Source: Luteimonas rhizosphaericola (GTDB lineage Bacteria > Pseudomonadota > Gammaproteobacteria > Xanthomonadales > Xanthomonadaceae). From it: a stretch of DNA of 64,000 nt. Of the stretch, positions 1-64,000 are shown piece by piece; within the stretch, counting starts at the first letter, position 1, and every line of letters begins with the position of its first letter. Both the position numbers and the translations under genes were made by a program. Below the pieces are notes generated by a model that had not been told where the DNA came from, did not search any database, and saw only the letters and a list, made by a program, of their open reading frames with translations. The DNA lies in contig NZ_JARXRN010000016.1 of the NCBI RefSeq assembly GCF_029888045.1, positions 186,001 to 250,000 of the forward strand. Reading direction: 5' to 3'.

Positions 1-1
1 C

Positions 2-1741
2 CTGGACCTGGCGCCCGACGCCCGCGATGCCGCGCTCTCGCCGCACCTGAGCTACCGCCACGACGCGACCCGCGCCGACCGCCCGCAGGACGCATGGCGC
101 CGGATCGAGGACGGCGGCTTCGCCGCACTGCCGGGCGGCAAGGACGCCTTCGGTTTCCAGCGCGGCGCGTTCTGGTTCCACGCCACCGTCGTCAACCGCA
201 ACCCGGGCGAACCGCGCTGGCTGCTGGTACAGGAGTATCCACTCAGCGACCGGCTGGACCTGTTCGTCCGCTATCCCGACGGACGCGTGGTGCACCACGT
301 CGGCGGCGACCACGTGCCGTTCGCGGCGCGCAGCGTGCGCTACCGGCATCCGAACATGCTGCTGGACCTGCCGACGGATACCCCCGTGCAGCTGCTGCTG
401 CGGGTGGAAAGCGAGAGTTCGATGCAGGTGCCGCTGCACCTGTACACGCCGGCCGCGTTCACCGAGGTCTCGCGCGATGCGCAGCTGGCGATCGGGCTGT
501 ACTACGGCATCCTGCTGGCGCTGTTCTTCTACAACCTGGTGCTGTGGCTGTCGCTGCGCGACGCCAGCTACTTCTGGTACCTGTGCCACATCACCGCGTT
601 CGGACTGGTGCTGTTCACGCTCAACGGCCTGGGCTTCGAGTACCTGTGGCCGGACTCGCCGTGGATGGCGGACCACATGGTCCCGATCTCGATCTGCCTG
701 GCGCTGGTGGCGATGCTGCAGTTCGCGCGCACCTTCCTCGAACTGCCGCAGCGGGCGCCACGCCTGAACGCGGGCACGATCGCGCTGATCGGGTTCTTCC
801 TCGTGTTCGGCGTGGCCTCGGTATGGCTGCCGTACCGGATCTCCACCCCCGTCGCCTCGCGCGCGGTGCTGGTGGGCGTGCTGTGGATCGTGCTGGTGAC
901 CATCCACGTGCTGCGCCGCGGCTACACGCCCGCGCGCCTGCTGCTGCTGGCCTGGTCGATGTTCCTGCTGGGCACCGCCATCTTCACCCTGCTCGCGTTC
1001 GGGGCCCTGCCCAAGAATTTCGCCACCGAATACGGCGTGCAGATCGGTTCGGCGCTGGAGATGCTGCTGCTCTCGATCGCCCTGGGCTACCGCTACGCGC
1101 AGCTGCGCAACGAGAACCAGCGCATCACCGACGAGGCCAACCGCCGGCTCGAGCGCAGCGTCGCCGAGCGCACGCAGGAGCTGCAGCAGGCGCTGTCCCA
1201 GCTCCGGCACGCGCACGAGAAGCTGCAGGACTCCAGCCGCCGCGACGCGCTCACCGGCCTGTACAACCGCAGCTTCTTCCACGAAGGCTTCGACCGGCTG
1301 CTGGACGAATGCCGCCAGGCGCGGCGCCCGCTGTCGCTGCTGATGGTCGACCTGGACCACTTCAAGTCCATCAACGACCGCCACGGCCACCTGGTGGGCG
1401 ACGACTGCCTGCGCTGGGCCGCGCGCCGCATCGGGCGCAGCCTGCGCCCGCACGACGCGTTGCTGGCGCGCTTCGGCGGCGAGGAGTTCGTGGTGGTGCT
1501 GCCCAACCACGACCTGCGCGGCGCGGTCGCGGTCGCCGAGTCGGTGCGGCGCAGCCTGGTCGATGGCGAATTCGAATCGCAGGGCACGCAGCTGCGGATC
1601 TCCGCCAGCATCGGCGTGCACACCATCGCGCCCGATGCGCCCGACGACATCGACGACGCGCTCGACACGGCGGACAAGGCGCTGTACGCGGCCAAGGCCA
1701 ACGGGCGCGACTGCGTGCGGACTTCGATCACCGCGGCGTAG
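2..1741 (+). CDS. Membrane diguanylate cyclase with 7TM-DISM sensor region (5' end outside window)
   Basis: The frame is open from the window edge, so the N-terminus is missing; about 579 residues are visible. They start in a periplasmic beta-rich region of the 7TMR-DISM extracellular type (AFWFHATVVNRNP), followed by about seven hydrophobic helices, a short coiled coil (SVAERTQELQQALSQL) and a C-terminal GGDEF domain with DLDHFKSIND and an intact RFGGEEF signature. The family makes c-di-GMP from two GTP at the inner membrane in response to a periplasmic ligand, which the sequence does not identify. An RPHD motif lies six residues before GGEEF instead of five, so the product-inhibition I-site is probably absent or displaced. 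The gene converges on the his operon with a 20-nt gap. Confidence 0.9.
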   Translation: MDLAPDARDAALSPHLSYRHDATRADRPQDAWRRIEDGGFAALPGGKDAFGFQRGAFWFHATVVNRNPGEPRWLLVQEYPLSDRLDLFVRYPDGRVVHHVGGDHVPFAARSVRYRHPNMLLDLPTDTPVQLLLRVESESSMQVPLHLYTPAAFTEVSRDAQLAIGLYYGILLALFFYNLVLWLSLRDASYFWYLCHITAFGLVLFTLNGLGFEYLWPDSPWMADHMVPISICLALVAMLQFARTFLELPQRAPRLNAGTIALIGFFLVFGVASVWLPYRISTPVASRAVLVGVLWIVLVTIHVLRRGYTPARLLLLAWSMFLLGTAIFTLLAFGALPKNFATEYGVQIGSALEMLLLSIALGYRYAQLRNENQRITDEANRRLERSVAERTQELQQALSQLRHAHEKLQDSSRRDALTGLYNRSFFHEGFDRLLDECRQARRPLSLLMVDLDHFKSINDRHGHLVGDDCLRWAARRIGRSLRPHDALLARFGGEEFVVVLPNHDLRGAVAVAESVRRSLVDGEFESQGTQLRISASIGVHTIAPDAPDDIDDALDTADKALYAAKANGRDCVRTSITAA

Positions 1742-1761
1742 CCGCCGGTGGCGTTGCCGGC

Positions 1762-2385
1762 TCAGCGACGGCGCGTCGCCAGCGTCGCCTCCACGTCCGC
1801 CAGCCCCAGGCCGCGCGCGCGCAGCAGCACCAGCAGGTGGAACAGCAGGTCCGCGCCCTCGCCCAGCAGCGCCTGGTCGTCTTCGGCGATCGAGGCGAGC
1901 GCGGTCTCCACGCCCTCTTCGCCCACCTTCTGCGCGATGCGGCGCATGCCGCCGTCGAACAGGCGCGTGGTGTAGCTGCCCTCCGGACGCTCGACCGCAC
2001 GACGCTCCACCAGCGCCGACAGTTCGGCCAGGACCGAGCCGGGCGCCGCCGGGAAGCAGCTCTCGCGCTGCAGGTGGCAGGTGGGGCCGTTCGGGTGCGC
2101 GAGCACCAGCAGGGTGTCGCCGTCGCAGTCCACGTCCACCGAGACCAGGTCGAGTACGTGTCCGGAGGTTTCGCCCTTGGTCCACAGCCGCCCCTTGCTG
2201 CGGCTGAAGAAGGTGACCCGGCGCGAGGAGAGCGTGGCGTCCAGCGCGGCGCGATCCATGTAGCCGAGCATCAGCACGCGCAGCGTGCGCGCGTCCTGCA
2301 CGACGGCCGGCACCAGGCCGTCGCCCTTGTCCCAGTCGATGCCTTCGGGTGCCGGTGCGGCCGCGGTCGTCGCCTGCTCAGTCAT
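1762..2385 (-). CDS. hisIE: Bifunctional phosphoribosyl-AMP cyclohydrolase / phosphoribosyl-ATP pyrophosphatase
   Basis: This 207-residue fusion catalyses steps 2 and 3 of histidine synthesis. The N-terminal HisI part (about 1-120) shows [23 protein letters not shown] and the metal-binding DVDCDGD and GPTCH segments. The C-terminal HisE part (about 120-207) carries EEGVETALA and a downstream helix with [10 protein letters not shown]. The ATG at 2385 is preferred over an upstream in-frame one because GGAGG lies just before it. It overlaps the hisF end by 8 nt, so the two are probably translationally coupled. It is the last gene of the operon. Confidence 0.96.
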
Positions 2386-3151
2386 TGCGCACCTCCACGC
2401 CCTGCGCGCCCAGGAAGCGCTTAAGTTCGGGAATCCGGATCCTGCCGCTGTGGAATACGCTGGCGGCGAGCGCGCCATCCACGTCGGCTTCGCGGAACAC
2501 GGCCTCGAAGTGTTCCGGCTCGCCCGCGCCGCCGGAAGCCACCAGCGGCACGGCGCAGAGCGCGCGCACCGCGCGCAGCTGCTCGAGGTCGTAGCCGCGG
2601 CGCACGCCGTCGCTGTCCATGCAGTTGAGCACGATCTCGCCCGCGCCCAGGCGCTGCGCCTCCACCACCCAGTCCAGGGTGCGGACCGACGGTGCGCGCA
2701 TCCGGTCCGGATCGCCGGTATGGGTGCGCACCCGCCACTGCCCGTCCGGCTCGCGGATCGAGTCCACGCCGACCACCACGCACTGCACGCCGAAGGCCTC
2801 GGCCAGTTCGCCGATCAGCGCCGGGCGCTCCAGCGCGGGCGAGTTGATCGAGATCTTGTCGGCGCCGGCATGCAGCACGGCGCGGGCGGTGTCGACGTCG
2901 CGGATCCCGCCGGCGACGCAGAACGGGATGTCCAGCCGCGCCGATACCCGCTCGACCCAGCCGCGATCGACCGAGCGCTGCTGCGGGGTGGCGCTGATGT
3001 CGTAGAAGACCAGTTCGTCCGCGCCCTCGTCGCGATAGCGCAGCGCGAGCTCGACGATATCGCCCATGTCGACGTGGTCGCGGAAACGCACGCCCTTGAC
3101 CACGCGGCCGTCGCGCACGTCCAGGCAGGGAATGATGCGTCGGGCGAGCAT
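2378..3151 (-). CDS. hisF: Imidazole glycerol phosphate synthase, cyclase subunit
   Basis: This 257-residue (beta/alpha)8 barrel receives ammonia from HisH. It converts PRFAR into imidazole glycerol phosphate and AICAR. The catalytic aspartates are visible in IIPCLDV (D11) and VVGVDS (about D130), and the phosphate-binding loops in CVAGGIRD and VASGGAGE. Length is typical. Its ATG shares one base with the hisA stop (TGATG), and its own end overlaps hisIE. The start is fixed by homology, since [12 protein letters not shown] is the usual HisF beginning. Confidence 0.97.
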
Positions 3152-3909
3152 CAGCGCACGTCCGCGGCCACGCGCGCCAGCGCCTGCGGCAACTCCAGCC
3201 GCCCCTCGAGCAGCGAGCGGCCCAGCACCACGCCGGCGCAGCCGGTCGCGCGCGCGGCGAGTACGTCGTCGAGGTCGCGCACGCCGCCCGAGGCCTGCAG
3301 CTCCAGCGCCGGCACCGCGTCGACCAGCAGCCGGTACAGGTCGAGGTTCGGGCCGGTCATCATGCCGTCGCGGGTGATGTCGGTGCACAGCAGGTGGCGC
3401 AGGCCGTGGGCGGCGTAGCGGCGGGCCATGTCCTGCAGGGTGCCCGCCGCGGTCTCGGTCCAACCGTGTACCGGCAGCCGCCAGGTGCCCTCGCGATCCT
3501 GGCGGGTGTCCAGGGCGATGGTCAGGCGCTCGCTGCCCAGCGCGTCGAGCCAGCCGCACACGCTGTCGGCCTCGCGCACGGCCAGCGATCCGATCACCAC
3601 GCGCGAGGCACCGGCATCGAGGATGCGCTGCACATCGTCGCGTGCGCGCACGCCGCCGCCGGTCTGCACCTGCAGGCCGGTGTCGCGGACGATGTCGGCG
3701 ACCAGCCCGAGCAGGGTGTAGCCGCCGGCGCGCGCGGCGTCCAAGTCCACCAGGTGCAGCCAGCGTGCGCCCTGCGCGGCGTAGTCGCGGGCGAGCGCGA
3801 GCGGGTCGTCGCCGTAGCGCGTCTCCTGCGCATAGTCGCCCTGGGCCAGCCGGACCACGCGGCCGTTGCGCACGTCGATCGCCGGATACAGGGTGTAGGG
3901 CCGGGTCAT
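3151..3909 (-). CDS. hisA: ProFAR isomerase (HisA)
   Basis: This 252-residue TIM barrel carries out the Amadori isomerisation of ProFAR to PRFAR, step 4 of histidine synthesis. The catalytic aspartates are seen in YPAIDV (D12) and IALD (about D132). The two half-barrel phosphate motifs are QTGGGVR and QASGGVRD, reflecting the HisA/HisF duplication. The ATG at 3909 overlaps the hisH stop by 4 nt (ATGA), and its stop overlaps the hisF start. No anomalies were seen. Confidence 0.97.
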
Positions 3910-4505
3910 GCGGGCTCCATCGACAGGAAATTGTGCAGCAGGCGCGCGCCCGCGGCGGCGGAGCGTTCGGGGTGGAACTGGGCGCCCATGACGTGGCCGC
4001 GGCGCACCACTGCGGCGAACGGCGCGCCGTGTTCGCTGCTGGCGATGCAGTCGACGGTCACCGGCGCGGCGTAGCTGTGCACGAAGTAGGCGTGCGCGCC
4101 GTCGGCGATCTCCGCCAGCAGCGGGTCGTCGCCGCGCCGCTGCAGCCGGTTCCAGCCCATGTGGGGCACGCGGATGCCCTCGCCCGCCGGCAGGCGCCGC
4201 ACCGTGCCGGGCAGCAGGCCCAGGCACGGCGTGTCGTCCTCCTCCGAATGCTCGAACAGCAGCTGCGCGCCGACGCACACGCCCAGCAGCGGCTGGCGCA
4301 GCGCGCGCAGGGTGTCGACCAAGCCCAGCTCGCGCAGCCGGCGCATCACCGTGGCCGCGGTGCTCACGCCCGGCAGGATCACGCGGTCCGCGGCGAGGAT
4401 CTCGTCCGCCGTCGTGGCCAGCGCCGCCTCGACTCCCAGCCGCTGCAGCGCGTACCGCACCGAGCCGAGGTTGGCGCCGCCGGCGTCGACCAGCACCACC
4501 CGCAT
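3906..4505 (-). CDS. hisH: Imidazole glycerol phosphate synthase, glutaminase subunit
   Basis: This 199-residue class I glutamine amidotransferase supplies ammonia to HisF. The triad is clear: Cys77 in [11 protein letters not shown], His178 and Glu180 in QFHPERS. The oxyanion region [11 protein letters not shown] is also present. The ATG at 4505 shares one base with the hisB stop, and the end overlaps hisA by 4 nt. Length and order match the family. Confidence 0.96.
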
Positions 4506-5581
4506 CACAGCACGCCCTTGGTGCTGGGCAGCTCGGCGCCCTCGCGTCGCACCGCCATCCGCAGCGCGCGCGCGAAGGCCTTGAAGCAGGCTTCCACCTT
4601 GTGGTGGTCGTTCTCGCCCTCGACCCTGAGGTTGAGGTTGAGCGCGGCGGCATCGCACACCGAGCGGAAGAAGTGCTCCACCAGCTCGGTCGGCAGGTCG
4701 CCCACGCGCTCGCGCCGGAACGTGCCGTCGAACACCAGGTACGGCCGGCCGCCGAAATCGAGCGCCGCGCTGGCGAGCGTCTCGTCCATCGGCAGGGTGA
4801 AGCCGTAGCGGGCGATGCCGCGCTTGTCGCCCAGCGCCTCGCGCAGGGCCTGGCCGAGCGCGATGCCGGTGTCCTCGACGGTGTGGTGCTCGTCGATGTG
4901 CAGGTCGCCCTCGGCGCGCACGCGCAGCGCGATGCCGCCGTGCTTGCCGATCTGGTCGAGCATGTGGTCGAAGAACGGCAGGCCGGTGGAGACCTCGGCA
5001 TCGGCGCCGCGGTCAAGGTCGAGATCGACGGTGATCCGGGTTTCCTTCGTGTCGCGCTGGACGCGCGCACGCCGCGGCGCGTCGGCCAGCTCGTGGGCGA
5101 TGCCGGCCCAGTCCCACTCCCCGCCAAACTGCTCCGTGCGCAGCTGGAACCCGCGGATGCCGAGGTTGCGCGCGAACTGCAGGTCGGTCTCGCGGTCGCC
5201 GACCATGGCGGAACGGTCGAGGTCGATGCCGCGGTCGCGCAGGTAGTGCTGCACCAGCCCGAGGCCGGGCTTGCGCGTGGGCGCGTTGTCGGCCGGCCAG
5301 CTGGCGTCGACCAGCACCTCGCGGAACACGATGCCCTGGCTCTCGAACACCTGCAGCATCAGGTCGTTCGGCCCGTCGAAGCTCGCGCGCGGGTAGGCCT
5401 CGCTGCCCAGGCCGTCCTGGTTGGTGACGATCACGAACTCGAAGCCAGCGTCACGCAGCCGGAGCATCGCCGGAATCACGCCGCGGACGAAGCGCAGCTT
5501 CTCGTAGGCGTCGATCTGGAAATCGGCCGGCTCCTCGATCAGGGTGCCGTCGCGGTCGACGAACAGGATCTTCGTGCCCAT
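4505..5581 (-). CDS. hisB: Bifunctional histidinol-phosphatase / imidazoleglycerol-phosphate dehydratase
   Basis: This 358-residue fusion has an N-terminal HAD phosphatase (about 1-165; nucleophile motif FVDRDGTL with D9/D11, VTNQDG, and GDRETDL). The C-terminal IGP dehydratase (about 168-358) has the metal-binding histidine motifs [14 protein letters not shown] and ENDHHKVEA. It performs steps 6 and 8 of the pathway. The fused form is typical of gammaproteobacteria such as enterics and xanthomonads. It overlaps hisC and hisH by one base each. Confidence 0.97.
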
Positions 5582-6696
5582 CAGGCAGCCCCCCGCGCCC
5601 GAGGCGCGTCGGCCAACCGCTCGGCCTGGGCCGACAGCACCTCGAGCACCCGCGCGTTCTGCTCGGGCGTACCGATGCTGATGCGCAGCGCGTCGCCGAG
5701 CCCGAAGCCGGACCGCTGGTCGCGGACTACGATGCCCGCCGCCAGCAGCGCGTCGAACGCGGCGCCGGGATCGTCGAAGCGGACCAGGAGGAAATTCGCA
5801 TCCGAGGGATACACGCGCCGCACGCCCGGCAGCGCCTGCAGCGCCACCGCCAGCTGCGCGCGTTCGCTGCGCACGACGCCCACGCGCGCGCAGGTCTGCC
5901 CGCGTGCCTCGGCACCCAGGCCGGCCAGCGCCATGGCGGCGCACGGAGTGGGCACCGGGTACGGCGCCTGGCAGCGGCGCAGGGCGGCGATCAGCGCCGG
6001 ATCGCCGAGCGCGACGCCGATGCGCGCCGCCGCCAGCGCATGCGCCTTCGACAGCGTGCGCAGCACGACGAGATTCGGCAGCGCGTCGAGCATCGTGGTC
6101 GCCGAGGGGCCGTCGGCGAATTCGCCATACGCCTCGTCCACCACCACCAGCGCGCGACCGTCGAGCAGGCGCGTCAGGGCATCGATCTCGGCCAGCGCAA
6201 TCGCGGCGCCGCCGGGATTCGAGGGCGAGCACAGGAACACCAGTTTCGCCCCGCGCGCCACGGCCGCCTCGCCGATGGCCGCGATGTCGGGCACGAGCCC
6301 GGCCTGCGGATCGTCGCGCAGCGGCACCTCGACCAGCGGCGCGCCCTGCAGCCGGGCGCTCACCGCGTACATGCCGAACACCGGCGGCGTCACCAGCACC
6401 GCGTCGCGGCCCGGGGCGCAGGCGGCGCGCACCAGCAGGTCGATCGCCTCGTCGCTGCCGCGGCCCACCAGCACACGCTCGGGCGGCACGCTGTACAGCT
6501 CTGCCAGCGCATCGCGCAGCGCCGCCGGCTGCGGGTCGGGATAGCGGCGGCAGCTGCCGTCGCCATCGGCGGCGTTCGGCCACGCCGACTCGTTGGCGTT
6601 GAGCCAGATCTCGCCGTCCAGCGCCTCGCTGCGCGCGGAGCTGTAGCCCGCGAAGTCGCGCAGGTCCTCGCGCAGCAGGTCGGTCACGCGGCTCAT
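5581..6696 (-). CDS. hisC: Histidinol-phosphate aminotransferase
   Basis: This 371-residue fold-type I PLP aminotransferase converts imidazole acetol phosphate and glutamate into histidinol phosphate. Visible motifs are LNANESAWP near the N-terminus, [16 protein letters not shown] and the Schiff-base lysine K217 in [14 protein letters not shown]. The ATG at 6696 overlaps the hisD stop by 4 nt. Length is close to the family norm. Confidence 0.96.
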
Positions 6697-8027
6697 GCGG
6701 CCTCCCGCGAGCCGGGCGCCGCGCCGCGCTGCAGGCGCAGCCGCACCGCATTCGCGTGCGCCTCGAGCCCCTCGGCTTCGGCCAGGGTCACGGCACAGGC
6801 GCCGATGGCGGCGATGCCCGCGGCGCTGGCCGACTGCACGGTCACGAAGGTCTGGAAGCTGGCCACTGACACGCCGCTGTAGGCGCGCGCGGCGCCGTTG
6901 GTCGGCAGCACGTGGTTGGTGCCGCTGCAGTAGTCGCCGATCGCCTCGGGCGTGAAGTCGCCGAGGAACACCGAGCCGGCGGCCGAGACGCGGTCGAGCC
7001 AGGCGCGCGGTTCGCGCAGGGCCAGGATCAGGTGTTCGGGGGCGTAGGCGTTGCTGATCACGAAGGCCTCTTCGAGCGCGTAGACCCGCACCAGCCGCGA
7101 ACGCGACAGCGCCTGGCGCGCGATGCCGGCGCGCGGCAGCACGGCGAGCTGGTCCTCGAGCGCACGCTCGACGCGGTCCAGCAGGGCCGCGCTGTCGCTG
7201 AGCAGCAGCACCTGCGAATCGGGGCCGTGCTCGGCCTGCGACAGCAGGTCGGCGGCGACGAAGCCGGCGTCGGCCCCGTCGTCGGCGATCACCAGCACTT
7301 CCGACGGACCGGCCGGCATGTCGATCGCGGCGATGCCCGCCTGCGCGACCTGCTGCTTGGCTTCGGTGACGTAGGCATTGCCCGGGCCGTACAGCTTGGC
7401 GCAGCGCGGCACGCCGCCGGCGCCGAAGGCCATGGCCGCGATCGCCTGCGCGCCGCCCAGCACGAACACCCGCTGCACGCCGGTCGCGCGGGCCGCGAAC
7501 AGCACCGCCGGATCGGCGCTGCCGTCGCGCCGCGGCGGCGTGCACAGCACGGTCTCGCGGCACCCGGCCAGGCGCGCCGGTATGCCGAGCATCAGCGCGG
7601 TTGACGGCAGCGGCGCGCTGCCGGCCGGCACGTACAGGCCGACGCGGTCGATCGCGCGCACCACGCGCTCGCACACCACGCCCGGCGCGGTCTCGACCGC
7701 GTAGCCCTGCACCATGCCGGCGCGATGGAAGCGCTCGATGCGCTCGGCCGCCTCCACGATCGCGGCCTTCAGCGCCGCGGGCAGCGCGGCCTCGGCCGCG
7801 GCGAACGCGGCCTCCCCGACTTCGAACGTATCCGGGTCGACTCCGTCCAGGCGCAGGCTGATGGCGCGCAGCGCGGCCTCGCCACCGGTACGGACCTCCT
7901 CGATCAGCGCGGCCACGGTGCCCCGCACCTGCGCCGCGACCGACTGCACCGGGCGCTGCAGCGCCGCCGCGCGCGCATCGGCATCGAGCGCGGACCACTC
8001 CAGCCGCTGGGCAAGGGATGCGCTCAT
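6693..8027 (-). CDS. hisD: Histidinol dehydrogenase
   Basis: This 444-residue zinc enzyme performs the last two oxidations from histidinol to histidine with NAD. The glycine-rich [43 protein letters not shown] (zinc and substrate ligands) and YAPEHL segments are all present in the usual order. The start overlaps the hisG stop by 4 nt (ATGA). Length is normal (430-445). Confidence 0.96.
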
Positions 8028-8938
8028 GCCAGCATCCTCTCCACCGGCACCACCATCAGCCCGCGCGCACCGGCGCGCTTGAGGTCCTCCAGCCGCTGCC
8101 AGGTCATCGCGCCGTGGCACAGCGCCTGCAGCGCCAGCGTGTCCGCGCCGTCCACCTGCAGAACCGTCGGCGCCTCGGCGTCGGGCAGCATTTCCAGCAG
8201 GCCCGCGACTTCGTCGCGGCGCGCCTGGAACAGCAGCAGGCGGCTGTCCTTCAGGCGCAGCACGCCGTCCAAGCGCCGCAGCAGCATCTGCGCCAGCTCG
8301 CCGCGGATGTCGGCGAAGGGCTGCACCGGCCCGGCCAGCACCGCCTCGCTGCGCATGATCGTCGCCACCGGCTTGAGCTGGTTGGCCAGCAGGGTGCCGC
8401 CGCTGGAGACCAGGTCGCAGACCACGTCCGCCTGTCCCAGCCGCGGCGCGATCTCGACCGAACCCGACAGCATCACCACGCTCGCGTCCACCTGCTGCGC
8501 GGCGAGCCAGCGTGCGAGCAGGCCCGGGTAGCTGGTGGCGATCCGCTTGCCCTGCAGCTGCTCCGGGCCGTCCCAGTCCCAGGCCTCGGGCACGGCGATG
8601 TCCAGCCGGCAGCCGCCGAAACCGAGCGGCCGCACTTCCTTCGATACCTGCGGCTTGCCCTCGCCCTCGCGCAGCGCCGCCTGCTCCTCGAGCACGTTGC
8701 GGCCGACGATGCCGTAGTCGCAGACGCCGTCGGCGAGCAGCCCCGGGATGTCGTCGTCGCGCACCAGCAGCAGGTCGACCGGCAGGGTCTCGCCGTAGCA
8801 GAACAGCTTGTCGCGGCTTTCGCGCCAGGACAGGCCGCACGCGGCCAGCAGCGCGCGCGCCGGATCGCTCAGGCGACCGGACTTCTGGATGGCGATGCGC
8901 AGGCGATCGCGCGCCGCGGGGACGGCCGTGGGACTCAT
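8024..8938 (-). CDS. hisG: ATP phosphoribosyltransferase, long form
   Basis: This 304-residue enzyme commits ATP and PRPP to histidine synthesis. The length and a C-terminal ACT-like regulatory part ([18 protein letters not shown] to the end) identify the long HisG form, which needs no HisZ partner and is feedback-inhibited by histidine in the family. [19 protein letters not shown] and the PRPP loop DLVSSGGTL are visible. The ATG at 8938 is preceded by GAGGAA. An in-frame ATG further upstream lies inside the regulator gene and is not used. Confidence 0.95.
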
Positions 8939-8948
8939 GGGAACTTCC

Positions 8949-9275
8949 TCAATGGCCCGGCGCGAGCCGGGGGTACTGGCGCCGGACCGCGGCCGCGTAG
9001 CCGCCGGCGCCATGCTCGAGCGTGCGCGCCACCCGGCCGATGGTGGTCACGCTGACCAGGGTGCGCTCGTGGATCTCGCGGTACGGCACGCCCTGCAGCA
9101 GCATCGGCACCACCCGCCAGCGGTCGGCCATGGCTTCGAGCTCGGCCGGCGTGCACAGGTCGCGCAGGAAGGCCGCGGCCTCGTCGGCACGCTCCAGGCC
9201 GGCGAACGCCTTCGCCAGCGCCCGGAACGAGGCGTCGGCGTCGGACTCCGGCAGGGGTTCGATGCGCTGTTTCAT
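8949..9275 (-). CDS. TrpR/YerC-family transcriptional regulator heading the his operon (HisR-like)
   Basis: This 108-residue all-helical protein of the YerC/YecD branch of the Trp-repressor superfamily has a helix-turn-helix around [24 protein letters not shown]. Its stop is 10 nt before hisG and it is the first gene of the his operon. A 26-bp palindrome ends 7 nt upstream of its ATG. By family and position it is inferred to repress the operon, itself included, with histidine as likely corepressor. No clear Shine-Dalgarno precedes the ATG, so the transcript may be leaderless or nearly so. Confidence 0.85.
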
Positions 9276-9282
9276 GGCCGCA

Positions 9283-9308
9283 TAATGTAATAGCGCGTTA
9301 TTACATTA
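9283..9308. promoter_or_regulatory. 26-bp palindromic operator candidate of the his operon
   Basis: The half-sites TAATGTAATA and TATTACATTA flank a central six bases. Twenty-four of 26 positions are symmetric. The AT-rich block stands out in a region of about 70% GC and lies 7 nt from the regulator's ATG. TATTACATTATG on the minus strand could also serve as the -10 region, so a bound repressor would block the promoter. Confidence 0.8.
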
Positions 9309-9398
9309 GTCAACCCGGCCCGGAACAGGGTCCCCGGTCGCCGCCCGGCCAGAGTGCCCATGCCGGGCTTTCCGCTCCGCCCGCGGCGAAGCCCCCCG

Positions 9399-9761
9399 TC
9401 AGTCCGCCCGGCTCCGATGCGCGGTCAGGCTCCAGCCCGCCACCACGCCGCAGAGCGCGCCGGTCCAGGCCATGAACACCCGCGTGCCCAGGAAATTGGG
9501 GTCGTGGATCTTCGCCAGCGCGATCCGCGCATACACCGGCGACTCGAGCTTCACCGCGCCGAGGTAGAACAGGTTCCAGCTGTCGATGCCGGCCGCGATG
9601 GCGATCGCACTGACGCAGGCCCAGCCGATGGCATGCGCCTGGCTGAAGCCAGCCCGACGCGCGATCCAGTTCCACGCGAACCACATCGCCAGGCCGATCA
9701 GCAGCGCGATCAGCGCTGCCTCGAACACGCCTGCCCAGCCGAAGTGCAGCGGCAGGTTCAA
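9399..9761 (-). CDS. Small integral membrane protein of unknown function
   Basis: This 120-residue protein has about three hydrophobic segments (VFEAALIALLIGLAMWFAW, ACVSAIAIAAGI, MAWTGALCGVVAGWSL). No family was recognised. It starts 16 nt after the stop of the histidine ammonia-lyase-like gene on the same strand, so it is probably cotranscribed with it. Codon use resembles its neighbours, which supports a real gene. Confidence 0.7.
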   Translation of the reverse strand: MNLPLHFGWAGVFEAALIALLIGLAMWFAWNWIARRAGFSQAHAIGWACVSAIAIAAGIDSWNLFYLGAVKLESPVYARIALAKIHDPNFLGTRVFMAWTGALCGVVAGWSLTAHRSRAD

Positions 9762-9777
9762 GCGCGCGGCCCGCCGC

Positions 9778-11661
9778 TCACTGGCCGATCGCCGCGAGCA
9801 GGCTGCCGTCGGCCACCAGTTGCACCGCGGTGGCGACCTCGCCGTCCAGCGCGCGGTCGCGGTCCAGGAACGGGATGCGTTCGCGGATCGCGGCGTGCGC
9901 GGCTGCGACCCGGGTTCCCGGGTGGAACGCGTCGGCCTGCGCCAGTTCCGCGCGCAGCGCCTCGACTTCGGCCATGAGTGCCGGATAACGCGGGTCGGCC
10001 TCGCCCACGCCGTGCACCTTGCGCGCGAGCGCGGCCGCGTCGGCGCGGCGGGCCAGGTCGCGCGCGGCGTTGATCATGTCCAGGCGCAGGTCCAGCGCCT
10101 GCGCGGCGGTGTAGAGCTCCAGCGCCAACACCTTGCCCAGGTCGTCGGCCATCGACAGGACGTGGCGCGCCTCGTTGGTGCCCATGGACACGTGGTCCTC
10201 GGCGTTGGCGCTGGTGGGGATCGAGTACACGCTGGCCGGGTGCGCACGCGTGGCCAGGTCGTTGACGATCGCCGCCGCGGTGTACTGCACGATCATGAAG
10301 CCCGATTCGGTGCCGTCCTCGTTGCCGATCAGGAAGCCCGGCAGCCCGTCGCTGGTGGCCGGGTCGACCAGCTTGTTGAGCCGGCGCTCGCTGATCGCGG
10401 CCAGCACCGGGATCGCCGCCTTGACCGCGCTCATCGCCAGCGCCAGCGGCATGCCGTGGAAGTGGCCGGCCGAGATCACCTGCTGCTCGACGTGGTCGGC
10501 CTCGCGTTCGGGGAACAGCAGCGGGTTGTCGGTCACCGCGTTGAGCTCGATGTCGAACACGCGACGCGCGTGCTCGACCGCGTCGCGCACCGCGCCGTGC
10601 ACCTGCGGGATGCAGCGCAGCGAGTAGCTGTCCTGCGGCTGGTGCTTCTTGCCGCCGCGGAACGGCTTGAACCGCGCGTAGAACTTCTCGCGGCCATGGC
10701 GCTGGTCGCTCGGCACCCAGTCCCAGCCGATATCGAAGGTCAGACGCCGGGCGTCCTCGGTGTCCCAGCTCTCCGGTCGCCACGGACGGAATTTCGGCAC
10801 CAGATGGTAGGGAATGTCGGCCAGCGTCGAGCCTGCCAGCAGCTCGCGCACGTGCGCGGCGGTGCGCACCTGCCCCGGATGCGGGCGCAGCGCGTGCACG
10901 TCCGCGTCGAACGCGCCCAGGCGGCCGGCGAAGGCGTCCAGGGTCATGGCCGCCGCGAGGTCGGCGGTATCCAGCAGGCGGTCCAGCCGGTGCAGCGCAA
11001 GCGCGCCGGTGGCCAGCATCTGCGCGGTGCCGTTGTTCAGCGCCAGGCCTTCCTTGTACGACAGCGCGACTGGGGCGAGGCCGGCGCGCCGCAGCGCCTC
11101 GGCACCGGGCACGCGTTCGCCGTCGACGAAGGCCTCGCCGCCGCCCAGCAGCACGATGGCAAGATGCGACAGCGGGGCAAGATCGCCCGAGGCGCCCACC
11201 GACCCCAGCGCCGGGACCACCGGCACCACGCCGGCGTTGAGCAGCGCCGCCAACGCTTCGAGCGTCTGCACGCGGATGCCCGAATGGCCCTTGAGCAGCG
11301 TGTTGATGCGGATGCACAGCATCGCGCGCACCACATCGGCCGCCAGCGGCTCGCCGACGCACACCGCGTGGGTCACGATCAGGTTGTGCTGCAGCTCTTC
11401 GTGCAGCGAGCGCCCCGACTTCGCCGCGCCAGGCAGCTCATCGCGCAGCGGGTGCGCGCCCAGCAGCTTGTCGGCATTGCTGCCGAAGCCGGTGGACACG
11501 CCGTAGATCGGCTCTTCGCGCGCGACCTGCGCGGCCAGGAAGTCGGCCGCACGTGCCACGTCGCGCAGCGCCGCGTCGTCCAGCGCCACCAGCGCGCCGT
11601 GCGCCACCATCACCAGCTGGTCGCGCGTCAGCGAGCGGCCGTCGAGCAGTACGGGTTTCAT
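9778..11661 (-). CDS. hutH: Histidine ammonia-lyase-like aromatic amino acid lyase, enlarged
   Basis: MIO-type lyase. The cofactor-forming Ala-Ser-Gly is at 157-159 (GSVGASGDLAPLSH) and the catalytic Tyr53 in YGVSTGFGSN. The substrate-selectivity pair reads T-H (NLIVTHA), closer to the S-H of histidine lyases than to the F-L or H-L of phenylalanine and tyrosine lyases. The expected product is urocanate plus ammonia. At 627 residues it is over 100 longer than typical HutH (about 510). About 60 Trp/Arg/Lys-rich residues (280-344, with KFRPWRPESWD and GGKKHQPQD) precede SYSLRCIPQVHGA, and the C-terminus is also extended. No other hut gene is nearby, so a role other than histidine catabolism is possible. 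Confidence 0.8.
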   Translation of the reverse strand: MKPVLLDGRSLTRDQLVMVAHGALVALDDAALRDVARAADFLAAQVAREEPIYGVSTGFGSNADKLLGAHPLRDELPGAAKSGRSLHEELQHNLIVTHAVCVGEPLAADVVRAMLCIRINTLLKGHSGIRVQTLEALAALLNAGVVPVVPALGSVGASGDLAPLSHLAIVLLGGGEAFVDGERVPGAEALRRAGLAPVALSYKEGLALNNGTAQMLATGALALHRLDRLLDTADLAAAMTLDAFAGRLGAFDADVHALRPHPGQVRTAAHVRELLAGSTLADIPYHLVPKFRPWRPESWDTEDARRLTFDIGWDWVPSDQRHGREKFYARFKPFRGGKKHQPQDSYSLRCIPQVHGAVRDAVEHARRVFDIELNAVTDNPLLFPEREADHVEQQVISAGHFHGMPLALAMSAVKAAIPVLAAISERRLNKLVDPATSDGLPGFLIGNEDGTESGFMIVQYTAAAIVNDLATRAHPASVYSIPTSANAEDHVSMGTNEARHVLSMADDLGKVLALELYTAAQALDLRLDMINAARDLARRADAAALARKVHGVGEADPRYPALMAEVEALRAELAQADAFHPGTRVAAAHAAIRERIPFLDRDRALDGEVATAVQLVADGSLLAAIGQ

Positions 11662-11776
11662 CGATCTACCGCCTTCGTTGTTGCGACGCCACGTGCCGGC
11701 ACGGGCACGGCCGTGCGCGGTCGGCCATGCGGCGGAACGGACGCCATCGACCCGGGCACGGACGTGCCGCCCGCGC

Positions 11777-13159
11777 TCAACCCGCGCCCTGCCCCAGCGC
11801 GCGCCACTGCTCGCGCTCGACCAGCAGCGTGCGCGCCAGGTCGGCGTCGGCGACCTCGAACTGCTCGCCGCGGCGCAGGTCCTTCACCGCGACCACGCCG
11901 CGTCCGGCCTCGTCGTCGCCGCGGATGACCACGAAGCGGATGCCGGCGCGGTCGGCGTACTGCATCTGCTTGCCGAGCTTGCGCGGTTCGAGCTGGGTCT
12001 CGACGTTCAGCCCGGCGGCGCGCAGTTGCTGCGACAGGCCCAGCGCGTGGTCGAGCCCGGCATCGTCGAACAGGGTCACCAGCACGTCGACCGAACTGTC
12101 GGCCGTCGCCACCAGGCCCGCCTCGCGCAGCTGCCAGAACAGGCGCGTCAGGCCGATGGAAATGCCCACGCCCGGCAGCTTCGACCGGGTGTAGTGGCTG
12201 GCGAGGTTGTCGTAGCGGCCGCCCGAGCAGATCGAACCGATGCCAGGGTGCGCATCGAGCGTGGTCTCGTAGACGATGCCGGTGTAGTAGTCCAGCCCGC
12301 GCGCGATCGAGAGGTTGATCGCGTAGCGCGACTCCGGCACGCCCAGCGCCTTGAGCCGGTGCAGCACCTCGCGCAGTTCGTCGCGGCCTTCCTCGAACAG
12401 CGCGGTGCCCTGGCCCAGGGCCTCCAGCTTCGCCAGGGCGTCGTCATGCCCGGTCGAACGCACGCGCGAGAACGCGAGCAGCTGGTCGATGACCGTATCC
12501 GACAGGCCGAAGCCCTCGCCCGCCAGCGTCGCGCGCACCGCGTCCTCGCCGCGCTTGTCGAGCTTGTCGATCTCGCGCAGCACCGGCAGCTGCGCGTCGC
12601 CGGCGATGCCCTGGCCTTCGAACCAGCCGCGCAGCAGCTTGCGGTGGTTGAACTGGATGGTGAAATCGCCGATGTCCAGCGCGTCGAACACGGCGTGGAT
12701 CACGGCCGGGATCTCGGCGTCGTGGCGCGGCGAGAGCGCGTCCTTGCCGATCACGTCGATGTCGCACTGGTAGAACTCGCGGAAGCGCCCGCGCTGCGCG
12801 CGCTCGCCGCGGTACACGCGCTGCATCTGGTAGCGCCGGAACGGGAACGCGAGTTCGTGCTCGTGCTCGGCCACGTAGCGCGCCAGCGGTACGGTCAGGT
12901 CGAACCGCAGCGCCAGCTCGGGCAGCCCGGCCTCGGCCTTCTCCAGCGTGCCGGTCGACTGGGCGAAATACACCTGGCGCTCGGTCTCGCCGCCGGACTT
13001 GGTCAGCAGCACCTCCGACAGCTCGAACACCGGCGTTTCGATCGGCAGGAAACCGAACCCCTCGAAGATGCGGCGGATGGTGTCGAGCATGCGCTGGAAC
13101 GCGATCTGGTCGCGCGGCAGCAGTTCCATGACGCCGGTGGGGGTACGGGGCTTGATCAT
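11777..13159 (-). CDS. hisS: Histidyl-tRNA synthetase
   Basis: This 460-residue class II synthetase charges tRNA-His. Motif 2 ([22 protein letters not shown]), the histidine-specific ARGLDYYTG and motif 3 ([12 protein letters not shown]) are present, followed by the anticodon-binding domain. I chose the ATG at 13159 ([15 protein letters not shown], the usual N-terminus) over an in-frame ATG at 13195. Neither has a strong ribosome-binding site. It sits 115 nt upstream of the ammonia-lyase on the same strand. Confidence 0.95.
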
Positions 13160-13386
13160 GCCGGGGGTGGCGGTTTCAACGGGACAGTCGCCCATTCTAA
13201 CCGGCCCGCCGGCGCCGGCTGCGGGAGGACCCGCCTCTACGGCCGGCCGCCCGGCACGTGGACGATTTATCCAGCACGCCGCGCCGCGCAGGTCGCTATG
13301 ATGGTCGCACCCGCCCGGTTGAGGCTCCGCTTTCGCCGCACGGCGGGCAGGATGCGCAATGGGCGCCAGGATGCGAGGGGCTTTCC

Positions 13387-14124
13387 ATGACCAGCCAGTT
13401 CACCGCCCGCTGCCGGCAGCACTCCCGGAGCGTCGAGCCGCTCGATTGCGCCCGCTGTTCCGTGCGCGACCTCGCGGTGTGCGCGGCGCTGCCGCCGCCG
13501 GCCGCCGACGCGCTGGAACGCCACGTCACCTCGCTGGAGCTGCAGGCCAACGCCGAACTCGCGCGCGCCGGGCAGCCATGCCGCCACGCCTACAGCGTCA
13601 CCAGCGGCATGCTGCGGCTGGTGCGCACGCTGGCCGACGCCCGCCGCCAGGTGGTGGCATTCGTGCTGCCCGGCCACTTCGTCGGCCTGTCCGAACACGC
13701 GGTGCACCGCCATGGCGTCGAAGCGGTGGTACCGAGCCGCGTGTGCGCGTTCGAGATCGACGGCATCCGCGACCTGCGCGAACGCTTTCCCGCGTTCGAG
13801 CACACCCTGCTCGACCGCGCCTGCCGAGAGCTGGACGACGCCCACGACGCGATGCTGCTGCTGGCGCGGCTGTCGCCGCCGGAGCGGCTGGCGAGTTTCC
13901 TGGTGCGGCTGCGTCGGCAGATGTCGATTCCGGCCCACGACCCGCGCATGGCCCTGCCGATGGGTCGCGGCGACATCGCCGACCACCTGGGCCTGACGGT
14001 CGAAACGGTGAGCCGCAGCTTCACCCGGCTGCGCGAACAGGGTGTCATCGCCCTGCCCGACCCCCATCATGTCGAGATCCTGGACCCGGCGGCGCTGCAC
14101 GAACTGGCCTCCGCGCTGCACTGA
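13387..14124 (+). CDS. FNR-type Crp-family regulator with [4Fe-4S] cysteine set
   Basis: This 245-residue protein has a cyclic-nucleotide-binding-fold sensor and a C-terminal helix-turn-helix. Cys21, Cys24, Cys32 and Cys120 reproduce the four-cysteine pattern of oxygen-sensing FNR. The recognition helix [14 protein letters not shown] keeps E206, S209 and R210, the residues FNR uses to read TTGAT half-sites. It is therefore inferred to activate genes under low oxygen. The ATG at 13387 has GAGGGG upstream and leaves the cysteine cluster intact. Two matching boxes lie upstream of nirK in this window. Confidence 0.88.
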
Positions 14125-14196
14125 GGTCCAACCGGGAGGTCCGCCCCCCTTGCCTCGCGGCACACTGGGTCACTAAAATACGCGGCTCGCCCAAGT

Positions 14197-14273
14197 CGGG
14201 GTGTAGCTCAGCCTGGTAGAGCGCTACGTTCGGGACGTAGAAGTCGCAGGTTCAAATCCTGTCTCCCCGACCA
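14197..14273 (+). tRNA. tRNA-Pro (anticodon CGG)
   Basis: The 77-nt cloverleaf starts CGGGGTGTAGCTCAGCCTGG and has a CTACG/CGTAG anticodon stem with loop TTCGGGA. The T-arm carries GGTTCAAATCC, and the CCA end is encoded. One U-U mismatch lies in the acceptor stem. It decodes CCG, a favoured proline codon in this GC-rich genome. Confidence 0.97.
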
Positions 14274-14294
14274 ACCGCGGCACGCAATACGGAC

Positions 14295-14318
14295 AAGCCG
14301 GCCTCGCGCCGGCTTTTT
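14295..14318 (+). terminator. Intrinsic terminator after tRNA-Pro
   Basis: AAGCCGGC and GCCGGCTT form an 8-bp stem around a 5-nt loop, followed by a T run. It lies 21 nt after the tRNA. Confidence 0.85.
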
Positions 14319-14344
14319 CGCGTCTGGCTGTCGCACCGGGGGCG

Positions 14345-14662
14345 TTACTCGCAGCGGGCCGACCGGATCCGGTTGTCGGCGTCGATCCTCACCCGCAGAC
14401 GGTCGTCGCGGTGGTCCCCGCGCACCCGGCTGTCGGGACCGAGCGGGTCGATCAGCCCCGCCCCGCTCTCGCGCAGCAGGCGGCGCATGGTCGCTTCGTC
14501 CGCGGGCTGACCGATGGCCCAGCCCAGGCCCGCGTCACTGCACCGGCCGCTTCCGCCGATCCGCGGTCCCGGATCCGACAGACAGCCCGCCAGCAGCGCG
14601 GCGCCGCACACCGCCAGGACCGCACCTGCCGTTCCAGACATGGAGCGCGCGAACCGGGTCAT
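14345..14662 (-). CDS. Lipoprotein with I78 peptidase-inhibitor-like domain
   Basis: This 105-residue precursor has a signal peptide ending in the lipobox LLAGC. The mature part resembles the small I78 inhibitor family: an early Cys (RCSDAG), WAIGQPADEATMRRLLRESGAG, a VRGDHRDDRLRVRID strand and a final Cys. The I78 family inhibits serine proteases by a loop fold; an inhibitory role here is inferred only from resemblance. AAGAGGA precedes the ATG at 14662. Confidence 0.75.
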   Translation of the reverse strand: MTRFARSMSGTAGAVLAVCGAALLAGCLSDPGPRIGGSGRCSDAGLGWAIGQPADEATMRRLLRESGAGLIDPLGPDSRVRGDHRDDRLRVRIDADNRIRSARCE

Positions 14663-14908
14663 CGGGTCCTCTTGGGGCGGACGGGCGTCTGGCGACGAGC
14701 ATAGCCCAGCCTGGAGTAGGAAAAATCCTACGGCGCGATGCGCAATGCGCCGACTGCGCAAGCCCGCTGCCGGGAGGACACTGGCATCGCCCCGGCAGCC
14801 CGGCCACTGCAACTGGCAACGGATGCCGCTCAGCAACGGAACCAGAGCCGCGACCTTGAGCAAGTCGACCGCTGGGCCGGGGCGCCTCTTCCCCCTACGG
14901 AGCCTGCA

Positions 14909-15121
14909 ATGCCTGGATCGATCCTGCGACTGGTGCGCAGCGGCGGTGGCTGGCAGCTGCTGGACGGCGAGCGGCCGCTGTTCTGGTTCCCCGAGCGCGA
15001 CAAGGCGCTGGAGATCGCGCAGCTGATGGCCGACGCCCGCAGCCTCAACCACGGCCTCGCCATCACGGTGCAGGCCCAGAACGACGACGGCGAGCTGGAA
15101 ACGGTGGCGGAGTCCGCCTGA
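14909..15121 (+). CDS. Small conserved-looking protein of unknown function
   Basis: This 70-residue soluble protein begins MPGSILRLVRSGGGWQLLDG and contains the pattern WFPERDKALEIAQLMADARS. GGAG lies 7 nt before the ATG. The short beta-rich start followed by a helix is reminiscent of small DUF2188-type domains, but I cannot assign it. An intrinsic terminator follows at 15187. Confidence 0.6.
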   Translation: MPGSILRLVRSGGGWQLLDGERPLFWFPERDKALEIAQLMADARSLNHGLAITVQAQNDDGELETVAESA

Positions 15122-15186
15122 GCCCGCCTGCAGCAAATGCTTCGCGCAGCCGGCTCTCCACGGCTGCGCCCATCGCTTCATCCCCT

Positions 15187-15213
15187 GACCGGTCCTGCGC
15201 CGGTCTTTTTTTT
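15187..15213 (+). terminator. Intrinsic terminator downstream of the 70-residue gene
   Basis: GACCGG and CCGGTC pair around a 7-nt loop and are followed by eight T residues. It separates the plus-strand small gene from the minus-strand end of proA. Confidence 0.85.
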
Positions 15214-15284
15214 CCCGTCCGACGCTACGGAAACGCCGGGGACCCCGCGCCTTCGAGTCGTGCCGCGCATGGGGCGGCCGTTTC

Positions 15285-16541
15285 TCAGTCGTGGATGTTC
15301 CGCGTCTGCCCCTCGCCGCGCACCACGAACCGCTCCACCGTCAGCGCCTCCAGCCCCATCGGCCCGTAGGCGTGCAGGCGCGTGGTCGAGATGCCGATCT
15401 CGGCGCCCAGGCCCAGCTCGCCGCCGTCGCTGAAGCGCGAGGACGCGTTGACCATCACCACCGCGGAGCGCAGCGCCTGCACGAAGGCCTCGGCGACGGC
15501 GGGGTCGGGGGTGGCGATCACCTCGGTGTGGTCGGAACCGTGGCGATGGATGTGGTCGAGCGCCGTCTCCAGCGAGTCCACCACCCGCACCGCGATGACC
15601 AGGTCCAGGTACTCGGCGTCGTAGTCGTCCACGGTCGCTTCGCCCATGTCTGGCACGATCCCGCGCGCCGCGGCATCCCCGCGCAGCTCGACGCCATGCG
15701 CGCGCAGCGCGTGCGCCGCCCGCGGCAGGAATTCTTCCGCGGCGTCGGCATGCACCAGCAGCGTCTCCAGCGCGTTGCAGGCACTGGGGCGCGAGACCTT
15801 GCCGTCCACCAGCAGCCGCAGCGCCAGGGCCTGGTCGGCATCGGCGTGCACGTACAGGTGGCATACGCCCTTGTAGTGCTTGATTACCGGCACGCGGGCG
15901 TGTTCGGCGACGAACCGGATCAGGCCTTCGCCGCCGCGCGGGATGGCGAGGTCGACGATGTCGGTGAGCTGCAGCAGCTCGACCATGGTCTCGCGGCGCA
16001 GATCCTCGACGATGGTGAGCGCGGCCGCGGGCACGCCCGCCGCCTCCAGCGCCCGGTGCAGCGCCCGGGCGATCGCCTGGTTGGAGCGAATCGCCTCGCT
16101 GCCGCCGCGCAGGATCACCCCGTTGCCGGCCTTCAGGCACAGCGCCGCGGCGTCCGCGGTCACGTTGGGGCGCGCCTCGTAGATCATGGCCACCACGCCC
16201 AGCGGCGTGCGCACGCGTTCGACCACGATGCCGTTGGGGCGCGTCTCGCGCCGCGTCACCCGGCCCACCGGATCGGGCAGCGCGGCCACCTCGCGCAGGG
16301 CGTCGGCCACGCCCGCCAGGCGCGCGTCGTCCAGCCGCAGGCGATCGAGCATGGCCGCGCCGACGCCCTTGTCGCGGGCCGCGTCCAGGTCCTGCGCATT
16401 GGCCGCGAGGATCGCCGGCGCATCGGCCACCAGGGCGTCGGCCATGGCGCGCAGCATCGCGTAGCGATCTTCGGTGTGCAGCGCGGCGACGGCGCGGGAC
16501 GCGTCGCGGCAGCGCAAGGCAAGTTCCCGGATCTCACTCAT
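15285..16541 (-). CDS. proA: Gamma-glutamyl phosphate reductase
   Basis: This 418-residue enzyme of the aldehyde dehydrogenase superfamily reduces gamma-glutamyl phosphate to glutamate semialdehyde with NADPH for proline synthesis. The active-site Cys255 lies in [25 protein letters not shown], the glycine-rich ILRGGSEAI and the C-terminal [20 protein letters not shown] are family hallmarks. It follows proB by 93 nt on the same strand and closes the arginine/proline gene run. Confidence 0.96.
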
Positions 16542-16634
16542 CTCGTCGTGCTTCCCGTCCTGTCATTTGCCTTCCTTCCATTACGGATGCGGCGCTTCCG
16601 TGCTGTCATCCGACGCTAAGGTCCCGCTGTCGCG

Positions 16635-17774
16635 CTAGACCAGCATCAGGTCGTCGCGATGGATGATGGTGCCGCCGTAGCTGTAGCCGAGCACGCCCTC
16701 GATCTCGCGCGAGTGGCGCCGTGCCACGCGGCGGATGTCGGCGGCCGAATACTGGCTCACGCCGCGCGCCACGCGCCGGCTGCCGCGCTCGTCGCGCAGC
16801 CAGACCTCGACCATGTCGCCGCGACGGAACTCGCCTTCGGCCGTGACCACGCCGCCTGGCAGCAGCGACGCGCCCTTCTCCACCAGCGCATTGGCCGCAC
16901 CGGCGTCGACGAAGATGCCGCCCGCCTCGGCCGGCGCGTTCTGCAGCCAGTGCTTGCGTACGGCCACGCGGCTGCGCAACGCATGGATGCGGGTGCCGCG
17001 CAGGCGGTCGGCCGCCAGGCCTTCGAGCACGTCGGCGCGGGTGCCGTTGAACAGCACCGTCGCCACGCCCGCCGCCGAAGCCCGCTGCGCCGCCTCGAGC
17101 TTGGTGCGCATGCCGCCGGTGCCGACGACGCTGCCCGAGCCTCCCGCTGCGGCCAGCAGCGTCGGCGTGAGCTTGGGCACCACTTCCACCGGCCGCGCAT
17201 CGGGGTTGCGACGCGGGTCGGCGTCGTACAGGCCGTCGATGTCGGTGGCGATGAACAGCACATCCGCATCCACCAGTGCGGCCACGATCGCGGCCAGGTT
17301 GTCGTTGTCGCCGAGCTTGAGCTCGTCCACCGAGACGGTGTCGTTCTCGTTGACCACCGGCACCGCGCGGTGGTGCAGCAGCGCCGACAGCGTGGCGCGC
17401 GCGTTGAGGTAGCGACGGCGGTTGCGCAGGTCGTCGTGGGTCAGCAGCACCTGCGCGACCTGGCGGTCCAGCAGGCCCTGCCAGAAGCCGATCAGGCGCG
17501 CCTGGCCGACCGCGGCGAGCGCCTGGCGTTCGGCCATCTCGGCGCCGTCGCGCGGCTGCTCGCGCAGGATCGCGCGGCCCGCGGCGACCGCGCCGGAAGA
17601 CACCACCACCACCTCGCGCCCGGCGCGGTGCGCGGCGACCACGAAGCCGGCGATCGCCTGCGCGTACTCGGTCGACAGTCCGCCGCCGTTGGCCGCCAGC
17701 AGGCTGCTGCCGACCTTGAGCACGGCGCGCCGCCAGGGCGGCAGCAGCTGTTCGGAGAAGGCGTGGGCGTTCAT
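16635..17774 (-). CDS. proB: Glutamate 5-kinase with C-terminal PUA domain
   Basis: This 379-residue enzyme phosphorylates glutamate, the first and feedback-controlled step of proline synthesis. The amino-acid-kinase domain (about 1-265) shows VLKVGSSLL, VVSSGAVAAG, VNENDTVSVDELKLGDND and GTGGMRTKLEAAQ. A PUA domain (about 290-379) ends it, starting around GIFVDAGAANAL. The ATG at 17774 is 4 nt after the yciI stop, so it continues the arg operon. Confidence 0.95.
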   Translation of the reverse strand: MNAHAFSEQLLPPWRRAVLKVGSSLLAANGGGLSTEYAQAIAGFVVAAHRAGREVVVVSSGAVAAGRAILREQPRDGAEMAERQALAAVGQARLIGFWQGLLDRQVAQVLLTHDDLRNRRRYLNARATLSALLHHRAVPVVNENDTVSVDELKLGDNDNLAAIVAALVDADVLFIATDIDGLYDADPRRNPDARPVEVVPKLTPTLLAAAGGSGSVVGTGGMRTKLEAAQRASAAGVATVLFNGTRADVLEGLAADRLRGTRIHALRSRVAVRKHWLQNAPAEAGGIFVDAGAANALVEKGASLLPGGVVTAEGEFRRGDMVEVWLRDERGSRRVARGVSQYSAADIRRVARRHSREIEGVLGYSYGGTIIHRDDLMLV

Positions 17775-17778
17775 GGCG

Positions 17779-18048
17779 TCAGCGTGCGTGCCAGGCATGG
17801 AGGGCAAGGTCCGACGCGCCCTGCGCGACCAGCGGATCGCGCGCGACCAGGGCCTGGGCCTGTTCCAGGCTGCCCACGCCGCGCAACAGGTAGGCACCGC
17901 CGCTGCGATCGGCGAACCCGCCACTCAGTTCCAGCAGGCCCTGCCCGCGCAACTCGTCCAGGAACGCGAGGTGCGGCGCCACGAGCGTCTCGTCGAAACC
18001 GGGCCGGCGCGTCAGCACCACGAGATACCGCAAGCCCGGCGCGTTCAC
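17779..18048 (-). CDS. YciI-family small protein
   Basis: This 89-residue ferredoxin-like-fold protein begins [21 protein letters not shown] and carries the YciI pattern [16 protein letters not shown]. Its GTG start overlaps the argH stop by 4 nt (GTGA). The family function is poorly known and no reaction is assigned. It is embedded between argH and proB. Confidence 0.8.
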
Positions 18049-19337
18049 AGTGCATCCCAGCGCGCCCGCAGCGCATCCAGCCGCAGGTCCGCCGCGGCGC
18101 CGGGCGAGGTGCGCGCGGCCAGGCTCGCTTCCGGCGTGCGCCCCTGCCCGGCGGACTCCGACGCGGCCGCGGCCGCGCGATAGGCCTCGCGGAACGGCAC
18201 GCCGGCGATGGCAGCTTCCACCGCCACGTCGGTCGCGTACATGCCGGCGTCGATCGCGGCGCGCAGGCGGTCCTCGCGCCACTCGAGGTTCGCCAGCAGC
18301 GCCGGCAGCAGTTCGAGTGCCGCCAGCCCGCGACCGAAACCGTGGAAGATCGCGCCCTTGGAAGCCTGCAGGTCGCGGTGGTAGCCCGAGGGCAGCGACA
18401 GCAGCTGTTCGATCTCGGTCCGCGCGGCGGCGACGCTGGCGTGGGTGGCCCGCATCAGCTCGATCACGTCCGGGTTGCGCTTGTTGGGCATGATCGAGCT
18501 GCCGGTGGTGTATTGCGCCGGCAGCGCGACGAAGCCGAATTCGGCGCTGGTGAACAGCGACAGGTCCCAGGCGATGCGGCGCAGGTCCAGCGTGGCGCTG
18601 CCCAGCGCCTCGAGCGCGGCGAGTTCGAACTTGCCGCGCGAAAGCTGCGCGTACACCGGCGAGACCTGCATCCGCGAAAAGCCCAGCGCGGCCGTGGTGT
18701 GCTCGCGGTCGAGCGCGAGGTTGACGCCGTAGCCGGCGGCGGTGCCCAGCGGGTTGCAGTCCACCAGCGCCAGCGTGTCGTTCGCGCGCACGGCATCGTC
18801 GATGAAGGCTTCGGCCCAGCCGGCCCACCACATGCCCGCCGAGGACACCACGGCGCGCTGCACGTGGGTGTAGCCCGGGATCGGCAGCCCGCGTTCGGCG
18901 CCGGCGCGATCGAGCGCCACTTTCGCCACCTCGCGCGAGAGCGCGGCCACCCGCGCCAGCTTCTCCTTCAGCCACAGGCGGGTGGCGACCAGCACCTGGT
19001 CGTTGCGGCTGCGGCCGGTGTGGATCTTGCGGCCGGCATCGCCCAGGCGCTCGGTCAGGCGCGCCTCGATGGCGGAATGGCCGTCCTCGAAGCGCTCATC
19101 CAGCACGAAGGCGCCGGCGTGGAAGTCGTCGGCGAGCGCGGCGAGCTCGCGCTCCAGCCCGGCCAGCTCGTCGGCCGACAGGATGCCCACGCGCTGCAGC
19201 CCCTGCGCATGCGCGGTGCTGGCGACGATGTCGTGCAGGAAGAACTCGCGGTCGAGCACCACGTCGTCGCCGGCCAGGAAGCGCTGGATCTGCGCATCCA
19301 CCGTGACGCCGGGCTTCTGCCACAACAGGTCGGACAT
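18045..19337 (-). CDS. argH: Argininosuccinate lyase
   Basis: This 430-residue fumarase/aspartase-superfamily enzyme splits argininosuccinate into arginine and fumarate. The signature [13 protein letters not shown], the [10 protein letters not shown] segment and GYTHVQRA are present. The ATG at 19337 ([10 protein letters not shown]) is preferred because GGAG lies upstream at the right distance. It is followed with a 4-nt overlap by the yciI gene. Confidence 0.96.
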
Positions 19338-19424
19338 CGGGATCTCCATGCGCGGGCCGCGGCCCGCGATTGCGTGTGTTCCAGTCCACCACAACGCGGG
19401 CCGGGGCCCACGCCGGGCAGCGCG

Positions 19425-20378
19425 CTACACCGGGATCGACGCCAGCTCGTCGAAGCCGAACGCGAGGTTGAGGTTCTGCATCGCCTGGGTCGCGGCGCCC
19501 TTGAGCAGGTTGTCGAGCGTGGCCACCACCACCAGCCGGCGCCCGCCCGGGGCCAGGGTGAAGCCGCCGATCTCGACCCCGTGTCGGCCGGCGATGCGGC
19601 TCACCCACGGCGCCTGGTCGACGACCGTCACCAGCGGCTCGCCGGCATAGCGCTCGCGGTAGCGCGCCTGCACCGCCTCGGGCGTCACCGGCGCGCGCAG
19701 GTGCAGGTTCACGGTCATGGTGATGCCGCGGAAGTGGGGCGCCACGTGCGGCATGAATTCGACCGGCGCGCCGAGCTGGCGGGTGACCTCGCGCTCGTGC
19801 AGGTGGTCGGCCAGGGCGTAGGGCATCAGGTTGTCGCGCAGCAGGGCGACGTCGTTCTTGTCCGACGGCGTGGTGCCGGCGCCGGAGTAGCCCGACACCC
19901 CGAAGCACTGCGCCGGCCCGTCCAGCAGCTCGCGCATCGGCGCGACCGCCAGCTGCATCGCGGTCGCGTAGCAGCCCGGGTTGCTGATCCGGCGCTGGCC
20001 GGAATAGCGCGCGCGGGTGAGTTCGGGCAGGCCGTAGTACCAGCCGTCATCGAAGCGGTAGTCCGCGGACAGGTCGACGACCACCGTCTCCGGTCGTGCC
20101 GCGTCCAGTGCCGCGACAAACGGCGCGGCCTTGCCGTTGGGCAGGGCCAGCACCACGGCGTCGGCACCGGCGGCCGCCACCGCGTCGGCATCCAGGGCCT
20201 GGAACCGCAGCGCGCCGGTGTAGCCGTCGTTATGGTCGGCGACCGGCTGCCCGTCGAGTTCGCGCGAGGACACGAAGGCGAGCTCGAACCGTGGATGGGC
20301 GGCCACCAGCCGGATCAGTTCGCGACCGGTGTGGCCGCGCGCACCGACGATGCCGAGGGAGACGGGAGCCTGGTTCAT
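19425..20378 (-). CDS. argC: N-acetyl-gamma-glutamyl-phosphate reductase
   Basis: This 317-residue NADP-dependent reductase makes N-acetylglutamate semialdehyde. The nucleotide-binding [15 protein letters not shown], catalytic Cys in SNPGCYATA, and [13 protein letters not shown] histidine region are clear. The ATG at 20378 overlaps the GNAT gene's stop by 4 nt; argH follows after 87 nt. Confidence 0.96.
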
Positions 20379-20989
20379 GCGTGCGCGTCCAGCCGGGCCT
20401 GCAGGTGCCGGCGCACCGCCAGCCATTCGGTATCGAGGATCGAGAACACCACCGTGTCGCGCAGCGAGCCGTCGGAATGGCGCTTGGCGTTGCGCAGCAC
20501 GCCGTCCTGCTTCGCGCCCAGGCGCGCGATCGCCGCGCGCGAGGCGTGGTTGAACCAGCTGGTCTCGAAGCTCACGTTCACGCAGCGCAGGGTGTCGAAG
20601 GCATGTTCGAGCAGCATGCGCTTGCATTCGGTGTTCACGCCGCTGCGCTGCACGCGCGGCGCGTACCAGGTGTAGCCGATCAGCAGCTTGGGCACCTCCG
20701 GTTCGAGGCCGTAGAAGCGGGTGCAGCCGACGATCGCGCCATCGGCAGCGCGCACCACGAAAGGCAGCTCGCGTCCCTGCGCCTGCGCCTCGAGCACCCC
20801 GGCGACGTAGGCGTCCACGCGGTCCGGCGCCGGGACGTGGGTGTACCACAGCGCGTCCAGGCCGCCGCCCTCGACCACGGCCCGCAGACCGTCGGCATGC
20901 GCGGCCTGCAGCGGTTCGAGCACAGCGTGGCGCCCGACCAGCCGCGGGACGCTGCGCCAGGGCGCGGGCAAGGCGTCGATGCCGGTCAT
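20375..20989 (-). CDS. GNAT-family N-acetyltransferase inside the arg operon
   Basis: This 204-residue acetyltransferase resembles the RimJ/RimL branch: [21 protein letters not shown] is the acetyl-CoA loop region and [21 protein letters not shown] the strand-helix after it. It is coupled by 4-nt overlaps to argB/A upstream and argC downstream. Its substrate is unknown. Because the preceding protein already carries an N-acetylglutamate synthase domain, it is not needed for acetylglutamate formation and may modify another amino group. Confidence 0.85.
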
Positions 20990-22317
20990 GGCAAAGCCTC
21001 CTGCAGCGTCGGCGGGCGCGTGGCGCAGTGCGCCACGCAGCGCTGGATGTCGGCGAAGGCCTCGATGCCGTACCAGAACACCTTCCACTTCTCCTGCTTG
21101 TAGCAGCCGTCGGATTCGGCGTAGTAGAAGATGTTGATCTGGTTGTTGTGGCGCGAGCGCCAGAACAGCTGCGGCGTCTCCTCGCGCATCACGTTCCAGA
21201 CCGCGCGGCCGAGCCCCTCGCCCTGGGCGTCGTCGAGCACCGCGAACTTGTCCAGGTACACCATGCCGTCGCCGTCGGTGAGGATCACCGCGGCGCGGTA
21301 GTTCTCGCTGACGTAGGCGCGCAGCAGCGTGGTGCGTTCGAAGTAGTCCGGCGCCAGCCGCCGGCCGAAGCTGCGCTCGATCAGGTCGCGCAGGCGGTCG
21401 CGGTCGAACGCGTCCCAGTCCGTGCCGCGCAGCACCTTCTCGCCGCGCCGGACCAGGGTGCCCGAGCCCTTGTGCGTGAACAGCTCCTTGGCCAGGTCCG
21501 CCGGGCGAGTGATCGAGACCGAGGATTCCAGCGGCAGGTTGTCGAGCAGGTCCTTGACCTGTTCGATCTTCACCCGCATGCCGCCGTTGATCCACGGCTG
21601 CTGCATGAGGTGCTCGTACTCGCTGGACAGGTTGATCGAATCGATCACCTGCCCGTCCGCGTCCAGCAGCCCGCCGGTGCCGGTGAGGAAGATGATCTTG
21701 TAGGGCTGCAGCACACGGACCAGCTCGTTGGCGGCGAAGTCGGCGTTGATGTTGAGGATCTGGCCGCCGGCGGTCTCGCCCAGGCTGGCGATGACCGGGA
21801 TCGAGCTGGCCTGCAGGCTGGCCTCGATCGGCGCCAGGTTGACCGCCCGCACCTCGCCCACCAGGCCGTAGGTGTCGCGGTCGAGGTACTCGGCCTCGAA
21901 CACGCCGCCGGTGATCGAGGTCGCGCGCGCGCCCGCCTGCTGCAGCGCCTCGACCAGGGTGAGGTTGGAGGCCTGGAACACGCGGCGCACGATCGCCAGC
22001 GCCTCGGGCGAGGTCACGCGCAGGCCGTTGACCGTCTGCTTGGCGATCCCGGCGGCCGAGAGCTCGGCGTCGAGCTGCGGCCCGGCGCCGTGCAGCACGA
22101 TCGGGGTCAGCCCCACTTCCTGCAGGAAGGTCAGCGACGAGGTCAGCGCCTCGAGGTCGTCGCGCAGCACCGCGCCGCCGACCTTGACCACGGCGAAGCG
22201 CTTGGCGTCGACCTGGGAGAAGCGCTTGAGGTACTGGCTGATCTCCTTCGCGCTGGCCATGCTCGAGAGCAGGCGCACGATGGTCTGCCGGGTCTGCCGG
22301 TTGGCGTCGATGTTCAT
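20986..22317 (-). CDS. argB: Fused N-acetylglutamate kinase / N-acetylglutamate synthase
   Basis: This 443-residue vertebrate-like NAGS/K has an amino-acid-kinase domain at about 1-290 ([59 protein letters not shown]). The acetyltransferase domain at about 300-443 ends in [25 protein letters not shown] and [15 protein letters not shown]. The xanthomonad family makes acetylglutamate and phosphorylates it, with arginine inhibition. The ATG at 22317 overlaps the argE stop by 4 nt. Confidence 0.95.
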
Positions 22318-23411
22318 GCGGATCCGAGGATGCGGCCGACCAGGCCGCCGTAGCGTTGCAGTTGATCCAGCGACACCCACTCGTCGGCGGTGTGGGCCTG
22401 GGCGATGTCGCCGGGGCCGAACACCAGCGCGGTCAGGCCGGCGGCCGAGAACAGCGAGGCCTCGGTCCAGAAATCCACCGCGTTGCCGACCGGCAGGCCG
22501 AGGTCCTCGGCCAGGTCGCGCGCCGCCAGCCGCCGCTCTTCGGCGGCCGCGACGTCCCCGCCGGGCAGCGAGGGGCCGCGGAAGGTCTCTTCGTAGGCCT
22601 CCAGCGCATCGGGCGCCGCGAAGCCGCGGAAGGTGGCGTGCAGCTGGTCGATGTCGTGCGAGGGCAGCGGGCGGAACCCGAAGCGCAGCTCGGCCGCGGG
22701 CGCGATCACGTTGGCCTTGATCCCGCCCTCGATCCGGCCGATGTTGAAGCGCAGCCCGGTCAGCCCACCGAAGCGGCGGTGCGATTCCTGCCCGACCAGC
22801 TCCAGCGCCCGCCCGCCCCAGCGCACCGCCTGGTGCAGCGCGCTGGCGTCCAGCGCGGCGGCGCCCGACGCATGCCCGGCCTCGCCGCGGAACGCCATCC
22901 GCACCGCGCTGATCCCGCGGTGGGCGAGCACCGCCTCGCAATGCGTGGGTTCGGCCACCACCACGTCGCGGAAGCCGTGGTCGCGGGCGAGGAAGGCGGC
23001 GATGCAACGGGCGTCGTTGGCCTCCTCGTCGCTGGTGAACAGGAACGCGGCGTCGCCCGGCCCCGCCTGCGCGGCCGCCAGCAGACCCGCGGCGGCGCCC
23101 TTGATATCGCAGGCGCCCAGGCCCGTCGCGCGCCCGTCGGCCACCCGCAGCACGTGCGGGTCCGCAGTCCAGTGCGGCGACGACGGCACCGTGTCCAGGT
23201 GCACGTTGAACAGCCGCGCCGGCGTGCCCCGCACCGCGAACAGCGACACCGCGCCTGCGCCATGGTCGAGCACCTCGACCTGGAAGTCCGGCAGCTGCGC
23301 GCGGATGTAGTCGAAGATCCCGCCGGTGCCGATCGCGCGCGGCGGATTGCGGGTGTCGAAGGACACCAGACGTTCGAGGTGGTCGAGGATGGGAGCGAGC
23401 AGGTCTGTCAT
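22314..23411 (-). CDS. argE: M20-family deacetylase, probably N-acetyl-L-citrulline deacetylase
   Basis: This 365-residue co-catalytic zinc peptidase-fold enzyme shows [26 protein letters not shown] and VVAEPTHCE metal and catalytic motifs, plus a dimerisation domain with a [10 protein letters not shown] strand. Next to an N-acetylornithine carbamoyltransferase, it should release citrulline from acetylcitrulline rather than ornithine from acetylornithine, as established for Xanthomonas campestris. It lies between argG and the argB/A fusion. Confidence 0.92.
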
Positions 23412-23483
23412 GTGTGTTCCAGCGGGCGGCGGGGCGCGCGATCCGCGGCGCGGATCAGGCAGCCGGAGTGCGGTCGCGGCGCT

Positions 23484-24689
23484 TCAGCGGTTGACCTCGG
23501 CCCACAGCGTGCTGCTCATCCCGAACAGCTTGATGAAGCCTTCGGCCTCCTCCACGCCCCAGTCGGCCGACTGCGCGTAGGTGGCGCCCTTGGAGTGCAG
23601 CAGGTGCGGCGACTCGATCGCCACCGCGTCCACCCGTCCGCCGCGGGTCTCGAGCACCACCTCGCCGCTGACCTTGCGCTGCGAGGACGCCAGGAACGCC
23701 TCCAGGTCCGCCTTCAGCGGGTCGTGGAAGAAGCCCTCGTACACCAGCTCCACCCACTTGCGCGCGACCTCGGGCTTGAAGCGGTTCTGCTGCTTGCTCA
23801 GCACCGCCTCCTCGAGCGCGCGGTGCGCGGTGAGCAGGGCCACCAGCCCCGGCGCCTCGTAAACGATCCGGCCCTTGAGCCCGATCACGGTGTCGCCGGT
23901 GTACATCCCGCGGCCGACGCCGTAGGACGCGAACAGGCGGTTGAGCTTGCCGAGGATCTGCTCGCCGGGCAGCGCCTTGCCGTCGAGTTCCACCGCCTCG
24001 CCCTGCTCGAACTTCAGGTGCACGGTCAGGGTTTCGGTCGGCCATGCGCTGCGCGGGGCGCACCAGCCGCGGGCGCCGTCGCCCGGCGTCTGCCACTGGT
24101 CGATCTCGCCGCCGGACATGGTCACGCCCAGCAGGTTCTCGTTGATGGTGTAGGCCTTCTGCTTGGCGCGCACGCCGAAGCCGCGCTCCTCCAGATAGGC
24201 CTGCTCGTACGCGCGGGTCTGGGTGTGCTGCTTCTGGATCTCGCGGATCGGCGCCACGATGCGGTAGTCGCCCTGCGACTTCACCGCCAGGTCGAAGCGC
24301 ACCTGGTCGTTGCCCATGCCGGTGCAGCCGTGGGCGATGGCGTTGGTGCCGAGCTCGGCCGCGCGCGCCAGCGCGGCGTCGACGATCAGGTAACGGTCGG
24401 ACACCAGCAGCGGGTACTGGCCCTGGTAGCCCTCGCCCGCCCACACGAAGGGCTTGACGAAGCCGCTCCAGATCGCGGGGCCGCCGTCGACGGTGCGGTG
24501 GCTGGCCACGCCCAGTTCCGCGGCGCGCTGCTCGATGAAGGCGCGCTCCTCGTCGTCGACGCCACCGGTGTCGGCGAACACGGTGTGCACGTTCCAGCCG
24601 CGCTCCTTCAGGTAGGGCACGCAGAAGCTGGTGTCGAGCCCGCCGGAAAAGGCCAGGACGATGTCGCGGGATTCGGTGGGGCTGGTCAT
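23484..24689 (-). CDS. argG: Argininosuccinate synthase
   Basis: This 401-residue enzyme joins citrulline and aspartate using ATP. The N-type pyrophosphatase loop [11 protein letters not shown] is at the start, followed by [13 protein letters not shown] and the C-terminal [22 protein letters not shown]. It follows argF' after 135 nt and precedes argE by 72 nt in the same direction. Confidence 0.95.
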
Positions 24690-24824
24690 CGGATCTTCTC
24701 TTGGCTGTGCACCCTCCCCCGTGCGCCGGGGAAGGTTGGAATGGGGTCGGGATGGGCCGCGATTGCGGGAGGCCGCTCGCCTCCGCCGTCAAGGATGCGC
24801 GGTCGGCGACGGGGAAAACGCCGG
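24690..24824. other. Intergenic spacer with possible dispersed-repeat sequence
   Basis: The 135 bases between argF' and argG hold no gene. The stretch around 24708-24760 (ACCCTCCCCCGTGCGCCGGG followed by GAAGGTTGG) resembles the C-rich intergenic repeats common in xanthomonads. This is an impression only; no second copy was found in the window. Confidence 0.3.
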
Positions 24825-25826
24825 CTATCGCACCAGTGCGGCCATGACCGCCTTCTGCACGTGCAGGCGGTTCTCGGCCTCGTCGATGGCGATGCACTGC
24901 GGGGAATCCATCACCGCGTCGGTGGCCTTGACGTTGCGGCGCAGCGGCAGGCAGTGGCTGAACACGCCGTTGTTGGTCAGCGCCATCTTGCGCTCGTCGA
25001 CGATGAAGTGCCGGTACTGGTCGCGGATCGGCTTCTCGGGCGCCCAGTTGCCGAAATACGGCAGCGCGCCCCAGCTCTTGGCGTAGACCACGTCGGCGCC
25101 GGCGTAGGCGCTGTCGATGTCGTGGCTCACCTGCAGCGAGCCGCCGCTTTCGGCGACGTTCTGCCGCGCCCAGCCCATGTAGCGCTCGTCGAGCACGTAC
25201 TCCGGCGTGGGGCACAGCAGGGTCACGTCCATCCCCAGGCGGGTGGCGATGGTCAGCGCGGAATTGGCCACCGCGGTGTTGAGCGGCTTGGGGTGGTAGG
25301 TCCAGGTCAGCACGTACTTCTTCCCGCGCAGGTCGGAGGTGCCGAAGTGCTCCTGCAGCGCCAGCGCATGCGCCAGCTCCTGGCAGGGATGGGTGATGGT
25401 CTCCATGTTGATGACCGGCACCGGCGAATACGTCGCGAACGACTTCAGCACCAGGTCCTCGCGGTCCTTGGCCCAGTCGACGAATTTCGGGAACGCGCGC
25501 ACGCCGATCAGGTCGACGTATCGTCCCAGCACCCGCGCCACCTCGGCGATGTGCTCCTCGGTCTCGCCGTCCATCACCGTGCCCAGGTCGAACTCGATCG
25601 GCCAGGCGTCCTTGCCGGGCTGCAGCACCACCGCGTGCCCGCCGAGCTGGAACGCGCCGAGCTCGAAGCTGGTGCGCGTGCGCATCGAGGGGTTGAAGAA
25701 CACCAGCGCGATCGAACGGCCCTTGAGCGCATCGCCGAGCTTCTCGCGCTTGAAGCGCGCGGCTTCGACCAGCAGCGCATCGAGGTCGGGACGGCTCCAG
25801 TCCTGCGTGTTCAGGAAGTGCTTCAT
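24825..25826 (-). CDS. argF': N-acetylornithine carbamoyltransferase
   Basis: This 333-residue transcarbamylase makes acetylcitrulline from acetylornithine and carbamoyl phosphate. It has the carbamoyl-phosphate site NPSMRTRTS and HPCQELAHA. The 80s-loop region (EFDLGTVMDGETEEH) and HCLPLRRNVKATDAVMDS, whose lysine (about K300) matches the carboxylated lysine of the Xanthomonas enzyme, separate it from ordinary ornithine carbamoyltransferase. The ATG at 25826 gives MKHFLNTQDW, the normal start. It is the first structural gene after a candidate attenuator. Confidence 0.95.
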   Translation of the reverse strand: MKHFLNTQDWSRPDLDALLVEAARFKREKLGDALKGRSIALVFFNPSMRTRTSFELGAFQLGGHAVVLQPGKDAWPIEFDLGTVMDGETEEHIAEVARVLGRYVDLIGVRAFPKFVDWAKDREDLVLKSFATYSPVPVINMETITHPCQELAHALALQEHFGTSDLRGKKYVLTWTYHPKPLNTAVANSALTIATRLGMDVTLLCPTPEYVLDERYMGWARQNVAESGGSLQVSHDIDSAYAGADVVYAKSWGALPYFGNWAPEKPIRDQYRHFIVDERKMALTNNGVFSHCLPLRRNVKATDAVMDSPQCIAIDEAENRLHVQKAVMAALVR

Positions 25827-25873
25827 CGGCGTATCCAGTTCCGGGAATCGGGGATCGAGAGGGTGCAGAAACG

Positions 25874-25898
25874 AAAAAACCCAGCCTCTGGCTGGGTT
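25874..25898 (-). terminator. Attenuator terminator in the argF' leader
   Basis: On the minus strand AACCCAGCC and GGCTGGGTT form a perfect 9-bp stem with a 3-nt loop followed by six T residues, an excellent intrinsic terminator. It lies 47 nt before argF' and 37 nt after a short Arg-rich reading frame. Its ascending arm can instead pair with GCTGGGTCC (25926-25934) just after that frame's stop, forming an antiterminator. Confidence 0.85.
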
Positions 25899-25935
25899 CC
25901 GGCATGACGGCAACGAACGTCCGGGGGACCCAGCT

Positions 25936-26031
25936 TCAGCGACAGGGATCCGGTCGACGCGCACGCGACGTCATCCCCGACGCCATGCGGGCGGAGGTCA
26001 GGATGTCGGCGTGGGCAAGGGCGTTGTTCAC
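25936..26031 (-). CDS. Candidate arginine leader peptide of the arg/pro operon
   Basis: A 31-codon frame begins at GTG (26031) with GAGG nine bases upstream and ends ...TSRARRPDPCR. Four of the last nine codons are Arg, including CGT and CGA, codons avoided in the surrounding genes. The stop codon is one base from the antiterminator segment. A CCGGATCCC stretch over codons 27-29 can pair imperfectly with the same segment. This fits a peptide whose translation senses charged tRNA-Arg. An internal ATG (25986) would give a 16-residue version but lacks a ribosome-binding site. Confidence 0.65.
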   Translation of the reverse strand: MNNALAHADILTSARMASGMTSRARRPDPCR

Positions 26032-26084
26032 GGCGCGAATCCTCGCACGCCGGGCCACCGAACTGCAACCGCAATCGGCTGGAA

Positions 26085-26591
26085 TCAGGGAGTTTCGCCT
26101 GAAACGACCGGCGTGACCGACACCCGCACCCGCAGGCGGTTGCCGGGATCGGCCGGCAGGCGGGAGCGGTACTTCACCCCGCGGTGCACGTAGTCCACGT
26201 CGAACGCGATCGGGCGCCGGAATTCGCGCTCCACCGGCACCATGCGGCACTGGCCGCCCGCCGAGGGCGCGACTTCCTCGACCTTGGGATCCGGCGTGAG
26301 CGCACCCTTCACCGCGCCGATGACGCGGGCGAACCCGGTGGGGTGCTCTTCGTCGTCCCGTACCGGGGTGGAGGCTTCGCAGCGCTCGACCATGCTGGTC
26401 GCGCGCAGGGTCTGGAACACCGGCTCGGCGCGCAGCACCTGGGCGTATTCCACCCGCACGTTCTCGGGCTGCTGCGCCGGAGCCGCTTCCTCGACGTCCT
26501 GCGCCAGCGCGTTCGCGGCGCACAGCATGCACGCGGCCGCGAGCAGCGGCCGCGCCAGCCAGGCGGTGATGGGCGTTCGGGCTCGGAACAT
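26085..26591 (-). CDS. Exported protein related to glycine-zipper envelope proteins but lacking the zipper
   Basis: This 168-residue precursor has a signal peptide ([21 protein letters not shown]). The segments [24 protein letters not shown] and [30 protein letters not shown] resemble the flanks of glycine-zipper 2TM outer-membrane proteins. In those, the two flanks enclose a GG-rich membrane hairpin; here only a short [13 protein letters not shown] remains. Function is unknown. It lies upstream of the arg leader on the same strand and diverges from cysS. Confidence 0.7.
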
Positions 26592-26757
26592 TGGCGACAG
26601 TGTAGGCGCTGGCGGCCCGCCGTCGGCTGAACCCGACCGCCTGCAGACGCGTCTGGAGCCGTGCCGGGTGGCTCGCGCGGCATGGGTCCAGGGCCGCCGC
26701 GCGTGCCGCGAAATCGCGCACGGCCTAGAATCGACGGTTTCCCGCCGCCGCGTGCCG

Positions 26758-28134
26758 ATGACCCTGCGCCTGTTCAACAGCCTGACCCGCCAGGTCGAAG
26801 CCTTCGCCCCGCTCGACTCGGCCTGCCCGACCATGTACCTGTGCGGGCCCACGGTCTACAACTTCGTGCACATCGGCAATGCGCGCGGCCCGGTGGTGTT
26901 CGGCGTGCTGGCCGCGCTGCTGCGCAGGCGCCACGGCGCGCTGCGCTACGCGCGCAACATCACCGACGTGGACGACAAGATCAACGCCGCCGCGCGCGCG
27001 GCCGGCGTGCCGATCGCCACGATCACCGACCGCTTCGCCGCCGCCTACCGCGAGGACATGGCCGCGCTCGGAGTGGCGGGCGATTTCGCGCCCGACATCG
27101 AGCCCGCCGCCACCGCCCACATCGGGCAGATGGTCGCGATGATCGAACGGCTGGTCGCGTCCGGCCACGCCTACGCGGCCGAGGGCCACGTGCTGTTCGC
27201 GGTGGACACCTTCGACAGCTACGGCCGGCTCTCGCGTCGCGATCCGGACGAAATGCTCGCAGGCGCGCGCGTCGAGGTGGCGCCGTACAAGCGCAACGCC
27301 GGCGATTTCGTGCTGTGGAAGCCCTCCGGCCCCGAACTGCCGGGCTGGGATTCGCCCTGGGGCCGCGGGCGGCCGGGCTGGCACATCGAGTGTTCGGCGA
27401 TGGCCGCCGCGCACCTGGGCGAGACCATCGACATCCATGCCGGCGGCGTCGACCTGCAGTTCCCCCACCACGAGAACGAGGTGGCGCAGAGCGAATGCGC
27501 GCACGGCGGGCGCGTGTTCGCGCGCACCTGGCTGCACAACGGCATGCTGACGCTGTCGGGCACCAAGATGTCCAAGTCGCTCGGCAACATCGAGAAGGTC
27601 CACGACCTGGTGCGCCAGCATCCGCCCGAAGCGCTGCGCTACGCGTTGCTGTCGGCCCACTACCGGCAGCCGCTGGACTGGTCGGACGGGCTGATCGAGC
27701 AGAGCGTGCGCACGCTCGACCGGCTCTACGGCACCCTGCGCGACCTGATGGATGTCGATGCGCAGGCCACGATTCCCGATGCGATCGAGTCGGCGCTCGA
27801 CGAGGACCTCAACACACCCGCGGCGCTGGCCGAACTCGCGCGCATCGCCGGCGAGGCCCGCAAGGCCGGCGACGACGTCGAACGCGGACGCCTCAAGGCC
27901 GAGCTGCTCGGCGCGGGCGCCGCGCTGGGCCTGCTGCAGCAGGCGCCCGCGGCGTGGTTCGCGCGCGGCGCCTCGGGCGACGACGATGCCCGCATCCAGG
28001 CCCTGGTCGACGAGCGCGCGACCGCCAAGCGGTCACGCGACTTCGCACGCGCCGACGCGATCCGGGACCAGCTCGCCGCCGAAGGCATCCTGCTCGAGGA
28101 CACGCCGCAGGGCGTGCGCTGGAAGCGGGCCTGA
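26758..28134 (+). CDS. cysS: Cysteinyl-tRNA synthetase
   Basis: This 458-residue class I synthetase charges tRNA-Cys. The HIGH-type motif reads [13 protein letters not shown]. Zinc ligands include [15 protein letters not shown] and [13 protein letters not shown], and the KMSKS loop is TKMSKSLGN. The ATG at 26758 starts [12 protein letters not shown], the expected N-terminus, although no strong ribosome-binding site is visible. The C-terminal helical anticodon region is complete. Confidence 0.96.
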
Positions 28135-28209
28135 GATGGCAGTTGCCCATTCCCCCATTCCGCCCGGTGGGCGCGCCGACCCGCCACGCACCCCCCGGAC
28201 AGGACTGAC

Positions 28210-28650
28210 GTGAACGATTCTCCCTTCCCTCTCGAACCCACCCCCGCCGAGGCCCAGGCCGCGATCCGCGACGAGTTCGCCTTCTTCGGCGACTGGTCCG
28301 AGCGCTACCAGTACCTGATCGACCTCGGGCGCAAGCTGCCGCCGTTCCCGGATGAGGCGAAGACCGAGGAACACCGCCTGCTCGGCTGCCAGTCGATGGT
28401 CTGGATCGTCCCCCGCGGCGATGCGACGCGGCTGGACTTCGCCGCCGCCAGCGACTCGGCCATCGTCTCGGGGCTGATCTACCTCGCGCTGCGGGTGTAC
28501 TCGGGCCGCAGCGCGCGCGAGATCCTCGACACCGACGCGGACTACGTCGCCGACATCGGCCTGGCGAAACACCTCTCGCCCACGCGCAACAACGGCCTCG
28601 CGGCGCTGATCGCCTTCATCCGCGACACCGCGCAACGCGCGCTGGCGTGA
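28210..28650 (+). CDS. sufE: SufE-family sulfur acceptor protein
   Basis: This 146-residue protein of the SufE/CsdE fold stimulates a cysteine desulfurase by accepting persulfide sulfur on its conserved Cys (HRLLGCQSMVW). It starts with GTG, 75 nt after cysS. No suf or isc gene is nearby, so a partner encoded elsewhere (SufS or CsdA) is inferred. Its stop overlaps the next gene's GTG start by 4 nt. Confidence 0.92.
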   Translation: MNDSPFPLEPTPAEAQAAIRDEFAFFGDWSERYQYLIDLGRKLPPFPDEAKTEEHRLLGCQSMVWIVPRGDATRLDFAAASDSAIVSGLIYLALRVYSGRSAREILDTDADYVADIGLAKHLSPTRNNGLAALIAFIRDTAQRALA

Positions 28651-29894
28651 GCGCGCCGGCGCGAGCGCACCCGGACAGCCGCGCGGCGCCGCTGCGCAAC
28701 CGCGACTTCCGCCTGCTGATGGCGTTCCGGATCTGCACGATCCTGTCCTACCAGGGCGTCGCGGTCACCGTCGGCTGGCATGTGTACGAGCTCACCCGCG
28801 ACCCGTGGATGCTGGGCCTGATCGGCCTGGCCGAGGTGCTGCCCTACTTCTGCGTGGCGCCGTTCGCCGGCCACCTGGTCGACGTGCTGCCGCGGCGGCG
28901 CCTGGGCACGGTGGCGGCCTGCGGGCTGGCGGTGACGCCGCTGCTGCTGGTGGCGATCGCGAGCGGCTGGTGGAACGCCGGGCTGGTGGCGATCTACGCG
29001 GCGATCGCGCTCACCGGCTGCGTGCGCGCATTCCTGGGGCCGGTCTACAACGCGCTGTTCGCGCGCGTGCTCCCGCGCGAGCAGTACGTGCGCGGCGCGA
29101 GCCTCGGCAGCATCGTGTTCCAGTCCGGGCTGGTGCTCGGCCCGGCGCTCGGCGGGGCGCTGGTCGGCCTGGCCGGCAAGCCCGCCGCCTACGGCGTGGC
29201 CGCGGGCTTCGCCGCGATGGCGGCGGTGGCGATGCTGCGCCTGCGCGTGAGCGAGCCCGCGCCGCAGCTGCAGCGCGCGCCCATCTTCGCCAGCATCGCC
29301 GAGGGCGGGCGCTTCGTGTTCGGCCACCCGGTGCTGCTGGGCGCGCTGGCGCTGGACATGTTCGCGGTGATGTTCGGCGGCGCGATCTCGCTCGCGCCGG
29401 CCTTCATCCAGGAGATCCTGCACTACGGCCCGGAAGGGCTGGGCATCCTGCGCGCGGCCCCCGCGCTGGGCGCGGTGGCGGTGGGCGTGTGGCTGGCGCG
29501 GCACCCGCTCGACCGCCACGCGGGGCGCATCCTGCTGTGGGCAGTGGCCGGGTTCGGGCTGTGCATGATCGGCTTCGGGCTGTCGACGGTGTTCTGGCTG
29601 TCGGCGGCCTTCCTGCTGCTGTCGGGCGTGTGCGACGGCGTGTCGGTGGTCACCCGCTCCACCATCATGCAGCTGGCCACGCCCGACCACATGCGCGGGC
29701 GGGTGTCGTCGATCAACGGGCTGTTCGTGGGGTCGTCGAACGAGATCGGCGCGTTCTACGCCGGTTCGATGGCGCGCCTGCTCGGCCTGGTGCCGGCGGT
29801 CGTGCTGGGCGGCTGCGTGACCATCGGCGTGGCCGCCACCACGGCCTGGCGCGCGCCGCGGCTGCGCAGGCTGCACTTCAGCGACCTGAGGTAG
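28647..29894 (+). CDS. MFS transporter of the EntS/MFS_3 type
   Basis: This 415-residue protein has about twelve membrane helices. The loop PFAGHLVDVLPRRRLG after helix 2 and LATPDHMRGRVSSINGLF near helix 10 are typical of the EntS-like MFS_3 family, often exporters of siderophores or drugs. The substrate cannot be told from context. GTG start, overlapping sufE by 4 nt. Confidence 0.85.
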   Translation: MSAPARAHPDSRAAPLRNRDFRLLMAFRICTILSYQGVAVTVGWHVYELTRDPWMLGLIGLAEVLPYFCVAPFAGHLVDVLPRRRLGTVAACGLAVTPLLLVAIASGWWNAGLVAIYAAIALTGCVRAFLGPVYNALFARVLPREQYVRGASLGSIVFQSGLVLGPALGGALVGLAGKPAAYGVAAGFAAMAAVAMLRLRVSEPAPQLQRAPIFASIAEGGRFVFGHPVLLGALALDMFAVMFGGAISLAPAFIQEILHYGPEGLGILRAAPALGAVAVGVWLARHPLDRHAGRILLWAVAGFGLCMIGFGLSTVFWLSAAFLLLSGVCDGVSVVTRSTIMQLATPDHMRGRVSSINGLFVGSSNEIGAFYAGSMARLLGLVPAVVLGGCVTIGVAATTAWRAPRLRRLHFSDLR

Positions 29895-30076
29895 CCGCGC
29901 GCCAGCGCTTCGCGGCGTGCCACGCGCCGTCCGCCGCCAGCCGCTTTCCGTGCCGACCGGGGCGAGGAACCGATGCCGAAGCGACGCCTGGAAGGGCTCC
30001 GCCTCGCACCGGGCCGGCTTCCGACCCCGGCGTGGCCACCTGCCGCCGATCCGATCACGACCACTCTCCCCACACG

Positions 30077-30100
30077 AAAAAGCCCCGCCGGGGCGGGGCT
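30077..30100 (-). terminator. Intrinsic terminator of the dksA-like gene
   Basis: On the minus strand AGCCCCGCC and GGCGGGGCT form a GC-rich stem followed by TTTTT. It sits 27 nt after the stop codon. Confidence 0.85.
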
Positions 30101-30126
30101 CTTCGCGATGCGACCGGCGGGAATGC

Positions 30127-31071
30127 CTAGTCGCCCATCTGCTTCTGCATGTGCTCCCAGCGCTCCTGGGCGTCGATCGTGCGCTCGGCCTGCGGACGCG
30201 CCTCGAGGCGGTCCAGGCCGATCTCCTCGCCGGTGTCGACGCAGTAACCGTAGTCGCCCTCGTCGACGCGGCGGATGATGCTCTCGATCTTGTTGATCAG
30301 CTTGCGGTAGCGGTCGCGCGTGCGCAGCTCGAGGGCATTCTCGGTCTCGCGGCTGGCGCGCTCGGCCTCGTCACCGACGTCGCGCACTTCATCCTTGAGG
30401 TTCTCGATCGTCTGCCGCGATTCCTCCACCAGCTCCTCGCGCCGGGTGAGCAGCTTCTGCCGGAAGTACTCCAGCTGCAGCGGGCTCATGTACTCCTCGT
30501 CCGGGCTGGGCTTGTAGCCCGCCGGCAGGATCGGGCGGCCGCTCTCGGCATCGGTCTCGTAGGGGACGACCTTGAACTTCGGCTTCGCCGCCGGCGCGGA
30601 CGACTTGTTGGTGACCGCGACGGCCACCTTGCCCTGCACGCGCGGGGTCCCGGCTGCGCGCGCCGGCGCGGCCGGCGCCTGCTCGGGAGCCTTCGGCTTC
30701 TTCGTGGCCACGGGTGCCGGGGCGGCCGGCGCCTTCTTCGCCGCCGGGGGACGGGCCGGCGCGGTCTTGGCGGCAGGCGCCGCGGCCTTCTTGGCCACGG
30801 GCTTGGCGGCCTTCTTCACCGCCGGGGCCGGCTTCTTCGCCGTCGGCGCCTTGGTGGCCTTCCTGGCCACCGGGGCCTTGGCCGGTGCCTTCTTCGCCGG
30901 CGCCTTCTTGGCCACGGGCTTGGCCGGGGCCTTCTTCGCCGCGGGCTTGGCCACGGCCTTCTTCGCCGGCGCCTTCTTCACCGCCTTGGCGGGAGCAGCG
31001 GCCTTGCGCGCCGCGGGCTTGGCCGCTTTCGCGGGCTTGACGGTCTTCTTCGCGGACTTCTTGGCAACCAC
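30127..31071 (-). CDS. dksA: DksA/TraR-family RNA polymerase modulator with long Lys/Ala/Pro-rich N-terminal tail
   Basis: This 314-residue protein has about 170 residues of [17 protein letters not shown]-like repeats, resembling histone H1 tails, then a DksA domain. The coiled-coil tip reads VGDEAERA, so of the E. coli tip residues D71 and A76 are kept but D74 is Glu. The globular end [20 protein letters not shown]...TIDAQE keeps one of four zinc-finger cysteines. I chose the GTG at 31071 (MVAKKSAKK), which lies at proper spacing from AGAGGA. The DksA part should bind the polymerase secondary channel; the tail may bind nucleic acid (inference). Confidence 0.9.
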
Positions 31072-31168
31072 GTGCTGCACTTCCTCTTGGTTTCCCTTGG
31101 ACGGGAAAAGCGGGCTGTTATACCCTGCCCCGGCGGCAGCGGCAACCGCGCCGACCCCGACAGACGCC

Positions 31169-31402
31169 GTGATCGACCGTTTCCTCATCGCCCTGCTGCG
31201 CGGCTACAAGCGCTTCATCAGCCCGCTGCTCGGCCCGCGCTGCCGCTTCGCGCCCAGCTGCTCCGAATACGCGATGGAAGCCATCGACCGGCACGGGGCG
31301 CTGCGCGGCGGCTGGCTCGCGGCCCGGCGGGTCGCGCGCTGCCACCCCCTCCACCCGGGCGGACACGATCCGGTGCCGCCCCGCCACGACGGAACCCGCT
31401 GA
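31169..31402 (+). CDS. yidD: YidD membrane protein insertion efficiency factor
   Basis: This 77-residue protein has the YidD hallmarks: an amphipathic start ([18 protein letters not shown]), [16 protein letters not shown], and [14 protein letters not shown]. The family helps YidC insert inner-membrane proteins. A GTG start is inferred from the conserved MIDRFL beginning. Its stop TGA is immediately followed by the pyrC ATG. It starts 97 bases from the dksA-like start in the opposite direction. Confidence 0.9.
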
Positions 31403-32749
31403 ATGGCCGACACCCTGATCGTCAACGCCCGCCTGGTGAACGAGGGCCGCGAATTCGACGGCGACCTGCGCATCGAGGGCGACCGCATCGCCGCCATCGG
31501 CAGCGGCCTGTCCGCGCGCCCCGGCGAGACCGTCGTGGAAGCGGCGGGCCGGCGCCTGCTGCCCGGCATGATCGACGACCAGGTGCACTTCCGCGAGCCG
31601 GGCATGGAGCACAAGGCCGACATCGCGACCGAGTCGGGCGCGGCCGTCGCCGGTGGCCTGACCAGTTTCATGGACATGCCCAATACCAGCCCGCCCACGC
31701 TGAACGACGCGGCGCTCGCGGACAAGTACGCGCGTGCCCATGGCCGTGCCCGCGCCAACTACGGCTTCTACTTCGGTGCCAGCAACGACAACCTCGCCGA
31801 CGTACGCGGCATCGACCCGAAGGCGACCCCGGGGCTGAAGGTGTTCATGGGCGCGTCCACCGGCAACATGCTGGTCGACGATCCCGACACACTGGATGCG
31901 ATCTTCCGCGACACCCCGGTGCCGATCATCACCCACTGCGAGGACACGCCGACGATCGACGCGATCCTCGCGCAGTACCGCGACAAATACGGCGACGACA
32001 TTCCCGCCGAGTGCCACCCGGACATCCGCTCGCGCGAGGCCTGCATCAAGTCCACGCGCCTGGCGCTGGAGCTGGCGCGCCGCCACGACACCCGGCTGCA
32101 CGTGCTGCACATTTCCACCGCCGACGAGCTGGCGCTGTTCGAGCGCGGGCCGATGATCCGCGCCGATGGCAGCCGCAAGCGCATCACCGCCGAAACCTGC
32201 ATCCACTTCCTGCGCTTCGACCGCGCCGACTACGCGCGCCTGGGCCACCAGATCAAGTGCAACCCGGCGATCAAGGACGCGTCCGACCGCGCCGCGCTGC
32301 TGCGCGCGCTGGCCGACGACGTGATCGACGTGCTCGCCACCGACCACGCGCCGCACACCTGGGAGGAGAAGCACAACCCGTACGTGCGCGCGCCCAGCGG
32401 CCTGCCGCTGGTGCAGTTCGCGCTGGTCGCGGCGCTGGAGTGCGTGCACGAGGGCCATTTCGACACCGCGCGCGTGGTGCAGAAGTTCGCCCACGCGCCG
32501 GCGCAGCTGTTCGACGTGAAGGACCGCGGCTTCCTGCGCGAAGGCTGTTTTGCCGACCTGGTGCTGGTGGACGACACGCCGTTCACCGTGCGCCGGGAGG
32601 ACGTGCTGTCCAAGTGCGGCTGGTCGCCGTTCGAGGGCACCACCTTCCGCTCGCGCATCGCCTCGACCTGGGTCAACGGTGCGCTGGCGTGGGACGGCGC
32701 GTCGCTCGTGGGCGCGCCGCTGGGCCGGCGGCTGGAGTTCGATCGATGA
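31403..32749 (+). CDS. pyrC: Dihydroorotase
   Basis: This 448-residue amidohydrolase cyclises carbamoyl aspartate to dihydroorotate in pyrimidine synthesis. The metal motif DDQVHFREPG, the GLKVFMGASTGNM segment with the bridging lysine, THCED, HVLHIST and the catalytic TDHAPHT are present. It groups with longer bacterial dihydroorotases related to AllB-type amidohydrolases. The start abuts the yidD stop and the end overlaps the M23 gene by 4 nt. Confidence 0.92.
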   Translation: MADTLIVNARLVNEGREFDGDLRIEGDRIAAIGSGLSARPGETVVEAAGRRLLPGMIDDQVHFREPGMEHKADIATESGAAVAGGLTSFMDMPNTSPPTLNDAALADKYARAHGRARANYGFYFGASNDNLADVRGIDPKATPGLKVFMGASTGNMLVDDPDTLDAIFRDTPVPIITHCEDTPTIDAILAQYRDKYGDDIPAECHPDIRSREACIKSTRLALELARRHDTRLHVLHISTADELALFERGPMIRADGSRKRITAETCIHFLRFDRADYARLGHQIKCNPAIKDASDRAALLRALADDVIDVLATDHAPHTWEEKHNPYVRAPSGLPLVQFALVAALECVHEGHFDTARVVQKFAHAPAQLFDVKDRGFLREGCFADLVLVDDTPFTVRREDVLSKCGWSPFEGTTFRSRIASTWVNGALAWDGASLVGAPLGRRLEFDR

Positions 32750-33696
32750 CGTCGGCGACGGGCCGGGCGACCGGCCCGCGCGCGGATCTTCCGCGGATCG
32801 ACGCCCCGCCCCGCCCAGGTGCCGGCGCAGGGTCGCGTACGAAGCGCGCCGCGCGCTGGCTCCTGCTGGCCGCGCTCGCCGCGATGCCCGGCCTCGCGCC
32901 CTCGCCGGCCGCGCTGGCGGACGACACCGGCGCGCCGGCGGACGACCGTGTGGTATTTCCCGCCAGCGTGCAGCAGGGCGCCATGGTGATCGGCAAGGTC
33001 CCGCCGGGAAGCACGGTCACCCATGCCGGACGCACGCTGCGGACCACCGGCTACGGCACCGTGGTGTTCGGCGTCGGTCGCGATGCGACCGGCCCGCTGG
33101 TGGTCTCGGTGACACGCCCCGACGGCCGCCGCGAGGCGCCGCGCATCGCGGTGCGGCCGCGCGACTGGCCGCTGCAGCACGTCAACGGCGTGCCGCCGAA
33201 GACGGTCGATCCGCCGCCGGCCATCGCCGAACGCATCGCGCGCGAACAGGCGCGCGTGTCGCAGGCACGTATACGCGACGACGCGCGCGCGGATTTCGCG
33301 CAGGCGTTCCTGCGCCCGGTCGACGGCCGGATCAGCGGGCGCTTCGGCCGGGCGCGGGTCTACAACGGCAAGCCCGGCTCGCCGCATTCGGGCATGGACA
33401 TCGCCGCGCCGACCGGCACGCCGGTGCGCGCACCCGCCGCCGGGATCGTCACCTTCGCCGAACGCGACCTCTATCTCACCGGCGGCACGCTGCTGGTGGA
33501 CCATGGCCACGGCATCAGCAGCAATTTCCTGCACCTGTCGCGGATCGACGTGGCGGTGGGCGACCGGGTCGAACAGGGCCAGGTGATCGCCGCGGTCGGC
33601 TCGACCGGTCGCTCGACCGGGCCGCACCTCCACTGGGGCATGAGCTGGTTCGACGTGCGCATCGACCCGCAGCTGGTGCTCGACCGCACGCCCTGA
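32746..33696 (+). CDS. M23-family metallopeptidase (LytM domain), membrane-anchored or exported
   Basis: This 316-residue protein has a signal-like hydrophobic stretch at about 38-60 (WLLLAALAAMPGLAPSPAALA). A beta-rich middle follows, then a LytM domain with zinc ligands HSGMDIAAPTGTP and HLHWGM, so it is probably catalytically competent against peptidoglycan cross-bridges. It is translationally coupled (ATGA) to pyrC. Such proteins act in wall remodelling or as amidase activators; the intact ligands favour the former. Confidence 0.9.
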   Translation: MTSATGRATGPRADLPRIDAPPRPGAGAGSRTKRAARWLLLAALAAMPGLAPSPAALADDTGAPADDRVVFPASVQQGAMVIGKVPPGSTVTHAGRTLRTTGYGTVVFGVGRDATGPLVVSVTRPDGRREAPRIAVRPRDWPLQHVNGVPPKTVDPPPAIAERIAREQARVSQARIRDDARADFAQAFLRPVDGRISGRFGRARVYNGKPGSPHSGMDIAAPTGTPVRAPAAGIVTFAERDLYLTGGTLLVDHGHGISSNFLHLSRIDVAVGDRVEQGQVIAAVGSTGRSTGPHLHWGMSWFDVRIDPQLVLDRTP

Positions 33697-33899
33697 GCTG
33701 TCGGAGCGACGCGCGCTCGCGGATCGAGCGTCGCCCCGATAGGGCCGAAGGCGCATCCGGGAATGCGCAGGCGCATGGCCGTCTCCAACCCGAGTGCGCT
33801 TCGCTTACCCGGGCGAGCGGCGCCGTGGTTCGCGGACGTCGCCCGGGTCAGCCCCGAGGCCGCCTCCGGAACGGCCGGGTCGCCAGCATCAGGGCCGGA

Positions 33900-34856
33900 T
33901 CAGCCTGCCGGTGTCGCGCGCTGCATCAGCCGACCCAGGGGCGACACGCTCGGCGAGATCGCCAGGTCCTGCGGCGAGACCAGGCGCGGGTTGGGCGCCA
34001 GATCCACCGGCCCGTCCGCTGCGGGACGCGCGTCCCCTGCCCCCAGAAGCCCGGAGGCCGCCGGCGCTGCCTGCGCCAGCACGGCCTGGCGGGCCTGCTC
34101 CAGCTCGGCGTTGGTGAGGGCGTCGGCGGCGGGTTCCGCCTGCAGTCCACCCGCCCCGGCGAGATCGTCGCTCCTGAGTGCATTGAGCTGCATGCGCGGC
34201 GCCTGCAGCGCCTGGCGCCCCGCCGGACGCAGCAGCGGCCAGACCTCGTCGAACAGCGCCTTCCAGTCGATCTCCGGGAACGGTGCCGTGCCGCGCGGCC
34301 CGATCACGATTTCCGGCGCCAGCCTGCCCGCGGGCACGGCGGCGCATTCGGCGTAGGCGCGATACACCACCTCGCTGCATACCATGCGGCCGTCGCCGTC
34401 GGGCAGCGCGTGGTCGAGCGCTACCCGCACCAGCAGCCGCGCCCAGGGGTGCACCGGCCACTTCCCGCGCACCGCCATCACCACGCCCAGCAGGGCGAGC
34501 TGGTCGACGGGATACGGCACGCCCAGCAGCATTTCGGCCTTCGCCAGCACCTCGCGCAGATCGGCGGGCGCCAGCGGCGCGCCGGCCCCGTCGTGCGCCC
34601 GGAACGCGTCGATGAAGTGGTAGTTCGCCTGGTCGGCCAGCCGCTGCGCCAGCGGGTAGCGGCGCACGCCGGACGCCGCGGCCTCGATCAGGTCGCCGCC
34701 GTCGGCGACGATGGCCGCATGGCTGTAGGCGCCGTCGCTGGCCCAGGCGATCAGTTGCGACAGCGGTCCCTCGCCCAGCATCAGCAGGATGTCGCCGGTC
34801 TGCAGCTCCGCGGCCGCAAATGCAGCCGTCGCCGGCGTCGATGTCTTCATGTCCAT
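33900..34856 (-). CDS. YiiX/YebB-like permuted papain-fold amidohydrolase (NlpC/P60 relative)
   Basis: This 318-residue protein begins with the permuted NlpC/P60 pattern GDILLMLG...SQLIAWASDGAYSHAAIV (catalytic His) and has the catalytic Cys later in RMVCSEVVYRAY. The C-terminal 110 residues are low-complexity, Ala/Pro/Leu-rich and likely disordered. No signal peptide is visible, suggesting a cytoplasmic or unconventionally exported enzyme. Its start is 19 nt after the stop of the diguanylate cyclase gene, so the two probably form an operon. The substrate is unknown. Confidence 0.8.
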   Translation of the reverse strand: MDMKTSTPATAAFAAAELQTGDILLMLGEGPLSQLIAWASDGAYSHAAIVADGGDLIEAAASGVRRYPLAQRLADQANYHFIDAFRAHDGAGAPLAPADLREVLAKAEMLLGVPYPVDQLALLGVVMAVRGKWPVHPWARLLVRVALDHALPDGDGRMVCSEVVYRAYAECAAVPAGRLAPEIVIGPRGTAPFPEIDWKALFDEVWPLLRPAGRQALQAPRMQLNALRSDDLAGAGGLQAEPAADALTNAELEQARQAVLAQAAPAASGLLGAGDARPAADGPVDLAPNPRLVSPQDLAISPSVSPLGRLMQRATPAG

Positions 34857-34875
34857 GGTGGGCTCACAGTTGGGG

Positions 34876-36561
34876 TCAGACCGTCCACAGCCCGTCGGCC
34901 GGCTGCGCGGCGCTGGCGCGATCGCGTCCCGCGGACTTGCTGGCATAGAGCGCGGCGTCGGCGCGTTCGAACAGGCTCGCCATCGACTCGCCCGGGTCCA
35001 GCTCGGCGACGCCGATGCTGAGCGAAGCCGCGATGTCGAATTCGGTCGTCGACAGCGGCCGGCAGTTCACCGAAATGCGCATGCGCTCGGCGATCGCCAT
35101 CGCCTCGAGCCGCGAGCGGCCCGGCAGCACCACCAGGAACTCGTCGCCGCCGTAGCGGCCCATCGCCTCGTTGCGGCGCAGCTGGTTGCGCAGCCGCCAC
35201 GACACGATCCGCAGGCACTGGTCGCCGACGCTGTGGCCGTGGCGGTCGTTGATCTCCTTGAACCGGTCCAGGTCGACGAACGCGATCGACAGGGGCGTGG
35301 ACTGGGCGCGCGCCTGTTCCACCTCGCGGTACAGGCGTTCCTCGACCCCCTGCCGGTTCAGGGCCTTGGTCACCGGATCGATCACCGCCTGGCGGCTGGC
35401 ATGGTCGCGATCGCGGCGCAGCTGCAGCAGCTTGTCGAGCAGGCCGATCGCCAGCAGCAGGCTGGCCAGCACGAAGCTGCCGGCGAGCCCGTGCACCAGC
35501 CACGGAGGGCCGGTCCACAGCCCCATCATCTGCGCCGCGGCCAGGAACGAGAACACCATCAGCGAGATCCAGGAGGCCAGCACGACGCGCGCGGCGCGGT
35601 CGCCGTGCAGCGCCAGCACCGCGGCCGCCACCAGCAGCACCACCGCCGAATACAGCAGCGCGAAGTTGCCGCTGAGCGAGAACGCCGCCCAGTCGCCGAA
35701 CAGCGAGGCGGCGCCGGACCCCGCCGCGATCCAGGTGCCGATCGCCAGCAGCCGGTCACACCACGGGAGCTTCCGCGGCAGGTCGAGGTAGCCGCGCTGG
35801 AACAGGTTGCTGAACACCACCCCGACACAGCCGAAGACGCGGTTGGTCTGCGCGCTGGTGCCGAACAGCGCCTCCGCGCCCGGCATCCAGCGCAGGTCGC
35901 CGCCGATCGCGGCGAGATAGCCGATCGCGCACAGGAGCATCGCGCCGAAATAGCCGTAGCTGCGCTCGCCGGTGCCGCCCCAGAACGCCAGCGCCAGGAT
36001 CACCAGTACCGCCAGGCTGGTCAGCACCAGCGAACGCCAGGCCACGAAGACCAGATCGGCGCGGTGCACCTGGTCCATCGATTCGATCGACAGCGCGGTG
36101 ACCATGGTCGAACCGCGCTCCACCCGCAGCCACACCGGCTCGCCCGCACGCAGGCCGTCGGGGAGGTCGATCACCAGCGCGCGGCTGGAGTAGCGGAAGT
36201 CGGCATCGTCGCCGTACAGCGTGTGCCGCGTCGGCGCCTCGGCGCCCGGCGCCCAGGCCTGCACGCGGTACAGGAACGGCGTGCGCAGCACGAGCCGCGG
36301 GCTGTCCGCGGCGTCCACCGCGGTGGCGGGCGCGATCCGCCACCACTGCGCGTCCCGGTGCGGCTGCTGCAGCGTGGGGCTGTCGCGCGGGGGTTCGAGC
36401 CGGGCATCGTGGCGTCCGGCCAGGACCTCGGCCGGCGGCGGATCGGCGCGCAGTTCGCGCACTTCCAGCTCGACCGCGCCCGCGGCCGCCGCGCACAGCA
36501 GCATCCAGCACAGCACCACGTTGCGCAGCCACGCGCCACGCCTCCGATCCCCTGTCCCCAT
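34876..36561 (-). CDS. Membrane diguanylate cyclase with periplasmic 7TMR-DISM-like sensor
   Basis: This 561-residue protein has a signal peptide (VVLCWMLLCAAAAGAVE), a periplasmic domain (about 30-180), about seven helices (180-390) and a GGDEF domain with DLDRFKEINDRHGH and intact GGDEF. At the inhibitory I-site position it reads RRNE instead of RxxD, so product inhibition may be weakened. It should make c-di-GMP in response to a periplasmic cue. It resembles the cyclase at the left window edge in layout. Confidence 0.92.
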   Translation of the reverse strand: MGTGDRRRGAWLRNVVLCWMLLCAAAAGAVELEVRELRADPPPAEVLAGRHDARLEPPRDSPTLQQPHRDAQWWRIAPATAVDAADSPRLVLRTPFLYRVQAWAPGAEAPTRHTLYGDDADFRYSSRALVIDLPDGLRAGEPVWLRVERGSTMVTALSIESMDQVHRADLVFVAWRSLVLTSLAVLVILALAFWGGTGERSYGYFGAMLLCAIGYLAAIGGDLRWMPGAEALFGTSAQTNRVFGCVGVVFSNLFQRGYLDLPRKLPWCDRLLAIGTWIAAGSGAASLFGDWAAFSLSGNFALLYSAVVLLVAAAVLALHGDRAARVVLASWISLMVFSFLAAAQMMGLWTGPPWLVHGLAGSFVLASLLLAIGLLDKLLQLRRDRDHASRQAVIDPVTKALNRQGVEERLYREVEQARAQSTPLSIAFVDLDRFKEINDRHGHSVGDQCLRIVSWRLRNQLRRNEAMGRYGGDEFLVVLPGRSRLEAMAIAERMRISVNCRPLSTTEFDIAASLSIGVAELDPGESMASLFERADAALYASKSAGRDRASAAQPADGLWTV

Positions 36562-36614
36562 GGGCGCGATCCTAGCCGATCGCGCTCACGCGCGGATCGT
36601 GCCCGGATCACGCT

Positions 36615-37538
36615 TCAGCGTGGCGTCGACCGCACCGTCGCCACCGCGTCGTGCGCGTGCAGGCTCTCGAAGTGCGACACCGTGGCCTCGAACGACTCGA
36701 CCCGGGCATCGGCCGCCAGCGCCTGCGCCACCCGGCGGGCGGCGTCCTCGCAGAACATCAGGTTGGCGGCGTTGAGGGCAGCGAAGGCCTGCTCGTCCTC
36801 GCGCTTAACCGCGGTCTGCACCGGGGTGCCGAGCGCCGTCTCGAGCGCGTCGACCAGCGCCGCCAGCGGCAGCTGGTCGAAGGCCGGGCGCAGGCGCACG
36901 GTGGCATCGACGCGGCTGCGCTGGGCGTGCGGGGTCGCGGCCAGGCCGCGCGGCGAGGCCAGCCAGTCGCGCACCACGCCCGCCGACAGCGGCGCCGCGG
37001 CCGCGAAATCGCTGGCGAACCGGTCCGCGTTGAGCTGCCGCGACAGCGCGGCCGAGGCCGGACAGGTGCTCGAGTATTCGACCGACAGCGACAGGTCGAG
37101 CGCAAGGTGGCCCTCGCCCAGTTCGGCCACCAGCTGGACCGGATAGGTCTTCCAGCCGCTGTGGTCGCTGGCGAGCGCCGGGCGCCGCAGCATGTGGCCG
37201 TAGCGGATCGCCAGCCGCGCGCGCGTCGACAGGCCCTGCTGCGAATCGATGCAGTCCTGCAGCACCCGCCGCAGCGCGGCGTGTGTGGGAGGCTCGGCCG
37301 CCAGCGCATCCTGCAGCCGCAGGTACAGCCGCGACATGTGGATGCCGCGGGCATCGGGATCGCGCAGGTCGACCGATACGTCGACCGACGCGGGCACCTG
37401 CAGCGCCGGCCGCCCGGGTTCGAGCGCCACCGCGATCGGCAGCGCGATGCCCGCCATGCCCACCCAGTCGATGGGGCGGGCGGCGCGGGCGGCTTCGCCG
37501 GCGACGTCGGGCAAGGGGGACTCGGGGGAACGGCTCAC
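36615..37538 (-). CDS. folE2: GTP cyclohydrolase FolE2 (type IB)
   Basis: This 307-residue T-fold enzyme makes dihydroneopterin triphosphate for folate synthesis. The diagnostic VEYSSTCPASAALSRQ (metal-binding Cys159) and RGIHMSRLY are present. FolE2 works with metals other than zinc and is often Zur-controlled, but no Zur-like box was seen upstream. It is flanked by unrelated genes on the same strand. Confidence 0.93.
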   Translation of the reverse strand: MSRSPESPLPDVAGEAARAARPIDWVGMAGIALPIAVALEPGRPALQVPASVDVSVDLRDPDARGIHMSRLYLRLQDALAAEPPTHAALRRVLQDCIDSQQGLSTRARLAIRYGHMLRRPALASDHSGWKTYPVQLVAELGEGHLALDLSLSVEYSSTCPASAALSRQLNADRFASDFAAAAPLSAGVVRDWLASPRGLAATPHAQRSRVDATVRLRPAFDQLPLAALVDALETALGTPVQTAVKREDEQAFAALNAANLMFCEDAARRVAQALAADARVESFEATVSHFESLHAHDAVATVRSTPR

Positions 37539-37610
37539 GGCAGGATGCGGGTGATGGAACAGTCCACAGTTTAACGGCCCCGGGCGCGATACCGGTGCAA
37601 CGATGCGTTG

Positions 37611-38279
37611 CTAGCCCCGCGCCGCGCGCCAACCGGCCCAGAGCATCCGCAGCGGCGGCACCCGGCGCAGGCCCGGATCGTCCGCGCGCGTCAGCCGCAG
37701 GCGCTCGCGCAGCACCGCCTGGTGCAGCCGGCGCGGGCGGGTGAGCGCGGCCGCGGGCCGGTCCAGCGCGGGCTGCTGGTCCAGGGCGGCATCGAGGTCC
37801 CCGCGGGCCAAGGCGCGCTCGACGCGCTGCGCATCGGCGCAGGCCGCCACCGCGTCCGGCGGCGGCTCGGCGCCGGCGAACAGGTCGGCCTCGCAGGCGA
37901 GCACGCCCACCGTCCAGGTCCGCAGCGCGGCGACGTCGTCCCGCCCGCCGTCCGCGTCGCGAGTGGCCGGCAGCGCGGCCAGCGCGCGCCCCAGCAACTC
38001 CCAGTCGGCCTCCATGCGCTGCAGCGCCTCGCCCAGCGGATGGCGCCGGGCGCCGCGCGACCAGCCGCGCAGTTCCTCCTGCCACCACGCGAGCTTGGCC
38101 AGGCCCGGCGCGGGCTCGGCGCCCGACCACGCGGCGTCGCGGAATTCCTGCAGCAGCGCGAACCAGGCCGCCGCGCGCGGCCGCTGCGCGGCGGGCAGGA
38201 AGGCTTCGGCAATCGCCCATTCCGGCCAGCGCGCGCGCCACTTGTCGATGAAGCCGTCGAGCGGACCGGGGGTCGTCAT
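37611..38279 (-). CDS. Squalene/phytoene synthase-like protein without catalytic aspartate motif
   Basis: This 222-residue helical protein begins PLDGFIDKWRARWPEWAIAEAFL and shows AAAWFALLQEFRDAAW and PGLAKLAWWQEELRGW, which match the first half of the squalene/phytoene synthase fold. The aspartate-rich DxxxD substrate motifs are missing, so it is probably not a prenyl synthase. The ATG at 38279 is chosen over one at 38306 by the MTTPGPLDGF context. Confidence 0.7.
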   Translation of the reverse strand: MTTPGPLDGFIDKWRARWPEWAIAEAFLPAAQRPRAAAWFALLQEFRDAAWSGAEPAPGLAKLAWWQEELRGWSRGARRHPLGEALQRMEADWELLGRALAALPATRDADGGRDDVAALRTWTVGVLACEADLFAGAEPPPDAVAACADAQRVERALARGDLDAALDQQPALDRPAAALTRPRRLHQAVLRERLRLTRADDPGLRRVPPLRMLWAGWRAARG

Positions 38280-38346
38280 CGCCCCATTGTAGGAGACGCC
38301 CGCCATCGGCCCGCACGGCGCGGCGCTGCTGCGGAACGTCCGCGCG

Positions 38347-39036
38347 TCACCGCAGCCGGGGCCAGGCGGCCGGGTCGAGCAGCGCGCGCGGCGATCCGAT
38401 CATGGCGTCGCCCTGCCAGGCGGCGGGATCGTCGTCGTCCAGCCGGTAGCCCCACAGCGCGACCACCGAGGCCATGCCCGCGGCGCGGGCGGCGTCGATG
38501 TCGCGGCGATCGTCGCCCACGTACACGCAGTCCGCCGGCGCGAGGCCGATCGCGTCGGCCGCATGCAGCAGCGGCAGCGGATGCGGCTTGCGTTCGGCCA
38601 GGCTGTCGCCGCCCACCAGCACCGCGCTGCGGGTCGCCCAGCCCAGGCCCGGCAGCAGGTCGCGGGCGAGCGCGACCGGCTTGTTGGTGACGATGCCCCA
38701 GCGCACGCCGTCGGCCTCCAGCGCCGCGAGCATCGCCTCGATGCCGTCGAACGGGCGTCCGTGGCGGCCCAGTTCCTCGCGGTAGAGCGCGAGGAACTCG
38801 GGCACCAGCTCCGGCACGCGCTCGACGGGGATGTCGGGGAAGGCGGCGCCGGCCATGGCCCGGGCGCCGCGCGAGACGTGCGGGCGGATCGCCTCGAGCA
38901 CGATCGGCGCCCTGCCCCGCGCCTCGCGCATGCGGTTGACGGTGGCGAGCATGTCCGGCGCGCTGTCGAGCAGGGTGCCGTCGAGGTCGAACAGGACGCC
39001 GCGCGGGAAACGGCCGGAGTCAGCAGCTTCTGGCAT
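38347..39036 (-). CDS. mupP: HAD phosphatase, probably N-acetylmuramic acid 6-phosphate phosphatase
   Basis: This 229-residue HAD hydrolase has DLDGTLLDSAPD, VTNKPV and GDDRRDIDAARAAGM. Phosphoglycolate phosphatase (Gph) is the common label. However, the gene lies directly after ubiG and an MTA-deaminase gene, the arrangement around mupP in Pseudomonas aeruginosa (PA3170-PA3172), and the RGVLFDLDGTLLD and SRGARAM segments fit MupP. It would then act in anabolic peptidoglycan recycling. Gph remains the alternative. Confidence 0.75.
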   Translation of the reverse strand: MPEAADSGRFPRGVLFDLDGTLLDSAPDMLATVNRMREARGRAPIVLEAIRPHVSRGARAMAGAAFPDIPVERVPELVPEFLALYREELGRHGRPFDGIEAMLAALEADGVRWGIVTNKPVALARDLLPGLGWATRSAVLVGGDSLAERKPHPLPLLHAADAIGLAPADCVYVGDDRRDIDAARAAGMASVVALWGYRLDDDDPAAWQGDAMIGSPRALLDPAAWPRLR

Positions 39037-39042
39037 GGGCGC

Positions 39043-39762
39043 TCAGGGCTTCAGCGCGCACGCCAGGTAATTGACGTCCGTCCGTGGCACGATCCGGGCC
39101 GCGTTGCGCCAGGGTTCGTAGCGCAGGCCGCTGACGTCCTCCAGCGCCAGGCCGGTCTCGCGCAGCCAGGCGGCGAGCTCGGAGGGCTTGATGAACTCGC
39201 TGTAGCGGTGGGTGCCCGTCGGCAGCAAGCGCGCGATGTATTCGGCGCCGACGATGGCCAGCGCGAACGCCGCCGGCGTGCGGTTGAGCGTGGACACGAA
39301 CAGGCGCCCGCCCGGCTTGAGCAGGGTGGCGCAGGCGTGCAGGATCGCCGCCGGATCCGGGACGTGCTCCAGCATCTCCATGCAGGTCACGGCATCGAAG
39401 CTTCCGGGCTGCTCGGCGGCCAGCGCCTCGACCGACTGCACCCGGTAGTCGACGTCGACGCCGGACTCCAGTCCGTGCAGGCGCGCCACCTTCACCAGTT
39501 CCGGCGCGAGGTCGATGGCGACCACGTCCGCGCCCGCCTTCGCCAGCGCCTCGCTCAGCAGGCCGCCACCGCAGCCGACGTCGAGCACGCGCGCGCCGGG
39601 CAGGGTCACGCGCGCGGCCACGTACCCCAGGCGCGCGGGGTTGAGCGCGTGCAGCGGCTTCTGCGGGCCGTCGGGGTCCCACCAGCGGTTGGCGAGCGCG
39701 CCGAAGCGGTCGAGCTCGTCCTGGCGGAAGTTGGCGGCGGGGGCACCGTGGGGCGTGGTCAT
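39043..39762 (-). CDS. ubiG: Ubiquinone biosynthesis O-methyltransferase
   Basis: This 239-residue SAM-dependent methyltransferase performs both O-methylations of ubiquinone synthesis. Typical UbiG text is [23 protein letters not shown], the SAM loop [27 protein letters not shown] and [18 protein letters not shown]. The ATG at 39762 is preferred over an upstream in-frame one. It is followed after 6 nt by the HAD phosphatase. Confidence 0.95.
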
Positions 39763-39858
39763 CGGCTCGGATCCTGGGCGTTGGCGCCATTGTAGGCGTC
39801 GGCCGCCGGCGATGCGCCCACGCATGCCGCCTCCGCCCACGCCATTGTCGGCACGCGC

Positions 39859-41205
39859 CTAGGGCAGCGCGATCGCGGCGATGCGCTCGCGCCACTGGCG
39901 CGCGTTGGCGACGATCCGCGCCGCATCCATGTCCACCAGCACGCGATCGCGCAGGCGCGCGCGTCCCGCGATCCAGACATCACTCACCTGCTGGCGCCCG
40001 GTGGCGTAGACCAGCTGCGAGACCACGTGGTGCAGCGGCTGGGTTTCCAGCGCCGAGAGGTCCACGCAGGCCAGGTCGGCCTGCTTGCCCTGTTCGATCG
40101 ACCCGACCAGGTGGTCGAACCCGATCGCCTTCGCCCCGCCCAGGGTGGCGGCGCGCAGGGCGGTGAACGCGTCCAGCGCCGCCGCATCGTCCGCGACCGC
40201 CTTGGCCAGCAGCGCCGCGGTGCGGGTCTCGCCGAACATGTCCAGGTCGTTGTTGCTGGCCACGCCGTCGGTGCCGATCGCCAGCGTCACCCCGGCGCGT
40301 TCCAGCGCGCAGGCCGGGCAGAAGCCGGAGGCGAGCTTGAGGTTGGACTCCGGGCAATGGACCACGCTCACGCCGCGCTCGGCGCACAGGTGGATCTCGG
40401 CCTCGGTCAGCTGGGTCATGTGCACCGCGATCAGGCGGTCGTTGACGAGCCCGAGGCGGTCCAGGCGCGCGATCGGGCGCTGGCCGTGCTCGTCCACCGA
40501 CTGCGCCACTTCCTGCGCGGTCTCGTGCAGGTGCAGGTGCACCGGCAGGTCGAGCTGGTCGGCGAGCATGCGGATGCGCTCGAAGTTCGCGTCGTTGACC
40601 GTGTACGGCGCGTGCGGGGCGAACGCGGTGGCCACCAGCGCGTCGTCGCGCCACTGGTCGTGGACCGCGCCGGCCTTGTCGAAGTATTCGTCGTCGCTCG
40701 ACGCCCAGGCGGTGGGGAAGTCGATCACCGGCAGCCCGATGCGGGCGCGGAAGCCGTGCCGGCGGTAGGTGGCCGCCTGCACGTCGGGGAAGAAGTAGTT
40801 CTCGTTGACGCAGGTCACGCCGCCGCGCAGCAGCTCCGCGATCGCCAGGGTCACGCCGTCCTCGACGAAGCCCGGGCTGATCACCGCGCCCTCGATCGGC
40901 CAGATGTGCTGCTGCAGCCAGACCTTGAGCGGGAGGTCGTCGGCGACCCCGCGCAGCAGGGTCATCGGGTTATGGGTGTGGGCGTTAACCAGTCCGGGCA
41001 CCAGCGCCGCGTCGGGCCGCGAGACGGTCTCGGCGGCGGCGAAGCGGCGCCGGGCCTCGGCGGTCGGCAGCAGCGCGACGATGCGGCCACCCTGCACCGC
41101 GACGGCGTGGTCCTCGAGCACCACGCCATGGGGCTCGACCGGCACCACGAAGCCGGCTTCGATCAGGAGGTCGCAGGATTCGGGGGTATTGGCGTCATCG
41201 GTCAT
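39859..41205 (-). CDS. mtaD: 5-methylthioadenosine/S-adenosylhomocysteine deaminase family amidohydrolase
   Basis: This 448-residue TRZ/ATZ-type enzyme has the metal motif GLVNAHTHNPMTLLRG, then HLHLHET, HCPESNLKLASG and the catalytic GTDGVASNNDLDM. The family deaminates MTA, SAH or related adenosines. The Pseudomonas neighbour of ubiG (PA3170) is an MTA deaminase, which supports the same role. The ubiG gene follows after 96 nt. Confidence 0.88.
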   Translation of the reverse strand: MTDDANTPESCDLLIEAGFVVPVEPHGVVLEDHAVAVQGGRIVALLPTAEARRRFAAAETVSRPDAALVPGLVNAHTHNPMTLLRGVADDLPLKVWLQQHIWPIEGAVISPGFVEDGVTLAIAELLRGGVTCVNENYFFPDVQAATYRRHGFRARIGLPVIDFPTAWASSDDEYFDKAGAVHDQWRDDALVATAFAPHAPYTVNDANFERIRMLADQLDLPVHLHLHETAQEVAQSVDEHGQRPIARLDRLGLVNDRLIAVHMTQLTEAEIHLCAERGVSVVHCPESNLKLASGFCPACALERAGVTLAIGTDGVASNNDLDMFGETRTAALLAKAVADDAAALDAFTALRAATLGGAKAIGFDHLVGSIEQGKQADLACVDLSALETQPLHHVVSQLVYATGRQQVSDVWIAGRARLRDRVLVDMDAARIVANARQWRERIAAIALP

Positions 41206-41214
41206 GGCGCCATT

Positions 41215-41246
41215 CTGTCATCCCGCGCACGCGGCGCGGATGACAG
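41215..41246. repeat. Inverted repeat between efp and mtaD
   Basis: CTGTCATCC and GGATGACAG form a perfect 9-bp stem extended by GC-rich inner pairing. There is no T run, so it is not a classical intrinsic terminator. It begins 4 nt after the efp stop on the transcribed strand and could be a REP-like element or a mRNA-end stabiliser. Confidence 0.5.
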
Positions 41247-41249
41247 GCC

Positions 41250-41816
41250 TCACTTCACCCGGCTGACGTACTCGCCCGAGCGGGTGTCGACCTTGATCGT
41301 CTCTTCCTGGCCGACGAACAGCGGCACGCGCACCACCGCGCCGGTCTCCAGCGTGGCCGGCTTGCCGCCGCCGCCCGAGGTGTCGCCACGCACGCCGGGG
41401 TCGGTCTCGGTGATCTTGAGCTCGACGAAGTTCGGCGGCGTGACCATGATCGGCGTGCCGTTCCAGAGGGTCACCACGCAGGTCTCCTCGCCCTTGAGCC
41501 ACTTCTCGGCGCCGCCCATGCCCGCTTCGTCGGCCTGCACCTGCTCGAAGCTCTCCGGGTTCATGAAGTGCCAGTACTCGCCATCGCTGTACAGGTACTG
41601 CATGTCGGTGTCGACCACGTCCGCGGCCTCGACCGAGTCGGTCGACTTCATGGTGATTTCCTGCACGCGGCCGGTCTTGATCAGGCGGTAGCGCACGCGG
41701 GTGAAGGCCTGGCCCTTGCCGGGCTTGACGTAGTCGGTCTCGGTGATGATCGCCGGTTCGTTGTTGACCAGGATCTTCTGGCCGTTCTTCACGTCGTTCA
41801 TGCCCAGGGTGGCCAT
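41250..41816 (-). CDS. efp: Elongation factor P
   Basis: This 188-residue three-barrel factor helps ribosomes through polyproline stretches. The modified loop reads [11 protein letters not shown], with Lys34 at the position lysylated by EpmA/EpmB. It diverges from an epmB homologue 88 bases away, and the two starts share an intergenic promoter region. Confidence 0.96.
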
Positions 41817-41903
41817 GGCGTCTCCTGCTGTGGCCGCCCGCGGGCGGCTAGAATGGGAATTCGATGAGTGCCGGCACCGCCGGCCCGAGAATCGCAAACC
41901 GCC

Positions 41904-42905
<1,002 letters not shown>

Positions 42906-42967
42906 GCCACGCCATGGACGCGACCGGCGGTGCCGTGGCATAACCCCGCTTCCACGCGGAGGACTGC

Positions 42968-45058
42968 ATGTCGAAGAAGCCTGACAACGCGCTGCGCCTG
43001 CTGATCGTCGACGAACGCGTCGAGGATGCCGAGGCGCTGGTCAGCGGGCTGCGCAATGCCGGGATCGCGGTGCGGCCGGTGCGCGCGGCCACTCCGGAGG
43101 AACTCTCCGCGGCCCTGGCGGGCCCGTCGGACCTGGTCCTCGCGGCGCTGGCGACGCAGTCGCTGGCGTTCGAAGACACCATGCAGCTGGTCACCGCCAC
43201 CGGCAAGGACCTGCCGGTGATCGCCATCGCCGAACAGCTGGACGAGGCGCAGTACGACGCGGTGCTGACCGCCGGCGCGCGCGCGGTCGCACTGCGCCAC
43301 CGTCCGCAGCAGGTGCTGTCCCAGGTCCGCAACGAGTGGGACGACCTCGAGGCGCGGCGCGCGCAGCGCCGGCTCGAGGCCCGGGTGCGGGAGACCGAAC
43401 GCCGCTGCGACGCGCTGATCGAGTCCTCGCGCGATCCGATCGCCTACGTCCACGAAGGCATGCACATCCGCGCCAACAGCGCCTACCTGGAGATGTTCGG
43501 CTACGACAGCTTCGAGGACATCGAGGGCATGTCGCTGCTGGACATGGTGGGCCCTCAGCACGTGGACGAGTTCAAGCAGCTGCTCAAGTCGCTGGCCAGG
43601 GGCGAGGCGCCGCCGCCGCGCTACGAACTGGAGGCGCGCGACCTGGAGGGCAACGCGTTCCCGGCCTCGATGGAGTTCACCCAGGCCCAGTACGAGGGCG
43701 AGCCCTGCCTGCAGGTGGTGTTCCGCCGCCAGGAGTTCGACCCCGAACTGGCGCAGGAGCTGGAGGAGCTGCGCCAGCGCGACCAGGTCACCGGCCTGCT
43801 CAACCGGCCGACGTTCCTGCGTTCGCTGGAAGACGCGGTCGACGACGCCGGCCAGCACAAGGGCCACCACGGCCTGCTGCTGATCCAGCCCGACCACTAC
43901 CAGCGCCTGCTGCAGGACATCGGCCTGGATTCGGCCGACGCGCTGATGGCCGCGATCGGCCACCGGCTGCAGGACGTGCTGCGCGACGAGGGCCTGGATG
44001 GCCGCGCGACCGGTGCCCGCTTTGCCGAACACACCCTGGCGGTGCTGCTGCGCGGCAGCGACTACGCCGCGACATCGGCGCTCGCGGAGCGCATCCTGGC
44101 CGCGTTCTCGGCCGACGTGTTCTCGATCGGCACCCGCTCCAGCGTGATCACCGCCAGCATCGGCGGCGTGCAGATCGGCGAGAAGATCGCCAGCGTCTCG
44201 CAGGTGCTGGCCAAGGCCACGCAGGGCGTCGAGTCGTCGTCCGGCGTGGGCGGCAACCGCTACGAGATCTTCGACCCCGCGGCGATGGACCGCGCCGAGG
44301 AAGAACACGTGCGCGCGTGGGTGGCGCGCCTGCGCGACGCGCTCGACCACCACCGCTTCGTGCTGCATTACCAGCCGATCATCAACCTGCAGGGCGACAC
44401 CGGCGCCACCTACGAGGCGCTGATGCGCCTGGACCCAGGCGACGGCCAGCTGATCTCGCCCTCGAACTTCATGCAGATTGCCGAGGACCATGCGCTGCTG
44501 AGCGAGATCGACCGCGCGGTCATCGGCCAGGCGATCTCGGTGCTGGGCCAGCGCATCGCCGCCAACCGGCCCACCACCCTGCTGGTGAAGGTGACCCAGG
44601 CGGCGCTGGACGACAGCGGCCTGGCGGCCTTCATCGGCGAACAGCTGCAGGCGCACGGCGTGCCCGGGGAATACCTGGTGCTGGAGCTGCCCGAAGCCAA
44701 GGTGTTCACCCACCTCAAGGCGACCCAGGCCTTCGCCGACGCCATCGGCCGCTACGACTGCCGCCTGGCGCTGGAGCAGTTCGGCGTCGGCCTGGACTCG
44801 TTCCAGCTGCTCACGCACCTGAAGCCGAACATGCTCAAGGTCGACCGCAGCTTCATCGAGGACCTCCCGCGCAACGAGGAGAACCAGGCGCGCGTGCGCG
44901 AGATCGCCAAGCGCGCCCGCGAGCTCGGCATCCGCACCATCGCCGAATACGTGCAGGACGCGGCCAGCATGTCGATCCTGTTCTCCTCGGGCGTCGACTA
45001 CGTCGAGGGCCACTTCCTGGCGACCGCCAGCCCGGTGATGAACTACGACTTCGAGTGA
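42968..45058 (+). CDS. FimX-like REC-PAS-GGDEF-EAL protein with degenerate catalytic sites
   Basis: This 696-residue protein has a receiver-like domain (1-120) whose phosphoacceptor strand reads DLVLAALAT, a PAS domain (about 150-270) and a GGDEF domain with FAEHT in place of GGDEF (near 354). Its EAL domain keeps EAL (near 483) but has LEQFGVG where active enzymes have DDFGTG (near 601). It is therefore inferred to bind c-di-GMP rather than make or degrade it, like Xanthomonas FimX/FilP, which link c-di-GMP to PilZ and type IV pili. GGAGGA precedes the ATG. Confidence 0.88.
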   Translation: MSKKPDNALRLLIVDERVEDAEALVSGLRNAGIAVRPVRAATPEELSAALAGPSDLVLAALATQSLAFEDTMQLVTATGKDLPVIAIAEQLDEAQYDAVLTAGARAVALRHRPQQVLSQVRNEWDDLEARRAQRRLEARVRETERRCDALIESSRDPIAYVHEGMHIRANSAYLEMFGYDSFEDIEGMSLLDMVGPQHVDEFKQLLKSLARGEAPPPRYELEARDLEGNAFPASMEFTQAQYEGEPCLQVVFRRQEFDPELAQELEELRQRDQVTGLLNRPTFLRSLEDAVDDAGQHKGHHGLLLIQPDHYQRLLQDIGLDSADALMAAIGHRLQDVLRDEGLDGRATGARFAEHTLAVLLRGSDYAATSALAERILAAFSADVFSIGTRSSVITASIGGVQIGEKIASVSQVLAKATQGVESSSGVGGNRYEIFDPAAMDRAEEEHVRAWVARLRDALDHHRFVLHYQPIINLQGDTGATYEALMRLDPGDGQLISPSNFMQIAEDHALLSEIDRAVIGQAISVLGQRIAANRPTTLLVKVTQAALDDSGLAAFIGEQLQAHGVPGEYLVLELPEAKVFTHLKATQAFADAIGRYDCRLALEQFGVGLDSFQLLTHLKPNMLKVDRSFIEDLPRNEENQARVREIAKRARELGIRTIAEYVQDAASMSILFSSGVDYVEGHFLATASPVMNYDFE

Positions 45059-45105
45059 GCCCGGCGCGGCCGCCGGCCGGCGCGCCGCGAATCGGGACAT
45101 CGACA

Positions 45106-45137
45106 GCGGAAAGGCGCGGAACCCCGCGCCTTTCCGC
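45106..45137. terminator. Strong inverted repeat between convergent fimX-like and htpX genes
   Basis: Fourteen consecutive base pairs (GCGGAAAGGCGCGG with its complement) enclose a 4-nt loop. Neither side has a long T run, so it may act as a weak bidirectional terminator for the two convergent genes. Confidence 0.6.
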
Positions 45138-45201
45138 ATTCCGGGGCGACCGGCGCCAGCGACCGGACGCTCCCGTCACGTGTCGCCGGCCATCAGGCAG
45201 C

Positions 45202-46089
45202 TCAGGCCAGCACGCCCTCGCGCAGCGTCTCCGGCGGCGCGTTGCGCAGCGCGGCGATGCGCTCTTCCAGCGGCGGGTGGCTCATCAGCAGCCGCTTGAG
45301 GCCGTGGCCGATGCCGCCGCTGATGCCGAACGCGGCGATCTGCTTGGGCAGCGTGTTCTGGCCGTGGTTCTGCGCCAGGCGCTCCAGCGCGGCGATCATC
45401 TTGGGCCGGCCGGCCAGCGCGGCACCGCCGGCGTCGGCGCGGAACTCGCGTTGGCGCGAGAACCACATCGCGATCATGCTCGCGAACAGGCCGAAGATCA
45501 TGTCCAGCACGAACACCACGGCGAAATAGGCCATCCCGCCCATGTCGCGGCCCATGTACTGGCTCAGCGCGCGTGCCACGACCCGGGCCAGCACGATCAC
45601 GAAGGTATTCAGCACGCCCTGCAGCAGGGCCATCGTGACCATGTCGCCGTTGGCCACGTGGGCCACCTCGTGCGCCAGCACCGCCTCGGCCTCGTCGCGG
45701 TCCATCGAGCGCAGCAGCCCGGTGGAGACCGCGACCAGCGCGTTGTTGCGGTTGGCGCCGGTGGCGAAGGCGTTGATCTCGGGCGCGTCGTAGACCGCGA
45801 CCTCGGGCATGCCGATGCCGGCGGCCTGCGCCTGGCGCTTGACCGTCTCGACCAGCCAGCGTTCGACCTCGTTGCGCGGCTGCTCGATCACCTGCGCGCC
45901 GCTGAAGCGCTTCGCGGTCCACTTGGACATGAACAGCGAGATCAGCGACCCGCCGAAGCCGAACAGCGCGGCGAACACCAGCAGGCCGCCGAAGGTGGAG
46001 GGGTTCACGCCGAAGATGGCCATGACGATGCTGACCAGGGCCAGCACCGCGAGGTTGGTGAGCAGGAACAGGGTGATGCGCTTGAACAT
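45202..46089 (-). CDS. htpX: Membrane protease HtpX
   Basis: This 295-residue M48B zinc protease of the inner membrane degrades damaged membrane proteins. It has an N-terminal hydrophobic pair ([20 protein letters not shown]), the zinc motif HEVAH, later helices, and [13 protein letters not shown] providing the third ligand. The ATG at 46089 (MFKRITLF) is the standard start. Confidence 0.95.
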
Positions 46090-46224
46090 GGGGGTTCTCG
46101 TCGGGGCGGGCGTCGTCGGGCGCCCGTCCTGTTCCATTATGGTTGGCGCAGATGAATTTCAAGTCGCGCCCGGGCCCCGTCGCCGGGGTGTCCCGCCCCC
46201 GCATCCTCCCGTCCACCCGCCCGC

Positions 46225-47136
46225 ATGCCCGCACCCGTCCCCTACCGCGGCCGATTCGCACCCTCGCCGACCGGGCCGCTGCACCTGGGATCGCTGGTCG
46301 CCGCGCTCGGCAGCTGGCTCATGGCACGCCTGGCCGGGGGCCAGTGGCTGCTGAGGGTGGAGGACCTGGACCCGCCGCGGGAAGTTGCGGGTGCCGCGCA
46401 GGCGCAGCTGCATACCCTGGCCGCGTTCGGCCTGTGGCACGACGACGGCGTCGAATACCAGAGCACCCGTGGCGCGTACTACACGGCCGCTCTGGCGCGG
46501 CTGCTCGACGCGGGGCACGCATTCGAATGTCACTGCAGCCGCGCCGACCTCGCCGCGCGCGGCGGCATCCATCGCCGCTGCTCCGCCGGCGCGCGGCGCG
46601 CCCATCCCGCGGTCCGGCTGCGCGTGCCCGACGGCAGCGTGGTCGGCTTCGACGACGCGGTGCACGGGCGCGTGGTCCAGGACGTGGCGACCGCGGTCGG
46701 CGACGTGGTCCTGCGCCGCGCCGACGGGCTGTGGGCCTACCAGCTGGCGGTGGTGGTGGACGATGCCGCGCAGGGCGTCACCGAGGTGGTGCGCGGCGCC
46801 GACCTGCTGGACTCCACGCCCCGCCAGATCCTGCTGCAGCAGTGCCTGGGCCTGCCGACGCCGCGCTATGCCCACCTGCCGCTGGTGGTGGACCGCGCGG
46901 GCCGCAAGCTGTCGAAATCGCTGGCCGCGCTGCCGGTGGACGCGGCGGCGCCGCTGCCCTCGCTGGCCGCGGCGTGGCTGATGCTGGGCCAGGATCCCGA
47001 CGCGGTCGCCCCGGCCACCTGTCCAGCCGGATTCCTCGATCGCGCACTCGCCGCGTTCGATCCGGCGCGCATCCCGACCGGCCCGGTGCGCCTCCCCGCC
47101 GCGATGCACAACGCACCTGCCACGCGCGGCGACTAG
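46225..47136 (+). CDS. gluQ: Glutamyl-Q tRNA(Asp) synthetase
   Basis: This 303-residue GluRS paralogue lacks the anticodon-binding domain and attaches glutamate to queuosine of tRNA-Asp. The class I motifs RFAPSPTGPLHLGSLVAAL and KLSKS are present, and a zinc site is suggested by the C-x-C of FECHCSRADL plus a later Cys. It is not next to the dksA-like gene as in E. coli; phaB follows 46 nt downstream. Confidence 0.95.
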   Translation: MPAPVPYRGRFAPSPTGPLHLGSLVAALGSWLMARLAGGQWLLRVEDLDPPREVAGAAQAQLHTLAAFGLWHDDGVEYQSTRGAYYTAALARLLDAGHAFECHCSRADLAARGGIHRRCSAGARRAHPAVRLRVPDGSVVGFDDAVHGRVVQDVATAVGDVVLRRADGLWAYQLAVVVDDAAQGVTEVVRGADLLDSTPRQILLQQCLGLPTPRYAHLPLVVDRAGRKLSKSLAALPVDAAAPLPSLAAAWLMLGQDPDAVAPATCPAGFLDRALAAFDPARIPTGPVRLPAAMHNAPATRGD

Positions 47137-47182
47137 ACTGTCCCGGTGCCGCGGGTGGCGGCGAAACACAGGAAGCAAGGAC

Positions 47183-47923
47183 ATGACGACTCGGGTGGCT
47201 CTGGTGACCGGCGGTACCGGCGGTATCGGCACGGCGATCTGCAAGAAGCTCGCGGACCAGGGCCACAAGGTGGCCACCAACTACCGCAGCGAGGAGAAGG
47301 CCCGCGCGTGGCAGGCGCAGATGAAGGCCGACGGGTACGAGTTCACCCTGGTCAAGGGCGACGTCACCTCGCCGGAGGAGGCCGCGGCGATGGTGCGCGA
47401 GGTCGAGAAGACGCTCGGCCCGGTCGAGATCCTGGTCAACAACGCCGGCATCACGCGCGACGGCACCTTCCACAAGATGACCGCGCAGCAGTGGAACGAC
47501 GTGATCAACACCAACCTCAACTCGGTGTTCAACGTCACCCGGCCCGTGATCGAAGGCATGCGCGATCGCAAGTGGGGCCGCATCATCCAGATCAGCTCGA
47601 TCAACGGCCTGAAGGGCCAGTACGGCCAGGCCAACTACGCCGCCGCCAAGGCCGGCATGCACGGCTTCACCATTTCGCTGGCGCGCGAGAACGCCAAGCT
47701 CGGCATCACCGTCAACACGGTCTCGCCCGGCTACGTGGCCACCGACATGGTGATGGCGGTGCCGGAGGAAGTGCGGGCCAAGATCGCCGCCGACATCCCG
47801 ACCGGGCGCCTGGGCAAGCCGGAGGAAATCGCCTACGCCGTGGCCTTCCTGGTCGACGAACAGGCGGCGTGGATCACCGGCTCGAACCTGGACATCAACG
47901 GCGGCCACCACATGGGCTGGTAG
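47183..47923 (+). CDS. phaB: Acetoacetyl-CoA reductase PhaB
   Basis: This 246-residue short-chain dehydrogenase has TGGTGGIGTAI, NNAGITRDGTFHKM, catalytic Ser in ISSIN, YAAAKAG, and INGGHHMGW at the end. PhaB reduces acetoacetyl-CoA to (R)-3-hydroxybutyryl-CoA with NADPH. An intrinsic terminator lies 25 nt after the stop. A PHA regulator and a second homologous reductase follow. Confidence 0.93.
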   Translation: MTTRVALVTGGTGGIGTAICKKLADQGHKVATNYRSEEKARAWQAQMKADGYEFTLVKGDVTSPEEAAAMVREVEKTLGPVEILVNNAGITRDGTFHKMTAQQWNDVINTNLNSVFNVTRPVIEGMRDRKWGRIIQISSINGLKGQYGQANYAAAKAGMHGFTISLARENAKLGITVNTVSPGYVATDMVMAVPEEVRAKIAADIPTGRLGKPEEIAYAVAFLVDEQAAWITGSNLDINGGHHMGW

Positions 47924-47948
47924 CGCCTGACCCAACGGAGTGCACCCG

Positions 47949-47972
47949 AAGGCCGGCCATGCCGGCCTTTTT
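47949..47972 (+). terminator. Intrinsic terminator after phaB
   Basis: AAGGCCGGC and GCCGGCCTT form a 9-bp stem with a CAT loop and a T run, separating phaB from phaR. Confidence 0.88.
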
Positions 47973-48215
47973 GTTGGATCGGCCTGTGGACCCATGCCCA
48001 CGGCAGGCGCGTCCACCCGTCCGGGCCGCGCCGCTTCCGCGGCAATCGCGACCCGCCGCGCACCCGGCGTCCCGCGCACGCCCCGCCGCGACCATGAACG
48101 ACCCGGACGCCCCGGCGCTGCAGCGCCGCCCGCCCCCGGCACGGCCGGAACTCGGCTTGCAAGCCGTGCTGCGCTGCGCCATGCTGCGCGGCACCATCCC
48201 TCGGGCACCTGCTCC

Positions 48216-48704
48216 ATGGCCGCGACCCGGATCATCAAGAAGTATCCCAACCGTCGTCTCTACGACACCGAGATCTCCAGCTACATCACGATCGAGGATG
48301 TGCGCCAGCTGATCGTCGACGGCGAGGAGTTCGAGGTCCGCGACGCCAAGTCGGGCGAGGACCTGACCCGCTCGGTGCTGCTGCAGATCATCGCCGAGCA
48401 CGAATCGGACGGCGAGCCGATGCTCTCGACCCAGCTGCTGAGCCAGATCATCCGCTTCTACGGCGATTCGCTGCAGGGGTTCATGGGCAACTACCTCGAG
48501 CGCTCGATGCAGGTCTTCCTCGACCAGCAGCAGCAGTTCCGCCAGCAGATGGGCGGGATGCTCGGGCAGACGCCGTGGGCGATGATGAACCAGCTCACCG
48601 AGCGCAACATGGAAATGTGGAAGGAATTCCAGAAGAACCTGACCGGCAGCGTCGGCCAGAAGCCCGATCCCGACCGGCGCCCGCCGGACAAGCGCGGCCG
48701 CTGA
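48216..48704 (+). CDS. phaR: PHA synthesis repressor PhaR
   Basis: This 162-residue protein starts with the highly conserved DNA-binding segment RIIKKYPNRRLYDTEISSYITIEDV, then the PHB-accumulation regulatory domain (SQIIRFYGDSLQGFMGNYLE) and a Gln/Met-rich helix. PhaR senses PHA and represses phasin and PHA genes. I see no other gene in the 292 bases between phaB and this start. Confidence 0.93.
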   Translation: MAATRIIKKYPNRRLYDTEISSYITIEDVRQLIVDGEEFEVRDAKSGEDLTRSVLLQIIAEHESDGEPMLSTQLLSQIIRFYGDSLQGFMGNYLERSMQVFLDQQQQFRQQMGGMLGQTPWAMMNQLTERNMEMWKEFQKNLTGSVGQKPDPDRRPPDKRGR

Positions 48705-48774
48705 GTCCCGCCCTGCGCATCCCGGCACGCGCACGTCGCTGCGCCGCGCCCTTCTTTCCAGCTCCCGGATCCAC

Positions 48775-49515
48775 ATGGACAAGCGTACGGCCGTCGTCAC
48801 CGGCGGCATCGGCGGGCTCGGCACCGCCATCTGCATCGCGCTCGCGCGCGCCGGCCGCCGCGTGGTCGCCGCGGACCTGGGCGGGCATCCCGAACGCGTG
48901 GCGCGCTTCCAGGCCGAAGTCGACGGGCTGGACGTGCGCTTCGCGCCGCTGGACGTCTCCGACTTCGACGCCTGCGGCGAGTTCGTGCGGGGGATCGAGA
49001 CCGCGGGCCAGGGCCCCGACATCCTGGTCAACGCCGCCGGCATCACCCGCGATACCACCCTGCGCAAGATGGACCGCGGGCAGTGGGAATCGGTGCTCTC
49101 GGTCAACCTCGACAGCGTGTTCAACCTGTGTCGGCACGCGATCGACGGCATGACCGGACGCGGCTTCGGCCGCATCGTGAACATCAGCTCGGTCAACGGC
49201 CAGACCGGCCAGTTCGGCCAGACCAACTACTCCGCGGCCAAGGCCGGCATGCACGGCTTCACCATGGCCCTCGCCCGCGAGGTGGCGCGCAAGGGCGTGA
49301 CCGTCAATTCGGTGTCGCCCGGATATTGCGAGACGGCGCTGGTGGCGGCGATCCCGGACGAGATCCGCCAGGGCATCGTGGACAAGGTACCGGTCGGACG
49401 CCTCGGGCACCCGGACGAGATCGCGCGCACCGTCGCCTTCCTCAGCGACGACGAGGCCGGCTACATCACCGGCGCCAACATCCCGGTCAACGGCGGCCTG
49501 TACATGGCGTTCTGA
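48775..49515 (+). CDS. Second PhaB-like short-chain dehydrogenase
   Basis: This 246-residue paralogue has exactly the same length as the upstream phaB. It keeps TGGIGGLGTAI, NAAGITRDTTLRKMDRGQW, ISSVNGQTGQFGQTNYSAAKAG and VNGGLYMAF, so it is a likely acetoacetyl-CoA reductase or a related 3-oxoacyl-CoA reductase. The flanking of phaR by two reductases suggests a tandem duplication. No PHA synthase is in the window. Confidence 0.88.
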   Translation: MDKRTAVVTGGIGGLGTAICIALARAGRRVVAADLGGHPERVARFQAEVDGLDVRFAPLDVSDFDACGEFVRGIETAGQGPDILVNAAGITRDTTLRKMDRGQWESVLSVNLDSVFNLCRHAIDGMTGRGFGRIVNISSVNGQTGQFGQTNYSAAKAGMHGFTMALAREVARKGVTVNSVSPGYCETALVAAIPDEIRQGIVDKVPVGRLGHPDEIARTVAFLSDDEAGYITGANIPVNGGLYMAF

Positions 49516-49568
49516 TCCCGGCCCGGGCTGCCGAGACGGGGTCGCATCCGGACTTCGCGCGGCAACCG

Positions 49569-50501
49569 TCAGCGCGCGGCGCCTGCCGTGGTCGCGGCCC
49601 CGGTGGCCGCGTTGCCGCAGAAACGTTCGCGGTACTCCAGCGCCTTGGGCATCAGCGATTCCAGGTTCGCGATCCGGGTGCCGGGATTGGGATGGGTCGA
49701 CGAGAATTCAGGCGGCGCCTGGCCGCCGCTGGCTTCGCCCATGCGCTCCCACAGCGGCACCGACTCGCGCGGATCGAAGCACGCCGCCGCGGCCAGCATC
49801 AGCCCGACCTCGTCGGCCTGGGTCTCGTGCTTGCGCGCGTACGGCAGCAGGTAGCCGTAGCCCATCGCGGCCATGATCATCTGCTGCTGCTGCGGATCCA
49901 TGCCGCTCATCGCGCCGGCCATCTGCCCGACCTGGCTCAGCTTCTGCTGCGCCATGCGCTGGGCGCCGTGGCGCAGCAGCGCGTGCGCGATCTCGTGTCC
50001 CATCACCACCGCCATCGCGTTCTCGTTCTGCGCCACCGGCACCAGGCCGGTGTAGACCGCCATCTTGCCGCCCGGCAGGCAGAAGGCGTTGGCCTGCTCG
50101 GATTCGATCACGTTGACCTCCCACTCGAAGCCGCGGGAGAAGGTCGGCGCCGGCTGCCCGTTCTCGGCCGCCAGCGCGGCCTCCACCTCGGGCACCTTCG
50201 CCACCAGCCGCTCGGCGATGCCGCGCACCTGCTGCGCGATCGGGGAATTCGGGTCGACCGGCTGCTCCTGCTGCAGGATCTCCTGGTAGGCCTGCAATCC
50301 GAGCGCCTTCTCGTCCTCGATCGACAGGCCCTTGTCGATCAGCACCGACTCCCCGGTCACCGCGTCCACCGACTGGTTGGAAAACCAGTAGTACACGCCG
50401 TAGCCGGCGAACAGCAGCAGGATGATGAAGCGCGGGTTGATCCCGCGCCGGCGCGTGGCCGGCTGCCCCGCGTGGCGCCCACCGAACGGATCGCGTCGCA
50501 T
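49569..50501 (-). CDS. M48-family metalloprotease, membrane-anchored
   Basis: This 310-residue protease has one N-terminal membrane helix (FIILLLFAGYGVYYWF), the zinc motif GHEIAHALLRHGAQRM and the downstream ligand in KHETQADEVGL. This is the Oma1/LoiP-like single-domain layout, facing the periplasm. The FSSTHPNPGTRI segment near the end is typical. It follows the FGE-fold lipoprotein gene by 18 nt. Confidence 0.9.
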   Translation of the reverse strand: MRRDPFGGRHAGQPATRRRGINPRFIILLLFAGYGVYYWFSNQSVDAVTGESVLIDKGLSIEDEKALGLQAYQEILQQEQPVDPNSPIAQQVRGIAERLVAKVPEVEAALAAENGQPAPTFSRGFEWEVNVIESEQANAFCLPGGKMAVYTGLVPVAQNENAMAVVMGHEIAHALLRHGAQRMAQQKLSQVGQMAGAMSGMDPQQQQMIMAAMGYGYLLPYARKHETQADEVGLMLAAAACFDPRESVPLWERMGEASGGQAPPEFSSTHPNPGTRIANLESLMPKALEYRERFCGNAATGAATTAGAAR

Positions 50502-50519
50502 CAGTGTCTCTCCCCGGTC

Positions 50520-52400
50520 CTACAGATCGCGGACGACCCGGAACCCGAGCCGCGCATTGGTGGTGTCGACGTTCGCCGGGGCGCGCCACGCCGAACGCGT
50601 CTGCGCCGGCGAGCTTGCCCAGGAGCCTCCGCGGATGACCTGGTCGCGACATCCGGGGTTGACCCACGCCGAACCGTCCCCGGGCGCCCGCCGGTAGCCA
50701 TCATGCCAGCAGTCGGCCACCCACTCGCTGACGTTGCCAGCCAGGTCGTGAAGGCCCCATGCATTCGGTTCCATCCGCCCGACCGGGGCCGGACCCCAGT
50801 AGCCGTCGCCGTAGCCGCCGAACGCATTGGCCCAGGTGCGCCCGGCCGGGGACCGGTCCAGTGCACCGGTGGTATTGGCCACCCGCCGCGGCGGCTCGCC
50901 CTCGCCCCAGGGATAGCGCCCGCGGCTCCCGGCGCGCAGCGCGTACTCGAATTCCGCCTCGCTCGGCAGGCGGTAGCGCTGGCCGGTCTGCGCCGCCAGC
51001 CATTCGGCATAGGCCTGGGCGTCGCGTGCGCTCACGTGCAGCACCGGCAGGCCATCGTCCGCCGGGCGCCCGAGGTAGTCCGAATGCCAGTCGACACCGC
51101 TGCGACGGACGAAGTTGCCGCTGCGCTCGTCGTACACCATCGAGAACCCGCGCCGCGCGGCACGCGTGCGGTGGCCGGTGGCCGCGATGAAGCGGCGGAA
51201 CTCGCCGACCGTGATCTCGCGGATGGCCATGCCGAAGCCGCGCTCGAAGCGGATCGGATGGGCGGGACGCTCGTAGTCGCTGGCGTCCACCTCGCCCTCG
51301 GGCGCGCCCATGGTGAACGCCCCGTGCGGCACCACGGCCATCTGCGGGCCACGTCCGCCGTTGGCCAGGGCATCGGTGAACACCTGCCCCGGCGCGTAAA
51401 GGCCGTAGTGCACCGCCAGGTCGATGCGTTCGCGCAGTTCGGAGGCGGCCGGATCGCCCGGCCGCGCAATGCGCAGCAGTTCGGCCAGGTGCCGGCGCGC
51501 GACGTCGACGCCGCCGAACTTCGGCAGCGCCATGATGCCGAGGTCGCGCAGGCGCGCGATGCGCGTGGCGCGCAGCCGGTCCACCCGCGCGTGCGCGTCG
51601 ACCACGGTCTCCAGTCCCTGGTCGGGGCGGACCTCGGCGGCGAACGCGAGCCAGCGCCGGGCGAGTTCGAACTCTCCCTCGTCGGCGGCGTCTTCGGCGC
51701 GACGGATCATCGCGCTTTCCACCGCCGCCATGCCCTGCCGCGCGCGCGGCTGCGCCGGCTGCAGTTCGAGCGCATCGCGGAACGCGCCGAGCGCGCCGCC
51801 GCCACCTTCGCCCAGCCGGCCCTCGGCCAGCGCCCGCTCGCCGGCGACGTTGAGCGCGGTCACCCGCTCCGCCAGATCGACGCGCTGCAGGAAATCGACC
51901 ACCCCGGGATCTTCGCCGTCGACCGCGCGGGCCACGGCGGCCAGCCCGCGCGCGCGCGCAAGCGCATCGGCCTCGTCGTCCACGGCCGCCAGCGCCGCGT
52001 CCCCCTGCCGCAGCACGCGCTGCAGCGCGCGGCGCAACCCGGCTTCCGCGTGGCGGCTGTGCTCGGGCAGCGTCGAGAGGGCCAGGTAGAGCGGGATCGC
52101 CGCATCCGCGTCCTCGTGCAGTCGCCCCGCCTCGAGCGCGTCGTCGGCGCGGCGGCGCAGCGCCTGCGGGTCCGCATCGGACAGGTCCACCGCCGGCACC
52201 TGCCAGGTCAGGCTGCCGGCGGCACTGTCGTCGCCGCTGATGGTGACACTGCCCGAGCCGGCGCCGGCCACGTCGGCCGCCGCAGGCGTGGCGCCGGCAT
52301 CGGTGTCCGCGCCGGGTTCGCGCGAACATCCGGCCACGGACACGGCGCACACCGCCAGCGCGATCCAGGCCCCACGCAAAGCGGACATCGTCGACGGCAT
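50520..52400 (-). CDS. Lipoprotein with C-terminal FGE-sulfatase fold
   Basis: This 626-residue precursor has a lipobox (VSVAGCS). A long helical, repeat-like middle of about 300 residues follows (possibly TPR-type), then a formylglycine-generating-enzyme-like domain (FTMGAPEGEVDASDYERPAH, GFSMVYDERSG, RYRLPSEAEFEYALRAG, WGLHDLAGNVSEWVADCW, VIRGGSWASS). The paired cysteines used by true FGE after RGGS are absent, so it is not expected to make formylglycine. The start is uncertain between 52400 and 52388. Confidence 0.85.
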   Translation of the reverse strand: MPSTMSALRGAWIALAVCAVSVAGCSREPGADTDAGATPAAADVAGAGSGSVTISGDDSAAGSLTWQVPAVDLSDADPQALRRRADDALEAGRLHEDADAAIPLYLALSTLPEHSRHAEAGLRRALQRVLRQGDAALAAVDDEADALARARGLAAVARAVDGEDPGVVDFLQRVDLAERVTALNVAGERALAEGRLGEGGGGALGAFRDALELQPAQPRARQGMAAVESAMIRRAEDAADEGEFELARRWLAFAAEVRPDQGLETVVDAHARVDRLRATRIARLRDLGIMALPKFGGVDVARRHLAELLRIARPGDPAASELRERIDLAVHYGLYAPGQVFTDALANGGRGPQMAVVPHGAFTMGAPEGEVDASDYERPAHPIRFERGFGMAIREITVGEFRRFIAATGHRTRAARRGFSMVYDERSGNFVRRSGVDWHSDYLGRPADDGLPVLHVSARDAQAYAEWLAAQTGQRYRLPSEAEFEYALRAGSRGRYPWGEGEPPRRVANTTGALDRSPAGRTWANAFGGYGDGYWGPAPVGRMEPNAWGLHDLAGNVSEWVADCWHDGYRRAPGDGSAWVNPGCRDQVIRGGSWASSPAQTRSAWRAPANVDTTNARLGFRVVRDL

Positions 52401-52507
52401 CGGCACCAGATTAAGCCATCGCGACCGGCGAGGCGACGCGCGCGCGGGGCATCGCGCGGCTGCGCAAGGATTGCCACCGCGCCCCGGCGGCCGGTAGGCT
52501 GCCGTCC

Positions 52508-53641
52508 ATGTCGTCATCGCCCGTGCACTGGGTCACCGAACCCGCCGTCCTGCGTCCGCATCTCGAAACCGTCTCCACCCGGGTCGCGATCGACACCGAA
52601 TTCATCCGCGAACGCACCTACTGGCCGCAGCTGTCGCTGGTCCAGGTCGCGCTGGAGTCCGCCGCGCCCGCGCCTCCGGTGATCCTGCTGCTGGACATGC
52701 TCGCGCCCGGCATGCCCGAAGCGCTCGCGCCGCTGCTGCGCGACCGCGCCGTGACCAAGGTGATGCACAGCGCGAGCGAAGACCTGGTCGCGCTGCGGCG
52801 CAGCTGCGACGCCCTGCCCGAGCCGCTGTTCGACACCCAGATCGCCGCCGGCCTGGCCGGCATCGGCGCGGGCCTCGGCTACCAGCGGCTGGTGCAGGAA
52901 CTGCTCGGCGTGGCCGTGGACAAGGGCGAAACCCGCTCGGACTGGATGAAGCGGCCGCTCTCGCCCTCGCAGCTGGCCTACGCGGCCGAGGACGTGCGCC
53001 ACCTGTTCGCGCTGCACGACGCGTTGTCCGGACGGCTGGACGCACTCGGACGCCGGGAATGGTTCGAGGAGGACTGCGCGCGTCTGCTGGAGAACGCGCG
53101 CGACGACGAGGGCGAGCGCTGGCCGCACCTGTCGCTGCGCAGCGCACAGTTCCTCGACGCCGCCGGTCAGCGCCGCCTGCTGCGCCTGCTGCGCTGGCGC
53201 GACGCCCAGGCGCGGCGCAGCGACCGTCCGCGCACCTGGGTGCTGGACAACGATCTGGCCACGACGCTCGCGCGCGAGGCGCCCGCGGACCGTGGCGCGC
53301 TCGACCGCCTGTTCGAGACGCACCCGAAAGCGCCGCGCAAGCTGGCCGGCCCGGTGTTCGAAGCGCTCGGGACACCGCTGCCCGACGAAGCCGACGCGCC
53401 CGCGCCGCGCACCAGCGAGCGCGACCGCAAGGCGCTGCGCCGGCTGCAGGACGCGGTCGCCGCCCGCAGCGGCGAACTGGGCCTGCCCGACGGGGTGCTC
53501 GCCTCGCGGCGCTGGCTGGAATCGCTGCTCGACGGCGAGGACTGGCCCGGCGTGCTCTCGGGCTGGCGCCGGGCCGAGCTCGAACCCGCGCTGGCGCCGC
53601 TGCTGGAACCGGCTGGCGACGGCGCCGCGACATCCGTATAA
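52508..53641 (+). CDS. rnd: Ribonuclease D
   Basis: This 377-residue DEDDy 3'-5' exoribonuclease trims tRNA and other stable RNAs. Exo I is in IDTEFIRERTYWPQL, Exo II around HSASEDL, and Exo III in LAYAAEDVRHL with the catalytic Tyr. An HRDC domain follows (about 210-290). Its stop is 15 nt before tRNA-Ala. Confidence 0.93.
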   Translation: MSSSPVHWVTEPAVLRPHLETVSTRVAIDTEFIRERTYWPQLSLVQVALESAAPAPPVILLLDMLAPGMPEALAPLLRDRAVTKVMHSASEDLVALRRSCDALPEPLFDTQIAAGLAGIGAGLGYQRLVQELLGVAVDKGETRSDWMKRPLSPSQLAYAAEDVRHLFALHDALSGRLDALGRREWFEEDCARLLENARDDEGERWPHLSLRSAQFLDAAGQRRLLRLLRWRDAQARRSDRPRTWVLDNDLATTLAREAPADRGALDRLFETHPKAPRKLAGPVFEALGTPLPDEADAPAPRTSERDRKALRRLQDAVAARSGELGLPDGVLASRRWLESLLDGEDWPGVLSGWRRAELEPALAPLLEPAGDGAATSV

Positions 53642-53656
53642 TCGCCGTCCTCACGT

Positions 53657-53732
<76 letters not shown>

Positions 53733-53749
53733 CTCGATCCGCATGGAAC

Positions 53750-53774
53750 AGGCCGGCCGCAAGCCGGCCTTTTT
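53750..53774 (+). terminator. Intrinsic terminator after tRNA-Ala
   Basis: AGGCCGGC and GCCGGCCT form a stem with a CGCAA loop, followed by five T residues. Confidence 0.88.
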
Positions 53775-53887
53775 CATGGCTGCGCCAGCGCCCCGCGCGA
53801 CGTGGGCCGCCTGCGCCCGCGGCCGCTTCAGCTGGCGACAGGACGACGGCCGCTATGCTCGCCGCGGTGCCCTCCGCCTCACGCCAG

Positions 53888-54928
53888 ATGCCTTCGACTC
53901 CCCGCCGGACCCGCCTTCGCCTGGGCGCGCCGCTGCTGGTCACCCTGCTTGCCGCCTGCGGCGGCGGCGCCGCGGTGCAGGAGCCGCCGCCCGCCCCGCG
54001 CCCGGTCGCGCCCGAAGCGCCGGTTCCGGCCCCGAAGATCGGATTCGCGCTGGGCGGCGGCGCGGCCAAGGGGTTCGCCCACATCGGCGCGATCAAGATG
54101 CTCGAGGCCAACGGCATCCGCGCCGACGTGGTGGCCGGCACCAGCGCCGGCAGCGTGGTCGGCGCGCTCTACGCCAGCGGCATGGACCCGTTCCGGATGC
54201 AGGAGCGCGCGGTGGCGCTCGACGAATCGACGCTGCGCGACGTGCGCCTGTTTTCCGGCGGCCTGGTCCAGGGCCAGGCGCTGCAGGACTACGTGAACAC
54301 CGAAGTCGGACGGCGGCCGATCGAACGCATGTCCAAGCCGTTCGCCGCGGTGGCCACGCGCCTGGATACCGGCGACCGCGTGGTGTTCGTGCGCGGCAAC
54401 ACCGGCCAGGCGGTACGCGCCTCGAGCAGCGTGCCGGGCGTGTTCGAACCCACCCGCATCGGCCAGCACGCCTACGTCGACGGGGGCGTGGTCAGCCCGG
54501 TGCCGGTGGATGCCGCGCGCCAGCTCGGTGCCGACCTGGTGATCGCCGTCGATATCTCCAGCAAGGCCGGCGGCCGCACGCCGACCGGGATGGCGGGAAT
54601 CGTCAACCAGTCGATCACCATCATGGGCCAGACGCTGGGACGGCAGGAGCTCGAACGCGCGGACGTGGTGATCCGGCCGCAGGTCAACGAGATCGGCCCG
54701 GTGAGCTTCGAGCAGCGCAACGCCGCGATCCTCGAGGGCGAACGCGCCGCACTCGCGGCCCTGCCCGCGATCCGGACGCGCCTGGCGCAGATCGAACGCA
54801 CGCGCCGCGATACCGCCAGCCGCGAGGCCGCGGCACGCGCCGCGCGCGAAGCGCCGGCGGACATCGACTGCGGCGACAGCTGGGTGCGCAGGCTCAATCC
54901 GTTCGCCAAGGAGCAGCCCTGCGGCTGA
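53888..54928 (+). CDS. Patatin-like phospholipase lipoprotein (RssA-like)
   Basis: This 346-residue protein has a lipobox (LVTLLAACGG) and a Pro/Ala-rich linker. The patatin core shows the oxyanion GGGAAKGFAHIG, the nucleophile GTSAG and the catalytic Asp in DGGVV. It should be a serine acylhydrolase at the envelope. The ATG at 53888 gives MPSTPRRTRLRLG and a proper signal peptide. Substrate unknown. Confidence 0.9.
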   Translation: MPSTPRRTRLRLGAPLLVTLLAACGGGAAVQEPPPAPRPVAPEAPVPAPKIGFALGGGAAKGFAHIGAIKMLEANGIRADVVAGTSAGSVVGALYASGMDPFRMQERAVALDESTLRDVRLFSGGLVQGQALQDYVNTEVGRRPIERMSKPFAAVATRLDTGDRVVFVRGNTGQAVRASSSVPGVFEPTRIGQHAYVDGGVVSPVPVDAARQLGADLVIAVDISSKAGGRTPTGMAGIVNQSITIMGQTLGRQELERADVVIRPQVNEIGPVSFEQRNAAILEGERAALAALPAIRTRLAQIERTRRDTASREAAARAAREAPADIDCGDSWVRRLNPFAKEQPCG

Positions 54929-54940
54929 CGCGGACGCGGC

Positions 54941-54954
54941 TTGATCCAGGTCAA
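54941..54954. promoter_or_regulatory. FNR/DNR-type box 1 upstream of nirK
   Basis: TTGATCCAGGTCAA has one perfect FNR half-site TTGAT and one GTCAA half with the normal 4-base spacer. Its centre is 61 bp from the second box. Confidence 0.75.
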
Positions 54955-55001
54955 GCGCTTCCGCGATCGGGTCCGCGAAACAGGCCCCGGCCCGGAGCCG
55001 G

Positions 55002-55015
55002 TTGACGCCGGTCAA
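55002..55015. promoter_or_regulatory. FNR/DNR-type box 2 upstream of nirK
   Basis: TTGACGCCGGTCAA is a symmetric TTGAC-N4-GTCAA site centred 73 nt before the nirK ATG. A class II activator position (-41.5) would put the transcription start near 55050, with a -10-like CACGAT at 55038-55043. Confidence 0.7.
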
Positions 55016-55081
55016 GGGAACCGCGTGCATGCGGCGCCACGATGCCTCCAGACCCACGGAGGACATCGAGGAGAGCCTCTC

Positions 55082-56251
55082 ATGACACTGCTGACATCCA
55101 GCCTGATGGCGTCCGCGCTCGCACTTGCGCTCGCCGGCGGCGTTCCCGTTCCCGCATCTGCGACCGACGCACCCGAGCTGGTGACCGCCACGCTCGACCA
55201 GGCGTCCGACCTCGCCGCGCTGCCGCGCCAGCAGGTCGCGCTCAAGCGTCCTCCCCTGGTGCACGACCATGACCAGGTCGCCAGCGGTGGGCCGAAGGTG
55301 GTGCAGTTCACCTTGCCGATCGTCGAACAGGAGATCACCATCGACGGCGAAGGCACGAAGATGCACGCCATGACCTTCGGCGGTTCGATCCCCGGGCCGA
55401 TGATGGTGGTGCACGAGGGCGACTACGTCGAGGTCACCCTGGTCAACCTGGCGGGCAATTCGATGCCGCACAACATCGACTTTCATTCCGCCACCGGCGC
55501 GATGGGCGGCGGCGACCTGACCGTGGTCCAGCCGGGCGAGCAGGTCACCCTGCGCTGGAAGGCCACGCGTCCGGGCACCTTCGTCTACCACTGCGCGCCG
55601 GGCGGCCCGATGACGCCGTGGCACGTGGTCTCGGGCATGCATGGCACGGTGATGGTGCTGCCGCGCGATGGCCTGAAGGACGGCGACGGCAAACCGCTGC
55701 GCTACGACCGCGCGTTCTACATCGGCGAAACCGAGTTCTACATCCCGCGCGACGCGGACGGCGGCTTCAAGTCGTACGGGTCGCACGCCGAGTCGCTGCC
55801 GGAGACGCTGGCGGCCATGCGCGGACTGGCGCCGTCGCACGTGGTGTTCAACGGCGCGGTCGGCGCGCTCACCGGCGGCAACGCACTGCGCAGCAAGGTC
55901 GGCGAGACGGTGCTGTTCGTGCACTCGCAGGCCAACCGCGATACCCGCCCGCACCTGATCGGCGGCCACGGCGACCACGTGTGGGAGGAAGGCAAGTTCA
56001 ACAACGCGCCCCTGCGCGACCTGGAGACCTGGTTCATCCGCGGCGGTTCCGCGGGCGCGGCCCTCTACACCTTCCGCCAGCCGGGCATGTACGCCTACGT
56101 CAACCACAACCTGATCGAGGCGGTGCTGCTGGGTGCGGCGGCGCACATCATGGTCGAAGGCGATGCCTGGGACCACGACCTGATGACCACCCCATCGCCG
56201 GTCGGCGCGATCGCGGCGGACACGGACCTGGCGCTGCCCTCCAGCGACTGA
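55082..56251 (+). CDS. nirK: Copper-containing nitrite reductase
   Basis: This 389-residue periplasmic two-cupredoxin enzyme reduces nitrite to nitric oxide. Signal peptide about 1-28. Type 1 copper ligands are H130, C171, H181 and M186, and type 2 ligands H135, H170 and H342. The catalytic D133 and H291 are kept, so it should be active. The GAGGAGAG ribosome-binding site selects this ATG. Two FNR-like boxes lie upstream, matching anaerobic control. No NO reductase is in the window. Patatin and TRIC genes flank it. Confidence 0.96.
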
Positions 56252-56273
56252 TCCGGCGTCTCCCCGTCGCCGG

Positions 56274-56299
56274 AAGCCCCCGCGCACGCGGGGGCTTTT
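56274..56299 (+). terminator. Intrinsic terminator after nirK
   Basis: AAGCCCCCGCG pairs with CGCGGGGGCTT around a very small loop and is followed by TTTT. It lies 22 nt after the nirK stop. Confidence 0.88.
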
Positions 56300-56455
56300 C
56301 TTTGCGAATGCCTGGCCGCCGCCGCGCATGCCTCGCGGCGCCGGGTGCGTGACAGGCCGGGGGGCTCGCGATCGCCTTCCGCCGGACTGTCCGCAGGCGC
56401 TTCCCCGGGACCCACCGAGCGCCTACCCTCGTCGCCGAGCCCCGGCGAACGGACC

Positions 56456-57079
56456 ATGACCTCCACCTTCATCGCGATCATCGACTTCATCGGGACGTTC
56501 GCGTTCGCGATCAGCGGCGCGCTGGTAGCGGTGCGCCACCGGCTGGACCTGTTCGGCGTGCTGGTGCTGGCGTTCGCGGCGGCGACCGCCGGCGGCATCG
56601 TGCGCGACGTGCTGCTGGGCGCGACCCCGCCGGTGTCGGTGCTGGACTGGCGCTATCTCGCGGTGTCGAGCGCCGCCGGCCTGCTGACCTTCTACCGGCA
56701 CGAACAGGTCGAGCGGATGCGCAACCCGGTGCAGCTGTCCGACGCGGTCGGGCTGTCGCTGTTCGCGGTGCTGGGCGCGGACAAGGCGCTCGACGCCGGC
56801 CTGGGCGCGACCGGGGCGATCATGCTCGGCATCCTGTCCGGGGTCGGCGGCGGGATCGTGCGCGACGTGCTGGTGGCGCAGGTGCCGAGCGTGCTGCAGC
56901 GCGAGCTGTACGCGATCGCCGCCTCCGTCGGCGCGACCGTCGTGGTGGCCGGCGACGCGCTGGAGCTGCCGCCGGCCCCGGTCGCGGTGGGCGGCGCCGC
57001 GGCCTGCTTCGTGCTGCGCTGGCTGGCCATCCGGCGCGGGTGGCGCTTGCCGGTGTCGCGCGGGGGCGACGCCCCGTAG
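56456..57079 (+). CDS. TRIC-type (UPF0126/YadS) membrane channel protein
   Basis: This 207-residue protein has about seven hydrophobic helices with the duplicated glycine-rich motif GTFAFAISGALVA, ATAGGIVRDVLLG and GVGGGIVRDVLVA. The family forms trimeric cation channels in other prokaryotes; the bacterial role is unclear. The ATG at 56456 has only a weak ribosome-binding site. Its stop is 112 nt from the end of the convergent arsJ gene. Confidence 0.9.
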   Translation: MTSTFIAIIDFIGTFAFAISGALVAVRHRLDLFGVLVLAFAAATAGGIVRDVLLGATPPVSVLDWRYLAVSSAAGLLTFYRHEQVERMRNPVQLSDAVGLSLFAVLGADKALDAGLGATGAIMLGILSGVGGGIVRDVLVAQVPSVLQRELYAIAASVGATVVVAGDALELPPAPVAVGGAAACFVLRWLAIRRGWRLPVSRGGDAP

Positions 57080-57191
57080 CCGACGGACGCGCTCCGGAAC
57101 CGATCCGACGACGTCACCCAATCGCACTCGCTGAAGGCCCACGCATCTTCGCAGCGCGAAGGCCCGGGCCCGCGCCGTCGGCCGCCCGCGC

Positions 57192-58424
57192 TCAGCCCTC
57201 CGCGGCGGCCTGCCGCGGGATCGCGACCGGCGGCAGCGCACGGACGACCAGCGCCGCCAGCACGACGAACGCGCCGGAGATCGCCAGGCACGCGCCCAGG
57301 CCCGCCGCCTGGAACACCCAGCCCGACAGCACCGTGCCCAGCAGCCGGCCCATCGCGTTGGCCATGTAGTAGAAGCCCACGTCCAGCGACACGCCATCGC
57401 GCGCGGCGTGGCCGACGACCAGGTAGCTGTGCAGCGAGGAATTGACCGCGAACACGAGGCCGAACAGCGCCAGCCCGCCGACCAGCACCGGCTGCGCGTC
57501 GATTCCGGCCGCGAGCATGGCCGCCATCATCAGCGGCACCACGGCGAGCGCCAGCCCCCACGCCGCCGCCGCACCGCCGCCCGGCATGCGCGCGTCGCGC
57601 GCCCCGGTGAGCGCGGGCGCCAGCGCCTGCACGACCCCGTAGCCCATCAGCCACGCCGCCATGAACCCGCCCACCTGCCAGAAATCCCAGCCCAGCGTGG
57701 TGGACAGGTAGACCGGCAGCGCGACCACGAACCACACGTCGCGCGCGCCGAACAGGAACATCCGCGCCGCCGAGAGCCGGTTGATCGCGGCGCTCTTGGA
57801 CAGCAGGTCGCGGAACTTCGGCCGTGCGCTGGCACGGCCGAGCGAACCGCGCAACAGGAACAGCCCCGCCACCCACACCAGCAGCAGCACGGCCGCCATC
57901 CCCGCCACCGAGGCCCGGAACCCGAACAGCGTCAGCAGCGCGCCGCCGAGGAAGAAGCCCACGCCCTTGAGCGCGTTCTTCGACCCGGTCAGCGCCGCGA
58001 CCCAGCGGTACAGCGCGCCCTGGCGCGCATCGGCCACCAGCAGCTTGATGCTGCTCTTGGCGCTCATCTTGTTGAGGTCTTTCGCAATCCCCGACAGCGC
58101 CTGGGCCGCCATCACCCAGGCCACCGTCAGCCACGGCGCCGGCACCAGCAGCATCGACAGTGCCACCACCTGCAGCGCCAGCCCGATCTGCATGGTGCGC
58201 TCGAGCCCGATGCGCGCACCCAGCCAGCCGCCGACGAGGTTGGTCACTACGCCGAAGACCTCGTAGAACAGGAACAGCATCGCGATCTGCAGCGGGCTGT
58301 AGCCCAGCTGGTGGAAATGCAGCACCACCAGCATCCGCAGCGCGCCGTCGGTGAGGGTGAAGGCCCAGTAGTTGCCGGTGACCAGCAGGTACCGGCGCAC
58401 CTCGGGCGACAGCTGCCTGAGCAT
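57192..58424 (-). CDS. arsJ: ArsJ organoarsenical efflux permease
   Basis: This 410-residue MFS permease matches ArsJ, as in YLLVTGNYWAFTLTDGALRMLVVLHFH and GIAKDLNKMSAKSSIKLL. It exports 1-arseno-3-phosphoglycerate, formed from arsenate by the neighbouring GAPDH, which then decays outside to arsenate. The ATG lies 2 nt beyond the gap stop. The strict gap-arsJ pairing is the established signature of this arsenate pathway. Confidence 0.94.
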   Translation of the reverse strand: MLRQLSPEVRRYLLVTGNYWAFTLTDGALRMLVVLHFHQLGYSPLQIAMLFLFYEVFGVVTNLVGGWLGARIGLERTMQIGLALQVVALSMLLVPAPWLTVAWVMAAQALSGIAKDLNKMSAKSSIKLLVADARQGALYRWVAALTGSKNALKGVGFFLGGALLTLFGFRASVAGMAAVLLLVWVAGLFLLRGSLGRASARPKFRDLLSKSAAINRLSAARMFLFGARDVWFVVALPVYLSTTLGWDFWQVGGFMAAWLMGYGVVQALAPALTGARDARMPGGGAAAAWGLALAVVPLMMAAMLAAGIDAQPVLVGGLALFGLVFAVNSSLHSYLVVGHAARDGVSLDVGFYYMANAMGRLLGTVLSGWVFQAAGLGACLAISGAFVVLAALVVRALPPVAIPRQAAAEG

Positions 58425-58426
58425 GG

Positions 58427-59431
58427 TCACCCTGCCGCGCCGACCAGCCGCACCAGTTCCACCGTGCGGTTCACGTAACCCCACTCGTTGTCGTACCAGG
58501 CGTAGACTTTCACCTGGGTGCCGTTGACCACCATGGTGGAGAGCGCATCGACGATCGACGAACGCGGATCGTGCAGGAAATCGATCGAGACCAGCGGCCG
58601 CGTCTCGTAGCCGAGGATGCCGGCCAGCGGACCCTCGGCCGCCGCGCGCAGCAGGCCGTTGACCTCGTCCACGGTGGTCGCGCGCTCGAGCTCGAACACG
58701 CAGTCGGTGAGCGAGGCGTTGGTGAGCGGCACGCGCACCGCGTGGCCGTCGAGGCGCCCGCGCAGCTCGGGGAAGATCTCGGCGATCGCGGTGGCCGAAC
58801 CGGTGGACGTCGGGATCAGGCTGCTGCCGCAGGCGCGCGCGCGCCGCAGGTCCTTGTGCGGGGCGTCGACGATGACCTGGGTATTGGTCAGGCTGTGGAT
58901 CGTGGTCAGGCTGCCGTGGCGGATGCCCAGGCCCTCGTGCAGCACCTTGACCACCGGCGCCAGGCAGTTGGTGGTGCACGAGGCGGCCGAGACGATGCGG
59001 TGCAGCGCGGGATCGAAGCGCTGGTGGTTCACGCCCATGACGATGTCGAGCGTGCCGGCCGCCTTGATCGGCGCGGTCACCACCACCCGCGCCACGCCCT
59101 GGTCGAGGTAGGGCTGGAGGACGTCGGGTTTGCGGAACTTCCCCGAGGCCTCGATGACCACGTCGCAGCCCGACCAGTCCGTGGCGGCGAGTTCTCGGTG
59201 GCGCGTGACCGGGACGCGCACGCCGCCGACGAGCAGCGCCTCATCGGCCGCCTGGACGTCCACGTCCCAGCGCCCGTGCACCGAATCGAACTGCAGCAGG
59301 TGCGCCAGCGTGGCCGGATCGCCGGCCGGATCGTTGATGTGCACGAACGACAGCGCCGGGTCGCCCCACGCCGCGCGCAGGGACAGGCGCCCCATCCGTC
59401 CGAAGCCGTTGATGCCGATGCGAATACGCAT
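58427..59431 (-). CDS. gapdh: Arsenate-associated glyceraldehyde-3-phosphate dehydrogenase
   Basis: This 334-residue enzyme has the NAD fold [10 protein letters not shown], catalytic Cys152 in [13 protein letters not shown], a His in [10 protein letters not shown] and the [11 protein letters not shown] end. Position between arsC and arsJ makes it the ars-dedicated form, which uses arsenate in place of phosphate. It could also serve glycolysis, but a housekeeping copy probably exists elsewhere. Confidence 0.92.
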
Positions 59432-59476
59432 GTGTCCCCCGTTGGATGGAAAGAAGCGAAAAAGTGGGTTCGGTGT

Positions 59477-59968
59477 TCAGCCGCGGCCGATCTCGCGCAC
59501 CCGGCGTTCCAGCACCAGCCGGTCCAGCGCGTCGATCCTCAGCGCCGCCAGCAGGTGGATGCGCTGCTGCAAGGCGAGCAGGGTCTGGGCGAACGCCTTG
59601 CGCACGGCCTCGTCGCTGCCGGTGGCGGCGACCGGATCGGGGAGGCCCCAGTGCGCGATGACCGGTTGCCCCGGCCACGCCGGGCACGCTTCGCCCGCCG
59701 CGCGGTCGCAAACGGTGATGACCAGGTCCATCTCCGGGGCGCCCGGCCGCACGAACTCGTCCCAGGACTTGCTGCGCAGTCCGTCGGTGGGGAAGCCGGC
59801 TTCCCGCAGCACCTGCAACGCGATCGGATCGACCTGCCCGCGCGGACGGCTGCCCGCGCTCCAGGCGGTGAAGCGCCCATGGCCCAGTTCGTTGGCCAGG
59901 ACCTCGGCCATGATGCTGCGCGCCGAATTGCCGGTGCACAGGAACAGCACGTTGTAATGCCCTTGCAT
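59477..59968 (-). CDS. arsC: Arsenate reductase, low-molecular-weight phosphatase type
   Basis: This 163-residue enzyme has the P-loop LFLCTGNSARS (Cys11) and the shuttle pair Cys87 and Cys95 in TVCDRAAGEACPAWPG, as in thioredoxin-linked or mycothiol-free LMW-PTP arsenate reductases. It reduces arsenate to arsenite for Acr3. I prefer the ATG at 59968, preceded by GGAGA, over an in-frame GTG at 59980. Confidence 0.93.
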   Translation of the reverse strand: MQGHYNVLFLCTGNSARSIMAEVLANELGHGRFTAWSAGSRPRGQVDPIALQVLREAGFPTDGLRSKSWDEFVRPGAPEMDLVITVCDRAAGEACPAWPGQPVIAHWGLPDPVAATGSDEAVRKAFAQTLLALQQRIHLLAALRIDALDRLVLERRVREIGRG

Positions 59969-59995
59969 GACCGTCTCCACGTGCAGGGAAAGGGG

Positions 59996-61072
59996 CTAAC
60001 CGCGCGCCTCGTACCAGCCACGGGACGCGTTGACCACGCGCACCAGCGACAGCATCACCGGGACTTCGACCACCACCCCCACCACCGTCGCCAGTGCCGC
60101 GCCCGACTCGACGCCGAACAGCACGATCGCGGTGGCGACGGCGAGTTCGAAGAAATTGCTTGCGCCGATCAGCGCCGAGGGACCGCCGATGCAGTGCGGC
60201 GTGCCGAACCTGCGGTTGAGCCAGTAGCCGACGCCGAACGTGAGGTAGGCCTGGACCAGGATCGGCACCGCCAGCAGCACGATCATCAGGGGCTGGCGCA
60301 GGATCTGCCCGCCCTGGAAGCCGAACAGCAGCACCAGCGTGCCCAGCAGCGCGCCGATCGACCACGGACCGAGCCGCTCCAGCGTCCGCTCCAGCGCGGG
60401 AGCGCCTCCCCGGCGCAGCAGCGCACGCCGCAGCCAGACCGCGGCGGCGAGCGGGATCAGGATGTAGATCGCCACCGACAGCAGCAGCGTGTCCCACGGC
60501 ACCCGGATCGCGGAGATGCCCAGCAGCAGCGCGACGATCGGTGCGAACGCGACCACCATCACCGTGTCGTTGAGCGCCACCTGCGACAGCGTGAACTCCG
60601 GATCGCCGCCCGACAGGTGGCTCCACACGAACACCATTGCCGTGCACGGGGCGGCACCGAGCAGGATCAGCCCGGCAACATAGGCGTCCACCTGGTCGGC
60701 CGGCAGCCAGCGCGCGAACAGCACCCGCAGGAACAGCCACGCCAGCAGCGCCATCAGGAACGGCTTGAACAGCCAGTTGACCCCGAGCGTGACCCCGATG
60801 CCCCGCCACTGCCGGCCCACCTTCCCCATCGAGGCGAAGTCGACCTTCAGCAGCATCGGCACGATCATCAGCCAGACCAGCACCGCGACCGGCAGGTTCA
60901 CGCTTGCGAGTTTCATCCTCCCCATCGCGGAGAACGCGCCGGGCAGCAGCCATCCGGCCGCGGTGCCGACCACGATGCACACCAGCACCCACAGGCTCAG
61001 GCCCCGCTCGAACGGGCCCATGCCGTGACCCGCCTGGCCGGGCCCCGCGTCGTTGGGCGCGGGTGCGCTCAT
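59996..61072 (-). CDS. acr3: Arsenite efflux permease Acr3
   Basis: This 358-residue protein has ten hydrophobic helices and the essential Cys143 in LLGAAPCTAMVFVWS, with NDTVMVVAFAPIV and the FFELAVATAIVLFG helix. Acr3 exports arsenite driven by the proton gradient. The ATG at 61072 overlaps the arsR stop by 4 nt. Confidence 0.95.
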   Translation of the reverse strand: MSAPAPNDAGPGQAGHGMGPFERGLSLWVLVCIVVGTAAGWLLPGAFSAMGRMKLASVNLPVAVLVWLMIVPMLLKVDFASMGKVGRQWRGIGVTLGVNWLFKPFLMALLAWLFLRVLFARWLPADQVDAYVAGLILLGAAPCTAMVFVWSHLSGGDPEFTLSQVALNDTVMVVAFAPIVALLLGISAIRVPWDTLLLSVAIYILIPLAAAVWLRRALLRRGGAPALERTLERLGPWSIGALLGTLVLLFGFQGGQILRQPLMIVLLAVPILVQAYLTFGVGYWLNRRFGTPHCIGGPSALIGASNFFELAVATAIVLFGVESGAALATVVGVVVEVPVMLSLVRVVNASRGWYEARG

Positions 61073-61419
61073 GCCGCCGGCGACTTTCGACGCCCGACAC
61101 CCGGCGCGGATCGTGCCGGCCGACACGCCGCCGCGTCGCCGCCGCAGCAGTTGTGGGTCAGGAACCCGATCAGGTCCTGCATCGCATCGAAGTCGGCGCG
61201 GTAGTGGATCGAGCGGCCCTGCGGCATCGCGACCACCAGTCCCGCGGACCCCAGTTCCTTCAGGTGGAAGGACAGCGTGGCCGGTGGAACCGACAGGGTG
61301 TCCGAGATCACGCCGGCCGCGAGTCCGGCGGGGCCGGCTTCCACCAGCAGGCGAAACACCGCCAGCCGGGTGTCCTGGCCAAGCGCGGCCAGTGCGGTGG
61401 TTGCATCTTTCATTTCCAT
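61069..61419 (-). CDS. arsR: ArsR-type arsenite-responsive repressor
   Basis: This 116-residue winged-helix protein has a helix-turn-helix SVPPATLSFHLKELGSAGL. A C-terminal arsenite-binding cluster reads HNCCGGDAAAC (Cys91, Cys92, Cys99), like the Acidithiobacillus type rather than the R773 type. It should repress both divergent transcripts. Start is 61419 or 61413. The region upstream lacks an obvious ribosome-binding site and may be leaderless. Confidence 0.92.
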   Translation of the reverse strand: MEMKDATTALAALGQDTRLAVFRLLVEAGPAGLAAGVISDTLSVPPATLSFHLKELGSAGLVVAMPQGRSIHYRADFDAMQDLIGFLTHNCCGGDAAACRPARSAPGVGRRKSPAA

Positions 61420-61421
61420 AT

Positions 61422-61429
61422 TTCTAGAA
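61422..61429. promoter_or_regulatory. Short palindrome in the arsR-arsH intergenic region
   Basis: TTCTAGAA is an 8-bp perfect palindrome in an AT-rich patch between the divergent arsR and arsH genes, three bases from the arsR ATG. The flanks do not extend the symmetry. It is a candidate ArsR operator core only. Confidence 0.4.
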
Positions 61430-61462
61430 TAGTCGAAACATCATGACCGCTTCAACACAGCC

Positions 61463-62248
61463 ATGCCCATGACCGACCTGCCCAACCTCGCGTTCGACAC
61501 GCTCGAGCGCCCCGACCCGGCCCGGCTGGATCCAGCGGGCACAGCCCACCCGCCCCGGATCCTGCTGCTTTACGGGTCGCTGCGACCGGCGTCCTACAGC
61601 CGCAAGCTCGCGCTGGAGGCCGAACGCCTGCTGCGCGCGATGGGCGCCGAGACCCGCGTGTTCGACCCGCAGGGGCTGCCGCTCCAGGGCAGCACCCCGG
61701 CCGACCATCCCAAGGTGCAGGAGCTGCGCGCGCTCTCGCTGTGGTCCGAAGGCCAGGTGTGGGTGAGCCCGGAGCGCCACGGCAGCCCGACGGCGGTATT
61801 CAAGAACCAGATCGACTGGCTGCCGCTGGAGGAAGGCGGGGTGCGCCCGACCCAGGGGCGCACGCTGGCGGTGATGCAGGTCTGCGGCGGCTCGCAGTCG
61901 TTCAACGTGGTCAATGCGCTGCGCGTGCTCGGGCGCTGGATGCGCATGTTCACCATCCCCAACCAGTCCTCGGTGCCCAAGGCCTGGCAGGAGTTCGACG
62001 AGGACGGGCGAATGAAGCCGTCGCCGTACTACGATCGCGTGGTCGACGTGATGGAGGAGCTGGTGAAGTTCACCCTGATGGTCCGTGGCCGCAGCGACTA
62101 CCTCACCAGCCGCTACAGCGAGCGCAAGGGCGCAGTTGCGGCCACGGCCCTCGCCCAGGCCTCGGACGCGGTCGAACGCCCACCGGTCGTGCCGGCGCCG
62201 CCCGCCGTGGCGGCGCAAGCGACGGCCGGTCCGGCCTGCTGCCGCTGA
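61463..62248 (+). CDS. arsH: ArsH NADPH-dependent FMN reductase
   Basis: This 261-residue flavodoxin-fold protein has [20 protein letters not shown], the [22 protein letters not shown] motif and [16 protein letters not shown]. ArsH oxidises trivalent organoarsenicals and contributes to redox defence. It diverges from arsR and ends with a Cys pair (PACCR). A second arsC follows 8 nt later. Confidence 0.93.
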
Positions 62249-62256
62249 CGGCCGGC

Positions 62257-62679
62257 ATGATGCGCGCCGTGATCTATCACAACCCCGCCTGCGGCACGTC
62301 GCGCAACACGCTGGCGCTGGTCCGGCACGCCGGCATCGAGCCGCAGGTGATCGACTACCTGCGCGAGCCGCCCACGCGCGAACGCCTGCGCGAATTGATC
62401 GCCGGCGCCGGACTGTCCGTGCGCGACGCGCTGCGCCGCAAGGGCACGCCGTGGCTGGAGATGGGGCTCGATGACCCTTCGCTGGACGATGAGGCCCTGC
62501 TCGACGCGATGCTCGCAGAACCGGTGCTGATCAACCGCCCGTTCGTGGACACCGACCGCGGCATCCGGCTGTGCCGGCCCTCGGAGACGGTGCTCGACCT
62601 GTTGCCGCCGGTGGCCCGCCCCTTCACCAAGGAGGACGGCGAGGTGGTGATCGACGCGCAGGGGCAACGCGTGCGTTGA
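62257..62679 (+). CDS. arsC: Arsenate reductase, glutaredoxin type (ArsC/YfgD family)
   Basis: This 140-residue protein has the catalytic Cys12 in YHNPACGTSRNTLALV, the LINRPFV motif with its conserved Arg, and DSL-type LREPPTRERL. It is the second, mechanistically distinct arsenate reductase in this cluster, using glutathione and glutaredoxin. The ATG at 62257 is followed by another, so the exact start is uncertain by one codon. Confidence 0.92.
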   Translation: MMRAVIYHNPACGTSRNTLALVRHAGIEPQVIDYLREPPTRERLRELIAGAGLSVRDALRRKGTPWLEMGLDDPSLDDEALLDAMLAEPVLINRPFVDTDRGIRLCRPSETVLDLLPPVARPFTKEDGEVVIDAQGQRVR

Positions 62680-63905
62680 ACGACGTCGCGCCCCTGCCGC
62701 AGACCGCGTCGCCGCCGCCGGGCTCCGCTCGCGACGTGTTCCGGACCTTCCTGCGCCTGGGCCTGACCTCGTTCGGCGGCCCGGTCGCGCACATCGGCTA
62801 CCTGCGGCGCGAATGCGTGGGCCGGCGCGGGTGGCTGGACGATGCGCGCTTCGCCCAGCTCGTCGCGGTGTGCCAGTTCCTGCCGGGACCGGCCAGCAGC
62901 CAGCTCGGATTCGCGCTCGGGCTGGTCCGTGCCGGCTGGCGGGGTGCGCTGGCGGCGTTCGTCGCGTTCACCCTGCCCTCGGCGCTGCTGCTGTTCGCGT
63001 TCGCGACCCTGCTGCCGCGGCTGGCCGGACAGGCCTGGCTGCCGACGGCGCTCCATGGTCTGAAGCTGGTCGCGGTGGCGGTGGTCGCGCACGGGCTCAT
63101 CGGCATGGCGCGGCGGCTGACGCCGGACGCGCCACGGATCGCGATCGGTCTGGGCGCGGCGGCGCTGGTGGTGCTCACCGGCAACGCCTGGTCGCAGCTG
63201 GCCGCGATCGCGCTTGGCGGAATCGCCGGATGGCTCGCATGCCGCGGCGAGGCGGCAGTCCCGTCGCCGCCCCTGCCGCTGCCACACCGCAGGCGGATGG
63301 GAGCATGGCTGCTCGCCGCCTGGCTCGCGCTGCTCGCGGTCGCGCTGTTGGTGCCCGCGCTGGGCGTGGACGGCACCGCCGGTGTCGCCGCCGCGTTCTA
63401 CCGCGCCGGCGCGCTGGTGTTCGGCGGCGGGCACGTCGTGCTGCCGCTGCTGCAGGACGCGGTGGTGACGCCGGGCTGGGTCGATGCCGACACCTTCCTC
63501 GCCGGCTACGGCGCCGCGCAGGCGGTGCCGGGGCCGATGTTCACCCTCGCCGCATTCCTCGGCGCGCAGAGTCCGTCGGCGCTCGCACCCGGCCTGGTCG
63601 CGAGCCTCGCGGTGCTGGCGATCTTCCTGCCGGGCCTGCTCCTGCTGGCCGCGGTGCTCCCGTTCCAAGCGGCGTTGTCGCAACATCCGGCCGCCGCGCG
63701 CACCATGGCCGGCATCAATGCCGCGGTGGTCGGCCTGCTCGCCGCGGCCTTCATCGATCCGGTCCTGCGCGAAGGGATCCGCGGCCCGGTCGACCTGATG
63801 GTGGCCGCAGTGGCGCTGGCGCTTCTGGCCAGCGGCAGGGTGCCGGTGCTGGTGGTGGTCGCCGGCTGCGTGACGGCGGCGCTCGCGGCGCCCGCCGCCG
63901 CGTGA
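62676..63905 (+). CDS. chrA: Chromate transporter ChrA, long form
   Basis: This 409-residue protein has two homologous CHR halves. The first has FLRLGLTSFGGPVAHIGYLRRE and FLPGPASSQLGFALG; the second has FYRAGALVFGGGHVVLPLL and AQAVPGPMFTLAAFLG. ChrA exports chromate. A TTG start at 62676 overlaps the arsC2 stop (TTGA). A longer upstream start would run through arsC2 and is unlikely. Confidence 0.9.
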   Translation: MNDVAPLPQTASPPPGSARDVFRTFLRLGLTSFGGPVAHIGYLRRECVGRRGWLDDARFAQLVAVCQFLPGPASSQLGFALGLVRAGWRGALAAFVAFTLPSALLLFAFATLLPRLAGQAWLPTALHGLKLVAVAVVAHGLIGMARRLTPDAPRIAIGLGAAALVVLTGNAWSQLAAIALGGIAGWLACRGEAAVPSPPLPLPHRRRMGAWLLAAWLALLAVALLVPALGVDGTAGVAAAFYRAGALVFGGGHVVLPLLQDAVVTPGWVDADTFLAGYGAAQAVPGPMFTLAAFLGAQSPSALAPGLVASLAVLAIFLPGLLLLAAVLPFQAALSQHPAAARTMAGINAAVVGLLAAAFIDPVLREGIRGPVDLMVAAVALALLASGRVPVLVVVAGCVTAALAAPAAA

Positions 63906-63915
63906 GGCGCAGCGA

Positions 63916-64000
63916 TCAACCGAGCAGGTACAGCGCGCCCAGCGGATGATGCGTCCGCGCGATGAAATACACCTGCGCGAATACCAGCAGCGCCGCGGCA
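63916..64000 (-). CDS. C-terminus of a membrane protein (continues past window)
   Basis: The last 28 codons end LLVFAQVYFIARTHHPLGALYLLG and then TGA. The segment is mostly hydrophobic, so it is probably the final membrane helix. Too little is visible to name a family. It converges on chrA. Confidence 0.55.
   Translation of the reverse strand, partial: AAALLVFAQVYFIARTHHPLGALYLLG

Follow-up and report, generated by a model that had tools for sequence, protein, structure and literature searches.

A probable arginine-responsive transcription attenuator in front of the arg(-pro) genes of Luteimonas and its relatives

Introduction

The attenuators of the trp, his and leu operons of enteric bacteria combine a leader peptide containing codons for the end product of the pathway with competing 2:3 and 3:4 hairpins. 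In terms of sensing, the closest known system to the locus described here is orf34 of Salmonella speF, a short upstream ORF in which two adjacent Arg codons make the pausing of the ribosome and the refolding of the mRNA respond to arginine (PMC6386406). Control by arginine is listed under the T-boxes, not the attenuators, in the available passages of PMC1262725; Xanthomonas and Stenotrophomonas are absent from the available passages of PMC8632094, and a term search of the main text of Naville and Gautheret 2010 (PMC2965389) returned no argF, argC or arginine. No arginine attenuator of the clade to which Luteimonas belongs was found in searches of openly licensed PMC papers. Here, we compare with these systems a leader found upstream of argF' in Luteimonas rhizosphaericola.

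Results

Layout of the leader and of the genes behind it

The window, the whole stretch of 64,000 nucleotides that was analyzed, carries behind the leader, all in one direction, argF', argG, argE, argB, an acetyltransferase-like gene, argC, argH, a YciI-like gene, proB, and proA (Table 1), and the genes from argF' to proA presumably form a single transcript. Upstream of argF', a 31-codon frame on the minus strand encodes the peptide VNNALAHADILTSARMASGMTSRARRPDPCR, whose C-terminal end is TSRARRPDPCR. Its stop is followed on the same strand by GCTGGGTCC, then by GGAACCCAGCC-AGA-GGCTGGGTTTTTT, and then by argF' from 25826, the element as a whole spanning 26031-25874. The terminator stem is perfect over its 9 bp (AACCCAGCC-AGA-GGCTGGGTT, 25898-25878), and its T run ends at 25874.

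Table 1 Features of the leader and of the downstream genes in the window.
Feature	Coordinates	Strand	Details and evidence
Leader-peptide ORF, probably leaderless	25936..26031	-	GTG 26031-26029, 31 codons, TGA 25938-25936; sequence, codon-level conservation, 5' end of the Xoo5 homologue
Regulatory codons CGT-GCG-CGT-CGA	25954..25965	-	Arg23-Ala24-Arg25-Arg26; core with CGA in 70/70 protein-anchored loci
Segment 1, CCGGATCCC	25945..25953	-	Codons 27-29, imperfect pairing with segment 2; sequence, pairing statistics weak
Segment 2, GCTGGGTCC	25926..25934	-	One base 3' of the stop; sequence, family comparison
Segment 3, GGAACCCAGCC	25890..25900	-	Common to antiterminator and terminator; sequence, shuffles, family comparison
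Intrinsic terminator, segments 3 and 4	25874..25898	-	9-bp stem and T run; terminator scan, covariation
-35-like TTGCAG (inferred)	26063..26068	-	18 nt 5' of the -10; sequence, T-rich -38/-37 from the start codon in 185 leaders
Extended -10 TGC-GAGGAT	26039..26047	-	7 nt 5' of the start codon, includes GAGG 26044-26041; sequence, TGn in 84/110
argF', N-acetylornithine carbamoyltransferase	24825..25826	-	NF003384, 635.8 bits, cut-off 288
argG, argininosuccinate synthase	23484..24689	-	Profile search
argE, acetylornithine deacetylase	22314..23411	-	Profile search
argB, acetylglutamate kinase	20986..22317	-	Start approximate; NF003386, 898.6 bits
argC	19425..20378	-	Start approximate; TIGR01850
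argH	18045..19337	-	Start approximate; TIGR00838
proB, glutamate 5-kinase	16635..17777	-	Start approximate; TIGR01027
proA, glutamate-5-semialdehyde dehydrogenase	15285..16541	-	NF001221

This layout agrees with an earlier note made from the letters of the window: re-reading the sequence returned the same GTG-started frame with its stop at 25936 and its TSRARRPDPCR end, with segment 2 one base after the stop and segment 1 over codons 27-29 on the minus strand, and a scan of both strands of 25800-26150 returned the perfect 9-bp terminator at 25874-25898 as the sole terminator there (one found, against 0.3 expected in shuffles). No sigma-70 promoter was matched at the scan threshold upstream of the leader in the window, and the whole 171-nt leader has no unusual folding stability (z 0.18). 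The search for T-boxes and known riboswitches gave no Rfam match in 25000-27000 on the leader strand except RF02242.

Distribution of the leader

Carbamoyltransferase matches were found in 296 of the 297 genomes of the own family. From these, 70 loci were taken (the 30 best transcarbamylase matches and 40 picked for genus spread among the matches listed, the own locus included), and upstream of argF' every one of them has the Arg-Ala-Arg-Arg core, including a CGA codon, together with a terminator. A covariance model (R1) built from 47 of these 70 protein-anchored leaders matched 293 of the 297 family genomes (three weakly) and, at E<=1e-3, 319 of the 398 genomes of the order, where the weak matches are not all real. 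The strong matches in the order include a second large family, f12 (E ~1e-16 to 1e-25), and members of f2 and f3. As a class-wide sample also gave 29 weak matches (the best at 1.1e-6) among the 271 genomes left once three of the own family are set aside, weak matches alone were not accepted as leaders; those outside the order, and three inside it (L118, L122, and L123), resemble chance terminators or tRNA and were not counted.

Of 270 loci, 34 were dropped for want of a Ser-Arg-Ala-Arg-Arg core before a recognizable argF', being diverged leaders, contig ends, or chance matches, or, at L051, lacking a recognized argF' motif. The resulting 187 unique leaders include 77 that were picked by a core pattern forcing TCG, CGY, CGA, and CCG; the remaining 110 make up the unbiased set. 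One contig titled Bacillus subtilis SK7B5 (L230) carries a Stenotrophomonas-like leader and argF', and its assembly is probably mislabelled or contaminated. In an f7 genome (L276, G302), the leader stretch is doubled before argF' with N after the first copy, which is either a duplication or an assembly fault.

The alignment of upstream regions from relatives that the earlier note had suggested as a check found the frame, its Arg codons, and the alternative pairing all conserved, as detailed below.

The leader peptide changes in a coding manner up to an Arg-Arg pair

Codon changes were counted in 31 dissimilar leaders that remained after clustering, with the pattern-chosen ones excluded. Over codons -6 to 4 around a conserved Ser, the differing codon pairs were synonymous in 1576 cases and non-synonymous in 547, whereas over the five codons 3' of the Arg pair the corresponding numbers were 137 and 1804. 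Change is therefore mostly silent up to the Arg pair and mostly non-silent after it, meaning that selection at the protein level ends at the Arg pair, and the comparison points to a leader ORF that is translated.

The codons CGY, GCN, CGY, and CGA occupy the core in all 66 unique protein-anchored leaders, and CGG is present at none of the three Arg positions; R3 is likewise CGA in 41 of 44 model-found leaders. By comparison, the 252 Arg codons of the operon include only 4 CGA and 48 CGG. In Salmonella, CGY and CGA are read by the same tRNA species, CGA being the slowest, so a stall at this pair should be sensitive to charging; by analogy, one tRNA would decode CGY and CGA in this clade as well. 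The Ser codon before Arg23 (25968-25966) is TCG in 65 of the 66 unique protein-anchored leaders, while the adjacent codons vary silently.

In the leaders read from f1, f2, f3, and f12, the peptide hardly varies over some ten residues preceding Arg26. The leaders read from f4, f7, f8, f9, and f10 encode unrelated peptides except for their Arg clusters, for example RRLRRP, RRNRRR, or RRRRR. Together with L111 of f1, the 16 leaders of these five families make up a set of 17 further leaders, 16 of which have adjacent Arg residues, the exception being L111 with Arg-Ala-Arg. Their adjacent Arg codons are CGC (34), CGA (20), CGT (11), and CGG (1), to be set against a rough, motif-anchored background of CGC (118), CGG (63), CGT (34), AGG (17), CGA (15), and AGA (7) at the starts of the genes behind them.

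Sensing of proline was considered as well, as the operon holds proBA. The Arg pair is kept in 70/70 loci, but the residue after Arg-Arg varies: it is Pro in 177 of the 187 leaders (77 of which were picked by a pattern demanding Pro), Arg in 4, Leu in 3, and Cys, Thr, or Met once each. Proline was accordingly rejected as the conserved signal, other residues replacing it in leaders where the Arg pair stays. Because several diverged leaders retain Arg-Arg-Pro, proline may still play a minor role.

Alternative pairings of the spacer and the terminator

The terminator is present in 187/187 unique leaders. Its positions are paired in all 329 cells of the alignment, and 22 of the pairs are changed on both sides, a result reached by none of 500 shuffles, with pair types not raised. 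For the 2:3 pairing, 89.9% of the cells are paired in the 47-leader alignment, where the covariation score is weak (reached by 108 of 500 shuffles) and the number of pairs changed on both sides is matched by 23 of 500 shuffles. In the 90 of the 110 unbiased leaders whose stop lies 13 codons from the conserved Ser, seven of seven 2:3 pairs form in 80. At one middle position, segments 2, 3, and 4 of these 90 leaders read T/A/T in 60, C/G/C in 16, T/G/C (a wobble) in 5, G/G/C (a group with shifted pairing) in 5, and C/A/T (a mismatch) in 4; most of the C/G/C leaders come from f12, so that the joint change reflects few independent events. An AT-rich leader of f8 (L282), whose peptide contains Arg-Arg-Asn-Arg-Arg-Arg, has CCAGGTT, AACCTGG, and CCAGGTT as its segments 2, 3, and 4, all three changed yet complementary.

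The complementarity of the spacer to segment 3 was equalled by 1 of 100 shuffles in the window; in 156 of the 187 leaders, five shuffles or fewer in 100 did as well (77 of the 187 being pattern-chosen; mean z over the 187, -2.77). The corresponding values for 35 dissimilar leaders were 27/35 and a mean z of -2.52. Replacing segment 3 by a foreign one gave, on average, equal or better pairing with the leader's own spacer in 11 of 51 leaders, a swap that is a weak test because most leaders share ACCCAGC. The 1:2 pairing was evaluated in two registers, with 79.1% and 63.6% of cells paired and covariation scores reached by 94/500 and 0/500 shuffles, respectively; the 1:2 hairpin is plausible and is the least supported of the three pairings. 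Overall, the competition of segment 2 with segment 4 for segment 3, put forward for the window, turns out to be kept across families, with weak 2:3 covariation in the first alignment.

The stop codon lies 13 codons from the Ser, inside segment 2, in 57 of 66 protein-anchored leaders. In the window, it is codon 10 from the Ser, just 5' of segment 2, where a ribosome still covers segment 2. The ribosome was assumed to cover 13 nt, counted from the first base in the A site. On this footing, the modeled probability of the window's terminator is 0.003 with CGT25 in the A site, 0.19 with CGA26, 0.96 at the stop, and 0.42 without a ribosome. In the E. coli trpL control, the same model gave 0.94-0.97 for the terminator in every state. 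At equilibrium, the terminator was disfavoured under a stalled ribosome in 13 of 187 leaders (12 of the 110 not pattern-chosen), so that, as for trp, the outcome must depend on which hairpins fold first while the RNA is being made. Equilibrium folding was therefore set aside as a test of the switch, not being decisive where the trpL control fails likewise.

A loose rule, which asks for a short ORF with Arg-Arg before a terminator, was passed by 52 of 63 real regions, compared to 202 of 1040 terminator-keeping shuffles and 20 of 1260 full shuffles. L109 (a misplaced cut) and L111 (without Arg-Arg) were scored as misses here, and L280 of f9, which passed with a terminator that does not look real, was excluded from the swap test. 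As shuffles often satisfy the rule, single diverged leaders are not strong evidence alone.

The leader mRNA probably starts at or near the start codon

The stretch 5-10 nt upstream of the start codon was searched for the best -10-like hexamer, which has TGn in front of it in 84 of the 110 unbiased leaders. The -10 score was 5.0 at the start, 2.3-3.0 at seven of eight shifts, and 4.2 at +12, a profile favoured by the leader starts themselves having been picked by the best -10 score. In the 17 further leaders, ATG follows a -10-like hexamer at a distance of 6-10 nt, and visual inspection showed no GGAG, GAGG, or AGGA in the interval. A Shine-Dalgarno reading of GAGG was considered and found unlikely, Shine-Dalgarno-like tetramers being present in 49 of 185 leaders and GAGGAT as a -10 in 47 (counts that are not cross-tabulated).

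In Xanthomonas oryzae, the 5' end of sRNA-Xoo5 has been mapped by RACE, and Northern blots show it as a discrete RNA (PMC3039613). It is located between PXO_00354 and PXO_00353, the latter given in Table 4 of that paper as N-acetylornithine carbamoyltransferase; bands of ~130 and ~100 nt were both seen early, the ~100 nt band alone was seen late, and cloning placed the 3' end at nt 124 (PMC3039613). The Rfam family RF02242 made from it matched the window over its full length at 33.2 bits, against a gathering score of 50, and exceeded that score in four of eight chosen relatives (L156, L185, L157, and L007, with L282, L274, L135, and L010 below it). The RF02242 model has 124 positions and ends before segments 3 and 4, and its equal length suggests that the first model position is the RACE end. 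In two Xanthomonas homologues, the Rfam match begins with CT-ATG, which would place the 5' end 2 nt before the AUG, and encodes MQANAFQHDTSAARMASGMTSRARRPESHIFAG.

Hence, the leader mRNA is probably leaderless, with transcription from the start codon or from within a few bases of it. The earlier note had taken GAGG as a ribosome site, which does not hold up well: these letters probably belong to the -10, and Xoo5 starts downstream of them. A start downstream of 25936, which the same note had named as speaking against its proposal, is not what was reported, the 5' end of the Xanthomonas oryzae homologue falling at the leader start codon.

From the 5' end to the end of the T run, the two Xanthomonas homologues measure ~159 nt, which is longer than the Xoo5 bands; the gap might be due to processing of the RNA or to pausing of the polymerase behind the 1:2 hairpin. 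The RF02242 'sRNA' family corresponds to the argF' leader without its terminator and could be re-annotated and extended. For another small RNA, sRNA-Xoo1, deletion reportedly reduced argininosuccinate synthase and N-acetylornithine carbamoyltransferase, which are encoded by the first two genes of the operon (PMC3039613).

The leader and ArgR look like alternatives

ArgR (PF01316) had no match in the own genome; a control search found a match in 9 of 14 known genomes. Of the 121 genomes sampled from the order, 8 (all from f11) gave an ArgR match and 113 gave none. In each of the six f11 genomes examined, ~1.2 kb separates ArgR from a transcarbamylase that is 39-44% identical to that of the window (L285-L290), and no leader was present at any of these six transcarbamylases. 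The leader and ArgR look like alternatives, a picture into which f5 and part of f9 do not fit: no leader was seen in the upstream regions of argF' at L272 (f5), L281 (f9), and L283 (f9). The f9 genome G304, whose argF' without a leader is L281, carries a leader with RRPRR and a terminator (L124) ~5 kb downstream before an argB-like gene, so named by its resemblance to the argB of the window.

A proposed mechanism and its alternatives

We consider it very likely, on the strength of these comparisons, that the element is a ribosome-mediated transcription attenuator of the trp/his/leu type before the arg(-pro) genes, with arginine as its regulatory amino acid. This reading is based on the coding-type change, the Arg pair, the alternative pairings, the gene context, and the lack of an ArgR match, which holds for the own genome and for 113 of the 121 genomes sampled from the order. 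The arginine attenuator first suggested for the window alone has thereby gained support, its Arg pair, frame, and alternative pairing being conserved in relatives.

In the mechanism that we propose, transcription would begin at about the leader start codon, and a ribosome would load at the 5' end of the leaderless mRNA. When Arg-tRNA is ample, this ribosome would pass CGY-GCN-CGY-CGA, reach the stop in or beside segment 2, and cover segment 2; segment 3 would then pair with segment 4, and RNA polymerase would stop before argF'. When Arg-tRNA is short, the ribosome would stall at the Arg-Arg pair and cover segment 1, allowing segments 2 and 3 to pair, so that the terminator would not be formed in time and the arg(-pro) genes would be transcribed. 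Stalling, the coupling of transcription with translation, and read-through under arginine starvation are all predictions from the sequence.

It is extremely unlikely that the element is instead the trans-acting small RNA Xoo5, as classed by Rfam and its discoverers, with its position before argF' being incidental. A named sRNA seen as a discrete RNA by Northern blot and 5' RACE does speak for this class, but the RNA begins at the start codon of a leader whose codons change in a coding manner, the element stands before argF' in 70/70 loci and, in a single f9 genome, before an argB-like gene, and the Rfam model stops before the terminator. The released leader could also act in trans. Nor does a constitutive terminator behind a chance or decaying short ORF, with the arg genes set by promoter strength only, seem at all probable. 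The terminator does dominate equilibrium folding, as this would have it, but neither the coding-type conservation, nor the conserved Arg pair, nor the joint change of the three segments agrees with it.

The near-invariant stretch before Arg26 in the f1, f2, f3, and f12 leaders suits another explanation, a ligand-induced arrest in which the nascent A-x-G-M-T-S-R-A-R peptide, still within the ribosome, would itself respond to arginine or a related metabolite instead of the stall reporting charged tRNA. Some ten near-invariant residues are more than is usual for attenuator leaders. However, this motif is absent from the 16 leaders read in f4, f7, f8, f9, and f10, all with adjacent Arg codons, and an arrest by abundant arginine 5' of the stop would cause antitermination when arginine is plentiful, the opposite of what a biosynthetic operon needs, which makes peptide arrest very unlikely.

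A more ambitious version of the attenuator reading, which we regard as possible but rather doubtful, holds that an order-wide arginine attenuator replaces ArgR, is leaderless, reports one tRNA-Arg isoacceptor via CGY-CGA, and has its stall tuned by the AxGMTSRAR peptide in four families. If such tuning in the ribosome tunnel were true, the leader would mix a sensor of tRNA charging with an arrest peptide.

Discussion

If the attenuator reading is correct, it would provide an arginine control for Xanthomonas, Stenotrophomonas, and their relatives, in an order with ArgR in just 8 of 121 sampled genomes, and a Northern-verified 'small RNA' would be an operon leader. Classical attenuation would also gain arginine as an end product, here in a leaderless version, and the argF' leader would offer a test case for how one slow codon and one isoacceptor set the sensitivity of an attenuator. 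Ribosome-mediated attenuation itself is classic; an arginine-specific, leaderless, order-wide member for arginine biosynthesis was not found in searches of openly licensed PMC papers.

Several described systems share parts of the design. RF02242 (sRNA-Xoo5) is the same element, classed there as a small RNA, with no leader role given in the available passages of PMC3039613. The cysteine-rich uORFs of mycobacteria resemble the argF' leader in using codons for the amino acid of the pathway, in being proposed as attenuators, and in coming from a paper on leaderless mRNAs (PMC4633059), but they concern cysteine and another phylum, and their roles are speculative according to the authors (PMC4633059). 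The carA leader of Pseudomonas is similar in having a leader peptide in P. aeruginosa, a proposed attenuation, and a gene serving arginine synthesis, but the attenuation is ascribed there to pyrimidines, and control by arginine is separate (PMC4997734).

Salmonella orf34, although likewise built around two adjacent Arg codons, controls an ornithine decarboxylase gene and relies on Rho, on RNase G, and on hiding the ribosome site of speF, without an intrinsic terminator of an arginine operon in the passages available (PMC6386406). It also has a Shine-Dalgarno site and a different peptide core, unlike the argF' leader (PMC6386406).

The argF' leader has in common with the trp, his, and leu attenuators a leader peptide with end-product codons, competing 2:3 and 3:4 hairpins, an intrinsic terminator, and a biosynthetic operon. 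It differs from them in its dedication to arginine, its probably leaderless mRNA, the peptide motif before the regulatory codons in four families, and a nearly fixed CGA.
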